Origin: Candidatus Nitronereus thalassa
GTDB lineage: Bacteria > Nitrospirota > Nitrospiria > Nitrospirales > UBA8639
Assembly (NCBI RefSeq): GCF_032191465.1
Contig: NZ_JAQOUE010000001.1
Coordinates: 2,108,001 to 2,172,000 of the forward strand
Direction of reading: 5' to 3'
DNA: 64,000 bases
Made by a program: the position numbers and the translations under genes. This document shows positions 1 to 64,000 of the stretch, one piece after another. The notes below the pieces were generated by a model. It searched no databases. It saw only the letters and a program-made list of their open reading frames with translations, and was not told the DNA's origin. The number at the start of each line of letters is the position of its first letter. Position 1 is the first letter of the stretch.

Positions 1-427
1 CCGTGCCTATTAAAAACGATCCCACATATCCCACGGGGCGCTTGTCAAATTGGACCAAGTGATGTTCGGTCATCAGAAAGTTCAATTTCAACAGACCAAC
101 CATATACAGCCCAAAAATAATAATGAACACGGCCCCGATTTTTCGAATGATATCTTGGTATTCGTACATAACTTGACCAATGAAACTCGCGGAGGCTCCA
201 AACGCAATAAAGACCGTTGAAAATCCCGCGATAAACAGCAAGGAGTTCACCATAATAGATTTTCGCAATCGATGGCGTTCCGCAGCGTCGGTTAATTGTT
301 CAAGGGATAGACCAGTGATATAGGACACGTAAGACGGAACAAGCGGCAACACGCAGGGGGAAACGAACGACAATAGCCCCGCACTAAATGCTGCAAACAG
401 CGAAACCTGATTGAGTGAATCGATCAT
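1..427 (-). CDS. ccdA: Cytochrome c biogenesis protein CcdA (3' part cut by window edge)
   Basis: Membrane thiol-redox transporter that moves electrons from cytoplasmic thioredoxin to periplasmic thioredoxin-like proteins needed to reduce apocytochrome c cysteines. The first 142 residues are visible and the rest lies beyond position 1. Near the N terminus the motif SFVSPCVLPLVPSY carries the characteristic first-helix cysteine of the CcdA/DsbD-beta family, followed by hydrophobic stretches that look like three membrane helices. It starts 3 bases after the stop of the upstream thioredoxin-like lipoprotein gene, so the two are surely co-transcribed, and both lie divergent from the ccm operon they probably serve. 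Family is clear; the second cysteine cannot be seen. Confidence 0.9.
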   Translation of the reverse strand, partial: MIDSLNQVSLFAAFSAGLLSFVSPCVLPLVPSYVSYITGLSLEQLTDAAERHRLRKSIMVNSLLFIAGFSTVFIAFGASASFIGQVMYEYQDIIRKIGAVFIIIFGLYMVGLLKLNFLMTEHHLVQFDKRPVGYVGSFLIGT

Positions 428-430
428 GGG

Positions 431-988
431 TTACGACGCATCCAACAAATTTTGAATTAATTCCCGAGCTTCTGGACTATTCCAATCACGTGCGCCAAAC
501 ACACGGTGACGAAGAGTGCCTTGACGATCAATCAAATAACTCATAGGCAAGGTGCGAATGCCATACGCGCCACTCACACGATAGTCCGCATCGTGGAGAA
601 TGGGAAAGGTAAGCGCCTTGGCTTCCACAAATGGTCGCGTAATCACGCTGCCTTGATGATCTGAGGAAATCGCTAAAATTTCGAAACCTTGGTCCTTCAA
701 ATCCTTGTACACAATCTCCATGCTAGGCATTTCCACCCGGCAGGGACCACACCAGGTCGCCCAAAAATTCAGAAGGACGACTTTGCCCTTATAATCCGCA
801 AGGGATAGCCACTTTCCTTCAAGGTCAATCAGCGTGAACTCTTCCGCAGGCGCTCCAATAGTGGGACGAGATTTTTGAAACGCTACAGTCTGGCCCGCTT
901 CTGGATCGGGAGGACTTTCCGTCAACCCAGAATCACACCCGACTCCCAAGACCATTGCGAACAATAAAAGAACCCATGAATGCCTCAT
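431..988 (-). CDS. TlpA/ResA-like thioredoxin-fold lipoprotein
   Basis: Periplasmic, membrane-anchored thiol-disulfide oxidoreductase, 185 aa. Residues 1-18 form a lipoprotein signal ending in the lipobox LGVGC (Cys18). A Pro/Glu-rich linker leads into an AhpC/TSA-type thioredoxin domain (about 44-180) with the active site WCGPC at residues 79-83 and the cis-proline region TLPMSYLID. The frame is open to 1075, but the ATG at 988 was chosen because it places the signal peptide at the N terminus. It sits immediately upstream of ccdA, which would reduce it; together they fit the ResA/CcdA pathway for keeping the CxxCH motif of apocytochromes reduced. It may equally act as a general periplasmic reductase. 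Confidence 0.88.
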   Translation of the reverse strand: MRHSWVLLLFAMVLGVGCDSGLTESPPDPEAGQTVAFQKSRPTIGAPAEEFTLIDLEGKWLSLADYKGKVVLLNFWATWCGPCRVEMPSMEIVYKDLKDQGFEILAISSDHQGSVITRPFVEAKALTFPILHDADYRVSGAYGIRTLPMSYLIDRQGTLRHRVFGARDWNSPEARELIQNLLDAS

Positions 989-1200
989 CAATGTAGAATA
1001 CCATCCCTTGGTCTTTGTGGGTAGCGAACACAGGATGAGCCGGTCATGATATTCATACCATCTGGGAGGCGTCAATTAAGCCTGTCATGAAAAAGGCTGA
1101 CCTAGACATGCAGCCTTCCCATCAATTATACTACGTAGTCATTTCGGCAGACCCAGGCATTGAACCTGTTTTCATGGATCACCTTGATTAAAATAAATAA

Positions 1201-1216
1201 AAATACCTAGGTATTT
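1201..1216. promoter_or_regulatory. Perfect 16-bp palindrome, candidate operator between resA-like and ccmA
   Basis: AAATACCTAGGTATTT is its own reverse complement and lies in the 306-bp interval between the divergent thioredoxin-like gene and ccmA. The position, 79 bp before ccmA, and the A/T-rich surroundings suit a dimeric regulator site. No regulator is assigned and chance occurrence in A/T-rich DNA is possible. Confidence 0.3.
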
Positions 1217-1294
1217 ATAATTACAAAACAGATTCCCTCTGCCAATAGCCTCATCCCACGTTCTCAAAAAAGAAAGCTTACAACTTCCAATATC

Positions 1295-1969
1295 ATGACC
1301 GCCATCTCATGCCATAACATCAGTAAATTCTATGGGCATTATGAGGTGCTTCACAATCTTTGCCTCACGATTCAGGAAGGCGAGTGCTTTTCCCTATTCG
1401 GCCCAAATGGCGCTGGTAAAACAACGTTGCTCAAAATCCTGGCAACCCTTCAACGCCCCAGTGACGGAAAGTATCAAATTCTAGGCCTGGATGGGCTAAA
1501 GGAAAAAGAAGCTATTCGATTCCATATGATGTTTTTAGCTCATGGAGCACACCTCTACGAGGATTTGGATGCGCGCGAGAATTTACAATTCTCTCTTGCC
1601 TTGCGTGGACAATGCCCAGGCGAACGCGAGATGAAGCTGGCATTGGATCGTGTGGGAATAGGAGCGTTTGCCGAGATGAAAGTGCGAAATTATTCGGCAG
1701 GCATGAAAAAACGGTTGGCGCTAGCCAAAGCGATGTTAGCCAAACCCAAAGTCTTACTGCTGGATGAACCCTTTACCGCCCTCGACACCACGGGCACGGA
1801 AATCATGCGCGAGTATATTCGGGAACGGTTATCCGACAATGCCGCGGTTCTGATGTCCACCCATGACCATGATAAAGCCCGTCCCATTACCAGCCGCGCT
1901 GGCATGCTTCGCCAAGGGACCCTTCAGGAAATTTCAATCGAGGCGCTCAAATCCGATGACCTTTTTTAA
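1295..1969 (+). CDS. ccmA: Heme exporter ATP-binding protein CcmA
   Basis: ATPase of the CcmABCD complex, which uses ATP hydrolysis to release heme-loaded CcmE. 224 aa, a normal length. Walker A GPNGAGKTT begins near residue 36, the ABC signature variant YSAGMKKRLALAKAM near 133, Walker B VLLLDEPFTALD near 152, and the switch histidine is in MSTHD. First gene of a nine-gene run; its last 14 bases overlap the start of ccmB, indicating translational coupling. No good Shine-Dalgarno sequence precedes the ATG at 1295, but no better start is present. Confidence 0.95.
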   Translation: MTAISCHNISKFYGHYEVLHNLCLTIQEGECFSLFGPNGAGKTTLLKILATLQRPSDGKYQILGLDGLKEKEAIRFHMMFLAHGAHLYEDLDARENLQFSLALRGQCPGEREMKLALDRVGIGAFAEMKVRNYSAGMKKRLALAKAMLAKPKVLLLDEPFTALDTTGTEIMREYIRERLSDNAAVLMSTHDHDKARPITSRAGMLRQGTLQEISIEALKSDDLF

Positions 1970-2633
1970 CGTCATCCGCTGGATTGTGTGGAAGGACCTG
2001 GTCACCGAGCTGCGAAGCCGAGAGACCATTTCATCAATGGTATTCTTCGCGCTGATCGTAATCCTCATTTTTAGTTTTAGCTTTTCCATGGACCAGCAGG
2101 CCGCCCGTGAGGTCATTGCAGGTATTATCTGGGTAGCCTTCGCCTTCACTGGCATTATCGGTTTGGGCAAATCATTTTCCGCCGAATTGCAAAATGACTG
2201 CTTGGAAGCCCTGCAAATGGTGCCTGAATCCAAAGGGGCCATTTACCTGGGCAAGGTCGCCGCGAATTTCCTGTTTATGTTTGTAGTGGAAATCCTTTTG
2301 TTTCCAATGTTTGTGATCTTTTTCAATTTGGACGTCGTTGAAGAGATTTCGCTCCTTCTGTTAATATTTTTCTTAGCCACAGTGGGTCTTAGCGCCGTTG
2401 GGACGCTGTTCTCGGCCTTGACGGTTCAAATTCGGGCTCGTGAAGTGATGCTTCCGATTTTACTCCTTCCCCTGGTGGTCCCGGTGATGATCGCCGCGGT
2501 TGAGGCCACGAAGGGCGCCCTCAATGGCTCCCCCCTGCCCATATACAGTCAATGGCTTGAGCTACTCGCCATTTTTGATGTGATTTTTACGGTCGTGTCC
2601 TTTTGGATGTTTGAATTTGTGATGGATAATTAA
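1956..2633 (+). CDS. ccmB: Heme exporter membrane protein CcmB
   Basis: Membrane subunit of the CcmABCD heme-handling ABC complex. 225 aa with about six hydrophobic segments and an N terminus (MTFFNVIRWIVWKDLVTELR) typical of CcmB. The frame is open from 1863, but a start there would overlap ccmA by more than 100 bases; the ATG at 1956 gives the family length and a short coupling overlap. Followed 36 bases later by ccmC. Confidence 0.93.
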   Translation: MTFFNVIRWIVWKDLVTELRSRETISSMVFFALIVILIFSFSFSMDQQAAREVIAGIIWVAFAFTGIIGLGKSFSAELQNDCLEALQMVPESKGAIYLGKVAANFLFMFVVEILLFPMFVIFFNLDVVEEISLLLLIFFLATVGLSAVGTLFSALTVQIRAREVMLPILLLPLVVPVMIAAVEATKGALNGSPLPIYSQWLELLAIFDVIFTVVSFWMFEFVMDN

Positions 2634-2669
2634 TAGCCCAGATGCGAAGGTAAGAGTAACGAGATAGGA

Positions 2670-3398
2670 ATGATCATTCATCGAGTCATACGAAAAGTTC
2701 AACGCTTCCAGGGCTGGTTCGGTGGGAGCGCGGCCCTGTGTATTATGGCGGGGCTCTACCTAGGACTCATTGGTTCTCCGCCTGATTACTATCAGGGCGA
2801 GATTGTTCGGATAATGTATGTGCATGTGCCCTTGGCCCATACCTCGCTTTTTGCGTATATCGTCTTATCAATCGGTAGCATCTGGTATTTATGGAAACGT
2901 GACCCCATCGTCGACAACATGTGTCACGCGGTGGCCGCCCTCGGTGCAATGTTTACCACGTTGGCCCTGGCCACAGGGATGATTTGGGGAAAACCCACCT
3001 GGAATACCTGGTGGACCTGGGATGCGCGCCTCACATCGTACACCGTCATGTTGCTGATTTTGATTGGGTATTTAATGCTTCGCACGTTTATCGACGATTC
3101 TGAAAAGGAAGCGCGGTATGCGGCGGTGTTGGCCATTCTTGGATTGGTGGATTTGCCGATCATTCACTATTCCGTGGAATGGTGGCGGACGTTGCATCAA
3201 CCGCAATCGATTTCCATGCGAGGTGTGAGCATTTCATCGGGAATTTTGATTCCGCTCCTTTTTATGAGCATTGGAATGTCTCTTTTGTTTTCGTACATGT
3301 TGATGGTCCGGACACAATTATTGTATTTGGACCGCCTGTTGCACGCCAAAAAGGGGCGGCTCATGAGCCAGTTTCACATGTCGAAAACCGACTCATGA
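2670..3398 (+). CDS. ccmC: Heme-handling protein CcmC
   Basis: Integral membrane heme-handling protein that presents heme to CcmE on the periplasmic face. 242 aa, six predicted membrane helices. The tryptophan-rich WWD signature WNTWWTWDARLT lies at about residues 110-122, with flanking His residues that would ligate heme (near 51 and 166, the latter in the IIHYSVEWWRTLHQ region). A Shine-Dalgarno-like AGATAGGA lies just before the ATG. Its stop overlaps the next start as ATGA (3395-3398), so translation of the CcmE-like/CcmD-like protein is coupled to it. Confidence 0.95.
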   Translation: MIIHRVIRKVQRFQGWFGGSAALCIMAGLYLGLIGSPPDYYQGEIVRIMYVHVPLAHTSLFAYIVLSIGSIWYLWKRDPIVDNMCHAVAALGAMFTTLALATGMIWGKPTWNTWWTWDARLTSYTVMLLILIGYLMLRTFIDDSEKEARYAAVLAILGLVDLPIIHYSVEWWRTLHQPQSISMRGVSISSGILIPLLFMSIGMSLLFSYMLMVRTQLLYLDRLLHAKKGRLMSQFHMSKTDS

Positions 3399-3880
3399 CC
3401 AGTTTGTATGTTCGTTGGATCGTTGTATTGATTGTGGCTGTCGTATTAAGCATTTTAACTTTCAGTCACTATCAAAAACATTTGGCGACTTTGTCGCCTT
3501 CGCAAGTCAAGACGCAAGGCTTAACCCAAGAGGTTCGGGTTTTGGGTATGGTGCGCGGCGGAACCTTGGCCGGAAAGGTCGATGCTGGAGACGCGACGTT
3601 TGAATTGGTTGAAGACGAAGTGACTATTCCCGTTCACTATTTGGGGCCGCCCCCGGATAATCTCAGAGAGCTGAAGACGCTTATCTTGATTGGAAAATGG
3701 AATCCTTCTGATAACATTTTTGAAGCTCGCGATATCGGGTTAGTGACGAATTATGGATTTGTGATAGGAGCGTACTTGATCGGGCTCATTCCTCTGGCGC
3801 TGTTTCTGTTTGTCATGAGTCGACGTGTAGGCCTGTTATATGAAGAAATTAAAGCATCCAAACTTTATCAGGAAGAATAA
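3395..3880 (+). CDS. CcmE-like OB-fold protein with CcmD-like C-terminal helix (fusion)
   Basis: 161 aa, occupying the position where ccmD is normally found. Visible parts: an N-terminal membrane anchor (about 6-23); a CcmE-type OB-fold region (about 45-115) with the recognisable core RVLGMVRGGTL and TIPVHYLGPPPDNL; then TNYGFVIGAYLIGLIPLALF (about 119-138), followed by a basic stretch, matching the layout of the small protein CcmD. The covalent heme-binding HxxxY motif of CcmE is absent; the equivalent place reads ARDIG. I infer a subunit of the CcmABCD complex, perhaps a CcmD that holds an OB domain next to CcmC. It could also be a degenerate CcmE copy. The frame extends upstream to 3179 inside ccmC, but the ATGA overlap supports 3395. 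Confidence 0.75.
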   Translation: MTSLYVRWIVVLIVAVVLSILTFSHYQKHLATLSPSQVKTQGLTQEVRVLGMVRGGTLAGKVDAGDATFELVEDEVTIPVHYLGPPPDNLRELKTLILIGKWNPSDNIFEARDIGLVTNYGFVIGAYLIGLIPLALFLFVMSRRVGLLYEEIKASKLYQEE

Positions 3881-3883
3881 GGC

Positions 3884-4339
3884 ATGGGATCGAAAAATAA
3901 AAAAATCGGGATCATTGTCAGCCTCCTACTAGTTGGCGGGGCTTTAGCCTATCTCGCCCTTGGAAACTTCGGGGAAAATCTGGTGTATTTTTTTACGCCC
4001 TCCGAAGTCAAAGCCTTTTCGGCGGATTACTATCAGAAAAAAGTCCGCGTGGGGGGCATGGTTGTGGAAGGCAGCATGAAAGCCTATGCTGACCGCCTAG
4101 GTCTGACCTTTGAGCTCACCGATGGTGAAGCCACGATTCCTGTAACCTTTGAGGGCATTCCGCCAGATCTCTTTAAGGAAGGCCAGGGCGCAGTGGTCGA
4201 AGGGTACTGGACTGGACAACATCAATTTCAATCCAATCTTATCATGGCGAAACATTCCGAAGATTACATGCCTATTGAGTTAAAACGCGCCGGCGTGGAA
4301 CTGCCTCGCAAGGATTTCATGAAATCCCTGGTTCAATAG
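3884..4339 (+). CDS. ccmE: Periplasmic heme chaperone CcmE
   Basis: Binds heme covalently and hands it from CcmC to CcmF. 151 aa: an N-terminal anchor (about 8-26) and an OB-fold domain (about 50-130) with the family strings RVGGMVVEGS and IPPDLFKEGQGAVVEG. The heme-binding His is H124 and the partner Tyr is Y128 in AKHSEDYMP, the standard HxxxY arrangement. It begins 3 bases after the fusion gene and is followed by ccmF after 21 bases. Unlike its upstream neighbour, it has every feature needed for function. Confidence 0.95.
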   Translation: MGSKNKKIGIIVSLLLVGGALAYLALGNFGENLVYFFTPSEVKAFSADYYQKKVRVGGMVVEGSMKAYADRLGLTFELTDGEATIPVTFEGIPPDLFKEGQGAVVEGYWTGQHQFQSNLIMAKHSEDYMPIELKRAGVELPRKDFMKSLVQ

Positions 4340-4360
4340 AACCGAGAACTCCTCTCACCC

Positions 4361-6310
4361 ATGATCATCGAAATCGGACATTTTTCCGTTGTCATTGCTC
4401 TTGTGCTCTCCGCGTTTGGAATTGTCTCGTCATTTCTGGCACTCCAAACACGCAATGTGGATTGGGTACGTGTGGGCCGCATATCCCTCACGCTGATCTT
4501 TATCCTCCTGTCCATTGGCATGGCCTCGTTGATTTATTCCTTCTTGGTTCGTGATTTTTCGGTCCACTACGTTGCTGCGACGTCAAACTCAAAACTTCCC
4601 TTGTTTTACACCGTCGCTGCCGTCTGGGGTGGTCATGAGGGCTCATTACTCTTGTGGGTCTTTATTTTGTCTGCGTTTAGTACGATCGCCGTTTGGCTCC
4701 ATTGGCGCACCCAACCAGCCATCATGCCCTATCTGATTGGAATGGAATGTTTGGTAATCATGGGCTTCCTGCTCTTGATTCTCTTTCTCTCAAGTCCATT
4801 TGACCGGCTCATCCCGACTCCCGCAGATGGCAAAGACTTAAACCCCTTGCTCCAAGACCCTGCCATGGTCATGCATCCACCGATGCTGTACATGGGCTAC
4901 GTGGGCTTCTCGATTCCCTTTTCCTTTGCCATGGCCGCCTTGTTCTCTGGTCGGCTGGGAGAAGAATGGATCAAAGTCACTCAACGCTGGACGATCTTTG
5001 CGTGGTTGTGTCTTACCACCGGAATTTTAATGGGCGGCTATTGGGCCTATTATGAATTAGGATGGGGCGGCTATTGGGGATGGGACCCTGTTGAGAATGC
5101 CTCATTTATGCCATGGCTCGTGGGGACGGCATTCCTGCATTCCGTGATGGTTCAAGAAAAGCGGAAGATGTTTAAGGTGTGGAATCTCTTCCTCATCATC
5201 GTCACCTTTTCGCTCTCGTTGATTGGAACGTTCTTGGTACGCAGCGGTGTTCTCACGTCGGTTCATACCTTCGCCACTGACCCTGAGCGCGGATTGTATA
5301 TTTTAATTTTTGTGGCCACCGTGATTGGCATTGCTTTTGGTGCGCTAATCCTGCGTGCTCACAAACTAAAGAGTCAGGTCGAAATGGACTCCATGGTGTC
5401 ACGGGAGTCGGTATTTCTTTTCAATAATTTATTTTTCTTAGTTGCAGCGGCCACGGTCTTTTTGGGCACTCTCTATCCACTCATGGTTGAGACCTGGCAA
5501 GGATCAAAAGTTACGGTTGGGCCTCCGTATTACAACACGGTATTTATGCCTGTGGCCCTTGGACTCTTGTTTATGATGGGAGTCGGCCCCTATATTCCTT
5601 GGCGAAAGGCCTCACAAGCCAGCTTAAAGAAAAACTTTCTGATACCACTAGGCCTTGGATTAGTCTCCACCATTGTGCTGTTCTCTTTAGGTATTCGAAG
5701 CGTTTTTGCGTTGGCGGGCACGTTTGTCGTGGGTTTTGCCGGGGCTGCCATTGCCATCGACTTTGGAAAAATTTCGACACTGTATTCGCGACGAGAATCT
5801 GTCAGCCTCTTGAAGGGGGCGTTGTCGGCATTTACATCCAATCAACGCCGATACTCTGGACTCCTGACCCATGTCGGCGTACTCGTACTGGTCGTAGGCA
5901 TTATTGCGTCAACCGTTTATCAAACAGAAAAAGTGGTTTCCCTCAAAGTCGGTGATGAGTTCGTCATCGATGATTATCGAATGAAGCTCGAACGCATCCA
6001 CGAAGTGCGAGGAAAAAACTGGAGTGCCCAAGAAGGCGTGTTTGAAGTGTACGAAGGCAATAACTTACTCACGAAGTTACGGCCCCAGAAACGCGTGTAC
6101 GATGCGTCCCAAACCCCTACCACCGAATCGGCCATCTACGCCAAAAACATGGGACATATTTTTCTTACCATGCCGGATGTTTCTCCCGATGGCGTGGCTG
6201 TGGCTCGAGGCGTGATTAATCCCTTAATCCTTTGGGTATGGGGCGGCGGGGGCATCATGGGTTTGGGTGTGCTTTTAAACATTTTTCGTCCACGAAAACG
6301 TGACGAATAA
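4361..6310 (+). CDS. ccmF: Cytochrome c heme lyase subunit CcmF
   Basis: Large membrane protein that, with CcmH and CcmI, attaches heme to reduced apocytochrome c. 649 aa, about 14-15 hydrophobic segments. The WWD domain motif GGYWGWDPVENASFMPWL begins near residue 235, and conserved histidines lie around it (for example MHPPMLYMGYVG near 172 and SVHTFATDP near 307). Length matches classical CcmF (about 640-660). It follows ccmE directly and precedes ccmG by 9 bases. Confidence 0.95.
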   Translation: MIIEIGHFSVVIALVLSAFGIVSSFLALQTRNVDWVRVGRISLTLIFILLSIGMASLIYSFLVRDFSVHYVAATSNSKLPLFYTVAAVWGGHEGSLLLWVFILSAFSTIAVWLHWRTQPAIMPYLIGMECLVIMGFLLLILFLSSPFDRLIPTPADGKDLNPLLQDPAMVMHPPMLYMGYVGFSIPFSFAMAALFSGRLGEEWIKVTQRWTIFAWLCLTTGILMGGYWAYYELGWGGYWGWDPVENASFMPWLVGTAFLHSVMVQEKRKMFKVWNLFLIIVTFSLSLIGTFLVRSGVLTSVHTFATDPERGLYILIFVATVIGIAFGALILRAHKLKSQVEMDSMVSRESVFLFNNLFFLVAAATVFLGTLYPLMVETWQGSKVTVGPPYYNTVFMPVALGLLFMMGVGPYIPWRKASQASLKKNFLIPLGLGLVSTIVLFSLGIRSVFALAGTFVVGFAGAAIAIDFGKISTLYSRRESVSLLKGALSAFTSNQRRYSGLLTHVGVLVLVVGIIASTVYQTEKVVSLKVGDEFVIDDYRMKLERIHEVRGKNWSAQEGVFEVYEGNNLLTKLRPQKRVYDASQTPTTESAIYAKNMGHIFLTMPDVSPDGVAVARGVINPLILWVWGGGGIMGLGVLLNIFRPRKRDE

Positions 6311-6319
6311 CAGATCGCA

Positions 6320-6874
6320 ATGACGCGCACGACACAAATCACCATCCTCGTGGTTCTCCTAGGCCTCCTGTCATTGTTTTATCAAGGGCTGTGGGGCGAT
6401 CCACGACATATTCCTCCAGTACTCGTGGGCACACAAGCTCCGGTATTTGAAGGGCCCGATGTTGAATCTGACCAACACCTTTCTTCAGAGCAATTCAAAG
6501 GCAAAGTGATTCTCGTGAACTTCTGGGCTTCCTGGTGCCAAGAATGCAAAGTCGAACATGAAAATTTGTTGAGACTTTACGAGGAATTTAAAGATCATCC
6601 TGAGTTTGTCATGCTCGGCATTAACTACCAGGACGAATTACCCAAAGCCCGCGCTTATTTGAAACAACACGGGTCGAGCTTCCCCCATGTGCGTGATGTG
6701 AAAGGCGCTTTAGCCATCGACTTCGGTGTGTACGGAGTGCCGGAAACGTTCGTCATCGACCAACAGGGCGTGATTCGCCATAAATGGATTGGCCCAATCG
6801 TGGGCGACGTCTATACCAATCTGACGAAAAACATTTTGACGCCATTATTGAATGGGCCAAACCCTACGATCTAA
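6320..6874 (+). CDS. ccmG: Thiol:disulfide interchange protein CcmG/DsbE
   Basis: Periplasmic thioredoxin-fold protein that keeps apocytochrome and CcmH cysteines reduced. 184 aa: an N-terminal anchor (about 7-24), then a thioredoxin domain with active site WCQEC (Cys73, Cys76) and the cis-Pro loop YGVPETFVID typical of DsbE. The intervening residues QE differ from the common PT/VP of CcmG. Its stop codon is immediately followed by the ccmH ATG. The redox partner is presumably CcdA encoded at the start of the window. Confidence 0.93.
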   Translation: MTRTTQITILVVLLGLLSLFYQGLWGDPRHIPPVLVGTQAPVFEGPDVESDQHLSSEQFKGKVILVNFWASWCQECKVEHENLLRLYEEFKDHPEFVMLGINYQDELPKARAYLKQHGSSFPHVRDVKGALAIDFGVYGVPETFVIDQQGVIRHKWIGPIVGDVYTNLTKNILTPLLNGPNPTI

Positions 6875-7339
6875 ATGTCTCGCTTACTGCCCATCATCAT
6901 CCTGCTGTGCATCACCTTCCCTATTCAGGGCATGGCGGAAATCGTGGAAGAATCAGAGATCGATGAAAAGGTTCGAGAGATTGCGAAGAACCTGCGTTGT
7001 ACCGTGTGTCAAACCGAAAACATTTGGGAATCCGGCGCCCCCTTGGCTCACCAAATGCGGGAAGCGGTCCGGGAACGAGTGATCCAAGGCCAATCGGCTG
7101 AAGAAATTCTTAAATACTTTCACAGCCGCTACGGCGACTACATCATGATGGAACCGCCCAAACATGGATACAATTGGCTGATCTGGTTGGCCCCATTTCT
7201 TTTGCTCCTTGGCGGTGGAATCTTATTGGCAAAAGAAATCAAAAGTTGGGTCACCCGAACCCCGGCACCGCCAACCGAAATCCCTCCACCTCTTGATGAA
7301 AAATCCCGACGCCGCATTGAACAAGAACTACAACCGTAA
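6875..7339 (+). CDS. ccmH: Cytochrome c maturation protein CcmH (CcmL type, short form)
   Basis: Periplasmic-facing thioreductase component of the heme ligation complex. 154 aa: a cleavable or anchoring N-terminal segment (1-21), a three-helix domain containing the redox motif LRCTVC (Cys42, Cys45) and QTENIWESGAPLAHQMRE, a membrane helix around 98-118, and a short Pro-rich tail. The TPR half found in long E. coli CcmH is supplied by the separate downstream ccmI. It directly abuts ccmG. Confidence 0.94.
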   Translation: MSRLLPIIILLCITFPIQGMAEIVEESEIDEKVREIAKNLRCTVCQTENIWESGAPLAHQMREAVRERVIQGQSAEEILKYFHSRYGDYIMMEPPKHGYNWLIWLAPFLLLLGGGILLAKEIKSWVTRTPAPPTEIPPPLDEKSRRRIEQELQP

Positions 7340-7358
7340 GTCAGTCTAACCGATCCCC

Positions 7359-8288
7359 ATGTCGATTATTTTTGTCATTGCCTGTGTCACGATTCTTATC
7401 GGGGTCATCCTTGCGGTGTCTTCCCCGTTTTGGACGAAAGACCCCAACACGCCAGACCTGATTAGCCAGGAAGCTGCCGAAGATCAAGAACGAGCCGACC
7501 TTGCCGTGGAACGGGAAGTCCTGCGCCAATCACTCCAAGAACTCGATGTGGAACTCGCACAAGGCCGATTGGAACCAGAAGATTATGAGCGGCTAAAAGC
7601 CACGGACGAACGGCGCTTAATTGGGGTGCTGGACCGGCTCGAGGCCTTAGCGACATCGAGCGCACAAGTGTCACCAAGTGATGAAGCCACGACACGCGGG
7701 AACGCATGGGGGCCAGCTATTGCGGCCAGCCTCATAGTGCTGGTTTTATCAGTTGGGATTTATAGCTTCCTACAATGGCGCACCATCAATCGGCTGGTCG
7801 AGGTACAAGCTGAGATGATGGCAGGCCAACAACCAGCCCCAGACCCACGGGAAATGGTGGCCCGATTGGAAGCCCGGCTCAAAGAAAACCCAGACGATGT
7901 GCAAGGCCAAATGATGGCCGGTCGATCCTACATGGCCTTGGACCGTATCGACGATGCCACCAAAGCTTATAAAAAAGTCTTAGAGTTGGATGCGCGAAAT
8001 CATGAGGCACATTACAACTTGGGTGTGATCATGATCGAAGAACGCAAGTTTGACGATCCCAAAATTTTTAAAGCCGCGCTCAAACATTTCGACACCGTAT
8101 TAGTCGACTTGCCTAATCAACCCGGTGTGAACTGGTACAAAGGCTTGGCCCTGTGGTACTTGAAACGCTATCGCGAAACCGAAGAATACTGGGCCACCGC
8201 CCATAAAAATCTCCAACCCGGCAGCCAAGACGCCGAGTATGTCAAACAAGCCCTCGCCAAACTCCGCCAAGGCGAAACGCCGTTTTAA
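7359..8288 (+). CDS. ccmI: Cytochrome c maturation protein CcmI with TPR domain
   Basis: Apocytochrome-binding subunit of the heme ligation complex. 309 aa: membrane helix 1 (about 3-22), a charged coiled-coil-like segment (about 35-90, LRQSLQELDVELAQGRL is the usual CcmI signature region), membrane helix 2 (about 122-143), then TPR repeats (about 160-300; MVARLEARLKENPDDVQGQMMAGRSY region onward). Last gene of the ccm operon. The final 336 bases (7953-8288) are duplicated, colinear and without gaps, at 11574-11909 as a broken copy. Confidence 0.92.
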   Translation: MSIIFVIACVTILIGVILAVSSPFWTKDPNTPDLISQEAAEDQERADLAVEREVLRQSLQELDVELAQGRLEPEDYERLKATDERRLIGVLDRLEALATSSAQVSPSDEATTRGNAWGPAIAASLIVLVLSVGIYSFLQWRTINRLVEVQAEMMAGQQPAPDPREMVARLEARLKENPDDVQGQMMAGRSYMALDRIDDATKAYKKVLELDARNHEAHYNLGVIMIEERKFDDPKIFKAALKHFDTVLVDLPNQPGVNWYKGLALWYLKRYRETEEYWATAHKNLQPGSQDAEYVKQALAKLRQGETPF

Positions 8289-8371
8289 ATATACCTTCCG
8301 TTACAATGAGTTCGGCAACAGCAGACTAACCTTCGCGGAGTATCCCCCCTATACATTTGTGACCAATTAGG

Positions 8372-8377
8372 TATAAT
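8372..8377 (+). promoter_or_regulatory. Candidate -10 element for the DUF3015 gene
   Basis: A perfect TATAAT lies 60 bases before the DUF3015 start. No convincing -35 box is seen 16-18 bases upstream, so the call rests on the -10 alone. Confidence 0.3.
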
Positions 8378-8436
8378 TCCGTCCAGGGTTTATGCCGTTT
8401 TTGCATTATTGAATTTACTCAAAAGGAGGTTGTTGT

Positions 8437-8952
8437 ATGACAAAAGCAAGGATTGCTTTGTGTGTTGGATTATTAACGATCCTGGGCCAAGCAGGATTGG
8501 TGATGGCAGCAAATCCAGATTCTGGGCCTGGCTGTGGATTAGGGAAATTGGCTTGGTCAGACTACCCCAATCAAAAGAACATCGCACCACAGGTCATGAT
8601 GGCCACGACCAATGGCACGTTTGGCAGCCAGACCTTTGGGATTAGCTCTGGGACATCTGGTTGTACCAATGACGGACAGATCATGGCCGAACACAAAGTT
8701 AATGTATTCGCCGCCTCAAATTACGAAAATTTATCCCAAGAAATGGCTCAAGGTCAGGGTGAGCATCTGGCCTCGTTAGCCACGTTGATGGGTGTCCCTG
8801 CCGAAGATCAACCAGCATTTTTTGCCATGGCACAGGATCGCTACACCAATATGGCACAAACTGGCAATCCCGAGCCTGAGGCTATTGTTGCCGCACTTCA
8901 TCAAGGGTTGAATCAAAATTCAATCTCGGCTCAATCTTCTCTTCATCGTTAA
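8437..8952 (+). CDS. DUF3015 family exported protein
   Basis: 171 aa, function unknown. A clear Sec signal peptide covers residues 1-25 (cleavage after VMA-A). The mature protein begins with a Cys/Gly motif (GPGCGLGKL), then TNGTFGSQTFGISSGTSGC, which is the hallmark of DUF3015 proteins, and a helical C-terminal half. Two cysteines in the mature part could form a disulfide. A strong Shine-Dalgarno sequence AAAAGGAGGT precedes the ATG. A rho-independent terminator follows immediately after the stop. It may be co-expressed at low level with the DUF4105 gene downstream, as this pairing is familiar in Gram-negative genomes. Confidence 0.85.
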   Translation: MTKARIALCVGLLTILGQAGLVMAANPDSGPGCGLGKLAWSDYPNQKNIAPQVMMATTNGTFGSQTFGISSGTSGCTNDGQIMAEHKVNVFAASNYENLSQEMAQGQGEHLASLATLMGVPAEDQPAFFAMAQDRYTNMAQTGNPEPEAIVAALHQGLNQNSISAQSSLHR

Positions 8953-8957
8953 TCTCA

Positions 8958-10919
8958 TTGGGGCTCCAGTCTTTCAAAACGCTGGAGCCCCCGTTTTTCT
9001 CCCTCCTGCATTTTTTTCTCTTTATTTCATTGGTATTCCCAATTTTTAGTTGGGAAACAAATGCCTCCGCTTCAGATTCGTTCCATACCTCATATGTCGA
9101 TACTTTAATTCAACAAGCCAAGAAAGACAGGCTGGCTGAACATCGCTATTGGCATCTTTTGATGCATTACCGAATAACGCTGGCTGGAGAAGTGGAAAGC
9201 GAAGTTGATGATCCGGGATTTTTCTTGGCTCCGCATGGGAAGTCTTACCCGGAATCCGAGCTTGAAGCGACTCTTCGATTCTTTTTTCGGGATGACTTAG
9301 TCGGTCGATCCCAACAACCCGCTCGTTGCGCCTTTGTAGCTCGTTATGAATGGCTTAAACGTCAATTGGAATTCGATGAGACTCAGTTCCCCATACATTC
9401 TTGCGATCGATTTGAACAATGGTTCACGGAATTCCACGCGCAATCGGTCACGCTCATCTTCGCCTCGGCGTTTATGAATAACCCTTCGTCCATGTTTGGT
9501 CATACCTTTCTGCGGATCGATCAGGAGGGACAAACCCCTGAAACTCGGATTCTCGCATATACCATCAATTACTCAGCCGATGTCCCCCCTGATGCGGGAA
9601 TTGCCTTTGCCTATAAAGGTATCACCGGCATGTATCGGGGGTATTTTTCCACTATCCCGTATTACCTCAAGGTCAAGGAATACCGTGATTTCGAAAATCG
9701 CGATCTTTGGGAGTACCAGTTAAATCTTTCCGAGGAACAAATCACCAACTTGTTACGCCATGCGTGGGAACTCGGCAATGCCTACTTTGACTACTATTTT
9801 TTTAAAGAAAATTGCGCCTACCATCTATTATCATTACTGGAAATTGCCAATCCCGCATTACGCCTGACCGAAGAGTTTTCCGGGTGGACGATTCCGGCAG
9901 ACACGGTTCGATTACTCACGAGTCAACCTGGACTTGTTGGAGACATCATTTATCGTCCATCTCGTAGCACCCAGATTCTTCGGCAGCGTGAACTGTTTTC
10001 TCAGGATGACAATCAATGGCTATTGCAAATTGTCGAAAACCCAGCGGAGATTCAGGTACGATCCTTTCAGTCTCAACCCATTTCTACGAAAATAAAAATT
10101 CTCGATCTTGCCTCGGACTATTTACGATATAAGACTGTAGACGTTCCGGACGAGGCGTCCCTCTACCGAGAATTGACCCGTGAAGTATTGCTGGCTCGAA
10201 GCCAACTGAAACAACCGAGCCTTCCTCCCTTTATTGAACCCTTTACCTTGCAGCCGGAAAGTGGCCATGACACCTCAAGAGTTTCCGTTGGTGTGGGTTG
10301 GCGTGAAGATGAGACCTTTGAAGAACTCGCCATACGAGGCGCGTACCATGATCTGCTTGATCCAGAAACCGGCTACACCCCCGGGGCACAGATTGAAATC
10401 TTCGGGCTCCATATGCGGCATTATGCACGACGCAATCAATTACGCGTCGAACGGTTTACTCTGCTCGACATTCTTTCCCTTTCCCCGATCGACCGGCTAT
10501 TTCGAGCACCTTCATGGAAAATCAAAATTGGCCACGAAAGTCTTCGTCATGGTACATGCCGTTATTGCAGTAGCGGAAATTTGAATGGCGGGGCAGGAGC
10601 CGCAGTACAATGGTCAGGGATCGGAACACCAACATTCTTTGGATTTGGCGAAATCGATGCAAACGTCTCCACAGGATTTCAACGTAATCATCGCATTGGA
10701 GGAGGCAGTACCATCGGCATGCTCGCCAACCCTCACCCACGTTGGGGCGTACTCATCACCGCGACGTATCTCCATTTCCCGATTGGCGAACGGTCTGACG
10801 ACACCAGAATCTTTTTTGGCCAACGCCTGACCATCTCTCAAAACCTAACTGCCCGGCTGGAATATCGCCACCGGAGGGATGATAATGACGTAGTTTTTTC
10901 TGTTCAGGCGTTTTTTTAG
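8958..10919 (+). CDS. DUF4105 domain exported protein
   Basis: Up to 653 aa. A hydrophobic segment (about 14-31) with an A-S-A cleavage region suggests export. The DUF4105 core (about 130-330) is recognised by SVTLIFASAFMNNPSSMFGH, YTINYSADV, FAYKGITGMYRGYFSTIPYY and the ENCAYHLLSLL motif; the Cys and His residues there recall a papain-like fold, but activity is not established. The C-terminal third has alternating polar/hydrophobic strands ending in F-F, suggesting an outer-membrane beta-barrel. Start is uncertain: the frame opens at a TTG (8958) inside a terminator hairpin, so the true start may be the CTG at 9006 or the TTG at 9030. No ATG or Shine-Dalgarno sequence is visible. Confidence 0.8.
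   Translation: MGLQSFKTLEPPFFSLLHFFLFISLVFPIFSWETNASASDSFHTSYVDTLIQQAKKDRLAEHRYWHLLMHYRITLAGEVESEVDDPGFFLAPHGKSYPESELEATLRFFFRDDLVGRSQQPARCAFVARYEWLKRQLEFDETQFPIHSCDRFEQWFTEFHAQSVTLIFASAFMNNPSSMFGHTFLRIDQEGQTPETRILAYTINYSADVPPDAGIAFAYKGITGMYRGYFSTIPYYLKVKEYRDFENRDLWEYQLNLSEEQITNLLRHAWELGNAYFDYYFFKENCAYHLLSLLEIANPALRLTEEFSGWTIPADTVRLLTSQPGLVGDIIYRPSRSTQILRQRELFSQDDNQWLLQIVENPAEIQVRSFQSQPISTKIKILDLASDYLRYKTVDVPDEASLYRELTREVLLARSQLKQPSLPPFIEPFTLQPESGHDTSRVSVGVGWREDETFEELAIRGAYHDLLDPETGYTPGAQIEIFGLHMRHYARRNQLRVERFTLLDILSLSPIDRLFRAPSWKIKIGHESLRHGTCRYCSSGNLNGGAGAAVQWSGIGTPTFFGFGEIDANVSTGFQRNHRIGGGSTIGMLANPHPRWGVLITATYLHFPIGERSDDTRIFFGQRLTISQNLTARLEYRHRRDDNDVVFSVQAFF
8960..8998 (+). terminator. Rho-independent terminator after the DUF3015 gene
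   Basis: GGGGCTCCAG (8960-8969) pairs perfectly with CTGGAGCCCC (8982-8991), a 10-bp stem with a 12-base loop, followed by CGTTTTT. It lies 8 bases past the DUF3015 stop and overlaps the most upstream possible start of the next gene. Confidence 0.8.
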
Positions 10920-10979
10920 TTGGCGAGAGAGAACATCCTGGAAGAAAGACGCTTCAGTATATTCTCAAAAAATACCCGA

Positions 10980-11477
10980 TTACTCTTGGGCTTCTGATGA
11001 AGATTCTTGGGAGCTTTTTTCTGTTTGCTCAATAGGATGACGGGAAAGACCCTTTTGAGCAGCAATAGCTTCCTGCAACGCGGGGCTCGGCTTGGGAGGA
11101 GTGTACCCTTCAATCGAAACCACACGATCATTCTGATCATAAACAATGTAGGTGAGTTCCTCCTCACCCATCACCCCTTCAATGACCGTGCCTGGAATTT
11201 CCCAAATCCCAAAGGTGGCAAAATCCATATATAAATTCCACAAGGCTCGATGCCCATTGGGAGAATTGCCCATTTCAAATTGATAGGCATCACGGTGCCT
11301 ACCTCCCTCAAGCGGTTCAGATGAAACGGGTGTCCCCAATTGAAGTTCAACCATTTGCCGTTTTGACCCAACCTCAAAAGCCTCAAAATTTGGCTGGGGC
11401 TTTCCGTTTAAAGCCATGGCAACAGAACAACCAGAGCTAAAAAGTAAAACAAGAATTAATGGAAATGCATTTCTCAT
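10980..11477 (-). CDS. Hypothetical lipoprotein
   Basis: 165 aa, convergent with the DUF4105 gene. A type II signal peptide ends at lipobox FSSGC (Cys17). The mature region contains a short segment (about 35-70) resembling the SmpA/BamE style of small outer-membrane lipoproteins (EVGSKRQMVELQLGTPVSS), then Trp/Tyr-rich strands and a Pro/Glu/Ser-rich tail. No specific function is recognised. The neighbouring minus-strand lipoprotein genes at 12230 and 12754 have similar size and organisation. Confidence 0.75.
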   Translation of the reverse strand: MRNAFPLILVLLFSSGCSVAMALNGKPQPNFEAFEVGSKRQMVELQLGTPVSSEPLEGGRHRDAYQFEMGNSPNGHRALWNLYMDFATFGIWEIPGTVIEGVMGEEELTYIVYDQNDRVVSIEGYTPPKPSPALQEAIAAQKGLSRHPIEQTEKSSQESSSEAQE

Positions 11478-11573
11478 GGTAGGGATTCTTTTTTTTATTC
11501 TTGAGAAAATTTAGTGAGTGTTAAAATCTGTTTTCTTAGGGTTATAGCACATATGGTTTATTATCACCTTGAA

Positions 11574-11909
11574 GATCACAACAAAGCCTACAACAAAGTT
11601 TTAGAACTCGATACATGCAAGCATGAAGGGCATTACAACTTGAGTATGATCACGATCGAGGAACGCAAGTTTGACGATCCTAAAATCTTTGAAGCCGCGC
11701 TCAAACATTTTGACACCGTATTAGTCGACCTGCCCAATCAACCCGACGTGAAATGGGACAAAGGCTTGGCCTTGTGGTCCCTGAAGCACTACCGCAAAAC
11801 CGAAGAATTCTGGGCCACCATCCACAAAAACCTCTAACCCGACAGCAAAGCCTCCGCGTACGTCAAACAAGCCCTCGCCAAACTCTGCCAAGGCAAAACG
11901 CCGTTTTAA
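11574..11909 (+). pseudogene. Truncated, decayed duplicate of the ccmI 3' end
   Basis: 336 bases align without gaps to 7953-8288 of ccmI, ending at the same TAA. Shared strings include EERKFDDPKIF and ALKHFDTVLVDLPNQP. At 11835 a codon equivalent to CAA in ccmI is TAA, cutting the frame before the last TPR helix; the homology continues after it. An upstream ATG at 11514 could still give a 107-aa product, but its first 20 residues are unrelated to ccmI and no Shine-Dalgarno is obvious. Best read as a non-functional copy created by segmental duplication. Confidence 0.85.
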
Positions 11910-12229
11910 TTATCCCTCTACTGGCGTCCCAAGCAACTATCTGGGCCCCTGCCTCTTTTCTACCCCACTGTTACTGAAAAAAATCATTAGGCCACTTTCA
12001 ATTAAATAAAATCCTCACTGGCTTTATTTTCAATCAAAAGAGATGCTTGGAAGGGCAAATATTGGCGAAGAAGGAAATACCTATGGGGGATGAAGTTGAA
12101 ACTTCACTAAAAACAATTTCGGTAATTTTTTGTTATGGCCCAAGAACTAAAGGGGCAATAACTTCTTTAGAAGTTTTCCTAGACAAAGTAGTAGGGAAAA
12201 GTCGAGATTTCAAGGTTAAAAATATACCC
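11910..12229. other. A/T-rich interval without a convincing gene
   Basis: 320 bp between the ccmI fragment and a minus-strand lipoprotein gene. An 81-codon frame (12047-12292) exists on the plus strand but runs into the opposite gene and has no recognisable motif. No terminator or RNA structure stands out. Confidence 0.4.
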
Positions 12230-12742
12230 CTAATCAATATTTTTTCTTACAAAAATGGCCTTCTCAATTTTCTCAAAAACCTCTTGATATAATTTAGGCT
12301 CTTCAATTGGAGTATCTACTCTTTGTGTTTGCCCATAACCACTTGAGGCTATAATATTGTCAACAAAGTTTATTCGAATTCTTGTCATGTTTTTTCTTAT
12401 TGTCTCCACAAATCCGGTAGCTTTTCGGTATTCTTGGGTGGCCCCGCCTAATACAAATCCCCTATTAGTGGGACTCTTACCAGTTATTAAACCTGATTCT
12501 AAGTCACCGGATTCTATAATGTAGCCAAGGTCTTGAAATACTGATAACGTTGAAGCAAACGCAACTGCTTTCGAAGTATCGAATTCTTTTGTTTGAAATG
12601 CTTGAAGTTCAAGGCTTGTTTTAGTTGGTGTATAATTTTGTGGCAAACAGCCATTCACGCTGAGAATAACAGCCAGTAAAAATAAGAAATATCCTTTAGC
12701 TAACAATTTTTCAAAAAAAAGATTGGAGATGCGGGAGTACAT
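12230..12742 (-). CDS. Hypothetical lipoprotein
   Basis: 170 aa. N-terminal hydrophobic segment with lipobox SVNGC (Cys32 from the ATG at 12742). The mature part has TSKAVAFASTLSVFQDLGYII followed by ESGLITGKSP, a pattern seen in many small outer-membrane lipoproteins of unknown role in which an alpha/beta unit senses or packs against the membrane. Base composition is A/T-richer than the ccm operon. It lies 11 bases downstream of the lipoprotein gene at 12754, so the two are probably one transcript. Confidence 0.7.
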   Translation of the reverse strand: MYSRISNLFFEKLLAKGYFLFLLAVILSVNGCLPQNYTPTKTSLELQAFQTKEFDTSKAVAFASTLSVFQDLGYIIESGDLESGLITGKSPTNRGFVLGGATQEYRKATGFVETIRKNMTRIRINFVDNIIASSGYGQTQRVDTPIEEPKLYQEVFEKIEKAIFVRKNID

Positions 12743-12753
12743 TTTTGAGCGGC

Positions 12754-13218
12754 CTAGAAACGAGACGTCCGATAGGAAAAATCTCTAACTTTCTTATCTT
12801 TATCAAATTTAATTATCACAGTAAGAGTTCTTTGGGTTGTTGACCTTGCTCCAGAGCTTCCCGACATTCCAAGAAGTATAAGGGTTCCATAACCGCTATT
12901 TTCCGACACCGCCACGTCTGACGAAAATTTGTCATATATCCAGACTTCTCGCCGCTCCTCATCCGTGGTCACGATATTCGGAGAACCCAAAACCTCAGCA
13001 ACTTGGGCAGAGGACATTCCTACCTTTATTTCCCTCTGAACTGACCCTACTGTTACACGGTCGCCGGAATCATTTTGAACTGCCGAACGGTGGTCACCAG
13101 CACTCATGCAACCTGATACGGTCATAGAAAAAATGAAAATTAAAATTGTAGTCTTCAAAGTATCGGTTCCAGTTGATAGAGAAATATGAACCCAAGTATA
13201 CTTTAATTGTCGGATCAA
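12754..13218 (-). CDS. SmpA/BamE-like small lipoprotein
   Basis: Up to 154 aa, with lipobox TVSGC. The segment VGSVQREIKVGMSSAQVAEVLGSPNIVTTDEERREVWIYD (about 63-100 in total) is the canonical two-helix/beta arrangement of the SmpA/OmlA fold, where a GMSxxxVxxxLGxP turn is diagnostic. Family members help assemble or stabilise outer-membrane protein complexes; for this one the exact role is unknown. The ATG at 13218 gives a long N terminus before the hydrophobic core; a TTG at 13158 would place the signal peptide more normally and may be the real start. It is the first gene of a pair with the lipoprotein at 12230. Confidence 0.72.
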   Translation of the reverse strand: MIRQLKYTWVHISLSTGTDTLKTTILIFIFSMTVSGCMSAGDHRSAVQNDSGDRVTVGSVQREIKVGMSSAQVAEVLGSPNIVTTDEERREVWIYDKFSSDVAVSENSGYGTLILLGMSGSSGARSTTQRTLTVIIKFDKDKKVRDFSYRTSRF

Positions 13219-13333
13219 AAAAAGGATTTTATTGTGGAAAGGATACTGTTTGTCGAGCTAATCCCCGTATCGAATTAAAGGGAAGGTTTATTTCGGGTGG
13301 GAAGGCTTTAACAACGGTTATCCAAAAAAACTT

Positions 13334-13402
13334 GTGCCGAAGCCGGGACTTGAACCCGGACGGGTTTCCCCACACGCCCCTCAAACGTGCGCGTCTGCCA
13401 TT
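13334..13402 (-). repeat. Truncated tRNA-Leu copy, putative attachment-site repeat
   Basis: 69 bases identical to 14166-14234 of the intact tRNA-Leu(GAG) gene, in the same orientation and exactly 832 bp away. It holds the 3' part of the tRNA but lacks the first 13 bases, so it cannot be a working tRNA. Position on the 3' side of the tRNA matches the geometry left by tRNA-targeted integration. Confidence 0.85.
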
Positions 13403-13423
13403 TGGACTTTCAGATCCCAAGTT

Positions 13424-13675
13424 TTATGCCTGAAAAGATACGGCTGGAATTTCCACTACTCGTTCAGGGATTTGGTGACGGTCAAAGATATCGTGATACA
13501 CCTGATCCATTTTTTTAAGAATGCCTGGCTTAAAATATTTTTCTCCGCATTGCCGGCAAACGCCGGCTGGGACATTACTGACAATCAACAAATGTGATTG
13601 ACGACGATAATCGTATTCAATACTTTTTTCTTCTACCTCTCCTCCACAAAAGGAACAGTCTCCATAGATATTCAT
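13424..13675 (-). CDS. YgiT-type zinc-finger protein, putative antitoxin
   Basis: 83 aa. The N-terminal half carries two CxxC pairs (CSFCGG near residues 7-12 and CRQCGEKYF near 42-50), the MqsA/YgiT-type zinc-binding arrangement with VPAGVCRQCGE as family signature. In relatives this domain belongs to antitoxins or their regulators, and a DNA-binding helix-turn-helix may follow; here the protein ends soon after the zinc finger. A GAGGAAA Shine-Dalgarno precedes the ATG at 13675, and the upstream DUF4258 stop overlaps it as ATGA, so the two are translated together. The frame is open further upstream to 13834, inside the partner, but that start is not credible. Confidence 0.82.
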   Translation of the reverse strand: MNIYGDCSFCGGEVEEKSIEYDYRRQSHLLIVSNVPAGVCRQCGEKYFKPGILKKMDQVYHDIFDRHQIPERVVEIPAVSFQA

Positions 13676-14001
13676 GATGTTTTTCCTCCTCTTCGCCTGG
13701 GGTCTTCCCACTTTGGTGCCTGGGGAATATACACCGTGATGATTCTCAGGGTTTTTTCGCCATTGGATTGACCATATGCCCAGCCCATGACCAGATGAAC
13801 AGGTATGGGCCCCACATATCCTAAAACCAGACAACTTTCCCCTCTTGGATCGTCGGGGTAATTTTCTATGACTTCCCCGCCCATAATAGCCGTTTCGATC
13901 TCAGTGATATCAAGATCGTCCTCTAGCCTTTCCTGTTGAGCGTGAATACTGAATTCGTAGTTTCCTTCCATGATTCGTTGTTTGATCGCATCAATATCCA
14001 T
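13672..14001 (-). CDS. DUF4258 family protein, putative toxin
   Basis: 109 aa. Begins with a helix containing SIHAQQERLEDD, followed by ITEIETAIMGGEVIENYPDD and a beta-sheet half with RIITVYIPQAPKWEDPR, the complete DUF4258 signature. The fold is thought to resemble RelE/HicA-type small RNA-directed toxins, and the partner in such pairs is commonly a YgiT-type zinc-finger protein, as here. Activity is inferred only. First gene of the cassette; a GGAAGGCGGG stretch before the ATG serves as ribosome binding site. Confidence 0.82.
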   Translation of the reverse strand: MDIDAIKQRIMEGNYEFSIHAQQERLEDDLDITEIETAIMGGEVIENYPDDPRGESCLVLGYVGPIPVHLVMGWAYGQSNGEKTLRIITVYIPQAPKWEDPRRRGGKTS

Positions 14002-14163
14002 TCCCGCCTTCCTAGGTATTCAGGGTGGAAACACCCTACTATATCAAATTCAAAAGCAGAGGAAATGCTTGGGCATTATGAAAAGATTGTACAGATTGTC
14101 AGTTTTGACAGAAACCCTGGCAAACACATGGGTGGGGCGATTATTGGGAAGAGAAATGGAAAT

Positions 14164-14247
14164 TGGTGCCGAAGCCGGGACTTGAACCCGGACGGGTTTC
14201 CCCACACGCCCCTCAAACGTGCGCGTCTGCCATTCCGCCACTTCGGC
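14164..14247 (-). tRNA. tRNA-Leu (anticodon GAG)
   Basis: Acceptor stem GCCGAAG/CTTCGGC closes perfectly, the anticodon stem CACGT/GCGTG (with a final T-G pair) frames the loop TTGAGGG giving anticodon GAG, a long class II variable arm is present, the T loop reads TTCAAGT, and CCA is encoded. Its 3' 69 bases are repeated at 13334-13402, making it a likely integration target. Confidence 0.95.
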
Positions 14248-14350
14248 AAGGTGGGGGATTATAGGTAGGGGTGAAAACGGTTGTCAATCAAGTGGTGCTC
14301 CGGTACAATCTTCTCATTAAAACTTTTCTCATCAGAGAATCTCAATCTTC

Positions 14351-15046
14351 ATGTCCGACTCCATTCAGCCTTCTTCCTCCCCACCTTCGCCGCCTAGCGC
14401 CATTGGTGCGTTTTTTGATGTTGATAATACCTTGATTCCCGGACAATCCATTGAAATTCGCTTTGTGCGGTATTTGTGGAAAAGCGGTTTTTTATCCAAA
14501 CGAGTGCTCGTCGATAGTGCGCTCTACTTGTTGTTTAATATCCTTGAGTTTTCCCTTTCCCCTCTTCGCGAACGAAAAATTTATTTACTGGACAAACGCC
14601 CGGAGGGGATTGAGCCACTGGCCAAATGGTTTGTGCGATCGGAGATCTGTCCCCGGTTATCCCTCAAAGGCACCACGGCCCTGGCCCAACATAAACTCGC
14701 CGGTCATCACGTCGCCCTCATTAGCGGCACTCCAGAATTTCTGGTGAAACCCCTGGCGCATTTCTTGGATGTCCCGAATGTCCTGGCGGCCAAGTTGGAA
14801 ACCAACCAAGATGGCTATACCGGTCGGGTGCATTCCCCCTATCCTTATGGAGAAGGCAAGCGCCGTCTGCTCCAAACTTTTTCAGAAACCCATGGCGTAG
14901 ATTTGGCTCAAAGCTATGCCTATGGTGATAGCCCTGGGGATATCCAGGCGCTGGAATCCGTGGGGCATCCCTTGGTCGTCAATCCCATTCGCGGAATGGC
15001 ACGCATTGCTCGACGACACCGGTGGCCCATTGCGCTCTGGGCATAG
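14351..15046 (+). CDS. HAD-superfamily IB hydrolase (SerB-like phosphatase)
   Basis: 231 aa cytoplasmic phosphohydrolase. Motif I FDVDNTLI gives nucleophile Asp23 and acid/base Asp25; motif II is the serine in ALISGTPEF; motif III/IV is the lysine region plus YGDSPGDIQAL with metal-binding aspartates. The cap region is helical, as in subfamily IB. Relatives dephosphorylate phosphoserine or lipid-derived phosphates; the substrate here cannot be read from sequence. The N-terminal 17 residues are Ser/Pro-rich and may be disordered. It precedes queE by 20 bases, likely one transcript. Confidence 0.85.
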   Translation: MSDSIQPSSSPPSPPSAIGAFFDVDNTLIPGQSIEIRFVRYLWKSGFLSKRVLVDSALYLLFNILEFSLSPLRERKIYLLDKRPEGIEPLAKWFVRSEICPRLSLKGTTALAQHKLAGHHVALISGTPEFLVKPLAHFLDVPNVLAAKLETNQDGYTGRVHSPYPYGEGKRRLLQTFSETHGVDLAQSYAYGDSPGDIQALESVGHPLVVNPIRGMARIARRHRWPIALWA

Positions 15047-15066
15047 CAGGACATTTAATCACCTGC

Positions 15067-15762
15067 ATGCCGATGAACAGCCCGAAGTCACTTCCACTAC
15101 AATCTTCTTCCTCTCCAGATTCCACACTCCGGATCACAGAAATTTTTCATAGCATTCAAGGTGAGTCGACCTTTGCCGGGGAACCCTGCGTGTTTGTTCG
15201 GTTGACCGGATGCCCTCTTCGATGCACCTGGTGCGATACGGCCTATGCCTTTCATGGCGGCACCGACATGAGCTTGGCGACCGTACTCGATCAGGTGAAA
15301 AGCTATGGATGTCGGCTCGTTGAAGTCACTGGCGGAGAACCACTTTCTCAAGCTGCCGCATTTCCTCTGATTGCCGGGTTATGCGATGAAGGACTCGAAG
15401 TGCTCATCGAAACGAGTGGAGCCATGGACATTTCCACGGTCGATCCCCGGGCAAAGATAATTTTGGACATTAAATGTCCTGGCAGTGATATGGAGGACCG
15501 AACGCGCTGGGATAATCTCCAGCACATCACTCAAAAAGATCAGATTAAATTTGTCATAAGCGACCGTCGGGATTACGATTGGGCTGTGGACGTGGTCCAC
15601 CGGCATCACCTGGCTGACCGCTGTCCCGTATTATTTAGCCCGGTGTTTGGTGGACAAGAATTGCGTCCCATGGCAGAGTGGATTCTTCAAGACCGGTTGC
15701 CCGTCCGATTTCAAGTGCAATTGCATAAATTTATTTGGAACCCCGAAACGCGCGGCGTGTAG
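15067..15762 (+). CDS. queE: 7-carboxy-7-deazaguanine synthase QueE
   Basis: Radical SAM enzyme that converts 6-carboxy-tetrahydropterin to 7-carboxy-7-deazaguanine in queuosine precursor synthesis. 231 aa. EIFHSIQGESTFAGEPCVFV and the cluster-binding motif CPLRCTWC (Cys49, Cys53, Cys56) with following DTAYA are diagnostic, as is VTGGEPL. The frame is open to 15022 inside the HAD gene; the ATG at 15067 (or 15073) is preferred because upstream residues are not conserved family sequence. No other queuosine genes lie in the window. Confidence 0.92.
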   Translation: MPMNSPKSLPLQSSSSPDSTLRITEIFHSIQGESTFAGEPCVFVRLTGCPLRCTWCDTAYAFHGGTDMSLATVLDQVKSYGCRLVEVTGGEPLSQAAAFPLIAGLCDEGLEVLIETSGAMDISTVDPRAKIILDIKCPGSDMEDRTRWDNLQHITQKDQIKFVISDRRDYDWAVDVVHRHHLADRCPVLFSPVFGGQELRPMAEWILQDRLPVRFQVQLHKFIWNPETRGV

Positions 15763-15809
15763 GGGGTCCCTTCTCAGTTCAATTACCATCAATAGAAACA
15801 GGAGATTCT

Positions 15810-17318
15810 ATGAATTGTCAGGTCAAGCAAGGTGATATTAATAAAGAAGCCACGGAGGTTTTGGTCTTAGGTGGCTTTGAAGACGAGAAAACCCTCCCCA
15901 AAGACTATCAGAGTTTGGATAAAGCTCTCGGCGGCCAACTCCAAGAGCTACGAAAAAGTGGAGAATTCACAGGCAAAAACCAACAGGCCGTGTTAATTCA
16001 CACGCGAAAAGCCCTTCCGGCTAAGCGCATTCTGTTCATGGGATTAGGGAAGAAAAAAGAGGTGACTCTGGATCGTGTGCGACAAGCCATGGGCACCGCC
16101 TGTAAACAGGTGAAAAAAACAGGGGCCCAAACCTTTTCAGCCCCGTTATTAGGAACGGAAGCTTTACATGTGTCTCCATCGGATCTTGCTCAGGCCATGG
16201 TCGAAGGGGCCATTCTGGGAGGATACCAATTCAACCAATATCGCTCCGACAACGGAAATGGGGCCAAAGAGGTTCGGTCGATCACGCTGCTTGCCCATAC
16301 GGCCAATCAACTCAGTGCCATGAAAACCGGTGCTAAGCGTGGAGAAGCCAGTGCTCAGGCCACCTCGTTGGCACGAGATCTCAGCAACCACCCAGCCAAT
16401 GTCATGACACCAACCCGCGTGGCACAAGAGGCGAAGAAAATTACCAAAGAGGGCAAAGTGAAGCTCACAGTCCTCGAACGCAAGGACCAGGAAAAATTAG
16501 GCATGGGCGGTATGATCGGCGTCTCGCAAGGAAGCCAGGAACCCCCGAAATTCATTATCTTGGAATATTCCGGCGGCAAGAAAAATGACGCACCTATCGT
16601 CCTCGTGGGTAAAACTGTCACCTTCGATTCCGGTGGAATTTCTTTGAAGCCTTCGGAAAACATGGAGCAAATGAAAGCCGACATGACTGGAGGCGCCGAA
16701 GTCTTGGGTGCTGTGAGGGCGGCGGCACGCCTCAAGTTACCGATCAACCTGGTGGGAATTCTTCCCACAGTCGAAAATATGCCAGGGGGACGAGCGACCA
16801 AACCTGGTGATATTCTGAATATGCTCAATGGCAAAACCGTTGAGGTTCAAAATACCGATGCGGAGGGTCGCCTCATTTTAGCTGATGGTCTGTCTTATGC
16901 CACCCGGCTCAAACCCAAATGCGTAGTCGATGTGGCCACCCTTACCGGGGCTTGTGTCGTCGCCTTGGGTCAGTTTGCCATTGGCATGTTAGGGAACGAT
17001 GACCGATTGAAAGCCGAACTCAAAAAAGCCGGCGAGCAGGCAGGCGAACGTGTGTGGGAAATGCCGCTATGGGATGAATATTTCGAGCAACTCAAAAGCG
17101 ATGTGGCTGACATGCGGAATATCGGTGGCCGCGGGGGAGGCATGATCACCGCAGGAATGTTCTTAAGTAAGTTTGTCGGTGATTACCCCTGGGTGCATCT
17201 CGACATTGCAAGCACCGACTGGAGTGTCTCCGAGCGCCCCTATGTCTGCAAGGGCCCGACGGCCATTGGCACACGTCTCTTGGTGCAATTTTTGATCAAT
17301 CGTGCCGGACATTCATGA
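15810..17318 (+). CDS. pepA: Leucyl aminopeptidase (M17 family)
   Basis: Cytosolic hexameric metalloaminopeptidase that trims N-terminal residues from peptides; some members also bind DNA. 502 aa, the usual length. The N-terminal macrodomain-like part (1-170) precedes a catalytic domain with VGKTVTFDSGGISLKPSEN metal ligands, MKADMTGGAEVLGA, and the family signature NTDAEGRL. The frame is open from 15735, but CAGGAG lies 5 bases before the ATG at 15810, which also gives the standard N terminus MNCQVKQGD. Confidence 0.95.
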   Translation: MNCQVKQGDINKEATEVLVLGGFEDEKTLPKDYQSLDKALGGQLQELRKSGEFTGKNQQAVLIHTRKALPAKRILFMGLGKKKEVTLDRVRQAMGTACKQVKKTGAQTFSAPLLGTEALHVSPSDLAQAMVEGAILGGYQFNQYRSDNGNGAKEVRSITLLAHTANQLSAMKTGAKRGEASAQATSLARDLSNHPANVMTPTRVAQEAKKITKEGKVKLTVLERKDQEKLGMGGMIGVSQGSQEPPKFIILEYSGGKKNDAPIVLVGKTVTFDSGGISLKPSENMEQMKADMTGGAEVLGAVRAAARLKLPINLVGILPTVENMPGGRATKPGDILNMLNGKTVEVQNTDAEGRLILADGLSYATRLKPKCVVDVATLTGACVVALGQFAIGMLGNDDRLKAELKKAGEQAGERVWEMPLWDEYFEQLKSDVADMRNIGGRGGGMITAGMFLSKFVGDYPWVHLDIASTDWSVSERPYVCKGPTAIGTRLLVQFLINRAGHS

Positions 17319-17344
17319 CCAAACACAGCCGTTGTGCCTCCATG

Positions 17345-17430
17345 GTCATCCCCGACATGTGTTATCGGGGATCCATCCGGAAAGGGAAAACAACACACCT
17401 GGATTCCCGATTAAAGATGTCGGGAATGAC
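17345..17430. repeat. REP-like inverted pair between pepA and nagZ
   Basis: Two arms of 31 bases (17345-17375 and 17400-17430) are inverted copies matching at 26 of 31 positions, separated by 24 bases. Each arm is itself a small palindrome built on CCCGA...TCGGG with flanking GTCAT and ATCCA. This is the shape of bacterial intergenic REP/BIME elements; it may act as a transcript stabiliser or terminator for pepA. Confidence 0.65.
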
Positions 17431-17462
17431 AATGCTGGATTTAGGATGAAGGACTATTCCTC

Positions 17463-18548
17463 ATGACCGTTCGCGATACCATCGGCCAACTTTTGATGGT
17501 GGGGTTCCAAGGCACGGAACTTTCTCCCGAATTTATCGAGTGGCTTCAGGAGTATCGCCCCGGTGGGGTTATTCTATTTTCGCGCAACTTGGTCGATGCC
17601 GAGCAGGTTGCGCGACTTACCAATTCTCTTCAAGAACATGCACCCAACCCTCCGTTATTGATTGCCATTGATCAAGAAGGCGGCCGTGTCTCGCGCTTGC
17701 CTCAAGGGTTTACGATTTTCCCGTCTGCGGCGTCCGTCGCCGCGTGTCAATCTCCGGATGTGGCGTATGGCGTCGCTGAGATTACAGCGAAAGAATTACG
17801 GGCTGTCGGGATCAACATGAATATGGCTCCCGTGCTCGACGTGAACAGCAATCCCGCGAATCCCATTATTGGGAATCGCGCCTATGGAGATTGTCCCGAA
17901 CAGGTCTGCACCTTTGGCATCGCCACCATGCAGGGGCTTCAAGACCATGGGGTGATTCCCTGCGGCAAACATTTTCCCGGGCATGGGGATACCACCACCG
18001 ACTCGCACAAAGTCTTGCCCGTGGTTACGGCTGATCGAGCTCGACTCACCGCCATCGAGTTTGAACCCTTTCGCCAGGCCATCCAACAGGGTCTCCCCAC
18101 GCTCATGACCGCCCATGTCTACTACCCGGCTCTAGATGCGGAAGCGCCAGCAACCCTGTCTCGTACGATCCTCACGGATTTACTTCGGAACGAGTTGGGC
18201 TTCCAGGGCATCACCCTGACCGATGACATGGAAATGCGGGCCATCCTTGATCATGGGTCAATCGGCGAAGCCTCAGTCCGCTCACTTCAAGCCGGCGCGG
18301 ATATCGTGCTCATTTGTCATCAGCAGTCTCGACAGACTGAGGCCATCCAAGCCATCGAACAGGCGCTGGATCGTGGAGAGCTTTCCATGGACCACCTGAA
18401 GGCCAGCGTGGATCGAATTACTGCCCTGAAACATACGCGTCTTTCTACATTTCAACCCGTTGACCCCACACTCATCACTCACACCGTGGGAATTCCCGAG
18501 CACAAATCCTTTCTGGAAAAAATCCAACGAGTCGCTGCACGGGTATAA
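17463..18548 (+). CDS. nagZ: Beta-N-acetylhexosaminidase NagZ (GH3)
   Basis: Cytosolic enzyme of cell-wall recycling that removes N-acetylglucosamine from anhydromuropeptides. 361 aa, single-domain GH3. IDQEGGRVSRLP (about 69-80), GKHFPGHGDT (168-177; His174 is in the acid/base dyad loop) and TLTDDMEM near residue 250 (nucleophile Asp) are all present. The start at 17463 follows a short spacer with GGATGAAGG upstream. Isolated from other recycling genes; downstream is an intergenic region with an A/T-rich hairpin. Confidence 0.93.
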   Translation: MTVRDTIGQLLMVGFQGTELSPEFIEWLQEYRPGGVILFSRNLVDAEQVARLTNSLQEHAPNPPLLIAIDQEGGRVSRLPQGFTIFPSAASVAACQSPDVAYGVAEITAKELRAVGINMNMAPVLDVNSNPANPIIGNRAYGDCPEQVCTFGIATMQGLQDHGVIPCGKHFPGHGDTTTDSHKVLPVVTADRARLTAIEFEPFRQAIQQGLPTLMTAHVYYPALDAEAPATLSRTILTDLLRNELGFQGITLTDDMEMRAILDHGSIGEASVRSLQAGADIVLICHQQSRQTEAIQAIEQALDRGELSMDHLKASVDRITALKHTRLSTFQPVDPTLITHTVGIPEHKSFLEKIQRVAARV

Positions 18549-18628
18549 TCCCCTCCCTCCCAATTTAGCTATTTTCAAAAACGTTCGGGTTCCTCACTCT
18601 CAGGGAGAACACCCGGGAATGAATCCAA

Positions 18629-18679
18629 AAATCGAATTTTGAAATCCGAATTTTGCATATGTTTCAAAATTCGAGATTT
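18629..18679. repeat. A/T-rich hairpin downstream of nagZ
   Basis: AAATCGAATTTTGAAA (18629-18644) is matched by TTTCAAAATTCGA plus ATTT (18662-18679) with a two-base bulge. Another partial copy of the same word (CCGAATTTTG) lies in the loop. It has no T tract, so it may be a repeat rather than a terminator. Confidence 0.5.
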
Positions 18680-18811
18680 GCATGTTGATTTCTTCCAACT
18701 TACGTTTCCTGCCCTTTAAGGCTGGACTTTCCTATGCCCAATTTGTTTAGCTAGAGGCTTTGCATCACATAGTCCATTTTCCTGATATGTCGCATTTTTC
18801 CGGAGGAAATC

Positions 18812-19207
18812 ATGGGGTTAAAAAAAGGAGATATCATCGATGAGCATCAACACTATCCGGATAGTTGCGGATTGATGATCAAGGTCATGTCCGGAGGAGA
18901 AGGATTTGAAAAAGTCATCTGTTGCGGCCATGAGTTGACCGAAAAGGACATCACCCCAACCTTTACCCGCGGTCGTGGCCGAAAGCGTGGGAAACTACCT
19001 CCGGCAGTACTCTTAGATGAAAAAAAACTCCACCCCGACTCTTGCGGACTTCGCGTGATGATTATGGATGGTGGAGCGGGATTTCAGGAAATTATTTGCT
19101 GCGGGCACTCACTCAAAATTAATGCCATGAAGGAATTCAAGTATGGGGAGGATCGTCGAGGTGGTGAGGCGCAGGTCGAAACCAACAGCCCCCCGGGGAA
19201 TGCATAA
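18812..19207 (+). CDS. Tandem DSCGL/ICCGH Cys-motif protein, function unknown
   Basis: 131 aa, small, probably cytoplasmic. Two near-copies of one 27-residue unit occur at about 16-42 and 75-101; each starts PDSCGL, has a Gly-rich turn (GGEGF or GGAGF) and ends ICCGH. The units are joined by a Lys/Arg/Gly-rich stretch (RGRGRKRGK). Six cysteines and two histidines, three Cys and one His per unit, would suit metal or cluster binding, reminiscent of desulforedoxin-like knuckles, though no family is assigned with certainty. A strong CCGGAGGAAATC ribosome site precedes the ATG. It stands alone between nagZ and an unrelated gene. Confidence 0.8.
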   Translation: MGLKKGDIIDEHQHYPDSCGLMIKVMSGGEGFEKVICCGHELTEKDITPTFTRGRGRKRGKLPPAVLLDEKKLHPDSCGLRVMIMDGGAGFQEIICCGHSLKINAMKEFKYGEDRRGGEAQVETNSPPGNA

Positions 19208-19336
19208 AATTGGAGTCGCTCGTAACTTGTCGCCCGAATCTCGTGAGAAAATGAAACCGAGGCACAAGGTATTGAATACGCACCCCTAGATACTCCCACC
19301 CATTACAATTCCGGTCTTGCTTACAGGAAACCGTGT

Positions 19337-19834
19337 ATGGCACTATCCCTCCCCGAGGCGTCCATGAGCACACTTCCTGAATTTGTTGGCACGATTCATA
19401 TTTATCTCGGGCCCTACCGCGGCAATCCGATCGCGCTGTACTTGCGACAGGAGGGAGACTCCTGTCGGATTTCGCCAACCATCTATCCCTGGAATAAGTT
19501 TGTAGGGGTTGGGGAAACCGTGAATAAGGCCGCAGCGGATTTTGACCTCAAATGGAAAGAGAGCGACCTGACGGAGGACATGTATTCCGGTCCTCATTGG
19601 GAAGGCGGGATCAAGCCAGAAAAACCCAAACCACCACCAAAACCTGCGGCTCCGCCAAAACCCGCAGCACCAGAATCTGCGAAGGCCGACGCTCCTGGTG
19701 CCGTGCCTCAAAGTCCTGGCCCGGCGCCGAAACCCAGTCCTGTAGCGGCTACGGCAGAAACACCGCCCACTTCCCCATCACCCGAAACGGTCACATCAAC
19801 AACAGATCCGTCCCAAGAAAACCCCACAAGCTAA
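19337..19834 (+). CDS. Hypothetical protein with Pro/Ala-rich tail
   Basis: 165 aa. Residues 10-95 form a compact-looking domain (PEFVGTIHIYLGPYRGNPIAL, YPWNKFVGVGETVNKAAADFDLKW in part) not assigned to a known family; residues 96-165 are almost wholly Pro, Ala, Lys, Ser and Thr and are probably disordered. No signal peptide or membrane segment. CAGGAAA lies before the ATG at 19337, though the ATG at 19364 is an alternative. Likely a lineage-specific soluble protein. Confidence 0.65.
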   Translation: MALSLPEASMSTLPEFVGTIHIYLGPYRGNPIALYLRQEGDSCRISPTIYPWNKFVGVGETVNKAAADFDLKWKESDLTEDMYSGPHWEGGIKPEKPKPPPKPAAPPKPAAPESAKADAPGAVPQSPGPAPKPSPVAATAETPPTSPSPETVTSTTDPSQENPTS

Positions 19835-19899
19835 ACATTTCCTGGATCATAAAAGATTTCAAACAATCTGTAGGTACCGGAGAAGAGGGAAGGGTATTC

Positions 19900-20646
19900 T
19901 TACTTGCGCCGGGAAAAGTTTTTGGCAGCTTTGATAAGTGCCTGGAATAGCTTTTTTTGGATAGGATAGCGTTCGTACAGAAATTCGGGATGCCATTGCA
20001 CACCCACCAGAAAGCGTTTGTCAGGTGCCTCAATGGCTTCAATCACACCATCCGAAGACACGGCCGTCGTCACAAGACACGAGGGAACGTCTTTCACCGA
20101 TTGATGGTGCGAACTATTCACTTGAATGGTGGACTTTCCCGCAATCTGATGTAGCAAAGACCGGGGTTGGATCTTAACGCGATGAGCAGGTTTGGTGGCA
20201 GAAAAGGATGGTTGGTGGGGAATCGAAGTCTTCAATTGCGAATTAATATCTTGGAACAGGGTTCCTCCCAAGGCCACATTGATCGACTGCATCCCTCCAC
20301 AAATCCCTAGTGTAGGCACATCGCCCTGATAGGCAAGCTTTGAAACGCCGATCTCCAATGTTGCACGTTGGGCACTCATCCGGTTGAACTTATAACGCTG
20401 CTTTTCACCATAAGTTTCCGGCGCAAGGTCTGATCCACTTCCCGTGATCAGCAACCCGTCCACGTGCGACACGATTCTCCGCCAGGACGCCCGATCGGGC
20501 ATTAGAGGAAGAATGAATGGAATGCCCCCGGCATCTTCAATGGCCTTCGTGTACCGTGCACGTAGGAAATAGGTGGGCTCTTTTCCGCCCATATCCTGGC
20601 GATCGCCAGCATTGAAATCAGGGGTGACGCCGATGATAGGCTTCAT
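19900..20646 (-). CDS. Gamma-glutamyl-GABA hydrolase-like class I amidotransferase (peptidase C26)
   Basis: 248 aa cytosolic hydrolase of the PuuD family, which cleaves gamma-glutamyl amides. The nucleophile elbow is PTLGICGGMQ with Cys116, and the catalytic His/Glu are in VGVQWHPEFLYE near residue 218. The N-terminal MKPIIGVTPDFN and the LLITGSGSDLAPETYG loop are typical. A GGAAGG ribosome site precedes the ATG. Relatives act in putrescine or folate-polyglutamate breakdown; no polyamine genes are nearby, so the physiological substrate is open. Confidence 0.87.
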   Translation of the reverse strand: MKPIIGVTPDFNAGDRQDMGGKEPTYFLRARYTKAIEDAGGIPFILPLMPDRASWRRIVSHVDGLLITGSGSDLAPETYGEKQRYKFNRMSAQRATLEIGVSKLAYQGDVPTLGICGGMQSINVALGGTLFQDINSQLKTSIPHQPSFSATKPAHRVKIQPRSLLHQIAGKSTIQVNSSHHQSVKDVPSCLVTTAVSSDGVIEAIEAPDKRFLVGVQWHPEFLYERYPIQKKLFQALIKAAKNFSRRK

Positions 20647-20705
20647 GATTGCCTTCCCTTAAACAACAGCGCTCGTGCGGGCGACTACGAATGCACTCTA
20701 TATCC

Positions 20706-21110
20706 TTATCTGGAATACACATCTTCTTGGTACGGACTTACACCAAAAAATCGTAATGGTCTTTTCCCAGTCAAATGATCTGGTGTAATGACATAATCGC
20801 CGTAAAAACTTGGCTCCCATACTGTTTGCGCCGCTTCGGTATTTCCTCCGGTCAGTACCCAGGTCGCACCACCAATAATTCCACCCAGTCCCGCATAAAT
20901 AATTTTGGCTGGACCATAGGGAAGCGTGAGCAACGCGCTGGCAACTCCAAGCCCGGCTTGTTCCACCTGATCAGAGCCATCATCGGCCAACGCAGGCGAG
21001 AAACTACCCACCACAAGACATAGACTCATGAGTACCACGCACACATTTTTCGAACATGAGTGTCGGATTGAGGGGGACGAACCTCCACGGATGTACTTTG
21101 GGCCATTCAT
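20706..21110 (-). CDS. Hypothetical exported or membrane protein
   Basis: 134 aa. A long signal peptide (about 22-42, cleavage after ALA) is followed by a hydrophobic Gly-rich stretch (about 53-87, with YAGLGGIIGGATWVLTGG) that may span the membrane, and a C-terminal YVITPDHLTGKRPLRFFG segment. That last motif is recurrent in small exported proteins of nitrifier genomes as I recall them, but no function is known. AAGGAGGAATT lies 4 bases before the ATG, supporting the start. Confidence 0.7.
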   Translation of the reverse strand: MNGPKYIRGGSSPSIRHSCSKNVCVVLMSLCLVVGSFSPALADDGSDQVEQAGLGVASALLTLPYGPAKIIYAGLGGIIGGATWVLTGGNTEAAQTVWEPSFYGDYVITPDHLTGKRPLRFFGVSPYQEDVYSR

Positions 21111-21233
21111 TGGTAATTCCTCCTTGCACTATGGAATGACAGAAATTTTTCTGAATTCAATTCGAAGAGAAGGGAAAACCCTTCCAATTTATTTAACCGA
21201 TCTTTCCGAATCTTGCAAATGAGATGAGGCGCT

Positions 21234-21686
21234 TTAGGCTGGAAGCTCGATATCCAATTCTTGCAACACTTCTTCCTTCATCGTCGATTCCACCTTCTTG
21301 AGCATTTCCACCAACTCAGACACCAAGTCGTCATGAGCAATGCGGCTATTTTCTTGGCGAATTCCTACCTCGATCGCCAATTGGAGTTTTAACAGGCAAA
21401 GCTGTTGGATGACGATATCTTGTCCACGTTCGAAATAATCCTTCCGTTCCGGTGGTAGAAGATGAGCCAGAGAGGCTTGCAGCCACGCATCGACTTGGAA
21501 GCATTCGCGGATATCTGACACTTGACGACGGCTCAATTCCACGGCCACTTGTACGCCTCCCTTCCAACTTCGTTTTTTGACATTAAACACACAATACATC
21601 ACTTCTGAATCGGATTCGTGCTGTTCTGGCCCGTAAAACAAAGTCATTCGGTATTGGGGAATTTTTGGAAAGGATAACTCTGACAT
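21234..21686 (-). CDS. Hypothetical protein
   Basis: 150 aa, cytoplasmic, mixed alpha/beta N-terminal half (YRMTLFYGPEQHESDSEVMYCVFNV) and a helical C-terminal half that may be coiled (DLVSELVEMLKKVESTMKEE). No known domain recognised. The frame begins at 21725, but the ATG at 21686 gives a more sensible N terminus (MSELSFPKIP). Its neighbours on both sides are unrelated. Confidence 0.62.
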   Translation of the reverse strand: MSELSFPKIPQYRMTLFYGPEQHESDSEVMYCVFNVKKRSWKGGVQVAVELSRRQVSDIRECFQVDAWLQASLAHLLPPERKDYFERGQDIVIQQLCLLKLQLAIEVGIRQENSRIAHDDLVSELVEMLKKVESTMKEEVLQELDIELPA

Positions 21687-21863
21687 GCGCGAATTGTAAC
21701 ATGGCGCTATTGAAAAAACCTGCACTTAGATATCCGGCAGTGACCTTTCATTCGTTCCCCAGGCCTATTTCGCTGAAGTTCGACTACTACCATAGTAGCT
21801 CGACAGGGCCATAATGGGGCATCGAACATACCCAAGCCTTGGAGTTCTTAAACCGCAATTAGG

Positions 21864-21893
21864 TTGACACCACAAGTTCTAGGTCATTACCAT
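21864..21893 (+). promoter_or_regulatory. Possible sigma-70 promoter for the Tat gene
   Basis: TTGACA (21864-21869) is followed 18 bases later by TACCAT (21888-21893), four of six matches to the -10 consensus, about 58 bases before the tatA start. Confidence 0.35.
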
Positions 21894-21951
21894 TGAGTAT
21901 TAGACCTACAAAAAATGACCTAATGCACTAGTCAGGGTGAGGTAGCGTTAT

Positions 21952-22779
21952 ATGTTTGGAACAATGGGGTTCTCTGAACTGATAATTATTCTGGTAATAG
22001 TGTTAATTATCTTTGGTGCAGGGCGTCTGCCACAAATTGGAGAAGGTGTCGGAAAAGCCCTGAAGGGCTTTAAAAAGGAAGTCAATGAAATCCCACCCTC
22101 CCCTGAAGAACAACAGCCCATGCCCACCGCTGATAACGTCGCGCCAGAACAACCTGGGCCCATGTCCAATTCGGGAACACCTGAAGCTGACGCCGCGCCA
22201 CCTGCAACTCAATCCGCAACCCAACAACCCTATAAACCTGGTCCCGAACGCACTCCGGGAACTTTAGCGGCGACGGTTTATAGTGGCGTCGGGCCGGAAC
22301 CCGTTCAGCCCGCCTCCCCTCAACCAGCCATTGCAGCGGAGGGGGCCACTCCCTATGTGGAACAACATTCCCCTGTGACCATGGAACAGCGAGCCTCCAG
22401 CTCTGTCCCTCGCCCCATGGCCCAGTATCCTCCTGTTCCTACTGCTGCGGCACCAACCCCAACGGGCAAACGTCCTGCCGCGGTGGTGAACAAAGAAGCC
22501 GTGGCCCGCGTCCAGGCTCAGCGGGCTGCGCTGCAAGCCAAGGCCGCCAAAGCAAAAGCCGCTACGGGATCACCAGAAGACTTACAAAGTTTGGGTGAGG
22601 GACTGGGCAGTGCACTTCGCACCTTCCGTGAGGCCACCGCAGATGTCCGGAATTCTATTGATCCAGAGATGCGCACCATTCAAGCCGAGCTCGATGCGGC
22701 ACAAAAAGAAGTCGAGCAAACCATTGAAGTGGCCAAACAGCCACCCTTACCTAAAGAACCTCCTCCTTCCTCTACCTAA
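21952..22779 (+). CDS. tatA: TatA-family translocase protein with long tail and second amphipathic segment
   Basis: Component of the twin-arginine translocase. 275 aa, versus about 60-100 for usual TatA. Residues 1-45 are a standard TatA unit: [24 protein letters not shown] membrane helix (in parts), then the amphipathic [16 protein letters not shown] Pro/Gln/Ala-rich low-complexity linker (46-205) follows. Residues 210-260 return to a Tat-like amphipathic sequence, [20 protein letters not shown], followed by a coiled-coil-like helix ([20 protein letters not shown]), which resembles the region after the membrane helix in TatB. No tatC lies in the window. I infer a combined TatA/TatB-type subunit; the tail could instead be a spacer. 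Confidence 0.85.
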
Positions 22780-22787
22780 ACCCATTG

Positions 22788-23600
22788 ATGACAAGGCCAG
22801 TTCAAACATTTTCTCCAAGTTTTGTCTTGTCGCTGCTATTGTTGGTAGGTAGCGTCGGTTGCCAAGGAGAATCCACGCACCACGACCCTTTGACACTCAC
22901 CGCCACCCTCCTGGAGTTACTCAAAGATCCATCTCCCGATGTCCGACGAACGGCTGCCCTTTCACTTGGGAAAATTGGCCATTCCGCCGGAACCGAAGGC
23001 CTGGTTCAGGCCCTTTCTGATTCTGATCCATTGGTCCGAGAATATAGTGCCTGGTCATTGGGTCAAATCGGAGAAAACGTCAACACCGACGCTGCCTTCG
23101 CTTTGGTGTCTGCCCTGGGAGACCCAAACACGGCAGTAAAACATCGCGCCGCCAAAGCCTTAGGAAATATTGGTCCACGAGAGCCGACCATTCCGTTGCT
23201 TCTCGAAGGATTGGCCGTAGGAGCCATCGAAAGCCGACGTGCGGTTGTCGATGCCTTCATGAATCTTGAAGAAAAATCTGCCTATTCTGCCCTCCTTTCC
23301 TCATTGACAGACCCAGACCCCAAGGTAAGACAGGGTACCATTGCAGCCTTAGGTGAAATGGGAGATCGAAGGGCATTGCCCACGTTTGAAAAGATCTTGC
23401 TACGGGATGACAATGTAGGCGTTCGAACAGAAGCTGCTTATCGGCTTGGCAAACTTGGCAGCCAAGAGAACATTCCCTCGTTAGAGAAGGCAGCCAAACA
23501 AGATACCACCCCCATTGTTCATCTTTGGACAAGCTGGGCAATTAACAATATTACCCCGCCGCCACAAGCACCCGCATCCCCAACTACTCCTGAATCTTAA
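22788..23600 (+). CDS. HEAT-repeat lipoprotein
   Basis: 270 aa. A signal peptide ends at lipobox VGSVGC. Six or so HEAT/PBS-lyase-type helical repeats follow, with the recurrent pattern DPSPDVRRTAALSLGKIG, DPLVREYSAWSLGQIG, DPNTAVKHRAAKALGNIG and DPDPKVRQGTIAALGEMG, a scaffold for protein binding. The C terminus is Pro/Thr-rich. The TTG at 22785 is directly followed by an ATG at 22788, which is preferred. It lies 8 bases after the tatA stop, so the two genes are almost certainly co-transcribed, though a functional link is unproven. Confidence 0.8.
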   Translation: MTRPVQTFSPSFVLSLLLLVGSVGCQGESTHHDPLTLTATLLELLKDPSPDVRRTAALSLGKIGHSAGTEGLVQALSDSDPLVREYSAWSLGQIGENVNTDAAFALVSALGDPNTAVKHRAAKALGNIGPREPTIPLLLEGLAVGAIESRRAVVDAFMNLEEKSAYSALLSSLTDPDPKVRQGTIAALGEMGDRRALPTFEKILLRDDNVGVRTEAAYRLGKLGSQENIPSLEKAAKQDTTPIVHLWTSWAINNITPPPQAPASPTTPES

Positions 23601-23688
23601 AATAGGAATGCTAGGGGTTTACAGATTTTATTAACCTTTTTTTGTAATGGGGCGAGAAACTTTGAAGAGGGGATCAGACCTACCGAAC

Positions 23689-24360
23689 TCAACCTCGGCC
23701 TTCATTTTTCAAGGCCACCAACTGGGGAACCATTTCCTTCTCGTAGCATGCCGGACAAATTCCATGGCTGAATTTTACTTCTGAATGTTGCCCGATATAC
23801 TCCTCGACTTGTTGCCAATAATTTCCATCATCACGAATTTTTTTACAATACGAACAAATTGGCAAAAGTCCATGGAGTTGTTTGATTTGGCAGATGGCCT
23901 GCTCTAATTCATGCACTCGATTGGCCAACTTTTCCTGGAGATCAAGTACACGAAATCCTACCCGCACCCGGGCTCGCAATTCTTCGGCATCAAATGGCTT
24001 CGTAATATAATCGTCTGCCCCGGCCTCCAGGCCCTTGACCACATCCTGACGTTCGGCTTTTGACGTCACAAGAATTACATATCGAGCCCTCCCATCGCCA
24101 AGCTTCTTTACCTCACGACATAATTGCAACCCATCCAATTCTGGCATCATCCAATCCAATATCGCCAGCTGCGGAGAATCAGAGCCTTGAAGCACCTTCC
24201 AGGCTTGCGCGCCATCTTCCGCTTCCACCACATGATTTCCACCTCGGCTCAACGCCGATACGACTGTTCTTCTTGAAATCTTATCGTCCTCTGCGACTAA
24301 AACGCTTCGTCTTGAGGTGGCTTCTGTTTCTCCATCACTTGGGGTATTACTCGTGCTCAT
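23689..24360 (-). CDS. Response regulator with C-terminal four-Cys domain
   Basis: 223 aa. A CheY-type receiver (about 18-135) has the acidic pair VAEDD, the phospho-acceptor Asp in LAILDWMMPELDG, the Thr/Ser of LVTSKAE and the Lys of ITKPFDAEEL. A coiled linker (LQEKLANRVHELEQAICQIK) leads to a C-terminal segment LLPICSYCKKIRDDGNYW with a later HGICPACYEKE, a CxxC...CxxC module common at the ends of sensory proteins and thought to bind metal. No DNA-binding domain is present, so it likely acts by protein contact. The start at ATG 24360 is preferred to a TTG at 24381. It is close to another receiver at 24425. Confidence 0.85.
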   Translation of the reverse strand: MSTSNTPSDGETEATSRRSVLVAEDDKISRRTVVSALSRGGNHVVEAEDGAQAWKVLQGSDSPQLAILDWMMPELDGLQLCREVKKLGDGRARYVILVTSKAERQDVVKGLEAGADDYITKPFDAEELRARVRVGFRVLDLQEKLANRVHELEQAICQIKQLHGLLPICSYCKKIRDDGNYWQQVEEYIGQHSEVKFSHGICPACYEKEMVPQLVALKNEGRG

Positions 24361-24424
24361 TGTTTCTACCCTCGTATTCAATCAACTCAATTTAAAAATC
24401 CCCTGCGTGAACAAAAGACAGGTT

Positions 24425-24829
24425 TCAAGAACAAGATACCGGAATGCATTCAGTTTGACCTAAAGCCCCTCGCACCGCCATCATCATTTCCGCGAGTTCA
24501 AAAGGTTTTGGCAGCGTCCTATGTGCTCCAAACTTCTTGGTGAATTCCAGGGAAGTCGCCTCCCCAAAGCCCGTCAATCCTGACATGATGATAAAGTTAA
24601 GAGTTGGAAAATCTTCAACCAGTTCCCGGATCATCGTAAGACCACTTTTTTCCGGAAGCATTAAATCACAAATAATCAAATCCGTTGGATAGGCTCGATA
24701 CTTCTCGAGACCTTCGGTGCCGTTGGCTGAATCGAAAATGGTATGGCCTTGCGATTCCAAGGCATCGCGCAGCATCACCCGAATTTGGGAATCGTCATCT
24801 ATAATAAGAATAGTAGCCACGTTGCCCAA
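24425..24829 (-). CDS. Stand-alone CheY-like receiver
   Basis: 134 aa single receiver domain. The acidic pocket IIDDDSQ, phospho-acceptor Asp in LIICDLMLPEKSG, the conserved Ser of IIMSGLTG and the Lys of RTLPKPFELAEM are all present. No output domain. The first in-frame start is TTG at 24829, with a GTG at 24820 as alternative; no clear Shine-Dalgarno. It lies 64 bases upstream of the other response regulator gene on the same strand; no histidine kinase is seen in the window, so the phosphodonor is encoded elsewhere. Confidence 0.85.
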   Translation of the reverse strand: MGNVATILIIDDDSQIRVMLRDALESQGHTIFDSANGTEGLEKYRAYPTDLIICDLMLPEKSGLTMIRELVEDFPTLNFIIMSGLTGFGEATSLEFTKKFGAHRTLPKPFELAEMMMAVRGALGQTECIPVSCS

Positions 24830-25152
24830 AAATTTATCGATTCATAATTCTAGATCATTTCAAAAAATCGACCTGAGATGAAAACCCTCACCCCGAAGAG
24901 GCAGGTCCGTTCCCTGAAAACCTACCTACGCTCCTTTTTACTAGTTCGGTTCAGTCTTGCCTGGTCTGAAGTGATTATTTTTGGTTTTGTTATAATTTGT
25001 TCTATTTTGATATTCCCTCCCACAACGCACAAAGTTTGGGCTCTACAGCGGCCTCTTAAAATAGAGAAACTCTCTCAATCTTATAATTGATTTCGTTGAT
25101 TTTTAGAGGGGATGATGATGAAGGAATACAACGATGTTGCATCCTGAGGAAA
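24830..25152. other. Intergenic region, no supported gene
   Basis: 323 bp between two minus-strand genes. A 70-codon plus-strand frame (24878-25090) has a hydrophobic stretch but no Shine-Dalgarno or homologous feature I recognise. A/T-rich, with no clear hairpin terminator. Confidence 0.4.
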
Positions 25153-27159
25153 TTATTCGTGTTTGGGGTCAACCAACAAACTGATCGCGCGACGAATGTT
25201 TTCTGCCGGCCCCAAAAGGGCCAAAACGTCCCCAACCTCTAGCACAGATTTATTGCTGGGATTTGACTGAGTGACACCCGCTCTCAAGAGGGCGACCACA
25301 GAAACTCCCGTTCGTTGGTGAATCGACAACTCTTCCAAAGATTTTCCAAGGGCCGGAGAATTGTCATCGATCCGGCAGGTTTCGACTTCGACGTCACCTA
25401 ACGTCCCTGTTCCTAAATGATGGGCCAATTCCGGCAATTCCCCACGTCGCAGAAGTGCATACCCTTCCCGACGAATTTGTTCGGCCTTTTCCCTGATAGT
25501 CTGCGATGGCAAATTAAAAGATTGCAACACCAGAGAGGAAATCTCTATCGAGGTTTCGAATTCTTCGGGAATTATTTCATTGGCTCCCAGCTTTTGAAGC
25601 TCTTCCAATTCTTTTAAATACCTGGTGCGCACCACGATATGCAGTGAAGGATTCAGTTCCCGCGCCAACTGTACCATCCGCCTTGCGCCAAAGGGATCGG
25701 ACGTCGCAACCACAAACACCTTGGCCTGTTCGATTTGCACATGACGAAGCACCGTGGGATTTGTAGCATCCCCATACTGAAACGGCACGCCTGCACCTAA
25801 TTCCATCTGGATGACTTCTCCACGAATCTCTAGGACCACATAGGGAATTTGAAACTCGCTCAGAACTTTGGAAAGATTCCTGCCATTTAATCCGTATCCA
25901 ACAATTACTACATGCTCTTTGAGTTTCAGTTGCGATAGGTCCGTGCGAAAGCTCGTTCGGCCGGGAAACCATTGATGGAGTCGTTGAAGGGCCTCGGCTC
26001 GACGGGCAATTTTTGGAGACCATTGAATGACAATAGGAGTAATGATCATCGTGAGCACAGAGACAGCCAAAAACACGTTGTAGGTATCGCGATACAAAAT
26101 GCCAACTTTTAGACCCTCTTGCGCCAAAATAAACGCGAACTCCCCAACCTGAGCCAATGCCACCCCTGCCAACACAGCTGAACGCACTGGCACGCCCGCG
26201 GCGAGGGCTGCCCCAGCCCCTGTCACAAATTTCCCAATGAAGACAGTGGCCACCATGGTCACAATAAGTAACGGATGATCCAGCAGAACACGAGGGTCCA
26301 TCAACATTCCAATGGATACGAAAAACAGGCTGTTAAAGCTATCGCGAAAGGGAAGCACTTCGGCTAACGCTTGATGGCTATACTCCGATTCTGAGATCAA
26401 CAGGCCCGCGATAAACGCACCCAACGCTAAGGAGAGTCCCACCAACGAAGTCAACCATGCGGTACCCAGTCCCAACACAATGACCGTCAGAAGAAATAAT
26501 TCTCGACTTCGGGTCCGAACAATATGTTCGAGAAATCGAGGCACGAGGACTCGAGCCGCAATGACCACTCCAACGACCAAGACGAGTGATTCCAATAACG
26601 TCAATAAAATCTGTCCCATGCCGTCTGCTCCTTTATCACTTATATCACTTAAAAAAGGAGTCATAAGCATCATGGGCACCACTGCCAAATCCTGAAAAAT
26701 TAAAATCCCAATGGTGGAACGTCCATGCAAGGTATCGTTCTCCTTCCGTTCCGCCAGCGCACGAAGAACAATGGCCGTACTACTAAGCGAAAGGAGCATG
26801 CCCCAAAAAATAGCGGCTTTCACAGATAGTCCAAAGACCAACCCCCCGCCCATGATCAACACCAGGACGCCAAAAACCTGAGCCGGACCCGCAATGAGGA
26901 ATAACGATCGCGAAGATTTCAATTTGGCAAGAGAAAATTCCAAACCAATGGTAAATAATAGGAGGATGACTCCAACTTCGGCGAGGACTTGCACCTGCTC
27001 TCGATCGGAGATGAGGTTCAGGCCATACGGACCGACGACGGTCCCAGCGACCAGAAAACCTGCAATGGGAGGCAAGTGGACTTTTTGGAATAAAAATACT
27101 ACTCCGATGGAGACTGCAAAGATCACGACGATGTCGCGTAAAACACTGATATCTTCCAT
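25153..27159 (-). CDS. KefB-type cation/proton antiporter (CPA2) with RCK domains
   Basis: 668 aa inner-membrane monovalent-cation:proton antiporter. About twelve membrane helices (1-390) include the CPA2 pattern LLLFTIGLEFS and, later, LGAFIAGLLIS with EYSHQALAEVLPFRDSF. The cytoplasmic half has a TrkA-N nucleotide-binding domain (about 410-530; HVVIVGYGLNGRNLS glycine-rich loop) and a TrkA-C domain (about 575-660). The frame extends to 27291, but the start at 27159 (MEDISVLRDIVV) gives the family N terminus and follows GGATAT. Relatives include KefB/KefC and YbaL; the gating ligand cannot be inferred. Neighbours are unrelated. Confidence 0.9.
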   Translation of the reverse strand: MEDISVLRDIVVIFAVSIGVVFLFQKVHLPPIAGFLVAGTVVGPYGLNLISDREQVQVLAEVGVILLLFTIGLEFSLAKLKSSRSLFLIAGPAQVFGVLVLIMGGGLVFGLSVKAAIFWGMLLSLSSTAIVLRALAERKENDTLHGRSTIGILIFQDLAVVPMMLMTPFLSDISDKGADGMGQILLTLLESLVLVVGVVIAARVLVPRFLEHIVRTRSRELFLLTVIVLGLGTAWLTSLVGLSLALGAFIAGLLISESEYSHQALAEVLPFRDSFNSLFFVSIGMLMDPRVLLDHPLLIVTMVATVFIGKFVTGAGAALAAGVPVRSAVLAGVALAQVGEFAFILAQEGLKVGILYRDTYNVFLAVSVLTMIITPIVIQWSPKIARRAEALQRLHQWFPGRTSFRTDLSQLKLKEHVVIVGYGLNGRNLSKVLSEFQIPYVVLEIRGEVIQMELGAGVPFQYGDATNPTVLRHVQIEQAKVFVVATSDPFGARRMVQLARELNPSLHIVVRTRYLKELEELQKLGANEIIPEEFETSIEISSLVLQSFNLPSQTIREKAEQIRREGYALLRRGELPELAHHLGTGTLGDVEVETCRIDDNSPALGKSLEELSIHQRTGVSVVALLRAGVTQSNPSNKSVLEVGDVLALLGPAENIRRAISLLVDPKHE

Positions 27160-27300
27160 GATATATCCGGGTAAGTAGGGAGGGTGAATTTCTACTATAC
27201 CTGACTCACCCAAATGGCAAAAGGGGAATCCGGGTCGCACAAACCCGATTCGGTCTTTGGATGTTGAGATGCAGGCACACCATCCCAACAACTGAAGAAG

Positions 27301-27930
27301 TTATGAAGAGGGCAATAGATCTTGAAACAACCAGGGCGCTTCGGATGCTCTTCGCTGTTCGTAGGCCGTAATCGCAGATTCACGTTGGAGGGTTAAACCA
27401 ATGGCATCGAGTCCTTTCATCAGACTATTCTTTCGAAAGGGATCAATGGTAAAGGCAAAGGTTTTGCTAAGAGACAGGGCCACCGTTTGATTGGGCAGAT
27501 CAATCGTCACCTGCACGGACTCTTCCTGGGCAACGACATCAAACAATTGCTGGATTTCTTCTGCCTTGAGAACCACGGGTAAAATTCCATTTTGAAAACA
27601 GTTGTTATAAAAGATATCGGCAAAACTTGGTGCCACAATCGATCGGATACCATAATCCAATAAAGCCCAAGGCGCATGTTCCCGGGACGAACCGCATCCA
27701 AAGTTATCACGAGTCAACAGAATCGTCGCATGCTGGAAGCGAGGTTGATTCATAAAAAATCCTGGATCAGGGGAACCATCGGGTCGAATTTTCCAATCTG
27801 CAAACAACCCCTCTTTTAACCCTGTTCGTTGGATGGTCTTGAGATATTGCTTAGGAATAATTTGGTCAGTATCCACATTCACGCGATCCAACGGAGCGAC
27901 AATTCCTGTGAGAGTAGTAAATGGTTCCAT
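27301..27930 (-). CDS. leuD: 3-isopropylmalate dehydratase small subunit
   Basis: Swivel-domain subunit that completes the active site of isopropylmalate isomerase in leucine biosynthesis. 209 aa, normal length. VDTDQIIPKQYLKTI near the N terminus and NFGCGSSREHAPWALLDYGI are family signatures for substrate binding. A GAGGAAAT ribosome site precedes the ATG. It follows leuC by 80 bases on the same strand, so the two are made as one unit. Confidence 0.95.
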   Translation of the reverse strand: MEPFTTLTGIVAPLDRVNVDTDQIIPKQYLKTIQRTGLKEGLFADWKIRPDGSPDPGFFMNQPRFQHATILLTRDNFGCGSSREHAPWALLDYGIRSIVAPSFADIFYNNCFQNGILPVVLKAEEIQQLFDVVAQEESVQVTIDLPNQTVALSLSKTFAFTIDPFRKNSLMKGLDAIGLTLQRESAITAYEQRRASEAPWLFQDLLPSS

Positions 27931-28010
27931 ACGATTTCCTCAGTAATAATCTAAATACCTTAACCCCAAAATACGAGATACTCGTTTCGAGCCACGAGAT
28001 AGGGTATTAT

Positions 28011-29414
28011 TTATGTCCATTGACGAATATCGACAAAATGCCCTGCAACCGCAGCTGCTGCAGCCATGGCTGGTGAAACCAAATGCGTTCGCCCGCCTTT
28101 ACCTTGACGCCCTTCAAAATTCCGGTTGCTCGTAGACGCACATCGCTCTCCAGGTTTCAGCACATCGGCATTCATGGCCAAACACATGCTGCAACCCGCA
28201 TCGCGCCATTCAGCTCCAGCCTCACGGAATACCGCATCTAATCCTTCTTCCTCAGCTTGTTTTTTCACTAGCCCCGAACCGGGCACCACCATAGCATGCA
28301 CTCCGTCAGCCACTTTTTTCCCCTTAAAATACGATGCGGCAATGCGTAAATCCTCAATTCGAGAGTTGGTGCATGACCCAATAAACACTCGGTCAATCTT
28401 CAGCTCTTGAATAGGCGTGCCTGGTGTGAGTGCCATATACTCCAATGCTCGTTGAAGGGAATCACGGGCCTCCCCTTCAGGATAGGTCCGGGGGTCAGGA
28501 ATTGCACCATCGATTCCACTCACCATGCCGGGATTGGTTCCCCAAGACACTTGCGGGGAAATCTCCTCCGCCCTAAGGTGGACCGTACGATCGTAGGAAG
28601 CTCCGGAATCTGTCACAAGACTCGCCCAGGCTCGTACCGCTTGGTCAAACAACTCCCCTTTGGGAGCTAAAGGACGACCTTTCACATAGGCCGCAGTCGT
28701 GTCATCCGGAGCGACCATGCCGGCCCGCGCCCCGCCTTCAATGGACATGTTGCACAAAGTCATCCGACCTTCCATGGATAACGCTCGAACAGCGGATCCA
28801 GTGTATTCCACCACATAACCTGTTCCACCAGCGGTCCCAATTTTGCCGATGATGGCTAACGTCATATCCTTGGCTGAACAATACGGGGACAATGTTCCAT
28901 CGACTCGGATTTCCATGGTCTTGGGACGTTTTTGCACCAGGCATTGAGTTGCGAGAACATGTTCGACTTCACTGGTACCAATCCCAAAGGCCAGCGCTCC
29001 AAACGCACCATGCGTGGAAGTATGTGAATCTCCACACACAATAGTCATCCCGGGCAACGTCAAGCCCTGTTCCGGGCCAATGACATGCACAATTCCCTGA
29101 CGAATATCGTCCATGGTAAACACGGAGATATTTGAATCACGACAATTTTGTTCCAATGTTTGGATTTGTATACGGCTCATGGGATCGGCAATGGCCACCT
29201 GACGATTGGTCGTTGGCACATTGTGATCCGGAACCGCGAGAACCGCTGCGGAACGCCGAACCTTGCGGCCGGCAAGTTTTAACCCCTCAAATGCCTGAGG
29301 GGAAGTTACTTCATGCACTAAATGACGATCGATATAGAGAAGCGTGGTTCCATCTGCTTCCTCATGAACCACATGAGCTTCCCAGATTTTTTCAAAGAGG
29401 GTCTTGGCCAACAT
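28011..29414 (-). CDS. leuC: 3-isopropylmalate dehydratase large subunit
   Basis: Iron-sulfur subunit of the aconitase-family enzyme that interconverts 2- and 3-isopropylmalate. 467 aa. Cluster ligands lie in [12 protein letters not shown] and [11 protein letters not shown]; the substrate loop [20 protein letters not shown] is intact. The frame opens at 29477, but AAAGGAGCTAGGG before the ATG at 29414 fixes the start and gives the family N terminus [12 protein letters not shown]. No leuA or leuB is in the window, so the leucine genes are split in this genome. Confidence 0.95.
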
Positions 29415-29615
29415 CCCTAGCTCCTTTGGGTTAATTTCGGGACCGGTATAATGCGCTGAAGAGATGTACCCTTGCAACCCCAGAAGCTAGGGGGCCTCCA
29501 TATTCCGTTTTTGGACCCTTGGCTCAAATCTTTCCTTTCTGACCCCGGGAGCAGCTCCTTTTTCCTCCAGAATTTTTCTGTCCCCCCCTTTTCATAAGGT
29601 CTCATCCAGAGTAAT

Positions 29616-29644
29616 TTGGTAGGAGACGGAGGATTTGCTATACT
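29616..29644 (+). promoter_or_regulatory. Extended -10 promoter upstream of mreB
   Basis: TTGGTA (29616-29621), a 17-base spacer and TATACT (29639-29644) preceded by TGC, which makes an extended -10. It points toward mreB. Confidence 0.5.
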
Positions 29645-29728
29645 TTTTGAAGGGTTTCGTTTACATTTCACCCAGTTGCGTACGGATGAGAAACGGAATG
29701 AGTTCTTTTCCGTAGAGTACTCTCTTCG

Positions 29729-29750
29729 AAAAAGAAGTCTCTTCTTTTTT
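29729..29750 (+). terminator. U-rich hairpin in the mreB leader, possible attenuator
   Basis: AAAAAGAAG (29729-29737), loop TCT, CTTCTTTTT (29741-29749) form a perfect 9-bp stem ending in a T run, between the putative promoter and mreB. An alternative pairing of CTTC (29724-29727) with GAAG (29734-29737) would exclude it. Confidence 0.35.
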
Positions 29751-29914
29751 GGGTTGGCCTACCTCCGTCACAGGACGTGACCCTCATGGCACCTCAGTGG
29801 TCAGTCTTCTTGGTGATGCGACAGGGCGTAATGTCAGCAGCGCAAAAGTTCCTTTGATTACGGTGTAGTTTCATTGAATAGATTGTGTGGAAAATTTGAT
29901 GGGCCATTCAAAAA

Positions 29915-30970
29915 ATGGGGTCCCCCATGGGGTTAATTAGTCGATTCCTTAGCTTGATGTCCAGTGATATGGCCATTGATTTGGGTACCGCCCATACTCT
30001 GATTTATGTGCAGGGTAAAGGGATTGTGCTGAATGAACCCTCGGTCGTCGCCATTGAAAAGAATTCCAATAAGATTTTAGCCGTTGGGAGTGAAGCGAAA
30101 CGAATGGTGGGTCGTACACCTGGCAATATCATTGCCATTCGTCCCATGAAAGAGGGCGTTATCGCTGATTTTGAAATGACGGAGCGAATGCTTCGGCATT
30201 TCATTACCAAGGTGCATAATCGCAGTATGTTTGTCCGTCCACGCATTATTATTGGTGTCCCTTCCCGGATCACACAAGTAGAGCAACGTGCAGTCAGAGA
30301 ATCCGCCGAATTGGCCGGCGCACGAGAAGTCTACCTAATTGAGGAACCAGTGGCAGCCGCCATTGGCGCCGGACTGCCCATAACCGAGCCCTCAGGCAAC
30401 ATGGTCGTGGATATCGGCGGTGGCACCACTGATATTGCCGTAATTTCTCTTGGAGGAATCGTCTATAGCGAGTCCGTCAAAGTCGCGGGCGATCAGATTG
30501 ACTCCGCCATTATTAGTCATGTGAAACGCGAGTATAGCCTGCTCATTGGAGAGCATATGGCCGAACGAGTGAAATTTGAAATTGGCTCGGCCTATCCTCT
30601 TCCTGAAAAGGCCCAGATGATGGTGAAGGGACGGGATCTCATTTCAGGGATACCTCGGACGATTGTCTTGGAAGATACCGAAATTCGTGAAGCTTTACAG
30701 GAATCCGTGTCGACCATTGTGTCGGCCATAAAAACCGCATTAGAAAATACTCCACCTGAATTGGCTGGAGACATCATTGATCGAGGGATTGTGTTGACTG
30801 GAGGGGGTTCATTACTCAAGGGATTGGATGCCCGGTTACGTGACGAAACCGCGCTGCCGATTGTGACCGTGGATGACCCACTCACTTCCGTGGTCCTCGG
30901 TGTCGGAAAGACACTCGAGGAACTTTCCTTACTACGGAGCGTGGCTTCTATGTCAACCGTCCGATCATAA
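29915..30970 (+). CDS. mreB: Rod-shape determining actin homologue MreB
   Basis: Cytoskeletal ATPase that polymerises under the inner membrane and directs lateral cell-wall synthesis. 351 aa. The N-terminal helix [12 protein letters not shown] may be the membrane-binding amphipathic segment; phosphate loops are [14 protein letters not shown] and [15 protein letters not shown], and the adenosine motif is [13 protein letters not shown]. Start is ATG at 29915; 29927 is an alternative in the same frame. First gene of the cell-shape operon mreB-mreC-mreD-mrdA-rodA. Confidence 0.96.
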
Positions 30971-30983
30971 AGGACACGCGTAT

Positions 30984-31886
30984 ATGATCGGCCGGGTTCG
31001 GCCTTTAGTCCTGTGGAGTTCCAGCACCAGGCGGCTCATTGTCGTCGTGGTGGTGGTTGCCTTGATCCTGTTATTTCTCCTTCCTCGACAAACCCAGGTT
31101 CTCCTCCAACATTTAGGAAGGCCCATCGCCGATGTCGTCGGCATCCCCATGGAAATCATGGCTGGAGCTGATCGTGGTGTTCGCGATTGGTGGAACCAAT
31201 ATATCGCCCTTCAGGGCGTCTACGAGCAAAACCGCGAGCTTCAAGCGAAAATTCAAGATCTGGAAGGGGAACTGAATCAACTTCGCGAACAAGCCCTGGC
31301 CTCTCAACGATTTGCAGCAATATTGGACTTCCAGCAAAAAAGTGCGCTCCAGACGCTGGCAGCACGGGTAATTGGGCGAAGCGCCTCGAATTGGTATCGC
31401 GGGGTAGTGTTGAATAAAGGAGAAGAGGATGGCGTGGCCGTGGAGATGGGTGTCATCACTCCAGCCGGAGTGGTGGGGACCATTGTTAAAGTGGCCAGCT
31501 CAACCAGTATTGCGCTGTTAGTCACCGACCCCAATGTCGCTGTCACCGGCCTGGTACAGCGGACTCGGGATGAAGGCATCATTCAAGGAACCGCCAATGG
31601 GTATGTACGCATGAAATATATTCCGCCTTTGGCGGCAGTCAAGGAAGGGGATGCAGTCGTGACGTCGGGCTTAACTGGAGGATTCCCTCGCGGGCTCCTG
31701 ATTGGTCAGGTTCTTCGTGTTGAAGAACGTGAGGGTGATCTATTTCTCACGGCACAAGTTGCTCCGGTCGTTGATTTTGGCAAGCTGGAAGAAGTGTTAA
31801 TCCTCCATTCCACGGAATCGAAAGACCAGACAGGATCCATTTCAAATCTCCTACCTTCTCTAGAAGGGGAACCTACACCCCCATGA
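30984..31886 (+). CDS. mreC: Rod-shape determining protein MreC
   Basis: Periplasmic coiled-coil protein anchored in the inner membrane that links MreB to PBP2 and RodA. 300 aa: a membrane helix (about 18-36, VVVVVALILLFLLP), a heptad coiled coil (about 75-115, with ENRELQAKIQDLEGELNQL in part), then two beta-barrel domains (ARVIGRSASNWYRGVVLNKG is the family marker). The ATG at 30984 gives the correct N terminus; longer frames run back into mreB. Its last codon overlaps the mreD start by 4 bases. Confidence 0.94.
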   Translation: MIGRVRPLVLWSSSTRRLIVVVVVVALILLFLLPRQTQVLLQHLGRPIADVVGIPMEIMAGADRGVRDWWNQYIALQGVYEQNRELQAKIQDLEGELNQLREQALASQRFAAILDFQQKSALQTLAARVIGRSASNWYRGVVLNKGEEDGVAVEMGVITPAGVVGTIVKVASSTSIALLVTDPNVAVTGLVQRTRDEGIIQGTANGYVRMKYIPPLAAVKEGDAVVTSGLTGGFPRGLLIGQVLRVEEREGDLFLTAQVAPVVDFGKLEEVLILHSTESKDQTGSISNLLPSLEGEPTPP

Positions 31887-32371
31887 AAACAGGGATATTC
31901 CTCGGCCTCATCCTCTTTCTCGTTCCCTTCCAAGCCACGGTGCTTGGATCGATCAGCCCATTTGGCATTCGTCCTGACCTGTGCCTCATTGCTGCCTGTC
32001 TTATGGGGTTTTTCACCGGGCAGATCCAAGGATTTGTTTTGGGATTTTTTCTGGGTTTCGTGCAAGACCTGTTTTCGGCCAGCGACTTGTGGCTGAATAC
32101 CATTACTAAATCTGGCGTAGGATTTTTTGCTGGATTGATTGCAAGAAACTTGGCCAATACCGCATCCCATTCGGCCTTTTTATTGATGGTGGCATTTTCA
32201 CTTTTCTCCGGTGTGATATTTCTGATGACCTCGCGGGGCGGCCTGGACTTGGTTGAACTCTTGCAGGGATTTCCTGCGGTGCTTTTGCCCCAAGCGCTCT
32301 TTGATGGACTGGTGGCCGTCGGACTCTATTGGGTCATCACTCGCTGGACACCTGAATTCTCTAGCGTTTAG
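31883..32371 (+). CDS. mreD: Rod-shape determining protein MreD
   Basis: Inner-membrane protein of the elongasome, 162 aa with about five hydrophobic segments. FGIRPDLCLIAACLMGFFTG and GFFLGFVQDLFSASDLWLNT match the conserved MreD pattern in which the helix after the acidic FVQDLFS segment contacts MreC. ATGA overlap with mreC; mrdA starts 76 bases later. Confidence 0.88.
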   Translation: MKTGIFLGLILFLVPFQATVLGSISPFGIRPDLCLIAACLMGFFTGQIQGFVLGFFLGFVQDLFSASDLWLNTITKSGVGFFAGLIARNLANTASHSAFLLMVAFSLFSGVIFLMTSRGGLDLVELLQGFPAVLLPQALFDGLVAVGLYWVITRWTPEFSSV

Positions 32372-32447
32372 GAAGCAATGCGTCAAAAGACCATCCAGAG
32401 GCCCACAGCTTGGCGACGTCATGGGTCGTTTTTGAAACGGATATGAA

Positions 32448-34331
32448 ATGAGTGACAGTGGAGTTCCCCAAACCGGATTAGCTGAGCTTCAGCAGCGACT
32501 CGTCCTCCTTAAAATCGGAGTGCTCGTCGTCGTCAGCCTCCTGACCTTGCGTTTGTGGCAACTCCAGGTTCGCGATGGCCCGCATTATCTTGAACTCTCG
32601 CAAGATAACCGCACACGCTCTATTCTGTTACATCCGGCCCGCGGACTCATTTACGATCGGAATGGGAAATTGCTGGCAAATAATGTTCCAAGTTTCAACC
32701 TGTACGTCGAGCTCAAGGATGTAAAAAATCGTGAAGCCCTTATTGAGAAACTTGTCGAGTATCTGGATGTTGACCCGTCGGAATTAACCGAAAAAGTTCT
32801 TACGAGGAGTAGCCGGACACGACAGAAACTGAAAGGTGGTCTCACGCTTCGCGAGGCTGCTCTCATTGAATCTCATCGGTTGGAACTTCCCGGTGTCTTC
32901 GTACAACCGGAGTTCCAACGGAATAACCCTCAAGGCCCCTACGCCGCTCATGTCATTGGATACGTGGGAGAGGTGTCTGAGCGACAAATGGCCAAGGATT
33001 ATTTCGAGGGCCTTCATCAGGGAAGTATCGTTGGCCAATATGGTGTAGAACGCCAATATGACCAACTCTTGCGCGGACAGGCCGGGACCAAGCTCATCGA
33101 AGTAGACGCTCTCGGTCATGAAAAACGCACGATCTCAGTCAACAAACCACAGGCTGGACATGACCTATATCTGACCATTGATTTTGACCTTCAACAACTG
33201 GCCGAAGATTTGTTAGGAACCGAAGCCGGGGCAATTGTCGCCTTGGATCCTAAGACTGGAGAGACTCTCGCCTTGGCCAGCCGGCCTAGCTTTGACCCAA
33301 ACACGCTCTCTCGAGGACTGAGCTCTAAGGATTGGCAAGATATCATACGTGACAATCGACATCCGCTTACCAACCGTGCCATACAGGGTGTATATCCTCC
33401 AGGTTCAACTTTTAAAATCGTGATGGCCTCGGCAGCACTGGAAACCAATGGCGCCGAGATGTCCGATACCATTCAATGTAATGGCAGGTTTTGGTTTGGG
33501 AACCGAACCTACCGTGACTGGAAAGCCAGTGGCCATGGAACAGTGGATCTTCAAAAAGCGATAACGCACTCCTGCGATGTCTATTTTTATAAAATGGGAC
33601 ATCGACTGGGGATAGATACCATTGCCACTTATGCAAGCCTTTTTGGATTGGGCAAGAAAACCGGGATAGATTTACCCTCTGAACGATCGGGAATTGTGCC
33701 ATCCCCAACATGGAAACAACAGGCTCGAGGAGAACCGTGGTACCCCGGAGAAACTATTTCAGTTTCTATCGGACAGGGGTTCGTCTCGGTGACCCCTCTC
33801 CAAATGGCGCAGGTCATTGCCACGATCAGTAATAATGGCGTCGCGCACCAACCTCGATTAATTCGAGGAGTACGACGGAGAAATACTGGGCAAATAGAAA
33901 CTTGGCCAAAATCTCAGTCCACCTCCCTGGGTCTTAACCCAGTATTTGTCGATGGGATTCAACAGTCCTTAGCCTCCGTCGTTTCAGAGGGTACTGCCCA
34001 ACGTGCCAATTCGCCACTGGTCAGGATTGCTGGAAAAACCGGAACCTCCCAGGTTGTGGCGCTTCGTCCTGATAAGGAAAAAGAAACGCCGAAGGAATTT
34101 CGTGACCATGCTTGGTTCGTCTCCTACGCGCCATTCGAAGACCCCCGCATTGCCGTGGCCGTACTGGCAGAGCACAGTGGGCATGGTGGCTCCGCAGCAG
34201 CTCCTCTAGCCCGTGAATTGATTGAAGCCTTTATCAAGAAAACCGGGCATGAAACCCCAACAGGAGATCAACGCCCCATGTCCCAATATATCCCTAACAC
34301 CCCTGACACCCCTGGAGCACTACGAGGATAG
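32448..34331 (+). CDS. mrdA: Penicillin-binding protein 2 (elongation transpeptidase)
   Basis: Crosslinks peptidoglycan during cell elongation, working with RodA. 627 aa: an N-terminal membrane helix (about 21-39), a pedestal domain (about 60-230), and a transpeptidase domain with active-site Ser320 in GVYPPGSTFK, the SxD variant HSCDVYFYKMGHRLG, and the third motif AGKTGTSQV. Overall length and motif spacing are normal. rodA follows 4 bases later, a classic arrangement. Confidence 0.95.
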   Translation: MSDSGVPQTGLAELQQRLVLLKIGVLVVVSLLTLRLWQLQVRDGPHYLELSQDNRTRSILLHPARGLIYDRNGKLLANNVPSFNLYVELKDVKNREALIEKLVEYLDVDPSELTEKVLTRSSRTRQKLKGGLTLREAALIESHRLELPGVFVQPEFQRNNPQGPYAAHVIGYVGEVSERQMAKDYFEGLHQGSIVGQYGVERQYDQLLRGQAGTKLIEVDALGHEKRTISVNKPQAGHDLYLTIDFDLQQLAEDLLGTEAGAIVALDPKTGETLALASRPSFDPNTLSRGLSSKDWQDIIRDNRHPLTNRAIQGVYPPGSTFKIVMASAALETNGAEMSDTIQCNGRFWFGNRTYRDWKASGHGTVDLQKAITHSCDVYFYKMGHRLGIDTIATYASLFGLGKKTGIDLPSERSGIVPSPTWKQQARGEPWYPGETISVSIGQGFVSVTPLQMAQVIATISNNGVAHQPRLIRGVRRRNTGQIETWPKSQSTSLGLNPVFVDGIQQSLASVVSEGTAQRANSPLVRIAGKTGTSQVVALRPDKEKETPKEFRDHAWFVSYAPFEDPRIAVAVLAEHSGHGGSAAAPLARELIEAFIKKTGHETPTGDQRPMSQYIPNTPDTPGALRG

Positions 34332-34335
34332 ACGC

Positions 34336-35445
34336 ATGACGAGAACTCCAAGATTTGATGGTATGGATTTATCCCTTCTCGGTGTCATTGCTTCACTCCT
34401 GAGTGTAGGCGTGCTCACCATTTATAGCGTCACATCTACGGCACCCGGAGGGAGTTTTCCTATTTTTGCCAAGCAGGCAATTTGGATTGGAGTCGGAACA
34501 TTAGTCTTCCTCGTCATGGCCAGCTTCGACTACCATAAACTCGCCCGGCTTTCCTACATTCTATATGGGCTAGGATTACTGCTGCTGGTGGTCGTCATGT
34601 TCAGTGGTAAAGTCAGTCGCGGCTCTCAACGCTGGATTTCGTTGGGTCCCATCGCCATTCAACCCTCTGAATTTATTAAACTCCCTCTGTTACTTATGCT
34701 TGCCACGTATTATTCCACACAGACACGAACCGGATGGTTGTATCGCGTGATCGTTCCCGGCCTGTTGGCTCTTCCAGGATTTCTGCTTATTCTCAAACAA
34801 CCGGATCTTGGCAGCAGCCTCAGTTTTTTAGCCATCTATATTACCTTGCTATTAGCAGTGGGAGTAAAGTCAAAAGCATTTGGTCTCGTCTTGCTGACAG
34901 CACTCATGATGTTTCCTTTTGCCTGGGGCGAACTGTGGGGATCGCTCCATGATTATCAAAAAGAACGTATTATCAGCTTTGTGGACCCGGGTTATGATCC
35001 AGGAGGAAAAGGGTATCAAGGACTACAATCTCGTATCGCCATCGGTTCTGGAGAACTCCTGGGAAAAGGTCTCCGTGGCGGAACCCAAACCCAATTTAAA
35101 TTTCTCCCCGAAGGTCATACGGATTTTGTCTTCGCCGTGTTTGCCGAAGAGTGGGGATTTTTAGGTGCTGTCGTTTTAATCATGCTGTTTTTAAGCTTAT
35201 TTCTTCTCGGCCTGGACATCGCCTCAAAAGCCAAAGATATGCTCGGAGCACTTTTGGCCATCGGCGTCGTCGGCATGATTACGTTTAATGTGGTGGTCAA
35301 TATCGCTATGACCCTCGGTCTCGCGCCCATTGTTGGAATTCCACTACCCTTACTGAGTTATGGGGGCAGTGCCACAATTATGACAATGGCCGTTTTGGGA
35401 TTGTTGCTGAGTGTGAAACGGCGCCGATTGACCTTAATTCAATAA
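34336..35445 (+). CDS. rodA: Peptidoglycan glycosyltransferase RodA
   Basis: SEDS-family glycosyltransferase that polymerises lipid II in the elongasome. 369 aa with ten predicted membrane helices. KVSRGSQRWISLGPIAIQPSE, LKQPDLGSSL, GTQTQFKFLPEGHTDFVF and GIPLPLLSYGGSA are SEDS hallmarks; the catalytic Asp of the family corresponds to the one in HTDFVFA or the PDLGSS loop region. The ATG at 34336 is used; earlier in-frame starts lie inside mrdA. Confidence 0.95.
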   Translation: MTRTPRFDGMDLSLLGVIASLLSVGVLTIYSVTSTAPGGSFPIFAKQAIWIGVGTLVFLVMASFDYHKLARLSYILYGLGLLLLVVVMFSGKVSRGSQRWISLGPIAIQPSEFIKLPLLLMLATYYSTQTRTGWLYRVIVPGLLALPGFLLILKQPDLGSSLSFLAIYITLLLAVGVKSKAFGLVLLTALMMFPFAWGELWGSLHDYQKERIISFVDPGYDPGGKGYQGLQSRIAIGSGELLGKGLRGGTQTQFKFLPEGHTDFVFAVFAEEWGFLGAVVLIMLFLSLFLLGLDIASKAKDMLGALLAIGVVGMITFNVVVNIAMTLGLAPIVGIPLPLLSYGGSATIMTMAVLGLLLSVKRRRLTLIQ

Positions 35446-35586
35446 TCTTAAATACGCTTCGCAGTCTATGGGAAACGAGTTCATCATTCCAAGATGGTTT
35501 CACTCAACATCTCTCGTGCGGACTCATCGCGAGATGGAAACCGCCTCACTCGTTGCCACATAGGACTCGGAGACGAAGGAGTCAGT

Positions 35587-37110
35587 ATGGGTGTAGAAAT
35601 TGCGTTTAACGTCACTCCGCAAGAAACGCGGGTGGCGGTGCTCGAAAACAAGGTGGTCACAGAGCTGTATGTAGACCGGGCCAAGAAAAAGGACTTTGTT
35701 GGAGATGTGTATAAAGGCAAAGTCGTAAAGGTCTTACCAGGAATGCAGGCCGCATTTATTGATATTGGGTTGGACCGGGCCGCCTTTGTCCATGTGTCGG
35801 ATCTTTCCATCGGCACAGAACCAGGAGATATCTTGGTTGATAATGATGGCGACGACAAAGGCCAGGAAGTTCCTCGCCCTCGTCGGCAACATCTTCTCCC
35901 TATTGAAGATTTGTTATCCGAAGGCCAAGAGCTCATGGTACAGATTTCCAAAGGCCCCATTGGAACCAAGGGACCACGTGTGACCTCATATTGTTCATTA
36001 CCCGGCCGCTTTTTGGTTTTGATGCCCAATGTGAACGACATCGGCATTTCCCGACGCATTGCCGATGACGAAGAACGCAGACGGCTGAAGGACATCATGA
36101 AACGAGTGCGAGAGCCTGGGTATGGATATATCGTACGAACTGTGAGCGAAAACGTCAGCGAGGAGGACCTTCGGTCGGACGTCGATTATTTAACCGCTCT
36201 GTGGCAGGACATTCTAAAAAAACATGAACAATACCCTGCCCCAGCCATGCTTCATACCGACCTGAGTTTGACGCTTCGTGTGGTCCGGGATTTATTTACC
36301 AAAAAAGTGGATCGCCTGCTCATTGACTCCCGAGAAGAATGTGAAGCCGTGCGAGATTTTGTGAAACGGTATCTTCCGGAGCAATCTTCCCGCATATATC
36401 ATTATGATAAAGAGGAAGGACTCTTCGAGCACTTAGGTGTGGAAATGGAAATTTCCCGCGCCTTAAGCCGAAAAGTCTGGCTCAAATCAGGAGGCCATCT
36501 GGTGATCGATCATACCGAAGCCATGACCGTCGTCGATGTGAACACCGGACGGTTTGTGGGAAAACGGGATCAAGAAGAAACGATTTTAAAAACCAACATG
36601 GAAGCCGCCAGAGAAGTAGCCTACCAAATCAAACTGCGAGGAATCGGGGGCATCATCATTGTCGACTTTATTGATATGGAACGTGAACGCAATCGCGATA
36701 AGGTCTACCATGCCATGGTTGATGCCATGGCCAATGACAAAGCCAGGACGCGGATTTCACGGATTACCGATTTGGGACTCATTGAAATTTCTCGTGAACG
36801 CGTGCGCGAAGATATTCTGCGCACGTTATCCGACCTCTGTACCGACTGTGATGGGCGCGGGTATACCAAATCTGCCACCACGGTCATTTATGATATTTTT
36901 CGTGACATTCGTCGGATTGGACGAGGGCCTAGCCTCCAGAAAGTCATGGTAGGGGCGAACCCCATTATTGTAGACATGCTGCGAGACACAGAGAATGAGG
37001 GGTTAGAGCAACTCGAACGCGAATGCAATCATCGGATTGTTGTGCAATCTGATCCACTTCTTCATTTGGAACATTATGACATTGTCGTCATTGGAGAAGG
37101 ATCACGATAA
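35587..37110 (+). CDS. rng: Ribonuclease G/E family endoribonuclease
   Basis: Single-strand-specific endoribonuclease for 16S rRNA maturation and mRNA decay. 507 aa, so RNase G-sized without the long degradosome tail of RNase E. S1-like domain (about 35-125, DVYKGKVVKVLPGMQAAFIDIG), RNase H-like and DNase I-like domains, catalytic Asp residues in TVVDVNTGRFVGK and IIIVDFIDME, and the Zn-link CTDCDGRG. The frame opens at 35494, but AAGGAG just before the ATG at 35587 supports the shorter start. Near mreBCD, which is a common genomic neighbour of rng. Confidence 0.92.
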   Translation: MGVEIAFNVTPQETRVAVLENKVVTELYVDRAKKKDFVGDVYKGKVVKVLPGMQAAFIDIGLDRAAFVHVSDLSIGTEPGDILVDNDGDDKGQEVPRPRRQHLLPIEDLLSEGQELMVQISKGPIGTKGPRVTSYCSLPGRFLVLMPNVNDIGISRRIADDEERRRLKDIMKRVREPGYGYIVRTVSENVSEEDLRSDVDYLTALWQDILKKHEQYPAPAMLHTDLSLTLRVVRDLFTKKVDRLLIDSREECEAVRDFVKRYLPEQSSRIYHYDKEEGLFEHLGVEMEISRALSRKVWLKSGGHLVIDHTEAMTVVDVNTGRFVGKRDQEETILKTNMEAAREVAYQIKLRGIGGIIIVDFIDMERERNRDKVYHAMVDAMANDKARTRISRITDLGLIEISRERVREDILRTLSDLCTDCDGRGYTKSATTVIYDIFRDIRRIGRGPSLQKVMVGANPIIVDMLRDTENEGLEQLERECNHRIVVQSDPLLHLEHYDIVVIGEGSR

Positions 37111-37176
37111 AGCACCACTCGACTAGTTTCCATTGACGCCACTCATGATTAACGCATTCCGAGATTAGGATTTTCC

Positions 37177-38295
37177 GTGAACTCTCTCGAACCTTGGCTT
37201 GTATTACGATTAGTCAAAGGTTTGAGCGATGGAACCCTCACAAGGCTCGTTCGAGAGTTTGGCTCGCCATTGGCAGTCTCTTCAGCATCCCTGCAAGAGC
37301 TTCAGAATCGGGGAAACCTCAGTCACAATTTGGCAACGGCTATTCGTCAAGGACCGAGTCCGCAAGCTCGGGCAAAGGCAGAGCATGAGGCCCATCGTTT
37401 GGAAACTGAAGGGCATACGGTTCTTACGATATTAGATCGTCTCTATCCTGAAAAACTTTCTCACATTGCCGATCCTCCCCCGATTCTTTACCTGAGCGGC
37501 ACCATAGAGCCTTGTGATAATCGTGCCATCGCTATTGTGGGCGCAAGGAAGGCTTCCCCCGCAGGTCTGATCTTCACAGAAGAATTGAGTCATTCCTTGG
37601 CAAGCCTAGGATTTACGATCGTCAGCGGGATGGCACGAGGCGTGGATGCGGCGGCGCATCGCGGGGCACTGAAGGCTCAAGGACGAACCATTGCTGTCTT
37701 GGGATGTGGAATAGATCAGACATATCCTTCTGAACATCGAAAGCTGCGGGAGGCTATCGAAGCCCAAGGAGCCGTCATTTCAGAATTTTCATTAGGCACT
37801 CAACCTCGACCGTTTAATTTCCCTCGACGGAATCGGATCATCAGTGGATTGTCTTATGGCGTCGTGGTCACACAGGCAACGCGAAAAAGCGGTTCCCTCA
37901 TTACAGCACGCTATGCGCTGGAACATAACCGGGAAGTGTTTGCGGTGCCAGGAAATGTCAAAGAGGGAAAACATGAAGGTCCACATAGGCTCATTAAAGA
38001 AGGCGCCAAACTCATTGAAAACGCAGGAGATATCATCGAAGAGCTGTTGCCCCAACTTGACGAGTCGTTTCAGGATCAAGTAAAACGTGCCGCCTCAGAG
38101 TCACATCAATCCACACCGGACCTCAGCACACAGGAAAAAGACATCTTCGACCTGGTGATGGATACGCCTACGTCGGTTGATGAAGTCTTGGCTCAAGCTC
38201 ATTATCTTCCAGCCGAGGTAATGGGTATCTTGCTGGCCCTGGAACTGAAAGGGATCATTCAGCAAGTACCAGGGTCGTGTTATATACGACGATAA
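37177..38295 (+). CDS. dprA: DNA processing protein DprA
   Basis: Binds incoming single-stranded DNA in natural transformation and loads RecA. 372 aa, GTG start at 37177. A Rossmann-type core (about 70-285) contains the family signature VGARKASPAG, VSGMARGVDAAAHRGAL, AVLGCGIDQTYP and FPRRNRIISGLS; a C-terminal winged-helix domain (about 310-370) follows. Other competence genes are not seen. It lies between rng and topA on the same strand, the latter pairing being common. Confidence 0.94.
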   Translation: MNSLEPWLVLRLVKGLSDGTLTRLVREFGSPLAVSSASLQELQNRGNLSHNLATAIRQGPSPQARAKAEHEAHRLETEGHTVLTILDRLYPEKLSHIADPPPILYLSGTIEPCDNRAIAIVGARKASPAGLIFTEELSHSLASLGFTIVSGMARGVDAAAHRGALKAQGRTIAVLGCGIDQTYPSEHRKLREAIEAQGAVISEFSLGTQPRPFNFPRRNRIISGLSYGVVVTQATRKSGSLITARYALEHNREVFAVPGNVKEGKHEGPHRLIKEGAKLIENAGDIIEELLPQLDESFQDQVKRAASESHQSTPDLSTQEKDIFDLVMDTPTSVDEVLAQAHYLPAEVMGILLALELKGIIQQVPGSCYIRR

Positions 38296-38366
38296 ATCTG
38301 AATAATAATGTAGACCTTCCTCTAAGGATTGCTTGTTAATATCAGAAAGAGAAAGAACCGCAGCTG

Positions 38367-40664
38367 GTGGCAAAAAACCTAATCATTGTTGAGTCTCCTG
38401 CAAAGGCGCGAACCATTTCAAAATATCTGGGTCGCGGCTATCAAGTATTGGCTTCTGTGGGACATGTAAAAGATTTACCCAAGAGTAAGTTGGGAATTGA
38501 TGTCGACAACGACTTCCAGCCGCACTATGTCGTCATTCGGGGAAAAAGCAAAACGCTGACCGAGATTAAAGCCCAAGCCAAAAAAGCGGAAAAAGTATTC
38601 CTGGCTCCTGACCCTGACCGCGAAGGAGAAGCCATTGCCTGGCACATTGCTGAAGAGTTGAATGGCAAAGCCGACAATGTGTACCGAGTCTTGTTCAATG
38701 AAATTACCGAAGGCGCCATCAAGCGGGCCTTGAAATCCCCCGGTGTCATCGACATGAAAAAGGTCAATGCGCAACAAGCCCGCCGCGTGCTAGATCGTAT
38801 TGTCGGGTACATGTTGAGCCCTTTGTTGTGGAAAAAAGTTCGACGTGGACTCAGTGCCGGTCGAGTGCAGTCCGTGGCCGTACGGATCATCTGTGAGCGA
38901 GAAGCCGAACGCGACGCATTCGAACCCGTTGAATATTGGACGATCACAGCAAACTTCCAGGGGCCCAATCCACCAGTTTTTGAAGCTCGCTTGCAAGAGT
39001 TCCAAGGTGCACCACTAGAGATTCACTCACAAGATGAGTCTGACCGAGCATTGCAGGCTCTTCAAAATGCGACCTTTACGGTCTCGGCAGTTGATAAGAC
39101 TGAAAAACGTCGAAACCCTCCTCCGCCATTTATCACAAGTCGTCTTCAGCAGGATGCGTCAAGAAAGCTCCGTTTCAGCGCCAAAAAGACCATGATGTTA
39201 GCTCAACGGTTATATGAAGGCATTGAAATTGGTAAAGAAGGCCCAGTCGGATTGATTACTTATATGAGAACTGACTCAACGCGAATTTCCAACGACTCGC
39301 AAACTGAAGCTGCTGATCTTATTCGTGAGAAATTTGGGGATCAGTACCTTCCCGACAAACCCAATGTGTATAAGACATCGAAATCCGCTCAAGAGGCACA
39401 CGAAGCGATTCGCCCGACCTCGGCGCAACGTGACCCTGAATCCTTGAAGCCATTTTTGGAAGACGACCTCTACAAACTGTACAAGCTTATTTGGAACCGG
39501 TTTCTCGCATCGCAAATGACCAAGGGCTTGGACGAAGCCACCAAGGTCACCATCCAGGCAGGCGAGTATGGGTTTCGCGCGACGGGAACGGTGGAAAAAT
39601 TCGACGGCTTTCGACGAATCTATGTAGAAGGCACCGATGTCCCCGAAAGGGGAAAAGGAGCCCTAGATCCACAAACGGTTGCCAATGACGAAGAGACCAA
39701 ACGATTGCCGGAACTCGCAGTCGGGGATGATCTCAGTCTCGTGGAAATTGAGGATCAAGGTCTCATCCCCAAACAGCATTTCACGCAACCACCCCCCCGA
39801 TATAACGAAGCATTATTGATTCGCGAACTCGAAGAAAAAGGGATTGGAAGACCATCGACCTACGCCACGATTATTTCCACGATTCAGGATCGCCAATATG
39901 TCCAAAAGGAAGAAGGTCGGTTTAAACCGACCGAATTGGGACAAACGGTGAACAATCGGTTGGTCACCTATTTTCCACGAATTTTTGACGTGGCATTTAC
40001 GGCTCGAATGGAATCCGAACTGGATGACATTGAAGAAGGTGAAAAAAATTGGGTCTCAACCATTTCCGAATTTTACACGCCCTTTTCCAAGGACCTTGGA
40101 GATGCCGAAGCCAACATGGAGGATCTCAAGGGGAAGGAAGAACCCACGGACATTGTCTGCGATAAATGTGGTCAGAACATGGTCATTAAATGGGGACGCC
40201 ATGGCCATTTCTTAGCCTGCCCAGGTTATCCAACTTGCAAAAATACGAAACCATTTACCAAAGACGAATCGGGAACCATTACCGTAGTTGAACAGGAACA
40301 GGAAACAACTGGGGAAGTGTGCGAAAAATGTGGGAATGCCATGGTAGTCAAACAGGGTCGCTTTGGCAGCTTTCTCGCCTGCTCCAATTACCCCGAGTGT
40401 AAGACCACGAAACCGTTGTCTCTTGGAGTCAAATGCCCAGCCGAAGGCTGTACTGGCGATCTTGCTCAACGTCGGACAAAAAAAGGCCGGACCTTTTATT
40501 CCTGCAGTACCTACCCGAAATGCACCTTCGCGATTTGGAACAAACCCATCAACCGCGCTTGCCCAAAATGCCAGGCCCCATTCCTCATCGAAAAGTACAG
40601 CAAGCAGGCTGGAAAGAGCATTGAATGTTATCAGGAGAGTTGCGATTTTCAGGAGGCAGGATAG
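38367..40664 (+). CDS. topA: DNA topoisomerase I
   Basis: Type IA topoisomerase that relaxes negative supercoils. 765 aa with GTG start at 38367. A TOPRIM domain (LIIVESPAKARTISKYLG; DPDREGEAIAWHIAEEL), and the active-site Tyr in GLITYMRTDSTRIS, are present. The C-terminal part holds four zinc-ribbon-type repeats (CDKCGQNM, CEKCGNAM, CPAEGCTGD, CPKCQAPF), slightly diverse but typical. Ends 62 bp from the oppositely oriented clpX; the spacer forms a hairpin built from CGTATCTCGT repeats. Confidence 0.95.
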   Translation: MAKNLIIVESPAKARTISKYLGRGYQVLASVGHVKDLPKSKLGIDVDNDFQPHYVVIRGKSKTLTEIKAQAKKAEKVFLAPDPDREGEAIAWHIAEELNGKADNVYRVLFNEITEGAIKRALKSPGVIDMKKVNAQQARRVLDRIVGYMLSPLLWKKVRRGLSAGRVQSVAVRIICEREAERDAFEPVEYWTITANFQGPNPPVFEARLQEFQGAPLEIHSQDESDRALQALQNATFTVSAVDKTEKRRNPPPPFITSRLQQDASRKLRFSAKKTMMLAQRLYEGIEIGKEGPVGLITYMRTDSTRISNDSQTEAADLIREKFGDQYLPDKPNVYKTSKSAQEAHEAIRPTSAQRDPESLKPFLEDDLYKLYKLIWNRFLASQMTKGLDEATKVTIQAGEYGFRATGTVEKFDGFRRIYVEGTDVPERGKGALDPQTVANDEETKRLPELAVGDDLSLVEIEDQGLIPKQHFTQPPPRYNEALLIRELEEKGIGRPSTYATIISTIQDRQYVQKEEGRFKPTELGQTVNNRLVTYFPRIFDVAFTARMESELDDIEEGEKNWVSTISEFYTPFSKDLGDAEANMEDLKGKEEPTDIVCDKCGQNMVIKWGRHGHFLACPGYPTCKNTKPFTKDESGTITVVEQEQETTGEVCEKCGNAMVVKQGRFGSFLACSNYPECKTTKPLSLGVKCPAEGCTGDLAQRRTKKGRTFYSCSTYPKCTFAIWNKPINRACPKCQAPFLIEKYSKQAGKSIECYQESCDFQEAG

Positions 40665-40673
40665 TAGGGAAGA

Positions 40674-40720
40674 CGTATCTCGTATTTTGTATTTCGTTTT
40701 TTAACGAGATACGAAATACG
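40674..40720. terminator. Bidirectional hairpin between topA and clpX, made of CGTATCTCGT/CGTATTTCGT repeat
   Basis: CGTATCTCGT (40674-40683) pairs with ACGAGATACG (40704-40713), and the adjoining GTATTTCG pairs with CGAAATAC; T and A runs lie on both flanks. It separates two convergent genes and is one member of a dispersed repeat family. Confidence 0.6.
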
Positions 40721-40725
40721 ACTTT

Positions 40726-41985
40726 TTAAGTTCCCACCGCAGGCTTCATCCCTTTGGATTGCTCGAATATTTTAATCGCTTCACCCTTTTTCAGAATCAC
40801 ATCTTCTGTAATGACGACTTCTCGTATTTCATTCTGAGAAGGAATATCGTACATAATATCCAGCATCACTTCTTCCAGGATGGCCCGCAACCCCCGGGCT
40901 CCCGTTTTTTGGGCATGTGCCTTCGCAGCAATTGCAGTCAGCGCCCCCTCTGTAAATTTCAGTTTCACTTTGTCGAAAGACAACAACTTTTGATATTGCT
41001 TGATTAGCGCGTTACGAGGTTCTGTAAGAATTCTGACGAGTGCTTTTTCATCAAGTTCATCCAGAGTGGTGACCACCGGCAGCCGACCAATAAATTCTGG
41101 GATCAGCCCATAATGGAGCAAGTCTTCTGGTTGCACCTGCGCCAACATCGACCCCGATCGTTCATGACGAGATTTTTTGGCCTCGGATTTGAACCCCATG
41201 CGCTTTTGATTCAAGCGACGCTCAATAATATCTTCTAAACCAACAAAAGCACCTCCACAAATCACCAAAATATTTTTGGTATCGACTTGGATGAATTCTT
41301 GATGGGGATGCTTGCGCCCGCCCTGGGGAGGCACATTGGCGACTGTGCCTTCAATCAATTTCAATAACGCTTGTTGAACCCCTTCTCCAGAGACATCTCG
41401 GGTAATCGAAGGACTGTCGGACTTACGAGTAATCTTGTCGATCTCATCAATATAGATAATCCCACGCTCTGCCCGCTCAACTTCGTAATCCGCAGCCTGC
41501 AACAATTTTAAAATAATGTTTTCGACGTCTTCCCCGACATACCCTGCTTCCGTTAAGGTGGTGGCATCTGCCAAGGTAAACGGCACATCTAGATAATCCG
41601 CCAACGTTTGCGCAAGAAGGGTTTTCCCGGTCCCCGTGGGACCAACCATCAAGATGTTCCCCTTTTGGAGTTGCACATCCCCAGCATCATTTGCGGCAAT
41701 CCGTTTGTAGTGATTATGCACCGCCACCGAAAGAATTTTTTTGGCACGAGGCTGACCAATAATATATTGATCGAGATGGCGATTGATTTCTGCGGGCTTA
41801 CGAAGCTTTGAGGAGATCTCTTCCTTAGCCTCCTGCCATTCTTCGGCCATAATTTCATTGCACAGGCCCACGCATTCATCACAAATATAGACAGTAGGGC
41901 CAGCGATCAGTTTCCGAACCTGATCGCGGCTTTTCCCGCAAAACGAACATCGAAGATTCGCTTCTGTTTTAATTTGTTTTGCCAT
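40726..41985 (-). CDS. clpX: ATP-dependent Clp protease ATP-binding subunit ClpX
   Basis: AAA+ unfoldase feeding ClpP. 419 aa: an N-terminal zinc-binding domain (C13, C16, C35, C38), Walker A GPTGTGKT (115-122), Walker [10 protein letters not shown] (about 177-185), and the pore/ClpP-binding region near IGFKSEAKK (MGFKSE). The C-terminal small domain (about 310-400) is intact. Last of the tig-clpP-clpX operon. Confidence 0.96.
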
Positions 41986-42018
41986 AATGTTTAAACAACC
42001 AGTGCCTTATTGCTGGGC

Positions 42019-42627
42019 TTACTTCCCGTTTGTCCCCTTGCCCTTTTCTGCCACTCGGACAATGACTTCATCGATGAGACCATATTCTTTGGCTTCATTC
42101 GCGGATAGAAAATAATCCCGTTCCGTATCCTGTTCAATTTTCTCCAAAGGCTGCCCCGTGTGCTGAGCCAAGACCTGGTTCAGTCGTTCACGAATTTTCA
42201 AAATTTCTTTTGCATGAATATCAATTTCCGTCGCTTGTCCTTGAAAGCCCCCCATCGGTTGATGAATCATGACGCGTGCATTGGGGAGAGCATACCGTTT
42301 GCCTTTGGCACCTCCTGCTAGGAGGAACGCCCCCATACTCGCGGCTTGCCCTAAACAAATGGTGGTGATCGGCGGCTTCACATATTGCATGGTATCGTAG
42401 ATGCCCAGCCCAGCCGTGACGCTCCCTCCGGGAGAATTAATATAAATGTTAATATCTTTTTCGGGGTCTTCCGCTTCTAAGAATAGCAGCTGCGCAATAA
42501 TGAGATTCGAAAACACATCATCAATCGGGGCTCCAAGAAAGATAATCCGATCTTTCAACAAGCGGGAATAAATATCGTACGCGCGCTCACCGCGGTTCGT
42601 CGTTTCAATTACCATAGGAACTAACAT
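42019..42627 (-). CDS. clpP: ATP-dependent Clp protease proteolytic subunit ClpP
   Basis: Serine protease forming a tetradecameric barrel with ClpX. 202 aa. Catalytic Ser97 in GQAASMGAF, His122 in [11 protein letters not shown], with the Asp further on. The frame opens at 42735, inside the intergenic space after tig, but the ATG at 42627 ([10 protein letters not shown]) gives the expected length and short propeptide. Between tig and clpX, the standard gene order. Confidence 0.95.
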
Positions 42628-42735
42628 AACTGGTCTGCCCTTTCTGTTCTGATAACTGTTTTCACGGTATGGATGATCGAATTCCAAATCAGGATGGCAC
42701 CCATCATGATTTGGGAGAGACACCCCCTCCCGCAA

Positions 42736-44061
42736 TTATCCTTGAATCACTGCAAATTGATAGACGAGTTGCAAGGCCTTCTCCGACCGAAGCCGATCCT
42801 GAAATTCTTGACGCGACGACTCCCCACCCGATTTTATCATTTCCTGAATATTTTCCACTGGAATTTGAAGGCTGTGCGCTAATTTGGTGATTTCCTCTTG
42901 AATCTCTTCCTCGGAAATGGATACACCCTCTTTGTCCGCAATGGCTTCGAGGATCAAGGCGAGTTTCACGCGCTTTTTGGCATCAGGAGCAAGATCTTGC
43001 TGCAACCGCTTTACCTCGGCTTCCCAAAAACTCTGATCATCAGGGGGATGACTGCCACCCTTTTTCCTTTGCTCTTCCATTAAGCGCTGACGGACCATGG
43101 CTTTAACTTCTCGATCCACCAACACTTCGGGGAGGTCAAAATGATGCATTTCCACTAAGCGCTCGATGATTTGATCTTTATGGGCTTCCTCAATCGTTCG
43201 CTTAAGTGAGTTTTCCAATTCAGTGCGCACTTTGTCTTTCAGTGCTTGCACAGTTTCATACGGGCCGCAGTCCTTCGCGAATTCGTCATCCAACGCTGGG
43301 ATAATTTTTTGCTTGACTCCAATAATAGAAAGCCGAAACGTCACCGACTTTCCCGCCAACCGTTCGTCTGGATGAGTAGCAGGATATTCTTGAATGACTT
43401 CCGCGGTTTGCCCTTCGGTTTTGCCCATCAACGCTTCGTCAATCTTGATCCCCAGAACGGGTTCGTTGGATCCCACGTTATGGAGATGACCGTCTTTCTT
43501 TGATCCCTCAACCGGTTCCCCATCGAGAAAGCCTTCAATATTCACCACGGCAAGCAGCCCTTCGTCGAGTGTAGTCTCCGCCGGAGCCGCATCAATCCTC
43601 GCCTGAGACTGGCGCAGATTTTCCAAAGCCTTATCCACATCTTCATCAGAAACGGTTCGAGGATCAGGCTTTAAGGAAATGGGATTGGGAGGACGATAGT
43701 CGCGCAATTCGATTTTCGGTTTAATCTCCACCGTGGCGGTGAAGGTGAGGGTCGCGTTGCGCTGGGCTTTCATCCGTTCGAGCGGTGGAATTTCTACCAA
43801 AACGGGAGACACGTCTGCTTCCCTCATCGCGCGGTGATAATAGTCAGGTACCAACCGTTGAATCACATCCTGCTCAGCCGCCTTCGCATATCGTTTTTCC
43901 AACATCGCCAAGGGAGCCTTCCCGGGGCGAAACCCTGGGATACGAACTTGCCGTTTGAGATCGGTATAGACCCGGTCGAATTCTTTATTGACCGCATCTT
44001 CAGGCACCTCGATCTTGATGGCGCGTTTGACTGGGCCTAATTCTGTGACTTCCAATTTCAT
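42736..44061 (-). CDS. tig: Trigger factor
   Basis: Ribosome-bound chaperone and prolyl isomerase. 441 aa: N-terminal ribosome-binding domain with signature VYTDLKRQVRIPGFRPGKAP (the GFRxGKxP motif), central FKBP-type PPIase domain (about 155-250; VVNIEGFLDG), and helical C-terminal chaperone arms. Length matches the family. First gene of tig-clpP-clpX, 81 bp from tRNA-Leu(UAG) upstream. Confidence 0.95.
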   Translation of the reverse strand: MKLEVTELGPVKRAIKIEVPEDAVNKEFDRVYTDLKRQVRIPGFRPGKAPLAMLEKRYAKAAEQDVIQRLVPDYYHRAMREADVSPVLVEIPPLERMKAQRNATLTFTATVEIKPKIELRDYRPPNPISLKPDPRTVSDEDVDKALENLRQSQARIDAAPAETTLDEGLLAVVNIEGFLDGEPVEGSKKDGHLHNVGSNEPVLGIKIDEALMGKTEGQTAEVIQEYPATHPDERLAGKSVTFRLSIIGVKQKIIPALDDEFAKDCGPYETVQALKDKVRTELENSLKRTIEEAHKDQIIERLVEMHHFDLPEVLVDREVKAMVRQRLMEEQRKKGGSHPPDDQSFWEAEVKRLQQDLAPDAKKRVKLALILEAIADKEGVSISEEEIQEEITKLAHSLQIPVENIQEMIKSGGESSRQEFQDRLRSEKALQLVYQFAVIQG

Positions 44062-44142
44062 GATGTGTGTCTACCTTATCTACTTTAATGATACTTTATA
44101 ATGATAAATGAATGAGTCAATGAGAAAATTAATGAGGAAGCG

Positions 44143-44225
44143 TGGTGCGAGAGGGGGGACTTGAACCCCCACGGTAAACCACGAGATCCTAAATCTCGCG
44201 CGTCTGCCAATTCCGCCACTCTCGC
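44143..44225 (-). tRNA. tRNA-Leu (anticodon UAG)
   Basis: Acceptor GCGAGAG/CTCTCGC, anticodon stem CGAGA/TCTCG around loop TTTAGGA (anticodon TAG), long variable arm, T loop TTCAAGT, and encoded CCA. Class II form as expected for Leu. Confidence 0.95.
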
Positions 44226-44395
44226 TTCAATTAATCAATGTCCTTCGGTATGGAGGGTCATTCAAATTTTTCTTCACGCGCATCGAACCGAACAATGGCA
44301 TTCCCATCGCCACAGGCCCTTGTTTGTGAGGGTGTTTTTCCTATTTACCCACACCTTGCGTGTAGTGTCAACGACTAACAAAAGACCGTGAAGCG

Positions 44396-44420
44396 CATCT
44401 CGTCGCTCGTATTTCGTAAG
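44396..44420. repeat. CTCGTATTTCGT-type dispersed repeat, single copy
   Basis: Contains CATCTCGTCGCTCG and TATTTCGTAAG, one member of the intergenic repeat family also seen at 40674, 45950, 46190, 49179 and 59884. Confidence 0.5.
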
Positions 44421-44514
44421 GGAAGGACATCCTGGGGAAGTGCCACAAAGACCTCTCACCATCGGTGATTCTGCCGTTGCGATTATTGCGTCAAGTAGGA
44501 TAAGGTAATCCGTT

Positions 44515-44775
44515 ATGGGACTCAAGAAACTCTACCTTGATATTTACGAACAGTTCGCCAAGAAACACGACACGGTCAAGGGCTATAGCTTTCAGGAAAA
44601 CCATCAAGGAAGTATGCGCCCCAAGATGGTCACGTTCAAGGACCGGGTCAAATGGTGGACCCTTGATCGCCCGAAACGATTAAAAATGATCAAGGAAGAA
44701 CGAGACCGACAGCAACAGGATATTCTCTCGATCAAACAGCCGTCTAAGTCTCAGCCTCAACCTCCTCAAGCCTGA
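44515..44775 (+). CDS. Hypothetical small charged protein
   Basis: 86 aa, Lys/Arg/Gln-rich, no membrane segment. N-terminal LKKLYLDIYEQFAKKHDTVKG suggests helices; the C-terminal 25 residues (Gln/Pro/Ser) are likely disordered. A weak AAGGTAAT lies before the ATG. Followed 18 bases later by a membrane protein gene, probably one operon, so it may be a cytosolic partner of that protein. No family recognised. Confidence 0.6.
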   Translation: MGLKKLYLDIYEQFAKKHDTVKGYSFQENHQGSMRPKMVTFKDRVKWWTLDRPKRLKMIKEERDRQQQDILSIKQPSKSQPQPPQA

Positions 44776-44793
44776 CTCTCTGCACGACGACAC

Positions 44794-45600
44794 ATGTCTG
44801 AGTTCGTCAGAGCGACATTGCTATTATATCGCCAAGCCTTACAGGCGACCGGTTCATCCCTGATCCGAAACTGGATTCTCATCATTGCCGTCATCGCACT
44901 AACCATCTTTATGTTTCTCATCACGGGGGTCGCCAGACCCTTGGGAATGCTCGGGGGGTTTTTACTGGGAGCCGCGAATGCGTTTGCCGTGGGGGCCCTT
45001 TTGGGGCTCTTGGAACAAGCCGTGATGAGTACTCGACGGATGACCTGGGAAGATTTGTGGCAGGCAGCCGGTCAATATTTCTGGGATGTCCTTACCATTG
45101 GGTTTATTGTCTTGCTCCCCTTGCAATTTCTCGAGCTCGGCATGCAAAACAACCCCTATGGCCCCATGATCGTCTCAGCCATCTTTTTCCTGCTTTTTCT
45201 TTTGCTGAATCCCGTTCCTGAAATTATTTATCAAAGCCGCCTGGGATCACCCCTCGACAGCCTAAAGGAAAGCTATGAGTTCGTGTTAGAAAATTGGATT
45301 GAATGGTTTTTGCCCTTGGCGTTTGTACTCGCACCGTTCGGGCTCTCTTTTTTCTTTGGAATATCCAGCCAAGGCGGTCGGCTCAGCGGGCTAGATTTTT
45401 TACAATTGCTACAATTACCTTTGGCAATACTAAGCCAACTCTTTCAATTCTTCGGATTTTCCTCCTCTCTTGCTACCGTCATGGTCCTCCTCTTCACCCC
45501 CATTGGGGTCGTGGCAATGATGCTCTTTCGAGGATTCCTTTTTAAAGCCCTACATGGATCATCAAGACGTCAACGCCAATTTCGGGCACGGTCTTTGTAA
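44794..45600 (+). CDS. Hypothetical polytopic membrane protein
   Basis: 268 aa with six or so hydrophobic segments: an early one (NWILIIAVIALTIFMFLITG), a Gly/Ala-rich pair (ARPLGMLGGFLLGAANAFA), and a C-terminal one near VMVLLFTPIGVVAMMLF. The central motif LGSPLDSLKESYEFVLENWIEW (in part) recalls the DUF975/glycerophosphoryl-diester-type membrane proteins, but this is not secure. Preceded by the small protein gene at 44515; downstream lie only repeats and tRNA-Ser. Confidence 0.65.
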   Translation: MSEFVRATLLLYRQALQATGSSLIRNWILIIAVIALTIFMFLITGVARPLGMLGGFLLGAANAFAVGALLGLLEQAVMSTRRMTWEDLWQAAGQYFWDVLTIGFIVLLPLQFLELGMQNNPYGPMIVSAIFFLLFLLLNPVPEIIYQSRLGSPLDSLKESYEFVLENWIEWFLPLAFVLAPFGLSFFFGISSQGGRLSGLDFLQLLQLPLAILSQLFQFFGFSSSLATVMVLLFTPIGVVAMMLFRGFLFKALHGSSRRQRQFRARSL

Positions 45601-45615
45601 TCATAAAGAGACTCT

Positions 45616-45690
45616 GGCTGCTGGTCGCTGGTTGCTCGTATTTTTTGATTTCCCCATTCTTTTTCCACCGACAGGCAACAAGCAACCAAG
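45616..45690. repeat. GGTTGCTCGT / AGCAACC imperfect inverted repeat
   Basis: CGCTGGTTGCTCGTA (45626-45640) and AGGCAACAAGCAACCAAG (45673-45690) share complementary GGTTGCT/AGCAACC words. A related arrangement occurs at 48458-48542 and at 59884. Confidence 0.45.
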
Positions 45691-45851
45691 AAGAATCATC
45701 CGTGCACATCCAGCCGTCGGGCTTTCAATGGAAAAATGCCCCATGTGCTCTCCTTGTGGACCAGAAGGGCCCATGATAAGATGTCGAGCCTTGCTGGGAA
45801 CAAGAAAAAACCTTGTTGATTCGTCAACAATTTTCTAGGGAAATAGGGTGC

Positions 45852-45941
45852 GGAGAGGTGCGAGAGTGGCCGATTCGGCGTGCTTGGAAAGCACGTGTAC
45901 CGGCAACGGTACCATGGGTTCGAATCCCATCCTCTCCGCCA
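45852..45941 (+). tRNA. tRNA-Ser (anticodon GGA)
   Basis: Acceptor GGAGAGG/CCTCTCC closes fully; anticodon stem CGTGC/GCACG frames TTGGAAA giving GGA; the long variable arm (TGTACCGGCAACGGTACC) is a class II hairpin; T loop TTCGAAT; CCA encoded. Confidence 0.96.
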
Positions 45942-45949
45942 TAAAAAAT

Positions 45950-46007
45950 CGTTGCTCGTATTTCGTCGTTCGTATCTCGTAAAAGAACGAAATGCGGAAT
46001 ACGAACA
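45950..46007. repeat. CGTATTTCGT/CGTATCTCGT repeat cluster
   Basis: CGTATTTCGTCG and CGTATCTCGTAAAAG are followed by the complementary words ACGAAATG and ATACGAAC, forming an imperfect hairpin between tRNA-Ser and the SRP RNA. Confidence 0.5.
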
Positions 46008-46063
46008 GCTAAACAATAGCGCATCCACAGGTCGGATTCGCCTTGAAGAATTAGTGCGGAAAA

Positions 46064-46164
46064 GGGGCCGGGCCCTGTGCAACAGAATCTTGTGAACCCC
46101 GCCAGGTCCGGAAGGAAGCAACGGTAAGCAGGCGAGTCTGTGTGCCGCAGGATCACCTGGCCCC
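46064..46164 (+). ncRNA. ffs: Bacterial SRP RNA (4.5S, small type)
   Basis: Terminal stem GGGGCC (46064-46069) pairs with GGCCCC (46159-46164). The conserved apical domain is present: GCCAGGTCCGGAAGGAAGCA and CGGTAAGCAGGCG, with GGAA-type tetraloop and internal loop used by Ffh. The run GGTTTTTT directly after is its terminator. Located directly before dnaX, as in several genomes. Confidence 0.95.
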
Positions 46165-46173
46165 GGTTTTTTA
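46159..46173 (+). terminator. SRP RNA terminator
   Basis: The closing stem GGCCCC is followed by GGTTTTTTATT, so the SRP RNA end stem and this T run act as a rho-independent terminator. Confidence 0.5.
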
Positions 46174-46189
46174 TTGTTAAGGTGTATTT

Positions 46190-46260
46190 GTATCTCGTCT
46201 TTTATTTTACGTATCTCGTATTTTTGCGAGCGACGAGCACCCAGACACGAACAACGAATA
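46190..46260. repeat. CGTATCTCGT repeat cluster before dnaX
   Basis: GTATCTCGTCTTTT and ACGTATCTCGTATTTTTG are followed by GAGCGACGAGC and ACGAACAACGAATAA. Same family as 45950 and 49179; ends one base before the dnaX start codon. Confidence 0.5.
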
Positions 46261-46261
46261 A

Positions 46262-48124
46262 ATGGAATACCAAGTCTCCGCGAGAAAATTTCGGCCCGGC
46301 ACCTTTGACGAACTCATTGGCCAGCCGCATGTTGTCCAAACCTTGCGCAATGCGATTCTTCGAAAGCAGGTAGCTCATGCCTATTTGTTTTCCGGCATGC
46401 GCGGCGTGGGGAAGACCACGGTGGCGCGTATTCTGGCCAAGGCGCTGAATTGCGAAAATGGCCCCACGACCGACCCCTGCGGACAATGCGAAAGCTGTAA
46501 AGAAGTCACACGCGGAAACTCAGTGGATGTCATCGAAATCGACGGAGCGTCCAATACCGGCGTCGATGATGTTCGAGAGCTTCGGGAAAACGTGAAATAT
46601 TCCCCATTTCGTGGCACTTATCGAATTTACATTATCGACGAAGTCCACATGCTCTCGAATTCCGCATTTAACGCCCTTCTCAAAACTCTTGAAGAACCTC
46701 CGGCCCATGCTGTCTTTGTCTTTGCCACGACCGAGGTCCATAAGATCCCGGCCACGATAACCTCACGCTGTCAGCATTTTAATTTCCGCCGCATCCCGCG
46801 CCGGGAAATCATTGCTCGCCTGCTTGAAGTCGCTCAACGGAATGGGGTCAACATTGAAGAACGAAGCCTCGGTGCTATTGCCCAGGCCAGCGAAGGCAGC
46901 ATGCGCGATGCCTTAAGTTTGCTGGATCAGGCCGTGGCCTTTGGAGGAAAATCGATCACCGATCAGGATATTGAAGAAATGCTCGGCTCGGTCCCTGACG
47001 AATTGGTGCGCCGATTAGTGGAAACCGTGGTCAGTCAGGACGCTGCCGCTGCCGTGGAATTGGTCGGGGAAGTGATCGATCACGGCTATGATCTTCGCGC
47101 GTATTGTGGCGCTGTCGTGGAACGCATGCGGAATCTCATGATCGCGGCCGTCGTGCCAGAAGCAGGACAGGCTGAAGGGTTGATGGATTTACCAAGCGAA
47201 GATGTCCAGCAACTGATGACCGAGGCCAAAGCTTTTTCTGTGGAGCAATTACAGGAACTCTTTCAATTGTTTGCCCAGGCTGAAGACCGTCTTCGTGCCA
47301 CTGCCCATCCGCGATTCGCCTTTGAAGTGGCAACAGTTCGAGCCGCTCGTCTGCGGCAACGCCCACAAGCGGAGACCAACAGTCCTGCGAAAGACACGAG
47401 GCCCAAGCCTCAGGTCAAAAATACAGAAGCCCCTCAGGCCGCCACACCAAGACAGCCAGTCCCGGAATCGGCCACGAAACAAAAAACATCACCTCCACCG
47501 GAGCGCCAAACCACATCGGGTTCGACTCCAGCACGAAATGAGCCCCGTCCCATTCCCAGGCCCCCAATACCCAGCAACCGCCCACCACAGGCTACGGTTC
47601 CTCCTAGTGCCCCGGAGCGGCCGCCCGCCGTATCCACGACATCCCCAACCAAGGCGGCTCCACCAAGAGGTCGACCATCCCCCGCTTTGGCCCCGGCGAT
47701 TCGACAGGAGGATTGGCACAAAGTCGTCGAAGCAATGGTCAAAAAATATCCGAACATCGGCACGTTTCTCGAAATGGGGATGCTGGTCAAAGTCGAAGGG
47801 CATCAAGTCATTATTGGATTTCCCAAAACCGCGTCGGTGGCCTGTTCTCGGATTCAAAAAGAAGAAACTCGGACCTTGGTCTCCACTGTTTGCCAGGAAG
47901 TCGTCGGCGCCACCGTACAACTGCGCGTGGTCGAATTAACCGAAGGTCATGAGAGTGGACCAAGCATCAAACAGATACGAGCCCAACAACAGAAACAAGA
48001 TGAAGACGCCTTGCTGCAAGAAGCAAAGGCCAACCCCCTAGTGAAGCAAACCATGGAATTATTTGGCGGTGCTGTGATCAAAGCCAGCCGCATGGTCGAG
48101 AAAGTCGAGAATAAGGAGGCATAA
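46262..48124 (+). CDS. dnaX: DNA polymerase III subunit gamma/tau
   Basis: Clamp-loader ATPase of the replisome. 620 aa: AAA+ module with Walker A GMRGVGKTT (45-53), zinc-binding Cys64, Cys73, Cys76 and Cys79, Walker B YIIDEVHML, and SRC motif ATITSRCQHF. Domain III follows (about 230-360), then a Pro/Thr-rich linker (about 370-485) and a C-terminal domain (about 490-610, WHKVVEAMVKKYPNIGTFLEMG) as in tau. No canonical A-AAA-AAG slippery site is obvious, so whether a short gamma form is made is unknown. ybaB starts 3 bases downstream. Confidence 0.93.
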   Translation: MEYQVSARKFRPGTFDELIGQPHVVQTLRNAILRKQVAHAYLFSGMRGVGKTTVARILAKALNCENGPTTDPCGQCESCKEVTRGNSVDVIEIDGASNTGVDDVRELRENVKYSPFRGTYRIYIIDEVHMLSNSAFNALLKTLEEPPAHAVFVFATTEVHKIPATITSRCQHFNFRRIPRREIIARLLEVAQRNGVNIEERSLGAIAQASEGSMRDALSLLDQAVAFGGKSITDQDIEEMLGSVPDELVRRLVETVVSQDAAAAVELVGEVIDHGYDLRAYCGAVVERMRNLMIAAVVPEAGQAEGLMDLPSEDVQQLMTEAKAFSVEQLQELFQLFAQAEDRLRATAHPRFAFEVATVRAARLRQRPQAETNSPAKDTRPKPQVKNTEAPQAATPRQPVPESATKQKTSPPPERQTTSGSTPARNEPRPIPRPPIPSNRPPQATVPPSAPERPPAVSTTSPTKAAPPRGRPSPALAPAIRQEDWHKVVEAMVKKYPNIGTFLEMGMLVKVEGHQVIIGFPKTASVACSRIQKEETRTLVSTVCQEVVGATVQLRVVELTEGHESGPSIKQIRAQQQKQDEDALLQEAKANPLVKQTMELFGGAVIKASRMVEKVENKEA

Positions 48125-48126
48125 AC

Positions 48127-48453
48127 ATGTCGAAAAATCCATTTGGCAATATGGGCAACTTGATGAAACAAGCGCAAGAAATGCAAGAACGATTGGGCAA
48201 GATTCAAGAAGAGGCCGAACATAAAACTGTGGAAGCATCCGCGGGCGGAGGCATGGTCACGGTCACCGCCAATGGGGGAATGAAAATTACCAAAATTGCG
48301 ATTGACCCTGAGGTTTTGAAATCCGAAGATCCGGATATGCTCCAAGACTTATTAGTCGCAGCCACCAACGAAGCCCTTCGAAAAGCTAAAGAACTCATGG
48401 CCGAAGAAGTGAAAGGGCTGACTGGCGGCATGGGCATCCCGGGGATGTTTTAA
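48127..48453 (+). CDS. YbaB/EbfC family nucleoid-associated protein
   Basis: 108 aa DNA-binding protein. LMKQAQEMQERLGKIQEEAEHKTVEASAGGG (in part) and VTANGGMKITKIAIDPEV are the complete family signature; the C-terminal GGMGIPGMF matches. Located between dnaX and recR, the standard order in many bacteria, and likely co-transcribed with both. Confidence 0.92.
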   Translation: MSKNPFGNMGNLMKQAQEMQERLGKIQEEAEHKTVEASAGGGMVTVTANGGMKITKIAIDPEVLKSEDPDMLQDLLVAATNEALRKAKELMAEEVKGLTGGMGIPGMF

Positions 48454-48457
48454 ATGA

Positions 48458-48542
48458 CTCGTTGCTAGGTACTGGTTGCTCGTCGCTAGTAAAAAAATGA
48501 ACAAAGATCGACTATCTCTCACCAGCAACAAACGACCAGCGA
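48458..48542. repeat. GGTTGCTCGTCGCTAG / CAGCAACAAACGACCAGC imperfect inverted repeat
   Basis: Left arm 48471-48490 (ACTGGTTGCTCGTCGCTAGT) and right arm 48521-48542 carry complementary words. It lies between ybaB and recR and interrupts an otherwise tight operon. Confidence 0.5.
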
Positions 48543-48566
48543 ATTTTCTATGATGAGCAATCAATT

Positions 48567-49175
48567 ATGAGCGTACAACAGCAATCCCAAGGCCTGTTGG
48601 CTAAACTGACGAAAGAGTTTGTCCGTTTGCCGGGCATCGGACAAAAGACAGCCCAACGACTAGCCTTCCACATGATGAAAGCCAATAAGGAAGACGCATT
48701 GCGGCTCGCCAATGCCATCCGTGACGTCAAAGAATTCGTGACCTTCTGTGTCCAGTGCCGCAATATCGCGGAATGCGAGTTATGCGAGATCTGCCAAGAC
48801 CCGAAGCGAGACCGTACGAAAATCTTAGTGGTCGAAGAACCCAGCACTCTCTTTGCCATTGACCAAAGCCGTGGATATAAAGGCTTATATCACGTGTTGA
48901 TGGGATCGCTCTCTCCACTGGATGGCGTAGGCCCAGCGGATATTCGCGTAAAAGAACTGGAACTCCGTGTGCAAGGCGGAGGCGTAGAAGAAATCATTGT
49001 CGCCACCAACCCCACCATTGAAGGCGAAGCCACAGCGATTTATCTCACCAAAGTGCTCAAACCCTACGGAGTAAAAATCTCTCGTATCGCCTATGGCATC
49101 CCGGTCGGCATGGATATCGAATATGCCGATGATGTCACCCTCACCAAATCCATCGAAGGTCGGCGGGAACTATAA
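48567..49175 (+). CDS. recR: Recombination protein RecR
   Basis: Ring-forming protein of the RecFOR pathway that helps load RecA at gaps. 202 aa: helix-hairpin-helix (LPGIGQKTAQRLAFH), zinc finger (Cys61, Cys64, Cys73, Cys76), Toprim domain (ILVVEEPSTLFAIDQS), and C-terminal Walker-like GGVEEIIVATNPTIEGEATA. Third gene after dnaX and ybaB. Confidence 0.95.
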   Translation: MSVQQQSQGLLAKLTKEFVRLPGIGQKTAQRLAFHMMKANKEDALRLANAIRDVKEFVTFCVQCRNIAECELCEICQDPKRDRTKILVVEEPSTLFAIDQSRGYKGLYHVLMGSLSPLDGVGPADIRVKELELRVQGGGVEEIIVATNPTIEGEATAIYLTKVLKPYGVKISRIAYGIPVGMDIEYADDVTLTKSIEGRREL

Positions 49176-49178
49176 AAA

Positions 49179-49240
49179 CGTCGTTCGTATCTCGTCGCTC
49201 GTATTTCGTAAAAAACCAAAGACGGATTACGCTTTACGTT
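49179..49240. repeat. CGTATCTCGTCGCTCG/TATTTCGT repeat cluster
   Basis: Between the convergent recR and the histone-like gene. Contains CGTTCGTATCTCGTCGCTCG and TATTTCGTAAAAAAC followed by ACGCTTTACG; could also serve as a bidirectional terminator. Confidence 0.5.
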
Positions 49241-49241
49241 C

Positions 49242-49958
49242 TTAGCTTCCCAACAGCCTGGCAAAATCTTCGAGATCAGACTTCCAACTTTTGCCGGAGG
49301 GGTCATCCGCTTTCGCAAATTGGGAAAGACCTTGAAGTACTACACGTCGGGTTTCCTCTGACGGCAATCCATCGGCAAAGAGTTTGGGAATGCGTAACCC
49401 ATGCGACACACGGTAAAGATTGGCTTGATCCATGTCCGACAGGTTGAGATGCTTCAACACGCGAAGCAATCGCCCTTGCCCCTTTTCCGTGAACGTCTCA
49501 ATCACACAGGCACATAACCCTCCTACGTTGTAGCGCACTTGCGGAGATAGCTGGCTGAGGTTCGTGGAGGACGATTTGGCCTTTCCTGTGGAGACAGTTT
49601 GGGATTTCGCTGCTTTCCTGGCAGACGAAGGTTTGGACGTAACCGCCTTCTTCGAAGCTTTTTTCTTAGAAACGGCGGCCTTTTTCCCCTTAGTTTGAGT
49701 AAATGATGTTACCTTTTTCTTTTTAGTTTTAACCGCAGATTGTGACGTTGAAGCCGATGATAAAGACTTTTTTGATTTGGTGGTTGACTTCTTTTGCGCA
49801 GTAGGTTTTTTTCCTTTGACACTCTTCGTTTTTGCTTTGGCCTTGGTGGAGCTTTTTTTGCCATTAGGCTTTTTGCTTGATGCATGGGGAAACTTGCCAG
49901 AGGTCTTCGAGCCCTTGGATTTTTTAGATGGTTTGCTGTGTCTCTTTTTTGTGGCCAT
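49242..49958 (-). CDS. Histone H1-like Lys-rich protein with C-terminal folded domain
   Basis: 238 aa. Residues 1-133 are a very basic, low-complexity tail dominated by Lys, Ser, Ala and Thr (for example KKASKKAVTSKPSSARKAAK), as in H1-like nucleoid proteins. Residues 134-238 look folded (NVGGLCACVIETFTEKGQGR, LSDMDQANLYRVSHGLRIPK), an unrecognised helical domain. GAGAAAGGATTC before the ATG at 49958 fixes the start; a longer frame to 50033 is unlikely. I infer DNA or polyanion binding by the tail. It could also be a ribosome- or RNA-associated protein. Confidence 0.75.
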   Translation of the reverse strand: MATKKRHSKPSKKSKGSKTSGKFPHASSKKPNGKKSSTKAKAKTKSVKGKKPTAQKKSTTKSKKSLSSASTSQSAVKTKKKKVTSFTQTKGKKAAVSKKKASKKAVTSKPSSARKAAKSQTVSTGKAKSSSTNLSQLSPQVRYNVGGLCACVIETFTEKGQGRLLRVLKHLNLSDMDQANLYRVSHGLRIPKLFADGLPSEETRRVVLQGLSQFAKADDPSGKSWKSDLEDFARLLGS

Positions 49959-50095
49959 GAATCCTTTCTCCCAGTCGCTCAATAATAAAAAAGACAAAAA
50001 AATTTTGGTCCAGAAATATAGCCCTTTCCTCATAGGGCGGCAATACCCAAGGATCTCGTGTGGTCTTTTCTTTCCGGTATGATAGGATAGCTTTC

Positions 50096-50911
50096 ATGTC
50101 ACAATCCAAACTTCCTCCCCCTTCGGAACTGCAAGCGTTGAAAAAAGTTGCCATTGAGGCCGCCCAGGTCGGCGGCGAGATTCTGCAAAAGTACACCAAA
50201 GCCGGTTTTGCCATTGAACACAAAACCCGGCTGAGTTTGGTCACTGATGCCGACAAAGAGTCCGAGCGAACGATTGTCGCTCTCCTCAAACAAGCCTATC
50301 CCACCCATCAGATTTTGGCCGAAGAAGAAGGCATTCACTCGGCTCAACAATCCCCCTATAAATGGGTGATCGACCCCCTCGACGGCACAACTAATTTCAC
50401 CCATGGGCTTCCTTTATATAATGTCTCGATAGGCCTGGAATATGAAGGCGCGTGTATTGTCGGCGTTGTCTTTGACCCGACTCGTCCTGAACTGTTTGTC
50501 GGCGTGAAGAATGAAGGGGCCACCTGCAATGGGCAACCCATTCAGGTGTCTCGGATTGCTGAATTAGGCAAATCCCTACTCGTGACCGGGTTTGGATACG
50601 ATATCGCGGAAAGCGGCGACAACCTCGATGAGTTTTGCCGCTTCACGCTCAGGACACAGGGCGTCCGGCGAACCGGCACCGCGGCCATCGACCTGTGCTA
50701 CGTAGCCAGTGGCCGATTTGATGGCTTTTGGGAAATGAACCTCAATCCTTGGGATACCGCGGCGGGAACCGTCATTCTGGGGGAAGCGGGGGGGAAGGTG
50801 ACCTCTTATGACGGAGCGCCGTACACCATCTACAGCAAACAAATGGTGGCCAGCAATGGACTTCTTCATGAGGCCATCATCGATGTACTTGGCCAGTCAA
50901 CGAAAAAATGA
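50096..50911 (+). CDS. suhB: Inositol monophosphatase family protein (SuhB-like)
   Basis: Mg-dependent phosphatase acting on inositol monophosphates and related sugars; SuhB also associates with transcription complexes. 271 aa. Metal ligands: acidic patch EEEG (76-79), IDPLDGTTNFTHG (Asp93, Asp96), and NPWDTAAGTVILGEAGG near the C terminus. The ATG at 50096 is preceded by GATAGGATAG; the longer frame from 50060 is less likely. Divergent from the histone-like gene. Confidence 0.92.
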   Translation: MSQSKLPPPSELQALKKVAIEAAQVGGEILQKYTKAGFAIEHKTRLSLVTDADKESERTIVALLKQAYPTHQILAEEEGIHSAQQSPYKWVIDPLDGTTNFTHGLPLYNVSIGLEYEGACIVGVVFDPTRPELFVGVKNEGATCNGQPIQVSRIAELGKSLLVTGFGYDIAESGDNLDEFCRFTLRTQGVRRTGTAAIDLCYVASGRFDGFWEMNLNPWDTAAGTVILGEAGGKVTSYDGAPYTIYSKQMVASNGLLHEAIIDVLGQSTKK

Positions 50912-50950
50912 TTCGGAAAGCATCAATGTGAAAGGCAAAGGCACACATAC

Positions 50951-51739
50951 ATGAAATTTTTTCTCAGATTGCTTGCGCTGCTTGGCGTGCTCGGCGTGAT
51001 TGCCATTATCATTGTTGGCATGTCCTTGAATGCCCTTGTGAAAACCGGTGTGGAAACCATGGGGCCGAAAGTTTTGGGGGTCCCCATCACGCTGGAAGAC
51101 GTAGATATTTCGCTTCTCTCTGGCGGGAAGGACATGCGGGCCAGCCTGGAAAGGCTCATTATCAAAAACCCCGCTGGCTATGAAACCGACTATGCGTTTT
51201 CTCTTCCGAATATTCGGGTTCAGGTAGATCGAAATTCCGTACTCACCGATACGATCATCATCGAAGAAATTTTAATTGCAGGCCCTGCCATTACGTTTGA
51301 AGGTTCCTTGCTCGGGAGCAACCTGGGAGACATTCAGGATAACGTGAAACACAACACGGCCTCTGCGTCAGACGATGAGACAGAAAAGAAAGGCGAACAG
51401 CATGAAGACCGAGAGAAAACCGTTCACATTAAAAAAGTGACCATGAAAGATGCGAAAATTAATTTGAGTTTGTTCGGTGGGGAAGCCGAAATGATCGAAT
51501 TGACCTTGCCCGATTTTGAATTACGCGATATCGGCAATAAACCAGGAGGCACAAGTTTTCAAAAAGCCTCAGCTGAAATATTCGATGCGATTTATGCGGC
51601 TATTATTAAGGCCGTCACAGAGTCGGGAAAATTAATTCCCAAGAGTCTTAAACAGTTTGGGAAAACGGCGGAGGAGTTGGGGAAGTCGGCTGAGAAGGTT
51701 GGGAAGGAATTGTTGAAGGGGTTGTTCAATAATAAATAA
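50951..51739 (+). CDS. AsmA-like membrane-anchored periplasmic protein
   Basis: 262 aa. N-terminal membrane anchor (about 5-24), then beta-strand-rich region LGVPITLEDVDISLLSGGKD, which is the opening of AsmA/DUF748-type proteins thought to take part in outer-membrane lipid transport or assembly; the middle has an acidic low-complexity insert (TASASDDETEKKGEQHEDRE) and the C terminus is an amphipathic helical stretch (SKLIPKSLKQFGKTAEEL). Much shorter than classic AsmA. Function unknown. Confidence 0.65.
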   Translation: MKFFLRLLALLGVLGVIAIIIVGMSLNALVKTGVETMGPKVLGVPITLEDVDISLLSGGKDMRASLERLIIKNPAGYETDYAFSLPNIRVQVDRNSVLTDTIIIEEILIAGPAITFEGSLLGSNLGDIQDNVKHNTASASDDETEKKGEQHEDREKTVHIKKVTMKDAKINLSLFGGEAEMIELTLPDFELRDIGNKPGGTSFQKASAEIFDAIYAAIIKAVTESGKLIPKSLKQFGKTAEELGKSAEKVGKELLKGLFNNK

Positions 51740-51832
51740 GAGAACTGAGAGACCCGTCGAATTGTCATTTCGACCAAAGGGAGAAATCTGGTTTTAACCT
51801 TCGCAAAAATGGATTGGTTGAAATTTACCTTA

Positions 51833-52020
51833 GCAGGGTTTCGCCCCTGCAGACGAGGTCCTTTTGTTTCGGCAAAAGGACCCAAAACCATGTTCGCCCG
51901 TGCGTGGCCCTGCGGGTCCCTAGTCCACAGGATCGAATTAAATGGCTGCGCAACTCGCTCCGCTCAGACAATGCTCGCCAAAATGTTGAATTCGATCCTG
52001 CGGCCCAGCCACGCCCAAGG
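51833..52020 (+). repeat. Structured repeat family, copy A
   Basis: About 188 bp with four hairpin parts. HP1 GCAGGG/CCCTGC (51833-51850); HP2 GGTCCTTTTG/CAAAAGGACC (51857-51866/51873-51882, loop TTTCGG); a short CCCG/CGGG pair; HP3 CAGGATCGAATT/AATTCGATCCTG (51928-51939/51989-52000) enclosing ATGGCTGCGCAACTCGC. Same architecture at 53319 and, reversed, at 58718. It sits in a 371-bp gap between the AsmA-like gene and a hypothetical gene. Confidence 0.85.
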
Positions 52021-52110
52021 CAAGTTGATTTGGATTTTGAATATATATGGACTCTGTAAACACCTAATAAACGAGCTACTTCTGAATTTCTTTAAACAAA
52101 AAGGACTTTC

Positions 52111-52698
52111 ATGAACGAGCAAGAAGCCCTTCGTTCATTTACAACTCTCGGGGCAGTTATACTTGGCTTTTTACTTAGCCAAATATCTGAGTGGGTTAAA
52201 TCAAAGAGAAAGTCAGACAAAAAAAGACTAGCTATTCGAAGCCTTATCGAACTTGAAACAAAAAATAATATTTCTTACATATCAGAATTTTGGCAAAGTA
52301 TTTTGGCAAGCAAGGAAAAGTGGAATGATGAAGGAGGGGCCTTTCTATATGTACAACTCGCTGAACAAGCATCGAGGAAACCCTTTCCTCAATTAACAAC
52401 AGATGCATGGAAAGCTAATCTTGGAGAAATGCCAACAGTTTATTCACAAGTTGAATTAGAAAAACTTTGGAAACTCCAAAGAAATATTGAGCGGCTATTG
52501 TCATTGCACTACTTTTTTTGTGAAGCCAGAGAAGAAAAAATGGAAACTAGTCGTTTTTACAAAGGCCTAAATAAAAGTAGTGTGGGTATGATATTTAGTC
52601 AGCTAGGGTTTACGGATTCAGTGCTTGAACTTGCGAAAGAGTTTAAAAGTCTAAGTGAAACAATTCTCCTCTTTAACTTCAATGAAACAAAGTCTTAA
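52111..52698 (+). CDS. Hypothetical protein with N-terminal membrane segment
   Basis: 195 aa. A hydrophobic stretch (LGAVILGFLLSQISEW, about 13-28) probably anchors the protein, followed by a basic patch (KSKRKSDKKR) and a mostly helical cytoplasmic domain with many aromatics. Base composition is clearly A/T-richer than neighbouring genes, suggesting recent acquisition. AAAAGGA precedes the ATG. No family recognised; sits between two copies of the structured repeat. Confidence 0.65.
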   Translation: MNEQEALRSFTTLGAVILGFLLSQISEWVKSKRKSDKKRLAIRSLIELETKNNISYISEFWQSILASKEKWNDEGGAFLYVQLAEQASRKPFPQLTTDAWKANLGEMPTVYSQVELEKLWKLQRNIERLLSLHYFFCEAREEKMETSRFYKGLNKSSVGMIFSQLGFTDSVLELAKEFKSLSETILLFNFNETKS

Positions 52699-52855
52699 AA
52701 CCCAGGCTAATTCGTTTTACTTAACGTTAAGCTCTCCCTTCTGATGTAGATTTTTGGGTAACGGGTGCATCTAGCCTAACCGAAGACGCTACAATTTGGC
52801 GTAAAAGGAATCTATTCCAAATCTTTCCTCCCGTTGCGAACAAAGGTAAAAAAGA

Positions 52856-53266
52856 TCATGAAAACTGAATTCCAGTATCCTGGACCTCGCGGTAGGGGAG
52901 GAGCCAGACTAGGGATTCGTCGTGGAGGTCGCCGACTTGGATGCGGTTACCCCAGGGGTCGCGGAAATCGCAGCGGAAGTTGGGCTCCATTTTCAGGCCA
53001 TATTTGTTAACCAGTTTTTCTCGCACTTCGTTGATTTGGGCTTCGTCCCGGACCATGATGCCAAAGTGTTTCATGCGATCGGGCTGAAGTTTTTCCACTT
53101 CGAAGATCGCCAGGAATTGATGCTCGCCGAGTTTGCACCAGGCTGCTCCTTCTCCACCTTGTCGTAGCATTTCGAGATTAAACACATCTGAATAAAATTC
53201 CACCGCCTTCTGCACATCATCCACCTCAATCACCACATGATTGCAGCCATACACTTGAACCGCCAT
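52856..53266 (-). CDS. VOC-superfamily glyoxalase/dioxygenase-like protein
   Basis: 136 aa, two beta-alpha-beta-beta-beta modules in the order NHVVIEVDDVQKAVEFYSDVF and HFGIMVRDEAQINEVREKL, then RDPWGNRIQVGD. The His in the first module (NHVVI), the His in KHFGIMV and the acidic residue FEVE could form part of a metal site. Relatives include fosfomycin-resistance-like enzymes and dioxygenases; the substrate is not evident. AAAGGAG before the ATG supports the start. It lies just 5' of structured repeat copy B. Confidence 0.85.
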   Translation of the reverse strand: MAVQVYGCNHVVIEVDDVQKAVEFYSDVFNLEMLRQGGEGAAWCKLGEHQFLAIFEVEKLQPDRMKHFGIMVRDEAQINEVREKLVNKYGLKMEPNFRCDFRDPWGNRIQVGDLHDESLVWLLPYREVQDTGIQFS

Positions 53267-53318
53267 GTTTGAATCTCCTTTTTTTTATGTGTAATTCCCA
53301 ATTGTCATTTTTATTATA

Positions 53319-53510
53319 GCGGGGTTTCGCCCCCGCCGACGAGGTCCTTTTGTTTCGGCAAAAGGACCCAAAACCATTTTGCCCGTGCACGGCCCTTCGG
53401 GTAAACTCCGCCACGGTACCGAATTATATGGCTGCGCAACTCGCTTCGCTCAGAAAATACTCGCCATAGAAGTGGAATTCGGTACCGAGGCTCCGTCGCG
53501 CACAAGGGCA
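53319..53510 (+). repeat. Structured repeat family, copy B
   Basis: HP1 GCGGGG/CCCCGC (53319-53336), HP2 GGTCCTTTTG/CAAAAGGACC (53343-53352/53359-53368, loop TTTCGG), HP3 CGGTACCGAATT/AATTCGGTACCG (53414-53425/53476-53487) enclosing ATGGCTGCGCAACTCGC and GCCATA. The inner word is nearly identical to copy A, while the HP3 stem differs on both arms. It fills the gap between the divergent VOC gene and the muconolactone-isomerase-like gene. Confidence 0.88.
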
Positions 53511-53570
53511 TAGGATTAGGAAATATAAGCTGGAAGATTAAAATACTACAGAGAAAAAAGGGGAGAAATC

Positions 53571-53873
53571 ATGTTATTTTTTGTGAAGGTTCGAGTGAAG
53601 CACGAGGGGATGTCGTTGGATGAGTTGTGGACTCTTTGGGAAAAGGAAGCCAAATCGGCCCTTGGTGCCAAACAGGCCGGAAAGGTGCAGGCATTATACA
53701 AAGTCGTCGGGCAGCGGCGCGTGTTGGCCATTGCCGACGTGGAATCCCACGACGAACTGGATCGCATTCTCATGGCCGGAATTCCCATGGCCAACGTAGT
53801 GGATGTCGAAGAAGTGCTGCCGATTCGGGCGTATGAAGATTTTGCTAACGATTTAAAGCGACGGTGGAAATAA
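53571..53873 (+). CDS. Muconolactone isomerase-like small protein
   Basis: 100 aa, ferredoxin-like alpha/beta fold expected. The start MLFFVKVRVKHEGMSLDELW and the VESHDELDRILMAGIPMANVVDVE segment (in part) match the muconolactone delta-isomerase family fold, but no aromatic degradation genes are nearby, so a different role in this small dimeric fold is likely. AAAAGGGGAG precedes the ATG. Confidence 0.75.
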   Translation: MLFFVKVRVKHEGMSLDELWTLWEKEAKSALGAKQAGKVQALYKVVGQRRVLAIADVESHDELDRILMAGIPMANVVDVEEVLPIRAYEDFANDLKRRWK

Positions 53874-53932
53874 TTTGGTGGACATGGCTGGCAGCATAAA
53901 ATACTGCGGCTCCAACATACCAGGCTCTTCCC

Positions 53933-54814
53933 CTAATTTTCTTTTCCTGTCGGTCGGATGAGCAACACCGAATGGGTGGAGCGATGCAGCACGGTATGCG
54001 ACACGCTTCCCAGGACAAAACGAGAGAGGATAGAGGGATTGTGGGTTCCCATAACAATTAAATCCGGGTTGGTGGAGCCCTCCTGTTCCAAAATGGTTTC
54101 CGCCGGAGATCCCATGCCCACCCTTCCAATCACCGAATAGTGAAGGGCTTTCAATTTCCCCACCACATGATCGGTAAACGTCTCCGCGCTTTCCAATGCT
54201 TGTTGTATCTTGGTTTCTGAAGCCGAGACGCCTGCGCGCAAAATGGATCGTGGAATGGGAACGACATTGAAGACCGTAATTTCCGCGGTGCTTTTGAAAG
54301 GATGATTACCAAAGAATTCCACGGCGGTTTGTTCATCGCCCTCTCCCTGAATGGGCAATAAGATGTCATCTAATTTCGCCACAGGGGATTTTACAATACA
54401 GACGGAACAAGGCGCATGCGTCAACACCCGATGAGAGACACTGCCAAAGATGACTTCTTGCACTTCGCCCAACCCTCTGGCCCCGATGAGAATTAGGTCT
54501 GTTTTTTCTTCTTCCACTATCGTTAGAATGCGATCCGCCGGGGAGCCGATTTCCAATCGTTTTGAGACCGGGGCATTGTGGTAGGACAAATGAGCCATGG
54601 CTTGTTTGAGGATGTGCTCCCCTTCCTCCCGCATGGCTTGTTCTATGGTCATGGCCAAATCTTTAGTAATATCAGGACCGAGTGCCGGATAGGTAAGTCT
54701 TGGCAAGTTCACGACATGCACCACGGTGAGACTTTTTACCGATGAGAGTTGCCCCACGACCTCGACAGCGTGCTGAGAATGCGGAGACCCGTCTACAGCT
54801 AATAGCACACGCAT
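53933..54814 (-). CDS. Tandem universal stress protein (UspA family)
   Basis: 293 aa made of two Usp domains. Each has the nucleotide-binding pattern: first GARGLGEVQEVIFGSVSHRV, second GTHNPSILSRFVLGSVSHTV, so both may bind ATP. N-terminal VLLAVDGSPHSQHAVEV and AKLDDILLPIQGEGDEQTAV begin the domains. The start at 54814 has CAAGGAGAAAC in front; the longer frame to 54871 is unlikely. Usually induced by energy or redox stress; regulation not visible. Confidence 0.92.
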   Translation of the reverse strand: MRVLLAVDGSPHSQHAVEVVGQLSSVKSLTVVHVVNLPRLTYPALGPDITKDLAMTIEQAMREEGEHILKQAMAHLSYHNAPVSKRLEIGSPADRILTIVEEEKTDLILIGARGLGEVQEVIFGSVSHRVLTHAPCSVCIVKSPVAKLDDILLPIQGEGDEQTAVEFFGNHPFKSTAEITVFNVVPIPRSILRAGVSASETKIQQALESAETFTDHVVGKLKALHYSVIGRVGMGSPAETILEQEGSTNPDLIVMGTHNPSILSRFVLGSVSHTVLHRSTHSVLLIRPTGKEN

Positions 54815-54998
54815 CAGTGTTTCTCCTTGTTCCCTGTCACAGGGTCCCGTTTGGTTTGCCGTAATTCCCACACGGTTAGATAAATTTTTACTATCATGGG
54901 TAAAGAATAACGAATCGAGAAATCGCTCACAAGGTTGGAGAAGGGCTTAAAGTGAGGTATGATAACCGTGACCAATTAAATTTTTCGAGTTGTTCGCC

Positions 54999-55679
54999 AT
55001 GAGTGCATTGACTTCTCTCATTCACCGTTTGTTTGTTCGCCCTTCGATGGTCTTCCGTCTGCTGATCGTGGGTTCGACTTTTATGATGGTTTCCGTCGTG
55101 GAAGCGGCACCGAAAGATAAAGAGCGCTGGGACCGAAAATATGGCACCGAGGAATATATTTTTGGAAAAACTCCGATCGCCTTCTTAAAAAAATATCTTC
55201 ATCTTCTCCCAAAAGGAAAGGCCTTAGACATCGCCATGGGCGAGGGGCGCAACGGAGTATTTCTCGCGGCCCAAGGATTTCAAGTGACAGGAATTGATAT
55301 TTCCGAGACAGGATTGAGCAAGGCTAGAACCCTTGCTAAAGAACAGGGCGTGTCCATCGAGACCCAAGTGGTGGATCTCGAAACCACTGAACTCCCGGCG
55401 AACACTTATGATGTCATTATTTGCACCTATTACCTACAAAGGAATCTATTTCCACAAATAATCAATGCCCTTAAACCTGGCGGCATGGTCGTGGTAGAAA
55501 CCTATACTGTAGATCACCAAAAATACCGTCCCCGCTTTCCTCGCCAATTTCTCCTGGAACCCAATGAACTTCTGCATCATTTTAAAGACCTCACCGTCTT
55601 ACAGTATCAATTACAGGATGATGGACAAACGGCCTATGCCAGCATTCTGGCAGCGAAACCGAAACCCGTCCGTCACTGA
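54999..55679 (+). CDS. SAM-dependent methyltransferase with predicted signal peptide
   Basis: 226 aa. Residues about 1-37 form a long, positively charged then hydrophobic segment ending V-E-A-A (signal peptide or anchor). The remainder is a class I methyltransferase domain: ALDIAMGEGRNGVFLAAQGF (SAM motif I variant), FQVTGIDISETGL, LPANTYDVIICTYYL and LKPGGMVVVETYTV, similar to TehB-type tellurite/thiopurine enzymes. SAM is cytoplasmic, so an exported methyltransferase would be unusual; the N terminus may instead be a membrane anchor with the domain inside. A TTG at 54990 is an alternative start. A perfect hairpin follows its stop. Confidence 0.82.
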   Translation: MSALTSLIHRLFVRPSMVFRLLIVGSTFMMVSVVEAAPKDKERWDRKYGTEEYIFGKTPIAFLKKYLHLLPKGKALDIAMGEGRNGVFLAAQGFQVTGIDISETGLSKARTLAKEQGVSIETQVVDLETTELPANTYDVIICTYYLQRNLFPQIINALKPGGMVVVETYTVDHQKYRPRFPRQFLLEPNELLHHFKDLTVLQYQLQDDGQTAYASILAAKPKPVRH

Positions 55680-55690
55680 ACAGTTGGGTC

Positions 55691-55710
55691 TCCGTAGGTC
55701 ACCCTACGGA
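55691..55710 (+). terminator. Hairpin after the methyltransferase gene
   Basis: TCCGTAGG (55691-55698) pairs perfectly with CCTACGGA (55703-55710), loop TCAC, followed by TCTTCCTCCCTT. It isolates this gene from the downstream HDO operon. Confidence 0.5.
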
Positions 55711-55805
55711 TCTTCCTCCCTTGCGACATATTGAGACCTTCGTGTACTCTTCCCCGGCTTATTAGTTTTTATATTTTCTTGCTCTGGTAAGGGGGATTTC
55801 GAATT

Positions 55806-56528
55806 ATGGGCCCTGTTCAAGAGTTACCAGTCGACGTCGATTCCCTTATTCATGAATTACAAAGTCATCCGGTTAATACCAACGAATTTTTTAGGACCTT
55901 TAAAACACGCCAGCTCAACCCTCGTCAGTTACGTGTTTTCATTCGTCAGTATCACTACTTTTGTTTTCACTTCGTCAAAGTCTTGGAAGGGCTGCTGTAT
56001 CATACCCCCATTGACCAAGTGGAAATGCGCACCCAGTTGGCGAAAACTCTCTATTCCGAATTAGGAAGCGGTTCTCACGAACACGTGCACATTCGGCAGT
56101 TAGAACGATTTGCCCACAGCATCGGCTTACATCCGCAAGATCTGGAAGAGACCGAACCCATTCAGGAAGTCACGCAGTATTTGGAAACCCTACGCCGATT
56201 ATTTTTGCAGTCGAGCCATTTAACGGCCTTGGGCGCCGAACTCGCCGTGGAAACCACGGCCATTTCCGAGTTCCAATACTTTCTCCCAGGCCTTCAGCAA
56301 TATGAACACTTCGATCGGCGAGATCTCGCTTTTTTTGAATTGCATGTGGCCGAGGAAGAAGTGCATGGCGAATGGCTCATCGAGGCCGTGCGCAAAACCG
56401 CCAAGTCAGATGAAGATTTATTCGAAGTCGCGTTTGGCGCTCGTGAGACTGCCGACGCCTGGCTCGAATTTTGGGATGGCATGTACCTTGCTGTCTTTGA
56501 TGCTAACCCTTCCGACGCTCTCAATTGA
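55806..56528 (+). CDS. Heme-oxygenase-like diiron-type enzyme (HDO superfamily)
   Basis: 240 aa, all-helical, of the TenA/PqqC/CADD-like fold. Candidate metal ligands fit the HDO pattern: Glu85 with nearby His91 in YSELGSGSHEHVH, Glu145/Glu149/Glu155 in ELAVETTAISEF, and the closing His180-x3-Glu184-x2-His187 in FELHVAEEEVHGEW. Members use dioxygen for decarboxylation, N-oxidation or C-C cleavage; the substrate here is unknown. GGGGGATTT precedes the ATG. Its stop is followed directly by the ATG of the PqqD-like/methyltransferase gene, so the two are translated together. I infer a single pathway. Confidence 0.8.
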   Translation: MGPVQELPVDVDSLIHELQSHPVNTNEFFRTFKTRQLNPRQLRVFIRQYHYFCFHFVKVLEGLLYHTPIDQVEMRTQLAKTLYSELGSGSHEHVHIRQLERFAHSIGLHPQDLEETEPIQEVTQYLETLRRLFLQSSHLTALGAELAVETTAISEFQYFLPGLQQYEHFDRRDLAFFELHVAEEEVHGEWLIEAVRKTAKSDEDLFEVAFGARETADAWLEFWDGMYLAVFDANPSDALN

Positions 56529-58022
56529 ATGTCGGATTTTCCCCCAACCTCACCGTCCACCATCCAACCACAGGCTCTTGAAGGCGCAGTCCTCCAGCAA
56601 CGGGCCTGGCGCATGCCCGATCTTATCGTGTATCAATACGGCCCCGAAGAATGGTGGGTCACTCCGCTGGATGAAGATCTTCCCCTCGTCAAATTGAACC
56701 GCATGGGCGCTTCGCTCCTTGGGGCCATGGATGGCCGGTCTTCCATTCAAACGTTGCTCGCTCAATTCGGAAAATGGGTATGCGGTCCGCATCAAGAAAC
56801 TGGGCGCTATTTTTTAGAGCGGTGGGCCACCCCTCGCTATTCGCTCTGCTATTACGGTGATGAAGCACCGAGCGGACATAGCGTGAATGCCAAATGGGAT
56901 CTCTTGCTGCAAAAGGTTCGGGAACAATGGCATGAGAATGTCGCTGAGGAAACCGATGAACATCTCACCGATTTTCACCACAAAGGCATTCAAAGCCACC
57001 ACGGCCATTTTGAAATCGTCGAAACCACGGTCTCGCATTTACTCCGCGAACCCTGCGAAGCGCTGAACGGGCTATCGTATGGGCAACTTCTCGCGAAAAC
57101 CTTGCGGCAACTCGGCTGGTGGAACCCCAAACCCAACCGGATCGTCGAAGTCGGCGCAGGGCTCGGTTATTTGTCACACGAAATGGCAAAGGAACTGACC
57201 CCCGTCGAACGACGAAACGTCGAATATATTTTTCTGGATCTGACTCGCCCATTTCTGCATTCCCAACTCGATCTCGCGACGAAAGCCGGATGGAATGCCC
57301 TCGCGCTGAATGCCAATGCGGAATTTTTGCCCATTGCTGATGCCAGCGTAGACCTCGTCATCGACAATGAAAACTTGGCGGACATGACGCCAACTCATTT
57401 CAGCAAGGAAGAATTGGATTCAGGCAAAGGAGCCAACGAAGAACATCAACGCAGTTTGGATTTGATTCATAAACTTCGATTGAATTTGGACAAACCGTAT
57501 CCTGATGAAGCCATCTTCAACTACGGAGCCATTCAATTTCTGATTGAGCTGTGGCGGGTGTTACGTCCGGGTGGGAGAGCATTACTGATTGAATTTGGCA
57601 TTGACTCAGGCTGGCCCGACCCAGTACGGCTTCCCGGTCATACCGAGTACGAGGTGCAATATTCGCACATGCGCCATACCGCAAAGTGGCTTGGTTTTAA
57701 CGAACAATACTGCGCCCTACCGCAACTGCTTTCCATCAAACGCGACACCCAAGTACTGTGTACCGGAGCAGCCTATGCTCTCCGGCGATTGCAAGAAGCC
57801 GAAGGAAAAAAGTTCGCCGTCCGTGCATACACGGAATCTGAACTAAAACAGTCTCTCGGCGATGCCCTGCCCAAAATTACTGGACTGCACTACCACAACA
57901 TCCTCGACCCCGCTTGGTTTGGCCTCTGGGACTTCAAAGCCTTGATTCTAGAAAAACCCGGCGGCTTCAAACGGCCCGCCTACCAAGAGTCAGGCGGCTT
58001 CCGCTGGTATAGTCAGCGATAG
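56529..58022 (+). CDS. PqqD-like domain fused to a class I methyltransferase
   Basis: 497 aa. Residues about 30-100 form a PqqD-like peptide-binding domain (DLIVYQYGPEEWWVTPLDED and LVKLNRMGASLLGAMDGRSSI), a fold that often recruits precursor peptides. A helical region follows, then a methyltransferase core from about 200: motif I IVEVGAGLGYL (205-215), acidic post-motif IFLDLTRPF, DLVIDNENLADM and VLRPGGRALLIEFG. The C-terminal 100 residues are not typical of the family. Together with the upstream HDO enzyme it may modify a peptide or protein. No candidate precursor peptide gene was recognised nearby. Start is ATG directly after the HDO stop. Confidence 0.8.
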   Translation: MSDFPPTSPSTIQPQALEGAVLQQRAWRMPDLIVYQYGPEEWWVTPLDEDLPLVKLNRMGASLLGAMDGRSSIQTLLAQFGKWVCGPHQETGRYFLERWATPRYSLCYYGDEAPSGHSVNAKWDLLLQKVREQWHENVAEETDEHLTDFHHKGIQSHHGHFEIVETTVSHLLREPCEALNGLSYGQLLAKTLRQLGWWNPKPNRIVEVGAGLGYLSHEMAKELTPVERRNVEYIFLDLTRPFLHSQLDLATKAGWNALALNANAEFLPIADASVDLVIDNENLADMTPTHFSKEELDSGKGANEEHQRSLDLIHKLRLNLDKPYPDEAIFNYGAIQFLIELWRVLRPGGRALLIEFGIDSGWPDPVRLPGHTEYEVQYSHMRHTAKWLGFNEQYCALPQLLSIKRDTQVLCTGAAYALRRLQEAEGKKFAVRAYTESELKQSLGDALPKITGLHYHNILDPAWFGLWDFKALILEKPGGFKRPAYQESGGFRWYSQR

Positions 58023-58270
58023 TCTTCTTCTTGGCTATTTACCCTGCTCCCTTTGGTAAAAAATGATCGGACGGTCCCCCGATATCATTTTTCGGGATTT
58101 CGCCCCCACATAAAATAAATTCTGAATAAGATTGCGGCACAAGCAGGCAGGACAAAATCAGGCGGCTCCGGTAGAATCCCAGCTGCCTATCAGGAGAGGG
58201 GCAGCCTTCCAGGGCACACAGCCAGCGATAATTCACTTCTTTTTCCAGAAATTGTCTGCTACGGTGAAAT

Positions 58271-58561
58271 ATGGAAATGAATGCTCAGTTAGCAAATGCT
58301 GGCCCCCTGATACGAATGGCCCAATCAGAAGAGGCTCAACCAATCTTTTGGGTGGCTCTTATCATTTCATACCTTATTGCCATATTTCTTATGTTTGGCC
58401 TCTGGAAACAACCGGATACTTATAAAAAACGACTTATCTGGACTCTTCTTTTACTATTTCCATTTTTTGGTCCCATATTCTATGGGGGTCTTTATCGCCC
58501 TCCAAAAGTTCAACCCAAAGACATGAGGGCTAAGGAAAATATTACATACGGAGCAGGATGA
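58271..58561 (+). CDS. Hypothetical small membrane protein
   Basis: 96 aa with two hydrophobic segments (PIFWVALIISYLIAIFLMFG about 24-43 and LIWTLLLLFPFFGPIFYGGL about 55-74), short cytoplasmic tails, no catalytic motif. The second segment with its following YRPPK resembles the phospholipase-D-N-terminal-like two-helix proteins. Start either ATG at 58271 or at 58277. Near the structured repeat copy C. Confidence 0.6.
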   Translation: MEMNAQLANAGPLIRMAQSEEAQPIFWVALIISYLIAIFLMFGLWKQPDTYKKRLIWTLLLLFPFFGPIFYGGLYRPPKVQPKDMRAKENITYGAG

Positions 58562-58717
58562 GCAGGATAAGGAATTCACACTTTTTATTATGGAAGGAGA
58601 AAAAATGGCGGTACTTGTTACTCAACTTTGCTTGTTTCAACTTGAGAGCATAACTTCAGATCAACCTTAGCCGTTTCGCTGTCCGTTTGATTCACCTCTT
58701 ACTTCCATATTCCTCCC
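58562..58717. other. Short gap, no gene seen
   Basis: About 155 bp of non-coding DNA before structured repeat copy C; no clear promoter, hairpin or open frame with support. Confidence 0.4.
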
Positions 58718-58933
58718 CCGCTTTCGTACGCGGCGGAGCTGCGGTACCGAATTCGACTATTATGGCGAAGGCTGTTTGAGCGAAGAGGTGGATTTAAACC
58801 TCGAAGCGAGTTCCTGAGCCATCTAATTCGGGACCGTGGCGGAATCCACCCGTAGGGACGCGCACGGGTGGAAATGGTTTTGGACACTTTTGCCGAAACA
58901 AAAGTGTCTCGTCGCGCGGGGACGGAACCCCGC
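58718..58933 (-). repeat. Structured repeat family, copy C (inverted)
   Basis: In the opposite orientation to copies A and B. HP1 GCGGGG/CCCCGC (58916-58921/58928-58933); HP2 GACACTTTTG/CAAAAGTGTC (58883-58892/58899-58908, loop TTTCGG on the minus strand); a 7-bp CACCCGT/ACGGGTG stem; HP3 CGGTACCGAATT/AATTCGGGACCG (58742-58753/58825-58836, one mismatch). HP2 differs from A/B on both arms. Confidence 0.85.
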
Positions 58934-58943
58934 ATAAAAAATA

Positions 58944-59876
58944 CTAGTAAATTGTGTTTTGTCGTGCCAAATTCACTAGCACTCCTTCCCGTAGCCCGTA
59001 CTCACTGACTAGGCATTGATCTTGGTCAAGTTCTTCCATGACGCAGCGGAGGATAAGGGTACCGGCGGCAATGACTTCTTCACGGCCTTTCTCTAGCCCG
59101 GGGATGCCGGTGCGTTCGGATTGTTTTCGAGGGAGAATGGTGCGCTCGAGGTTTTTTATTGTTTCAAGCTTAAGAGAATAATTATGAACACGGTCGGGAT
59201 CGTAGATGGTAAGTCCTTGAGCGATAGCGGCTAAGGAGGTAATGGTTCCGGCGGTTCCGACGAACGTCAGTCCGGACGTATCGCCGAGGGCGCCTAAGGC
59301 CTTTCGTGTTAATGAATGGATGAGTTGTTTTGCTTCATGAACCTCTGAAGTCGTTGGCGGATCACTTTTCAGTACACGCTCAGATAATCGCACAACGCCC
59401 ATGTCAATCGAAATGGTTTGCACTTCCTGGCCTTGCCGATCCACGATAAACTCTGTGCTTCCACCGCCGATATCAAGGCCAAGTATGTCACCAACAGAAG
59501 TTGGCAGCCCAGAACGAAGACCTAAGAGTGTTCTCCTGGCTTCCTCCTGACCATCAATAACTTCTACCTCTATGCCGGCTTCTTGTTTGACCCGCCTGAG
59601 AAATTCCTCACGATTGCGCGCTTCGCGGACTGCGCTTGTGGCAACGGCAATGGAGGCTCCAACGTCATGCTGTTTAATCACGCCGTGCCATTCTTTAATC
59701 GCTTCGACGACACGAGTCATGGCCTCCGGCTTGAGTCGCTTAGTTTCATCAACACCTTCACCCAACCGAAGAATCTTTCGTCCGGAGAACACGGGCTTCA
59801 CTGGACCAGGGCCCTCAACGTCTCCAATCAATAATCGGCAGGTGAGTGTGCCAATGTCGATCGATGCTACTCTCAT
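58944..59876 (-). CDS. ppx: Exopolyphosphatase/guanosine pentaphosphatase family protein
   Basis: 310 aa, actin-like fold hydrolysing polyphosphate or pppGpp. Phosphate-binding loops SIDIGTLTCRLLIGDVEG and LDIGGGSTEFIVDRQG, plus the catalytic Glu in VATSAVREARNREEF, are all intact. Length matches the short Ppx/GppA form lacking the C-terminal HD domain. Located between structured repeat copy C and recG, on the recG strand. Confidence 0.9.
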   Translation of the reverse strand: MRVASIDIGTLTCRLLIGDVEGPGPVKPVFSGRKILRLGEGVDETKRLKPEAMTRVVEAIKEWHGVIKQHDVGASIAVATSAVREARNREEFLRRVKQEAGIEVEVIDGQEEARRTLLGLRSGLPTSVGDILGLDIGGGSTEFIVDRQGQEVQTISIDMGVVRLSERVLKSDPPTTSEVHEAKQLIHSLTRKALGALGDTSGLTFVGTAGTITSLAAIAQGLTIYDPDRVHNYSLKLETIKNLERTILPRKQSERTGIPGLEKGREEVIAAGTLILRCVMEELDQDQCLVSEYGLREGVLVNLARQNTIY

Positions 59877-59883
59877 AAGAAAA

Positions 59884-60016
59884 TCGTTGCTCGTTGCTGG
59901 TTGCTTGTCGCTCGTGAAAAAACGTCGTTCGCATTTCGTATCTCGTATTTCGCGGGAGGAAGATTGCTATCTTCACTTCTTTTGCGTTTCACGCTTCACG
60001 AGATACGCTTCACGAT
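59884..60016. repeat. CGTATTTCGT/TTGCTCGT repeat cluster between ppx and recG
   Basis: Contains CGTTGCTCGTTGCTGGTTGC, CGTCGTTCGCATTTCGTATC and TCGTATTTCGCGGG, followed by CACGAGATACGCTTCACG, the richest member of the dispersed family. Confidence 0.55.
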
Positions 60017-60020
60017 CTCC

Positions 60021-62672
60021 TCATCCTATCGATCCCAATTCTAACTTTTTTTGCCACCGTCGCAGCATGGCGGTTTTTAGTTCTTGATGTTCGGGTAAGG
60101 ATAGGTGTGGATCTTGTTGCACCAAGAGAAACGCTTCGTCGCGGGCCTGCTCAAGCAATTGGCTATCTCGCACGAGATCAGCCACGCGAAATTCAGGAAT
60201 GCCCCATTGACGAGTGCCGAGGAATTCTCCAGGACCACGAATGAGTAGGTCCTGTTCAGCTATCGCAAACCCGTCGGAACAGTTCACCATCGCCTTCAAT
60301 CGTTGTTGTGCACTCTGGGTTACAGATGCCGTATTGCGTGCTGCCCATGTTTCTTGAATGCCCAGCGGTAGTTCTGGTGCAAATTTCACATCCTTCCTTT
60401 GAGAAAATTCTTCTGTCGTATCTGGTTCCATAGCACCTGCCTTACTCCTGGCCGAACTTATTAGCAGGCAAAAAGATTGATGGTCCCCTCGTCCTACGCG
60501 TCCGCGCAATTGATGCAACTGCGCCAAACCGAACCGGTCGGCATGTTCAATTGCCATCACCGTGGCATTAGGAATATCTAAGCCCACTTCAATCACCGTA
60601 GTGGCCACCAACACTTGCAGGAAACCCTCTTTAAAGGCTGCCATGACCTGGGCTTTTTCTTCGGACTTCATGCGTCCATGCAACAGACCTATTGTATAGA
60701 AGGGAAACTCTTCCTTCTGAAGCCGCGCCGCCGCTTGAGTGGCCGCTTCCAGATCAGTTTTTTCGGACTCCTCCACAAGCGGGTACACAATATACGCCTG
60801 GCGACCGGATTCGATTTGTTTTCGAATCAGGGAGTAAGCTCGCGATCTTGAACTTTGGCGAAACACTCTGGTTTGAATGGGCTTTCGCCCGGGCGGCATT
60901 TCATCAATAACCGACACATCCAAATCCCCGTAGACCGTCATGGCCAAGGTTCGTGGAATGGGAGTGGCCGTCATCACGATGACATCTGGATGAATGCCTT
61001 TGGTTCTGAGGGTCCCACGTTGCAACACCCCAAACTTGTGTTGTTCATCCACCACCACCAAGCCAAGTTTGGCGAATTGCACGGTTTCTTCCAGCAGCGC
61101 ATGAGTGCCAACGATTAGTTGGACTTCGCCCGAGGTGATTTGCTCATAGACTTTTTCCCGTTCTTTGGTGGAAAGCCCTCCCGATACCCGTGCCATTTTG
61201 ACACCAAGATCTGCGACGTATTTTTGGAGATTCAAATAATGTTGTTCTGCCAGGATTTCTGTTGGGACCATGAGCGCCGCTTGATAGCCAGACCCTACGG
61301 CAATCAACATGGCATTCAAGGCCACGATGGTTTTTCCTGACCCCACATCACCTTGAATCAGCCGATTCATGGGACTGGGTTTAACCATATCTTGTTGAAT
61401 CTCATGAATCACACGAGTTTGGGCTTTAGTTAAAGGGAAAGGGAGTTGCTTGTGCAGTTGAGCTACCAATGGAGTGGCGGGCGTAAAGGCAATTCCAGGA
61501 GTTTCTTTTTGGTTTGTCATTTGACGAATGGCCAGTGCAACCTGAAGAACAAAGCATTCTTCAAATGCCAGCCGTCGATGCGCAGGGGTCTGCCACCCAT
61601 TCAATTCATTGAGATCGATGTGTTCCTCGGGAAAGTGCACCAGGCGCATGGCCTCACTCATAGTCGGCCATTGGTACCGTTGTCGGAGCGACAGAGGTAA
61701 AATTTCCTGAAACTGATAGTGGTATTCCTCAAGCAGGCCCTGCATCATTCGACGTAAATGACGAGAGGTCAAGCCTTTCGTCTCATGATAAACCGGGACG
61801 ATACGTCCTACATGCAGGAGCCCGTCCTCTTCAGGATCCACCACTTCAAACTGCGGCGATCGCATTTGCCAATGTGCTCGTCTTCCCGGCGCCACACTGA
61901 CCAACCCACTCAGAACCACGCGCATCCCAGACTGAAACGTTTTTTCCAAATAAGGCTGATTAAAAAACACCACTTCGATGACTCCGGTTTCATCTCGAAC
62001 AAAGACCGACACGAGCGTCATATTGCGTCTGGGGATCCGGCGTAGGGTGGTTCGATCCACCACGCCCGAGACGGTGGCTCTTTCCCCAGCCACGAGCGTA
62101 AATATCGAGGAGATGACCGACCGGTCTTCATAACGCCAGGGCAAAACCCACAGAGCATCTTCGATGGTTCGAATCCCTAATTTTTCAAGCAGAAGAGCGC
62201 GTTTTGGCCCAACCCCCTTGGCATAGCGAATAGACACTTCATGGAGGGGTCGATGGCCTTGGCTCGTTGAGGGATCTACTTCACGGGCGTTGCTGCAGGA
62301 TCTGGCAGTCTGAGATGCAGGAGATAATTCTACAGACTTTTCCACCTTGGGAATGTCCTTAATCGAAAAGGAAATCCGATCCAAAATACGCCTAGCTTGG
62401 ATCAGTTGATTCAGTTCGTTTGGTAACGTGACCTTGGTATCATTTTGGAAGAGCGCGCGAAGCGCGAGTAATTCCGATTCAATTTTTCTGGGAAAGACGA
62501 CCTCGCCCAAGGCCTGTACGATTTGCCCAGTAATGAACGTCTCGAGATTTTTAATCTTGGCTTTTTTTGCCCCTCCCTGCCGGTGCGCCAACTCAATGGG
62601 TCGATTTAGTCTCGCGAGTAAGCCACGGAGGTATTCTAGGGGTTCCCTTCCAATCAATGGAGAAGTGGGCAT
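60021..62672 (-). CDS. recG: ATP-dependent DNA helicase RecG
   Basis: Branch-migrating helicase that remodels stalled replication forks. 883 aa, longer than E. coli RecG (about 690), with an N-terminal extension of about 150 residues of helical character and a SAQTARSC-type linker before the usual wedge domain (SIRYAKGVGPKRALLLEKLG). Helicase motifs: Walker A LIQGDVGSGKT, motif II VVVDEQHKFG, motif III VMTATPIPRTLAM, motif VI QLRGRVGRG. Start is ATG at 62672; a TTG at 62678 is possible. No clear Shine-Dalgarno. Confidence 0.93.
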   Translation of the reverse strand: MPTSPLIGREPLEYLRGLLARLNRPIELAHRQGGAKKAKIKNLETFITGQIVQALGEVVFPRKIESELLALRALFQNDTKVTLPNELNQLIQARRILDRISFSIKDIPKVEKSVELSPASQTARSCSNAREVDPSTSQGHRPLHEVSIRYAKGVGPKRALLLEKLGIRTIEDALWVLPWRYEDRSVISSIFTLVAGERATVSGVVDRTTLRRIPRRNMTLVSVFVRDETGVIEVVFFNQPYLEKTFQSGMRVVLSGLVSVAPGRRAHWQMRSPQFEVVDPEEDGLLHVGRIVPVYHETKGLTSRHLRRMMQGLLEEYHYQFQEILPLSLRQRYQWPTMSEAMRLVHFPEEHIDLNELNGWQTPAHRRLAFEECFVLQVALAIRQMTNQKETPGIAFTPATPLVAQLHKQLPFPLTKAQTRVIHEIQQDMVKPSPMNRLIQGDVGSGKTIVALNAMLIAVGSGYQAALMVPTEILAEQHYLNLQKYVADLGVKMARVSGGLSTKEREKVYEQITSGEVQLIVGTHALLEETVQFAKLGLVVVDEQHKFGVLQRGTLRTKGIHPDVIVMTATPIPRTLAMTVYGDLDVSVIDEMPPGRKPIQTRVFRQSSRSRAYSLIRKQIESGRQAYIVYPLVEESEKTDLEAATQAAARLQKEEFPFYTIGLLHGRMKSEEKAQVMAAFKEGFLQVLVATTVIEVGLDIPNATVMAIEHADRFGLAQLHQLRGRVGRGDHQSFCLLISSARSKAGAMEPDTTEEFSQRKDVKFAPELPLGIQETWAARNTASVTQSAQQRLKAMVNCSDGFAIAEQDLLIRGPGEFLGTRQWGIPEFRVADLVRDSQLLEQARDEAFLLVQQDPHLSLPEHQELKTAMLRRWQKKLELGSIG

Positions 62673-62801
62673 TTTCAAAGGAGTTATCCAGTTTAGGACC
62701 CACGTGAGGGCCTGGGTTATCAGACAGGCTTGTCAGAAAGGCTGGGGGTATGGTAACAAGAGTGACCCTCGGGTACAATCTTGGAAGGAGGAAAGACAAT
62801 T

Positions 62802-62993
62802 ATGGCGTTTTCATGTTCAATTTGCGGAAAAAATCGGATGGCTGGCCACAATGTCAGTCACGCGAATAATAAAACCAAACGGGTGTTTCGACCCAATCTT
62901 CAAAATGTCCGGGCCTTGGTCAATGGAGCCACGAAGCGGATTCGGGTATGCACTCGATGCTTACGGTCTGGATTGGTCAAAAAATCCGTCTAA
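62802..62993 (+). CDS. rpmB: 50S ribosomal protein L28
   Basis: 63 aa ribosomal large-subunit protein. Zinc-type cysteines CSICG near the N terminus and CTRCLRSG near the C terminus frame the conserved [18 protein letters not shown] segment. GGAGGAAAG precedes the ATG at 62802; a longer frame from 62781 has no justification. The zinc-containing form is present, so no replacement by a zinc-free paralogue is implied. Divergent from recG. Confidence 0.96.
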
Positions 62994-63128
62994 TTTTTCG
63001 TTCTCTCGAAAATAGAAAGTATCGGGGCAATACCACCATCCTTCTTTTTCCTCCCAGGTTTCACACCCTAACTATACCACCTCACAATTTTTTCTAAATG
63101 GCGGGAGAGCTTGACCATCGGTCGGCCA

Positions 63129-63629
63129 TTAGGCCGCCCGAAACACTAATGCCGCTGAATTGATGCAGTACCGCAAACCAGTGGGTGGTGGTCCATCATC
63201 GAACACATGGCCTTGATGCCCACCACATCGGCTGCAATGCACTTCGGTCCTTGGATAGAGAAGCTTCCAATCGGTTTTTGTTCCAATCGCCTTGGGCGAA
63301 ATGGGCTCCCAAAAACTTGGCCATCCGGTTTGGCTGTCAAACTTTTTCTCTGATGAAAATAAAGGAAGATCACAACCCGCACAGTGATAGATTCCTTCAG
63401 CCTTGCTGTTATGGTATTCGTTTTTAAATGGGGGTTCGGTGCCCTCTTTCCGAAGAACTGCATATTGTTCCGGAGTGAGGATCTTCTTCCACTCCTGGTC
63501 GGTTTTTTCGATTTCAAATTTCATCGGACTCTCCTTTGCCAAGGCTTGACCAAAACCTAGCGCCTTGCCCAATGCACCCACCCCCATGAAAACAGCCATT
63601 GCCATGACAGTCCGTCTGCTTACTTCCAT
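63129..63629 (-). CDS. msrB: Peptide-methionine (R)-S-oxide reductase MsrB with Tat-like signal
   Basis: Repairs oxidised methionine in exported proteins. 166 aa. The N terminus [18 protein letters not shown] is a twin-arginine signal, pointing to periplasmic location. The MsrB domain has zinc ligands CAGC and CSRC and the catalytic Cys in [16 protein letters not shown] and the HxH-containing [19 protein letters not shown] (in part) segment are standard. AAAGGAGGATGAT precedes the ATG at 63629, preferred to 63650. Use of the Tat pathway fits the tatA gene in this window. Confidence 0.92.
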
Positions 63630-63874
63630 ATCATCCTCCTTTCTATTCACGGGAAGATAGTTCCTGCTTCCCCAGCTATTATAACAAACATGAAAGCGAC
63701 GATGAGTTACAGTCTTGATGTAAAGAAGAGTGTTACAGGAGGGTCATGCGGTGATTTGCTCAGGGAGAATTCCCAAAGGAAATCACAAGAATTTATAAGG
63801 TAGCGGGAAGAAAAAGTGTTTAACGATTGCAGATGGCTTTCAGCCAGGAAAAGGGGACCCAGTCGCAAGGGCGT

Positions 63875-64000
63875 TTAGACCTTAAACGTTCCCACAATAT
63901 CCTGGAGTTCTTCGGCAAGACCACGCAATTCATGGCTTCGCTTGGCTGACTCCGCAGCTCCCCCACTCGTTTCTTCTCCTACTTGGGTAACCGCCTCGAG
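63875..64000 (-). CDS. Methyl-accepting chemotaxis protein, C-terminal end (partial)
   Basis: Only the last 41 codons lie in the window. AEELQDIVGTFKV and SAKRSHELRGLAEELQ are the typical ending of the cytoplasmic signalling domain of a chemotaxis receptor. No C-terminal CheR-binding pentapeptide is present. The sensory domain is off the edge. Confidence 0.8.
   Translation of the reverse strand, partial: LEAVTQVGEETSGGAAESAKRSHELRGLAEELQDIVGTFKV

Follow-up and report, generated by a model that had tools for sequence, protein, structure and literature searches.

Three folded repeats lying in intergenic gaps of the Candidatus Nitronereus thalassa genome raise the question of what kind of element they are: a structured RNA, a mobile repeat that does not encode its own enzyme, or a structure bound by a protein. 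They were noticed in a stretch of 64,000 nucleotides (contig NZ_JAQOUE010000001.1, positions 2,108,001 to 2,172,000; hereafter the window), whose relevant features are the following, all coordinates being those of the window.

51823-52023, + strand: repeat copy 1, about 200 nt, 206 bits with covariance model R1; H1 is its left, outer end
51833-51850, + strand: hairpin H1 of copy 1, GCAGGG-TTTCGC-CCCTGC, with a T-rich tract just before it
51857-51882, + strand: hairpin H2 of copy 1, an 11-bp stem with TTTCGG at its apex, then CCAAAACCAT
51900-52016, + strand: main domain of copy 1, made of an outer stem, a mini-hairpin and a 12-bp inner stem
51900-51908 with 52008-52016, + strand: outer stem of copy 1, closing the main domain
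51908-51916, + strand: mini-hairpin of copy 1, CCCTGCGGG
51928-51939 with 51989-52000, + strand: inner stem of copy 1, 12 bp
51952-51970, + strand: conserved apical sequence of copy 1, AACTCGCTCCGCTCAGACA, nearly invariant across the family
52111-52698, + strand: cargo gene, 195 aa, no Pfam or PADLOC match
52856-53266, - strand: VOC/glyoxalase-superfamily gene, 136 aa, kept in the congener at 88% DNA identity
53309-53510, + strand: repeat copy 2, 196 bits with R1
58719-58943, - strand: repeat copy 3, 193 bits with R1, with an extra optional hairpin GAGGT...ACCTC in the apical loop

The original prediction held that the three copies share one order of parts and lie between genes, and both statements stood up to closer examination. 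Boundaries drawn by R1, a covariance model built from 24 copies of the window's own genome, agree within about 10 bases with those first proposed, and the gaps that contain the copies (51740-52110, 53267-53570 and 58562-58943) hold no other gene. The parts not listed at first are the outer stem, the T-rich tract before H1 and two optional extra hairpins. No Rfam 15 family matched at its gathering score at the window copies, nor in 12 loci from their own and other phyla.

Other repeats are also present in the window. Units resembling TCGTATCTCGTATTTCGT form another dispersed intergenic family (D2), with members at 40669, 44382, 45945, 46184, 48455, 49174, 59880 and 59918. In addition, 75 nt of the tRNA-Leu(GAG) gene (14164-14247) recur at 13328-13402, a distance of 832 bp, with 97% identity (second member, 14160-14247), which looks like an attachment-site duplication around a tiny insert.

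Searching the window's own genome (G000; 4.0 Mb in two contigs) with R1 retrieved 69 matches, far beyond chance, so the family is clearly not confined to three copies. Two complete relatives, G012 and G017, yielded 19 and 95 matches, respectively. The repeat was found in 20 of the 41 genomes searched, all from the window's family, within which its distribution is patchy; 16 genomes from other families of the order gave no match with Infernal under stricter filters, and a search at the level of the phylum retrieved only fragments or weak matches outside the family. A pattern scan with the apical sequence recovered the same architecture of H1, H2 and long stem in at least Variovorax, Ralstonia, Herminiimonas, Haemophilus, Desulfuromonadales, Bacteroidota and a Nitrospirales MAG. 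In a 17-sequence alignment, mostly betaproteobacterial, many copies are seen by inspection to have a changed sequence in both arms of the inner stem. Plasmid and phage collections searched with the consensus gave no match, and the literature searched, with few subscription journals within reach, contained no paper describing the family.

Covariation in the fold is strong. In the alignment of 24 copies (A2), 24 of the 52 pairs of a hand-drawn structure were changed on both sides, where shuffling gave 14.7. The covariation score was 0.232 against 0.107, with none of 500 shuffles reaching the observed value. Sliding one arm by 1-3 columns lowered the share of paired cells in these copies from 87% to 38-48%. 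An alignment of 109 copies from several genomes, which was fitted to the model and is hence biased towards the structure, gave 38 pairs with double changes (24.0 in shuffles) and a score of 0.231 (0.102 in shuffles; 0/500). In the helix of the inner stem, double changes affect 13 of 18 pairs in A2 and 16 of 18 in alignment A5. H1 is paired in 97% of cells in A2 and shows double changes in 3/6 pairs there and in 6/6 in A5, and H2 is paired in 98.9% of cells. Single strands also folded better than all 200 dinucleotide shuffles, both as DNA (z = -3.7) and as RNA (z = -3.9). The stems thus covary, and with many copies and no Rfam or insertion-sequence match to account for them, the existence of a structured family is borne out.

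The basal pairs of H2 switch jointly among a few types (GTCC/GGAC, GCAC/GTGC, TCAC/GTGA and TCCC/GGGA). They do so even in orthologous copies that are otherwise about 95-98% identical, for which short conversion tracts may be one explanation. The idea that both copies of one cassette share the same H2 stem type was rejected by eye.

Whether the fold acts as RNA is a separate matter. In well-paired columns read on the given strand we counted 55 G-U and 114 A-C cells, a difference that is not significant when counted per pair (sign test, p = 0.2); the excess of A-C, which by cells would lean towards the bottom strand, is absent by pairs and in the G017 alignment. Judged from sequence, the fold may act as DNA or as RNA, and these counts do not speak for an RNA of the sense strand. 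Of the suggested structured RNA, the fold is confirmed, and a sense-strand transcript has no direct support, G-U not being favoured over A-C.

The arrangement of copies along the chromosome is highly non-random. Among the 56 copies listed in G000, neighbours within 2.5 kb were convergent in 15 cases, tandem in 6 and divergent in none, while under random placement all such neighbours together came to about 2.1, and to no more than 7 in any of 500 trials; the convergent gaps span 0.6-1.9 kb. The loci fetched from the congener G001 comprised 12 convergent, 1 divergent and 11 tandem cases. Close convergent pairs also occur in Variovorax, Haemophilus, Herminiimonas and Methylophaga, and the pair in Luteimonas is divergent. 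In G017 the copies form long tandem arrays and are not mainly convergent pairs. Long same-orientation arrays of this genome (at C1:3430775-3462775 and 3631981-3646638) diverge from central segments with defence-like genes, among which a Vsr-like ORF was seen by eye. That the arrays diverge from an integrase gene was considered and rejected: the centres contain defence-like and other genes, and no integrase was seen there.

In G000, copies also tend to sit just past the ends of genes. With genes called crudely as longest ORFs, 34 of 39 copies in G000 have the 3' end of the closest H1-side ORF facing them, at a median distance of 78 bp, as do 28 of 40 in G001; by the same counts the preference is weak in G012 (10:7, or 10/17) and G017 (32:21, or 32/53), and the side opposite H1 in G000 has no clear orientation bias (20:17). 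Short dispersed repeats (CATTCCCGAC...TCGGGAATCCAG and GTCATTCTGAGCGGAGTGAAGAATCTC) often lie directly outside the H1 end, and some copies may have been inserted into them.

A stable fold close behind the gene on the H1 side is what one would expect if the repeat worked as a structured RNA or 3'-UTR element, transcribed along with the upstream gene and shielding core genes and cargo from mutual transcription, with cargo turnover being ordinary replacement at permissive intergenic sites. Such an RNA predicts neither convergent pairs nor the clean insertion described below; G-U is not preferred on its strand, and by inspection no U-tract follows any hairpin there. We regard this explanation as decidedly unlikely.

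Paired copies enclose one or two small, unrelated ORFs, and the flanks of these cassettes are mostly core genes. In G000 the cargo includes unknowns, MNT/HEPN and HepT, AbiU2, TIR, SNase, HNH and chlorite-dismutase-like proteins; G001 and G017 add ParE, BrnT, PemK, ORF6N, Uma2 and others, and several PADLOC candidate families occur among the cargo of the three genomes. When 29 cargo ORFs of G000 were compared mutually none was related to another, and their comparison with 75 ORFs of G001 and G017 gave a single weak HNH match. No transposase or recombinase was found among 25 of the 38 Pfam families listed for 57 cargo proteins.

We used the joined flanks of nine G000 cassettes as queries, and syntenic flanks were found in G001 for most. 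Where sequence could be read on both flanks, or at an adjoining contig end, the repeats were present in G001 and the cargo was different; at one locus (L047) the G001 repeats persist only as degraded pieces. Between pheT and rplT, for example, G000 carries ORFs of 156 and 186 aa and G001 one of 219 aa. The two genomes share the left repeat and the VOC gene of the window site, and the 195-aa gene of G000 is replaced in G001 by ORFs of 131 and 67 aa. The orthologue of copy 1 is 87.5% identical, compared with 76% for the upstream coding flank, and in the place of copy 2, beside the VOC gene, G001 has a copy in the opposite orientation. No copy was found in G001 at the site of copy 3, which is occupied there by a 207-aa ORF and an ORF resembling, by eye, an IS30-type transposase. 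The original prediction, right about the repeat family, had left out these convergent pairs bordering exchangeable genes, which are its main feature.

Cargo could have been replaced by homologous recombination between repeats. In its full form this explanation sees the copies as old, decayed elements that serve as a hot spot, at which incoming DNA carrying the same repeats recombines through RecA and swaps the cargo; the cargo is indeed bounded by repeats, and copies are about 80% alike and share a 30-bp near-invariant block. Crossovers of this kind should scatter across the cargo-proximal arm, whereas at the best-aligned sites orthologous identity carries on along that arm and reaches within a few bases of the repeat end. 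Pairwise alignment of eight orthologous copies showed identity spanning the repeat and ending a few bases from its inner end at most sites. Covariation of the fold would also not be required, and we find a recombination hot spot quite improbable. In 16 pairs taken as orthologous, identity exceeded that of random pairs significantly only in the inner 5' arm and the 3' arms, from which it follows that several of these pairs may not be true orthologues.

Single units do move. In genus g4, one copy of G012 (locus L175) is absent from G252, where the sequence GGCTTCAAT-CGACTTCTT-gccttg forms a clean empty site; with the copy present it becomes ...CGACATCTT, followed by a unit of 238 bp and then by CGACTTCTT-gccttg. 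The insertion is flanked by a target duplication of 9 bp with 8 of 9 positions matching, and simulation puts the probability of matching 8/9 or better at a fixed offset at about 1e-4. A second site (L442 compared with L446) shows GTGTCAAAT and GCGACAAAT, a possible and less certain duplication with 7 of 9 matching. Other sites lacking a copy, in genus g9, hold decayed remnants, and the G017 joined-flank search retrieved remnants and not clean sites. By inspection, no terminal inverted repeats were evident at the ends of the 238-bp unit.

Among the possibilities first raised, a mobile non-autonomous repeat is therefore the best supported, by the clean empty site with its 9-bp duplication and also by the 69-95 copies per genome, the patchy spread and the convergent pairs around changing cargo. 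On balance we lean towards reading the repeats as folded mobile elements that are non-autonomous, are served by a trans-acting enzyme and, as inverted pairs, form the borders of exchangeable cassettes. A unit of about 200-240 bp would fold as a single strand into two hairpins, H1 and H2, and a long stem of several parts that carries the conserved apical loop, and this folded strand would be what the enzyme recognises. Single units would insert by a staggered cut, often directly downstream of a gene, with H1 turned toward its 3' end, and two convergent units, with their H1 ends outermost, would act like the arms of a composite transposon around a small passenger cassette. The borders would then persist, and the genes between them would be replaced at or beside the inner end of the repeat, the cassettes probably moving or being exchanged as units. 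The enzyme, presumably a transposase-like protein, would be supplied in trans and not encoded in the cargo examined. Against a mobile element stand the single clean empty site found in all, the lack of evident terminal inverted repeats, the lack of a mobilising partner among the enzymes searched for, the weak gene-end preference in G012 and G017, the tandem arrays of G017 and the retention of some cargo, such as the VOC gene.

Y1/REP transposases, serine recombinases, reverse transcriptases and integron integrases were considered and rejected as required partners. The Y1 (HUH)/REP transposase profile PF01797 is absent in the repeat-rich genomes G000, G005, G012 and G017. Serine recombinases (PF00239) are absent in G005, G012, G021 and G226, and reverse transcriptases (PF00078) in G000, G012, G017 and G226, in each case four of six repeat-rich genomes. 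The integron integrase profile TIGR02249 scored above its cut-off only in G001, with three full-length matches (C39, C78 and C99), and in G007, which is free of the repeat; none was found above the cut-off in G000, G012 or G017. The IS110 transposase PF01548 is a different case, occurring in 5/6 repeat-rich genomes. No mobilising partner was identified with these profiles.

Directly upstream of one repeat copy in G000 is a gene for an IS110-type transposase (L059:472-2212, or C2:547471-549211). The 5' arm of H1 in this copy breaks off where the two meet, as though the insertion sequence had inserted into H1, and the only IS110 match of G017 also adjoins copies. Certain IS110 elements target palindromic repeats, and an IS110 end inside H1 is what such targeting would produce; from its sequence context, the G000 element looks like an invader of the repeat.

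The cargo and the arrays also call to mind an integron-like system, in which the repeat would be a folded single-strand recombination site analogous to attC and a host tyrosine recombinase would exchange the cassettes. Strong conservation of the fold with weak primary conservation in the stems, a site past the gene 3' end, varied cargo of one or two genes with many toxin-antitoxin and defence functions, and the same-orientation arrays of G017 are all in its favour. An attC site carries an RYYYAAC inverse core and a GTTRRRY core at its two ends (PMC3053210), whereas within 35 nt of the ends none of 109 copies had these boxes on either strand. The distribution of integrases given above does not follow that of the repeat, the G000 pairs are convergent and not tandem, and a 9-bp duplication is not in keeping with insertion by an integron; we therefore consider an integron-like site unlikely.

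A broader claim, that this is a new cassette-exchange system present in several phyla, in which a folded border recognised in trans keeps chromosomal docking sites open behind core genes, at their 3' ends, so that accessory and defence genes can be exchanged there, is put forward only tentatively, as we rate it rather doubtful. If the cassette reading is right, much of the small accessory and defence gene content of these bacteria would lie in repeat-bordered cassettes that current annotation leaves unmarked, with the same border in Proteobacteria and Bacteroidota. The borders would then offer a route to new defence and toxin genes, and would pose a defined question, namely which enzyme moves the cassettes.

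Set against known systems, the repeat is somewhat similar to REPINs and to integron cassettes, and lacks defining traits of both. Like REPIN/REP sequences with their RAYT (TnpA-REP), the units are non-autonomous folded repeats dispersed between genes, occurring in inverted pairs and carrying no enzyme inside; REPs are palindromes of 20-40 bp, whereas the present repeat is about 200 nt long with H1, H2 and a multi-branched stem, its pairs stand 0.4-2 kb apart around genes, and four repeat-rich genomes lack the Y1 transposase. With integron cassettes it shares a fold kept over sequence, one or two small and diverse genes, many of them toxin-antitoxin or defence-like, and arrays in G017, and it differs in lacking attC boxes, in not requiring the integrase, in its inverted pairs scattered over the chromosome and in the 9-bp duplication. 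MITEs and mobile insertion cassettes are likewise short non-autonomous units, with passenger genes between inverted ends and, as here in one case, a target duplication; the present repeat has no evident terminal inverted repeats and no recognised parent among the IS families, which were surveyed non-exhaustively, and it differs further in its covarying multi-hairpin fold and in cargo that is exchanged while the borders remain. Composite transposons, following the logic of Tn5 and Tn10, carry convergent repeats around their cargo, and the present pairs resemble them in being convergent, with identical outer ends around the cargo; here, however, the ends are 200-bp folded non-coding units and not insertion sequences.
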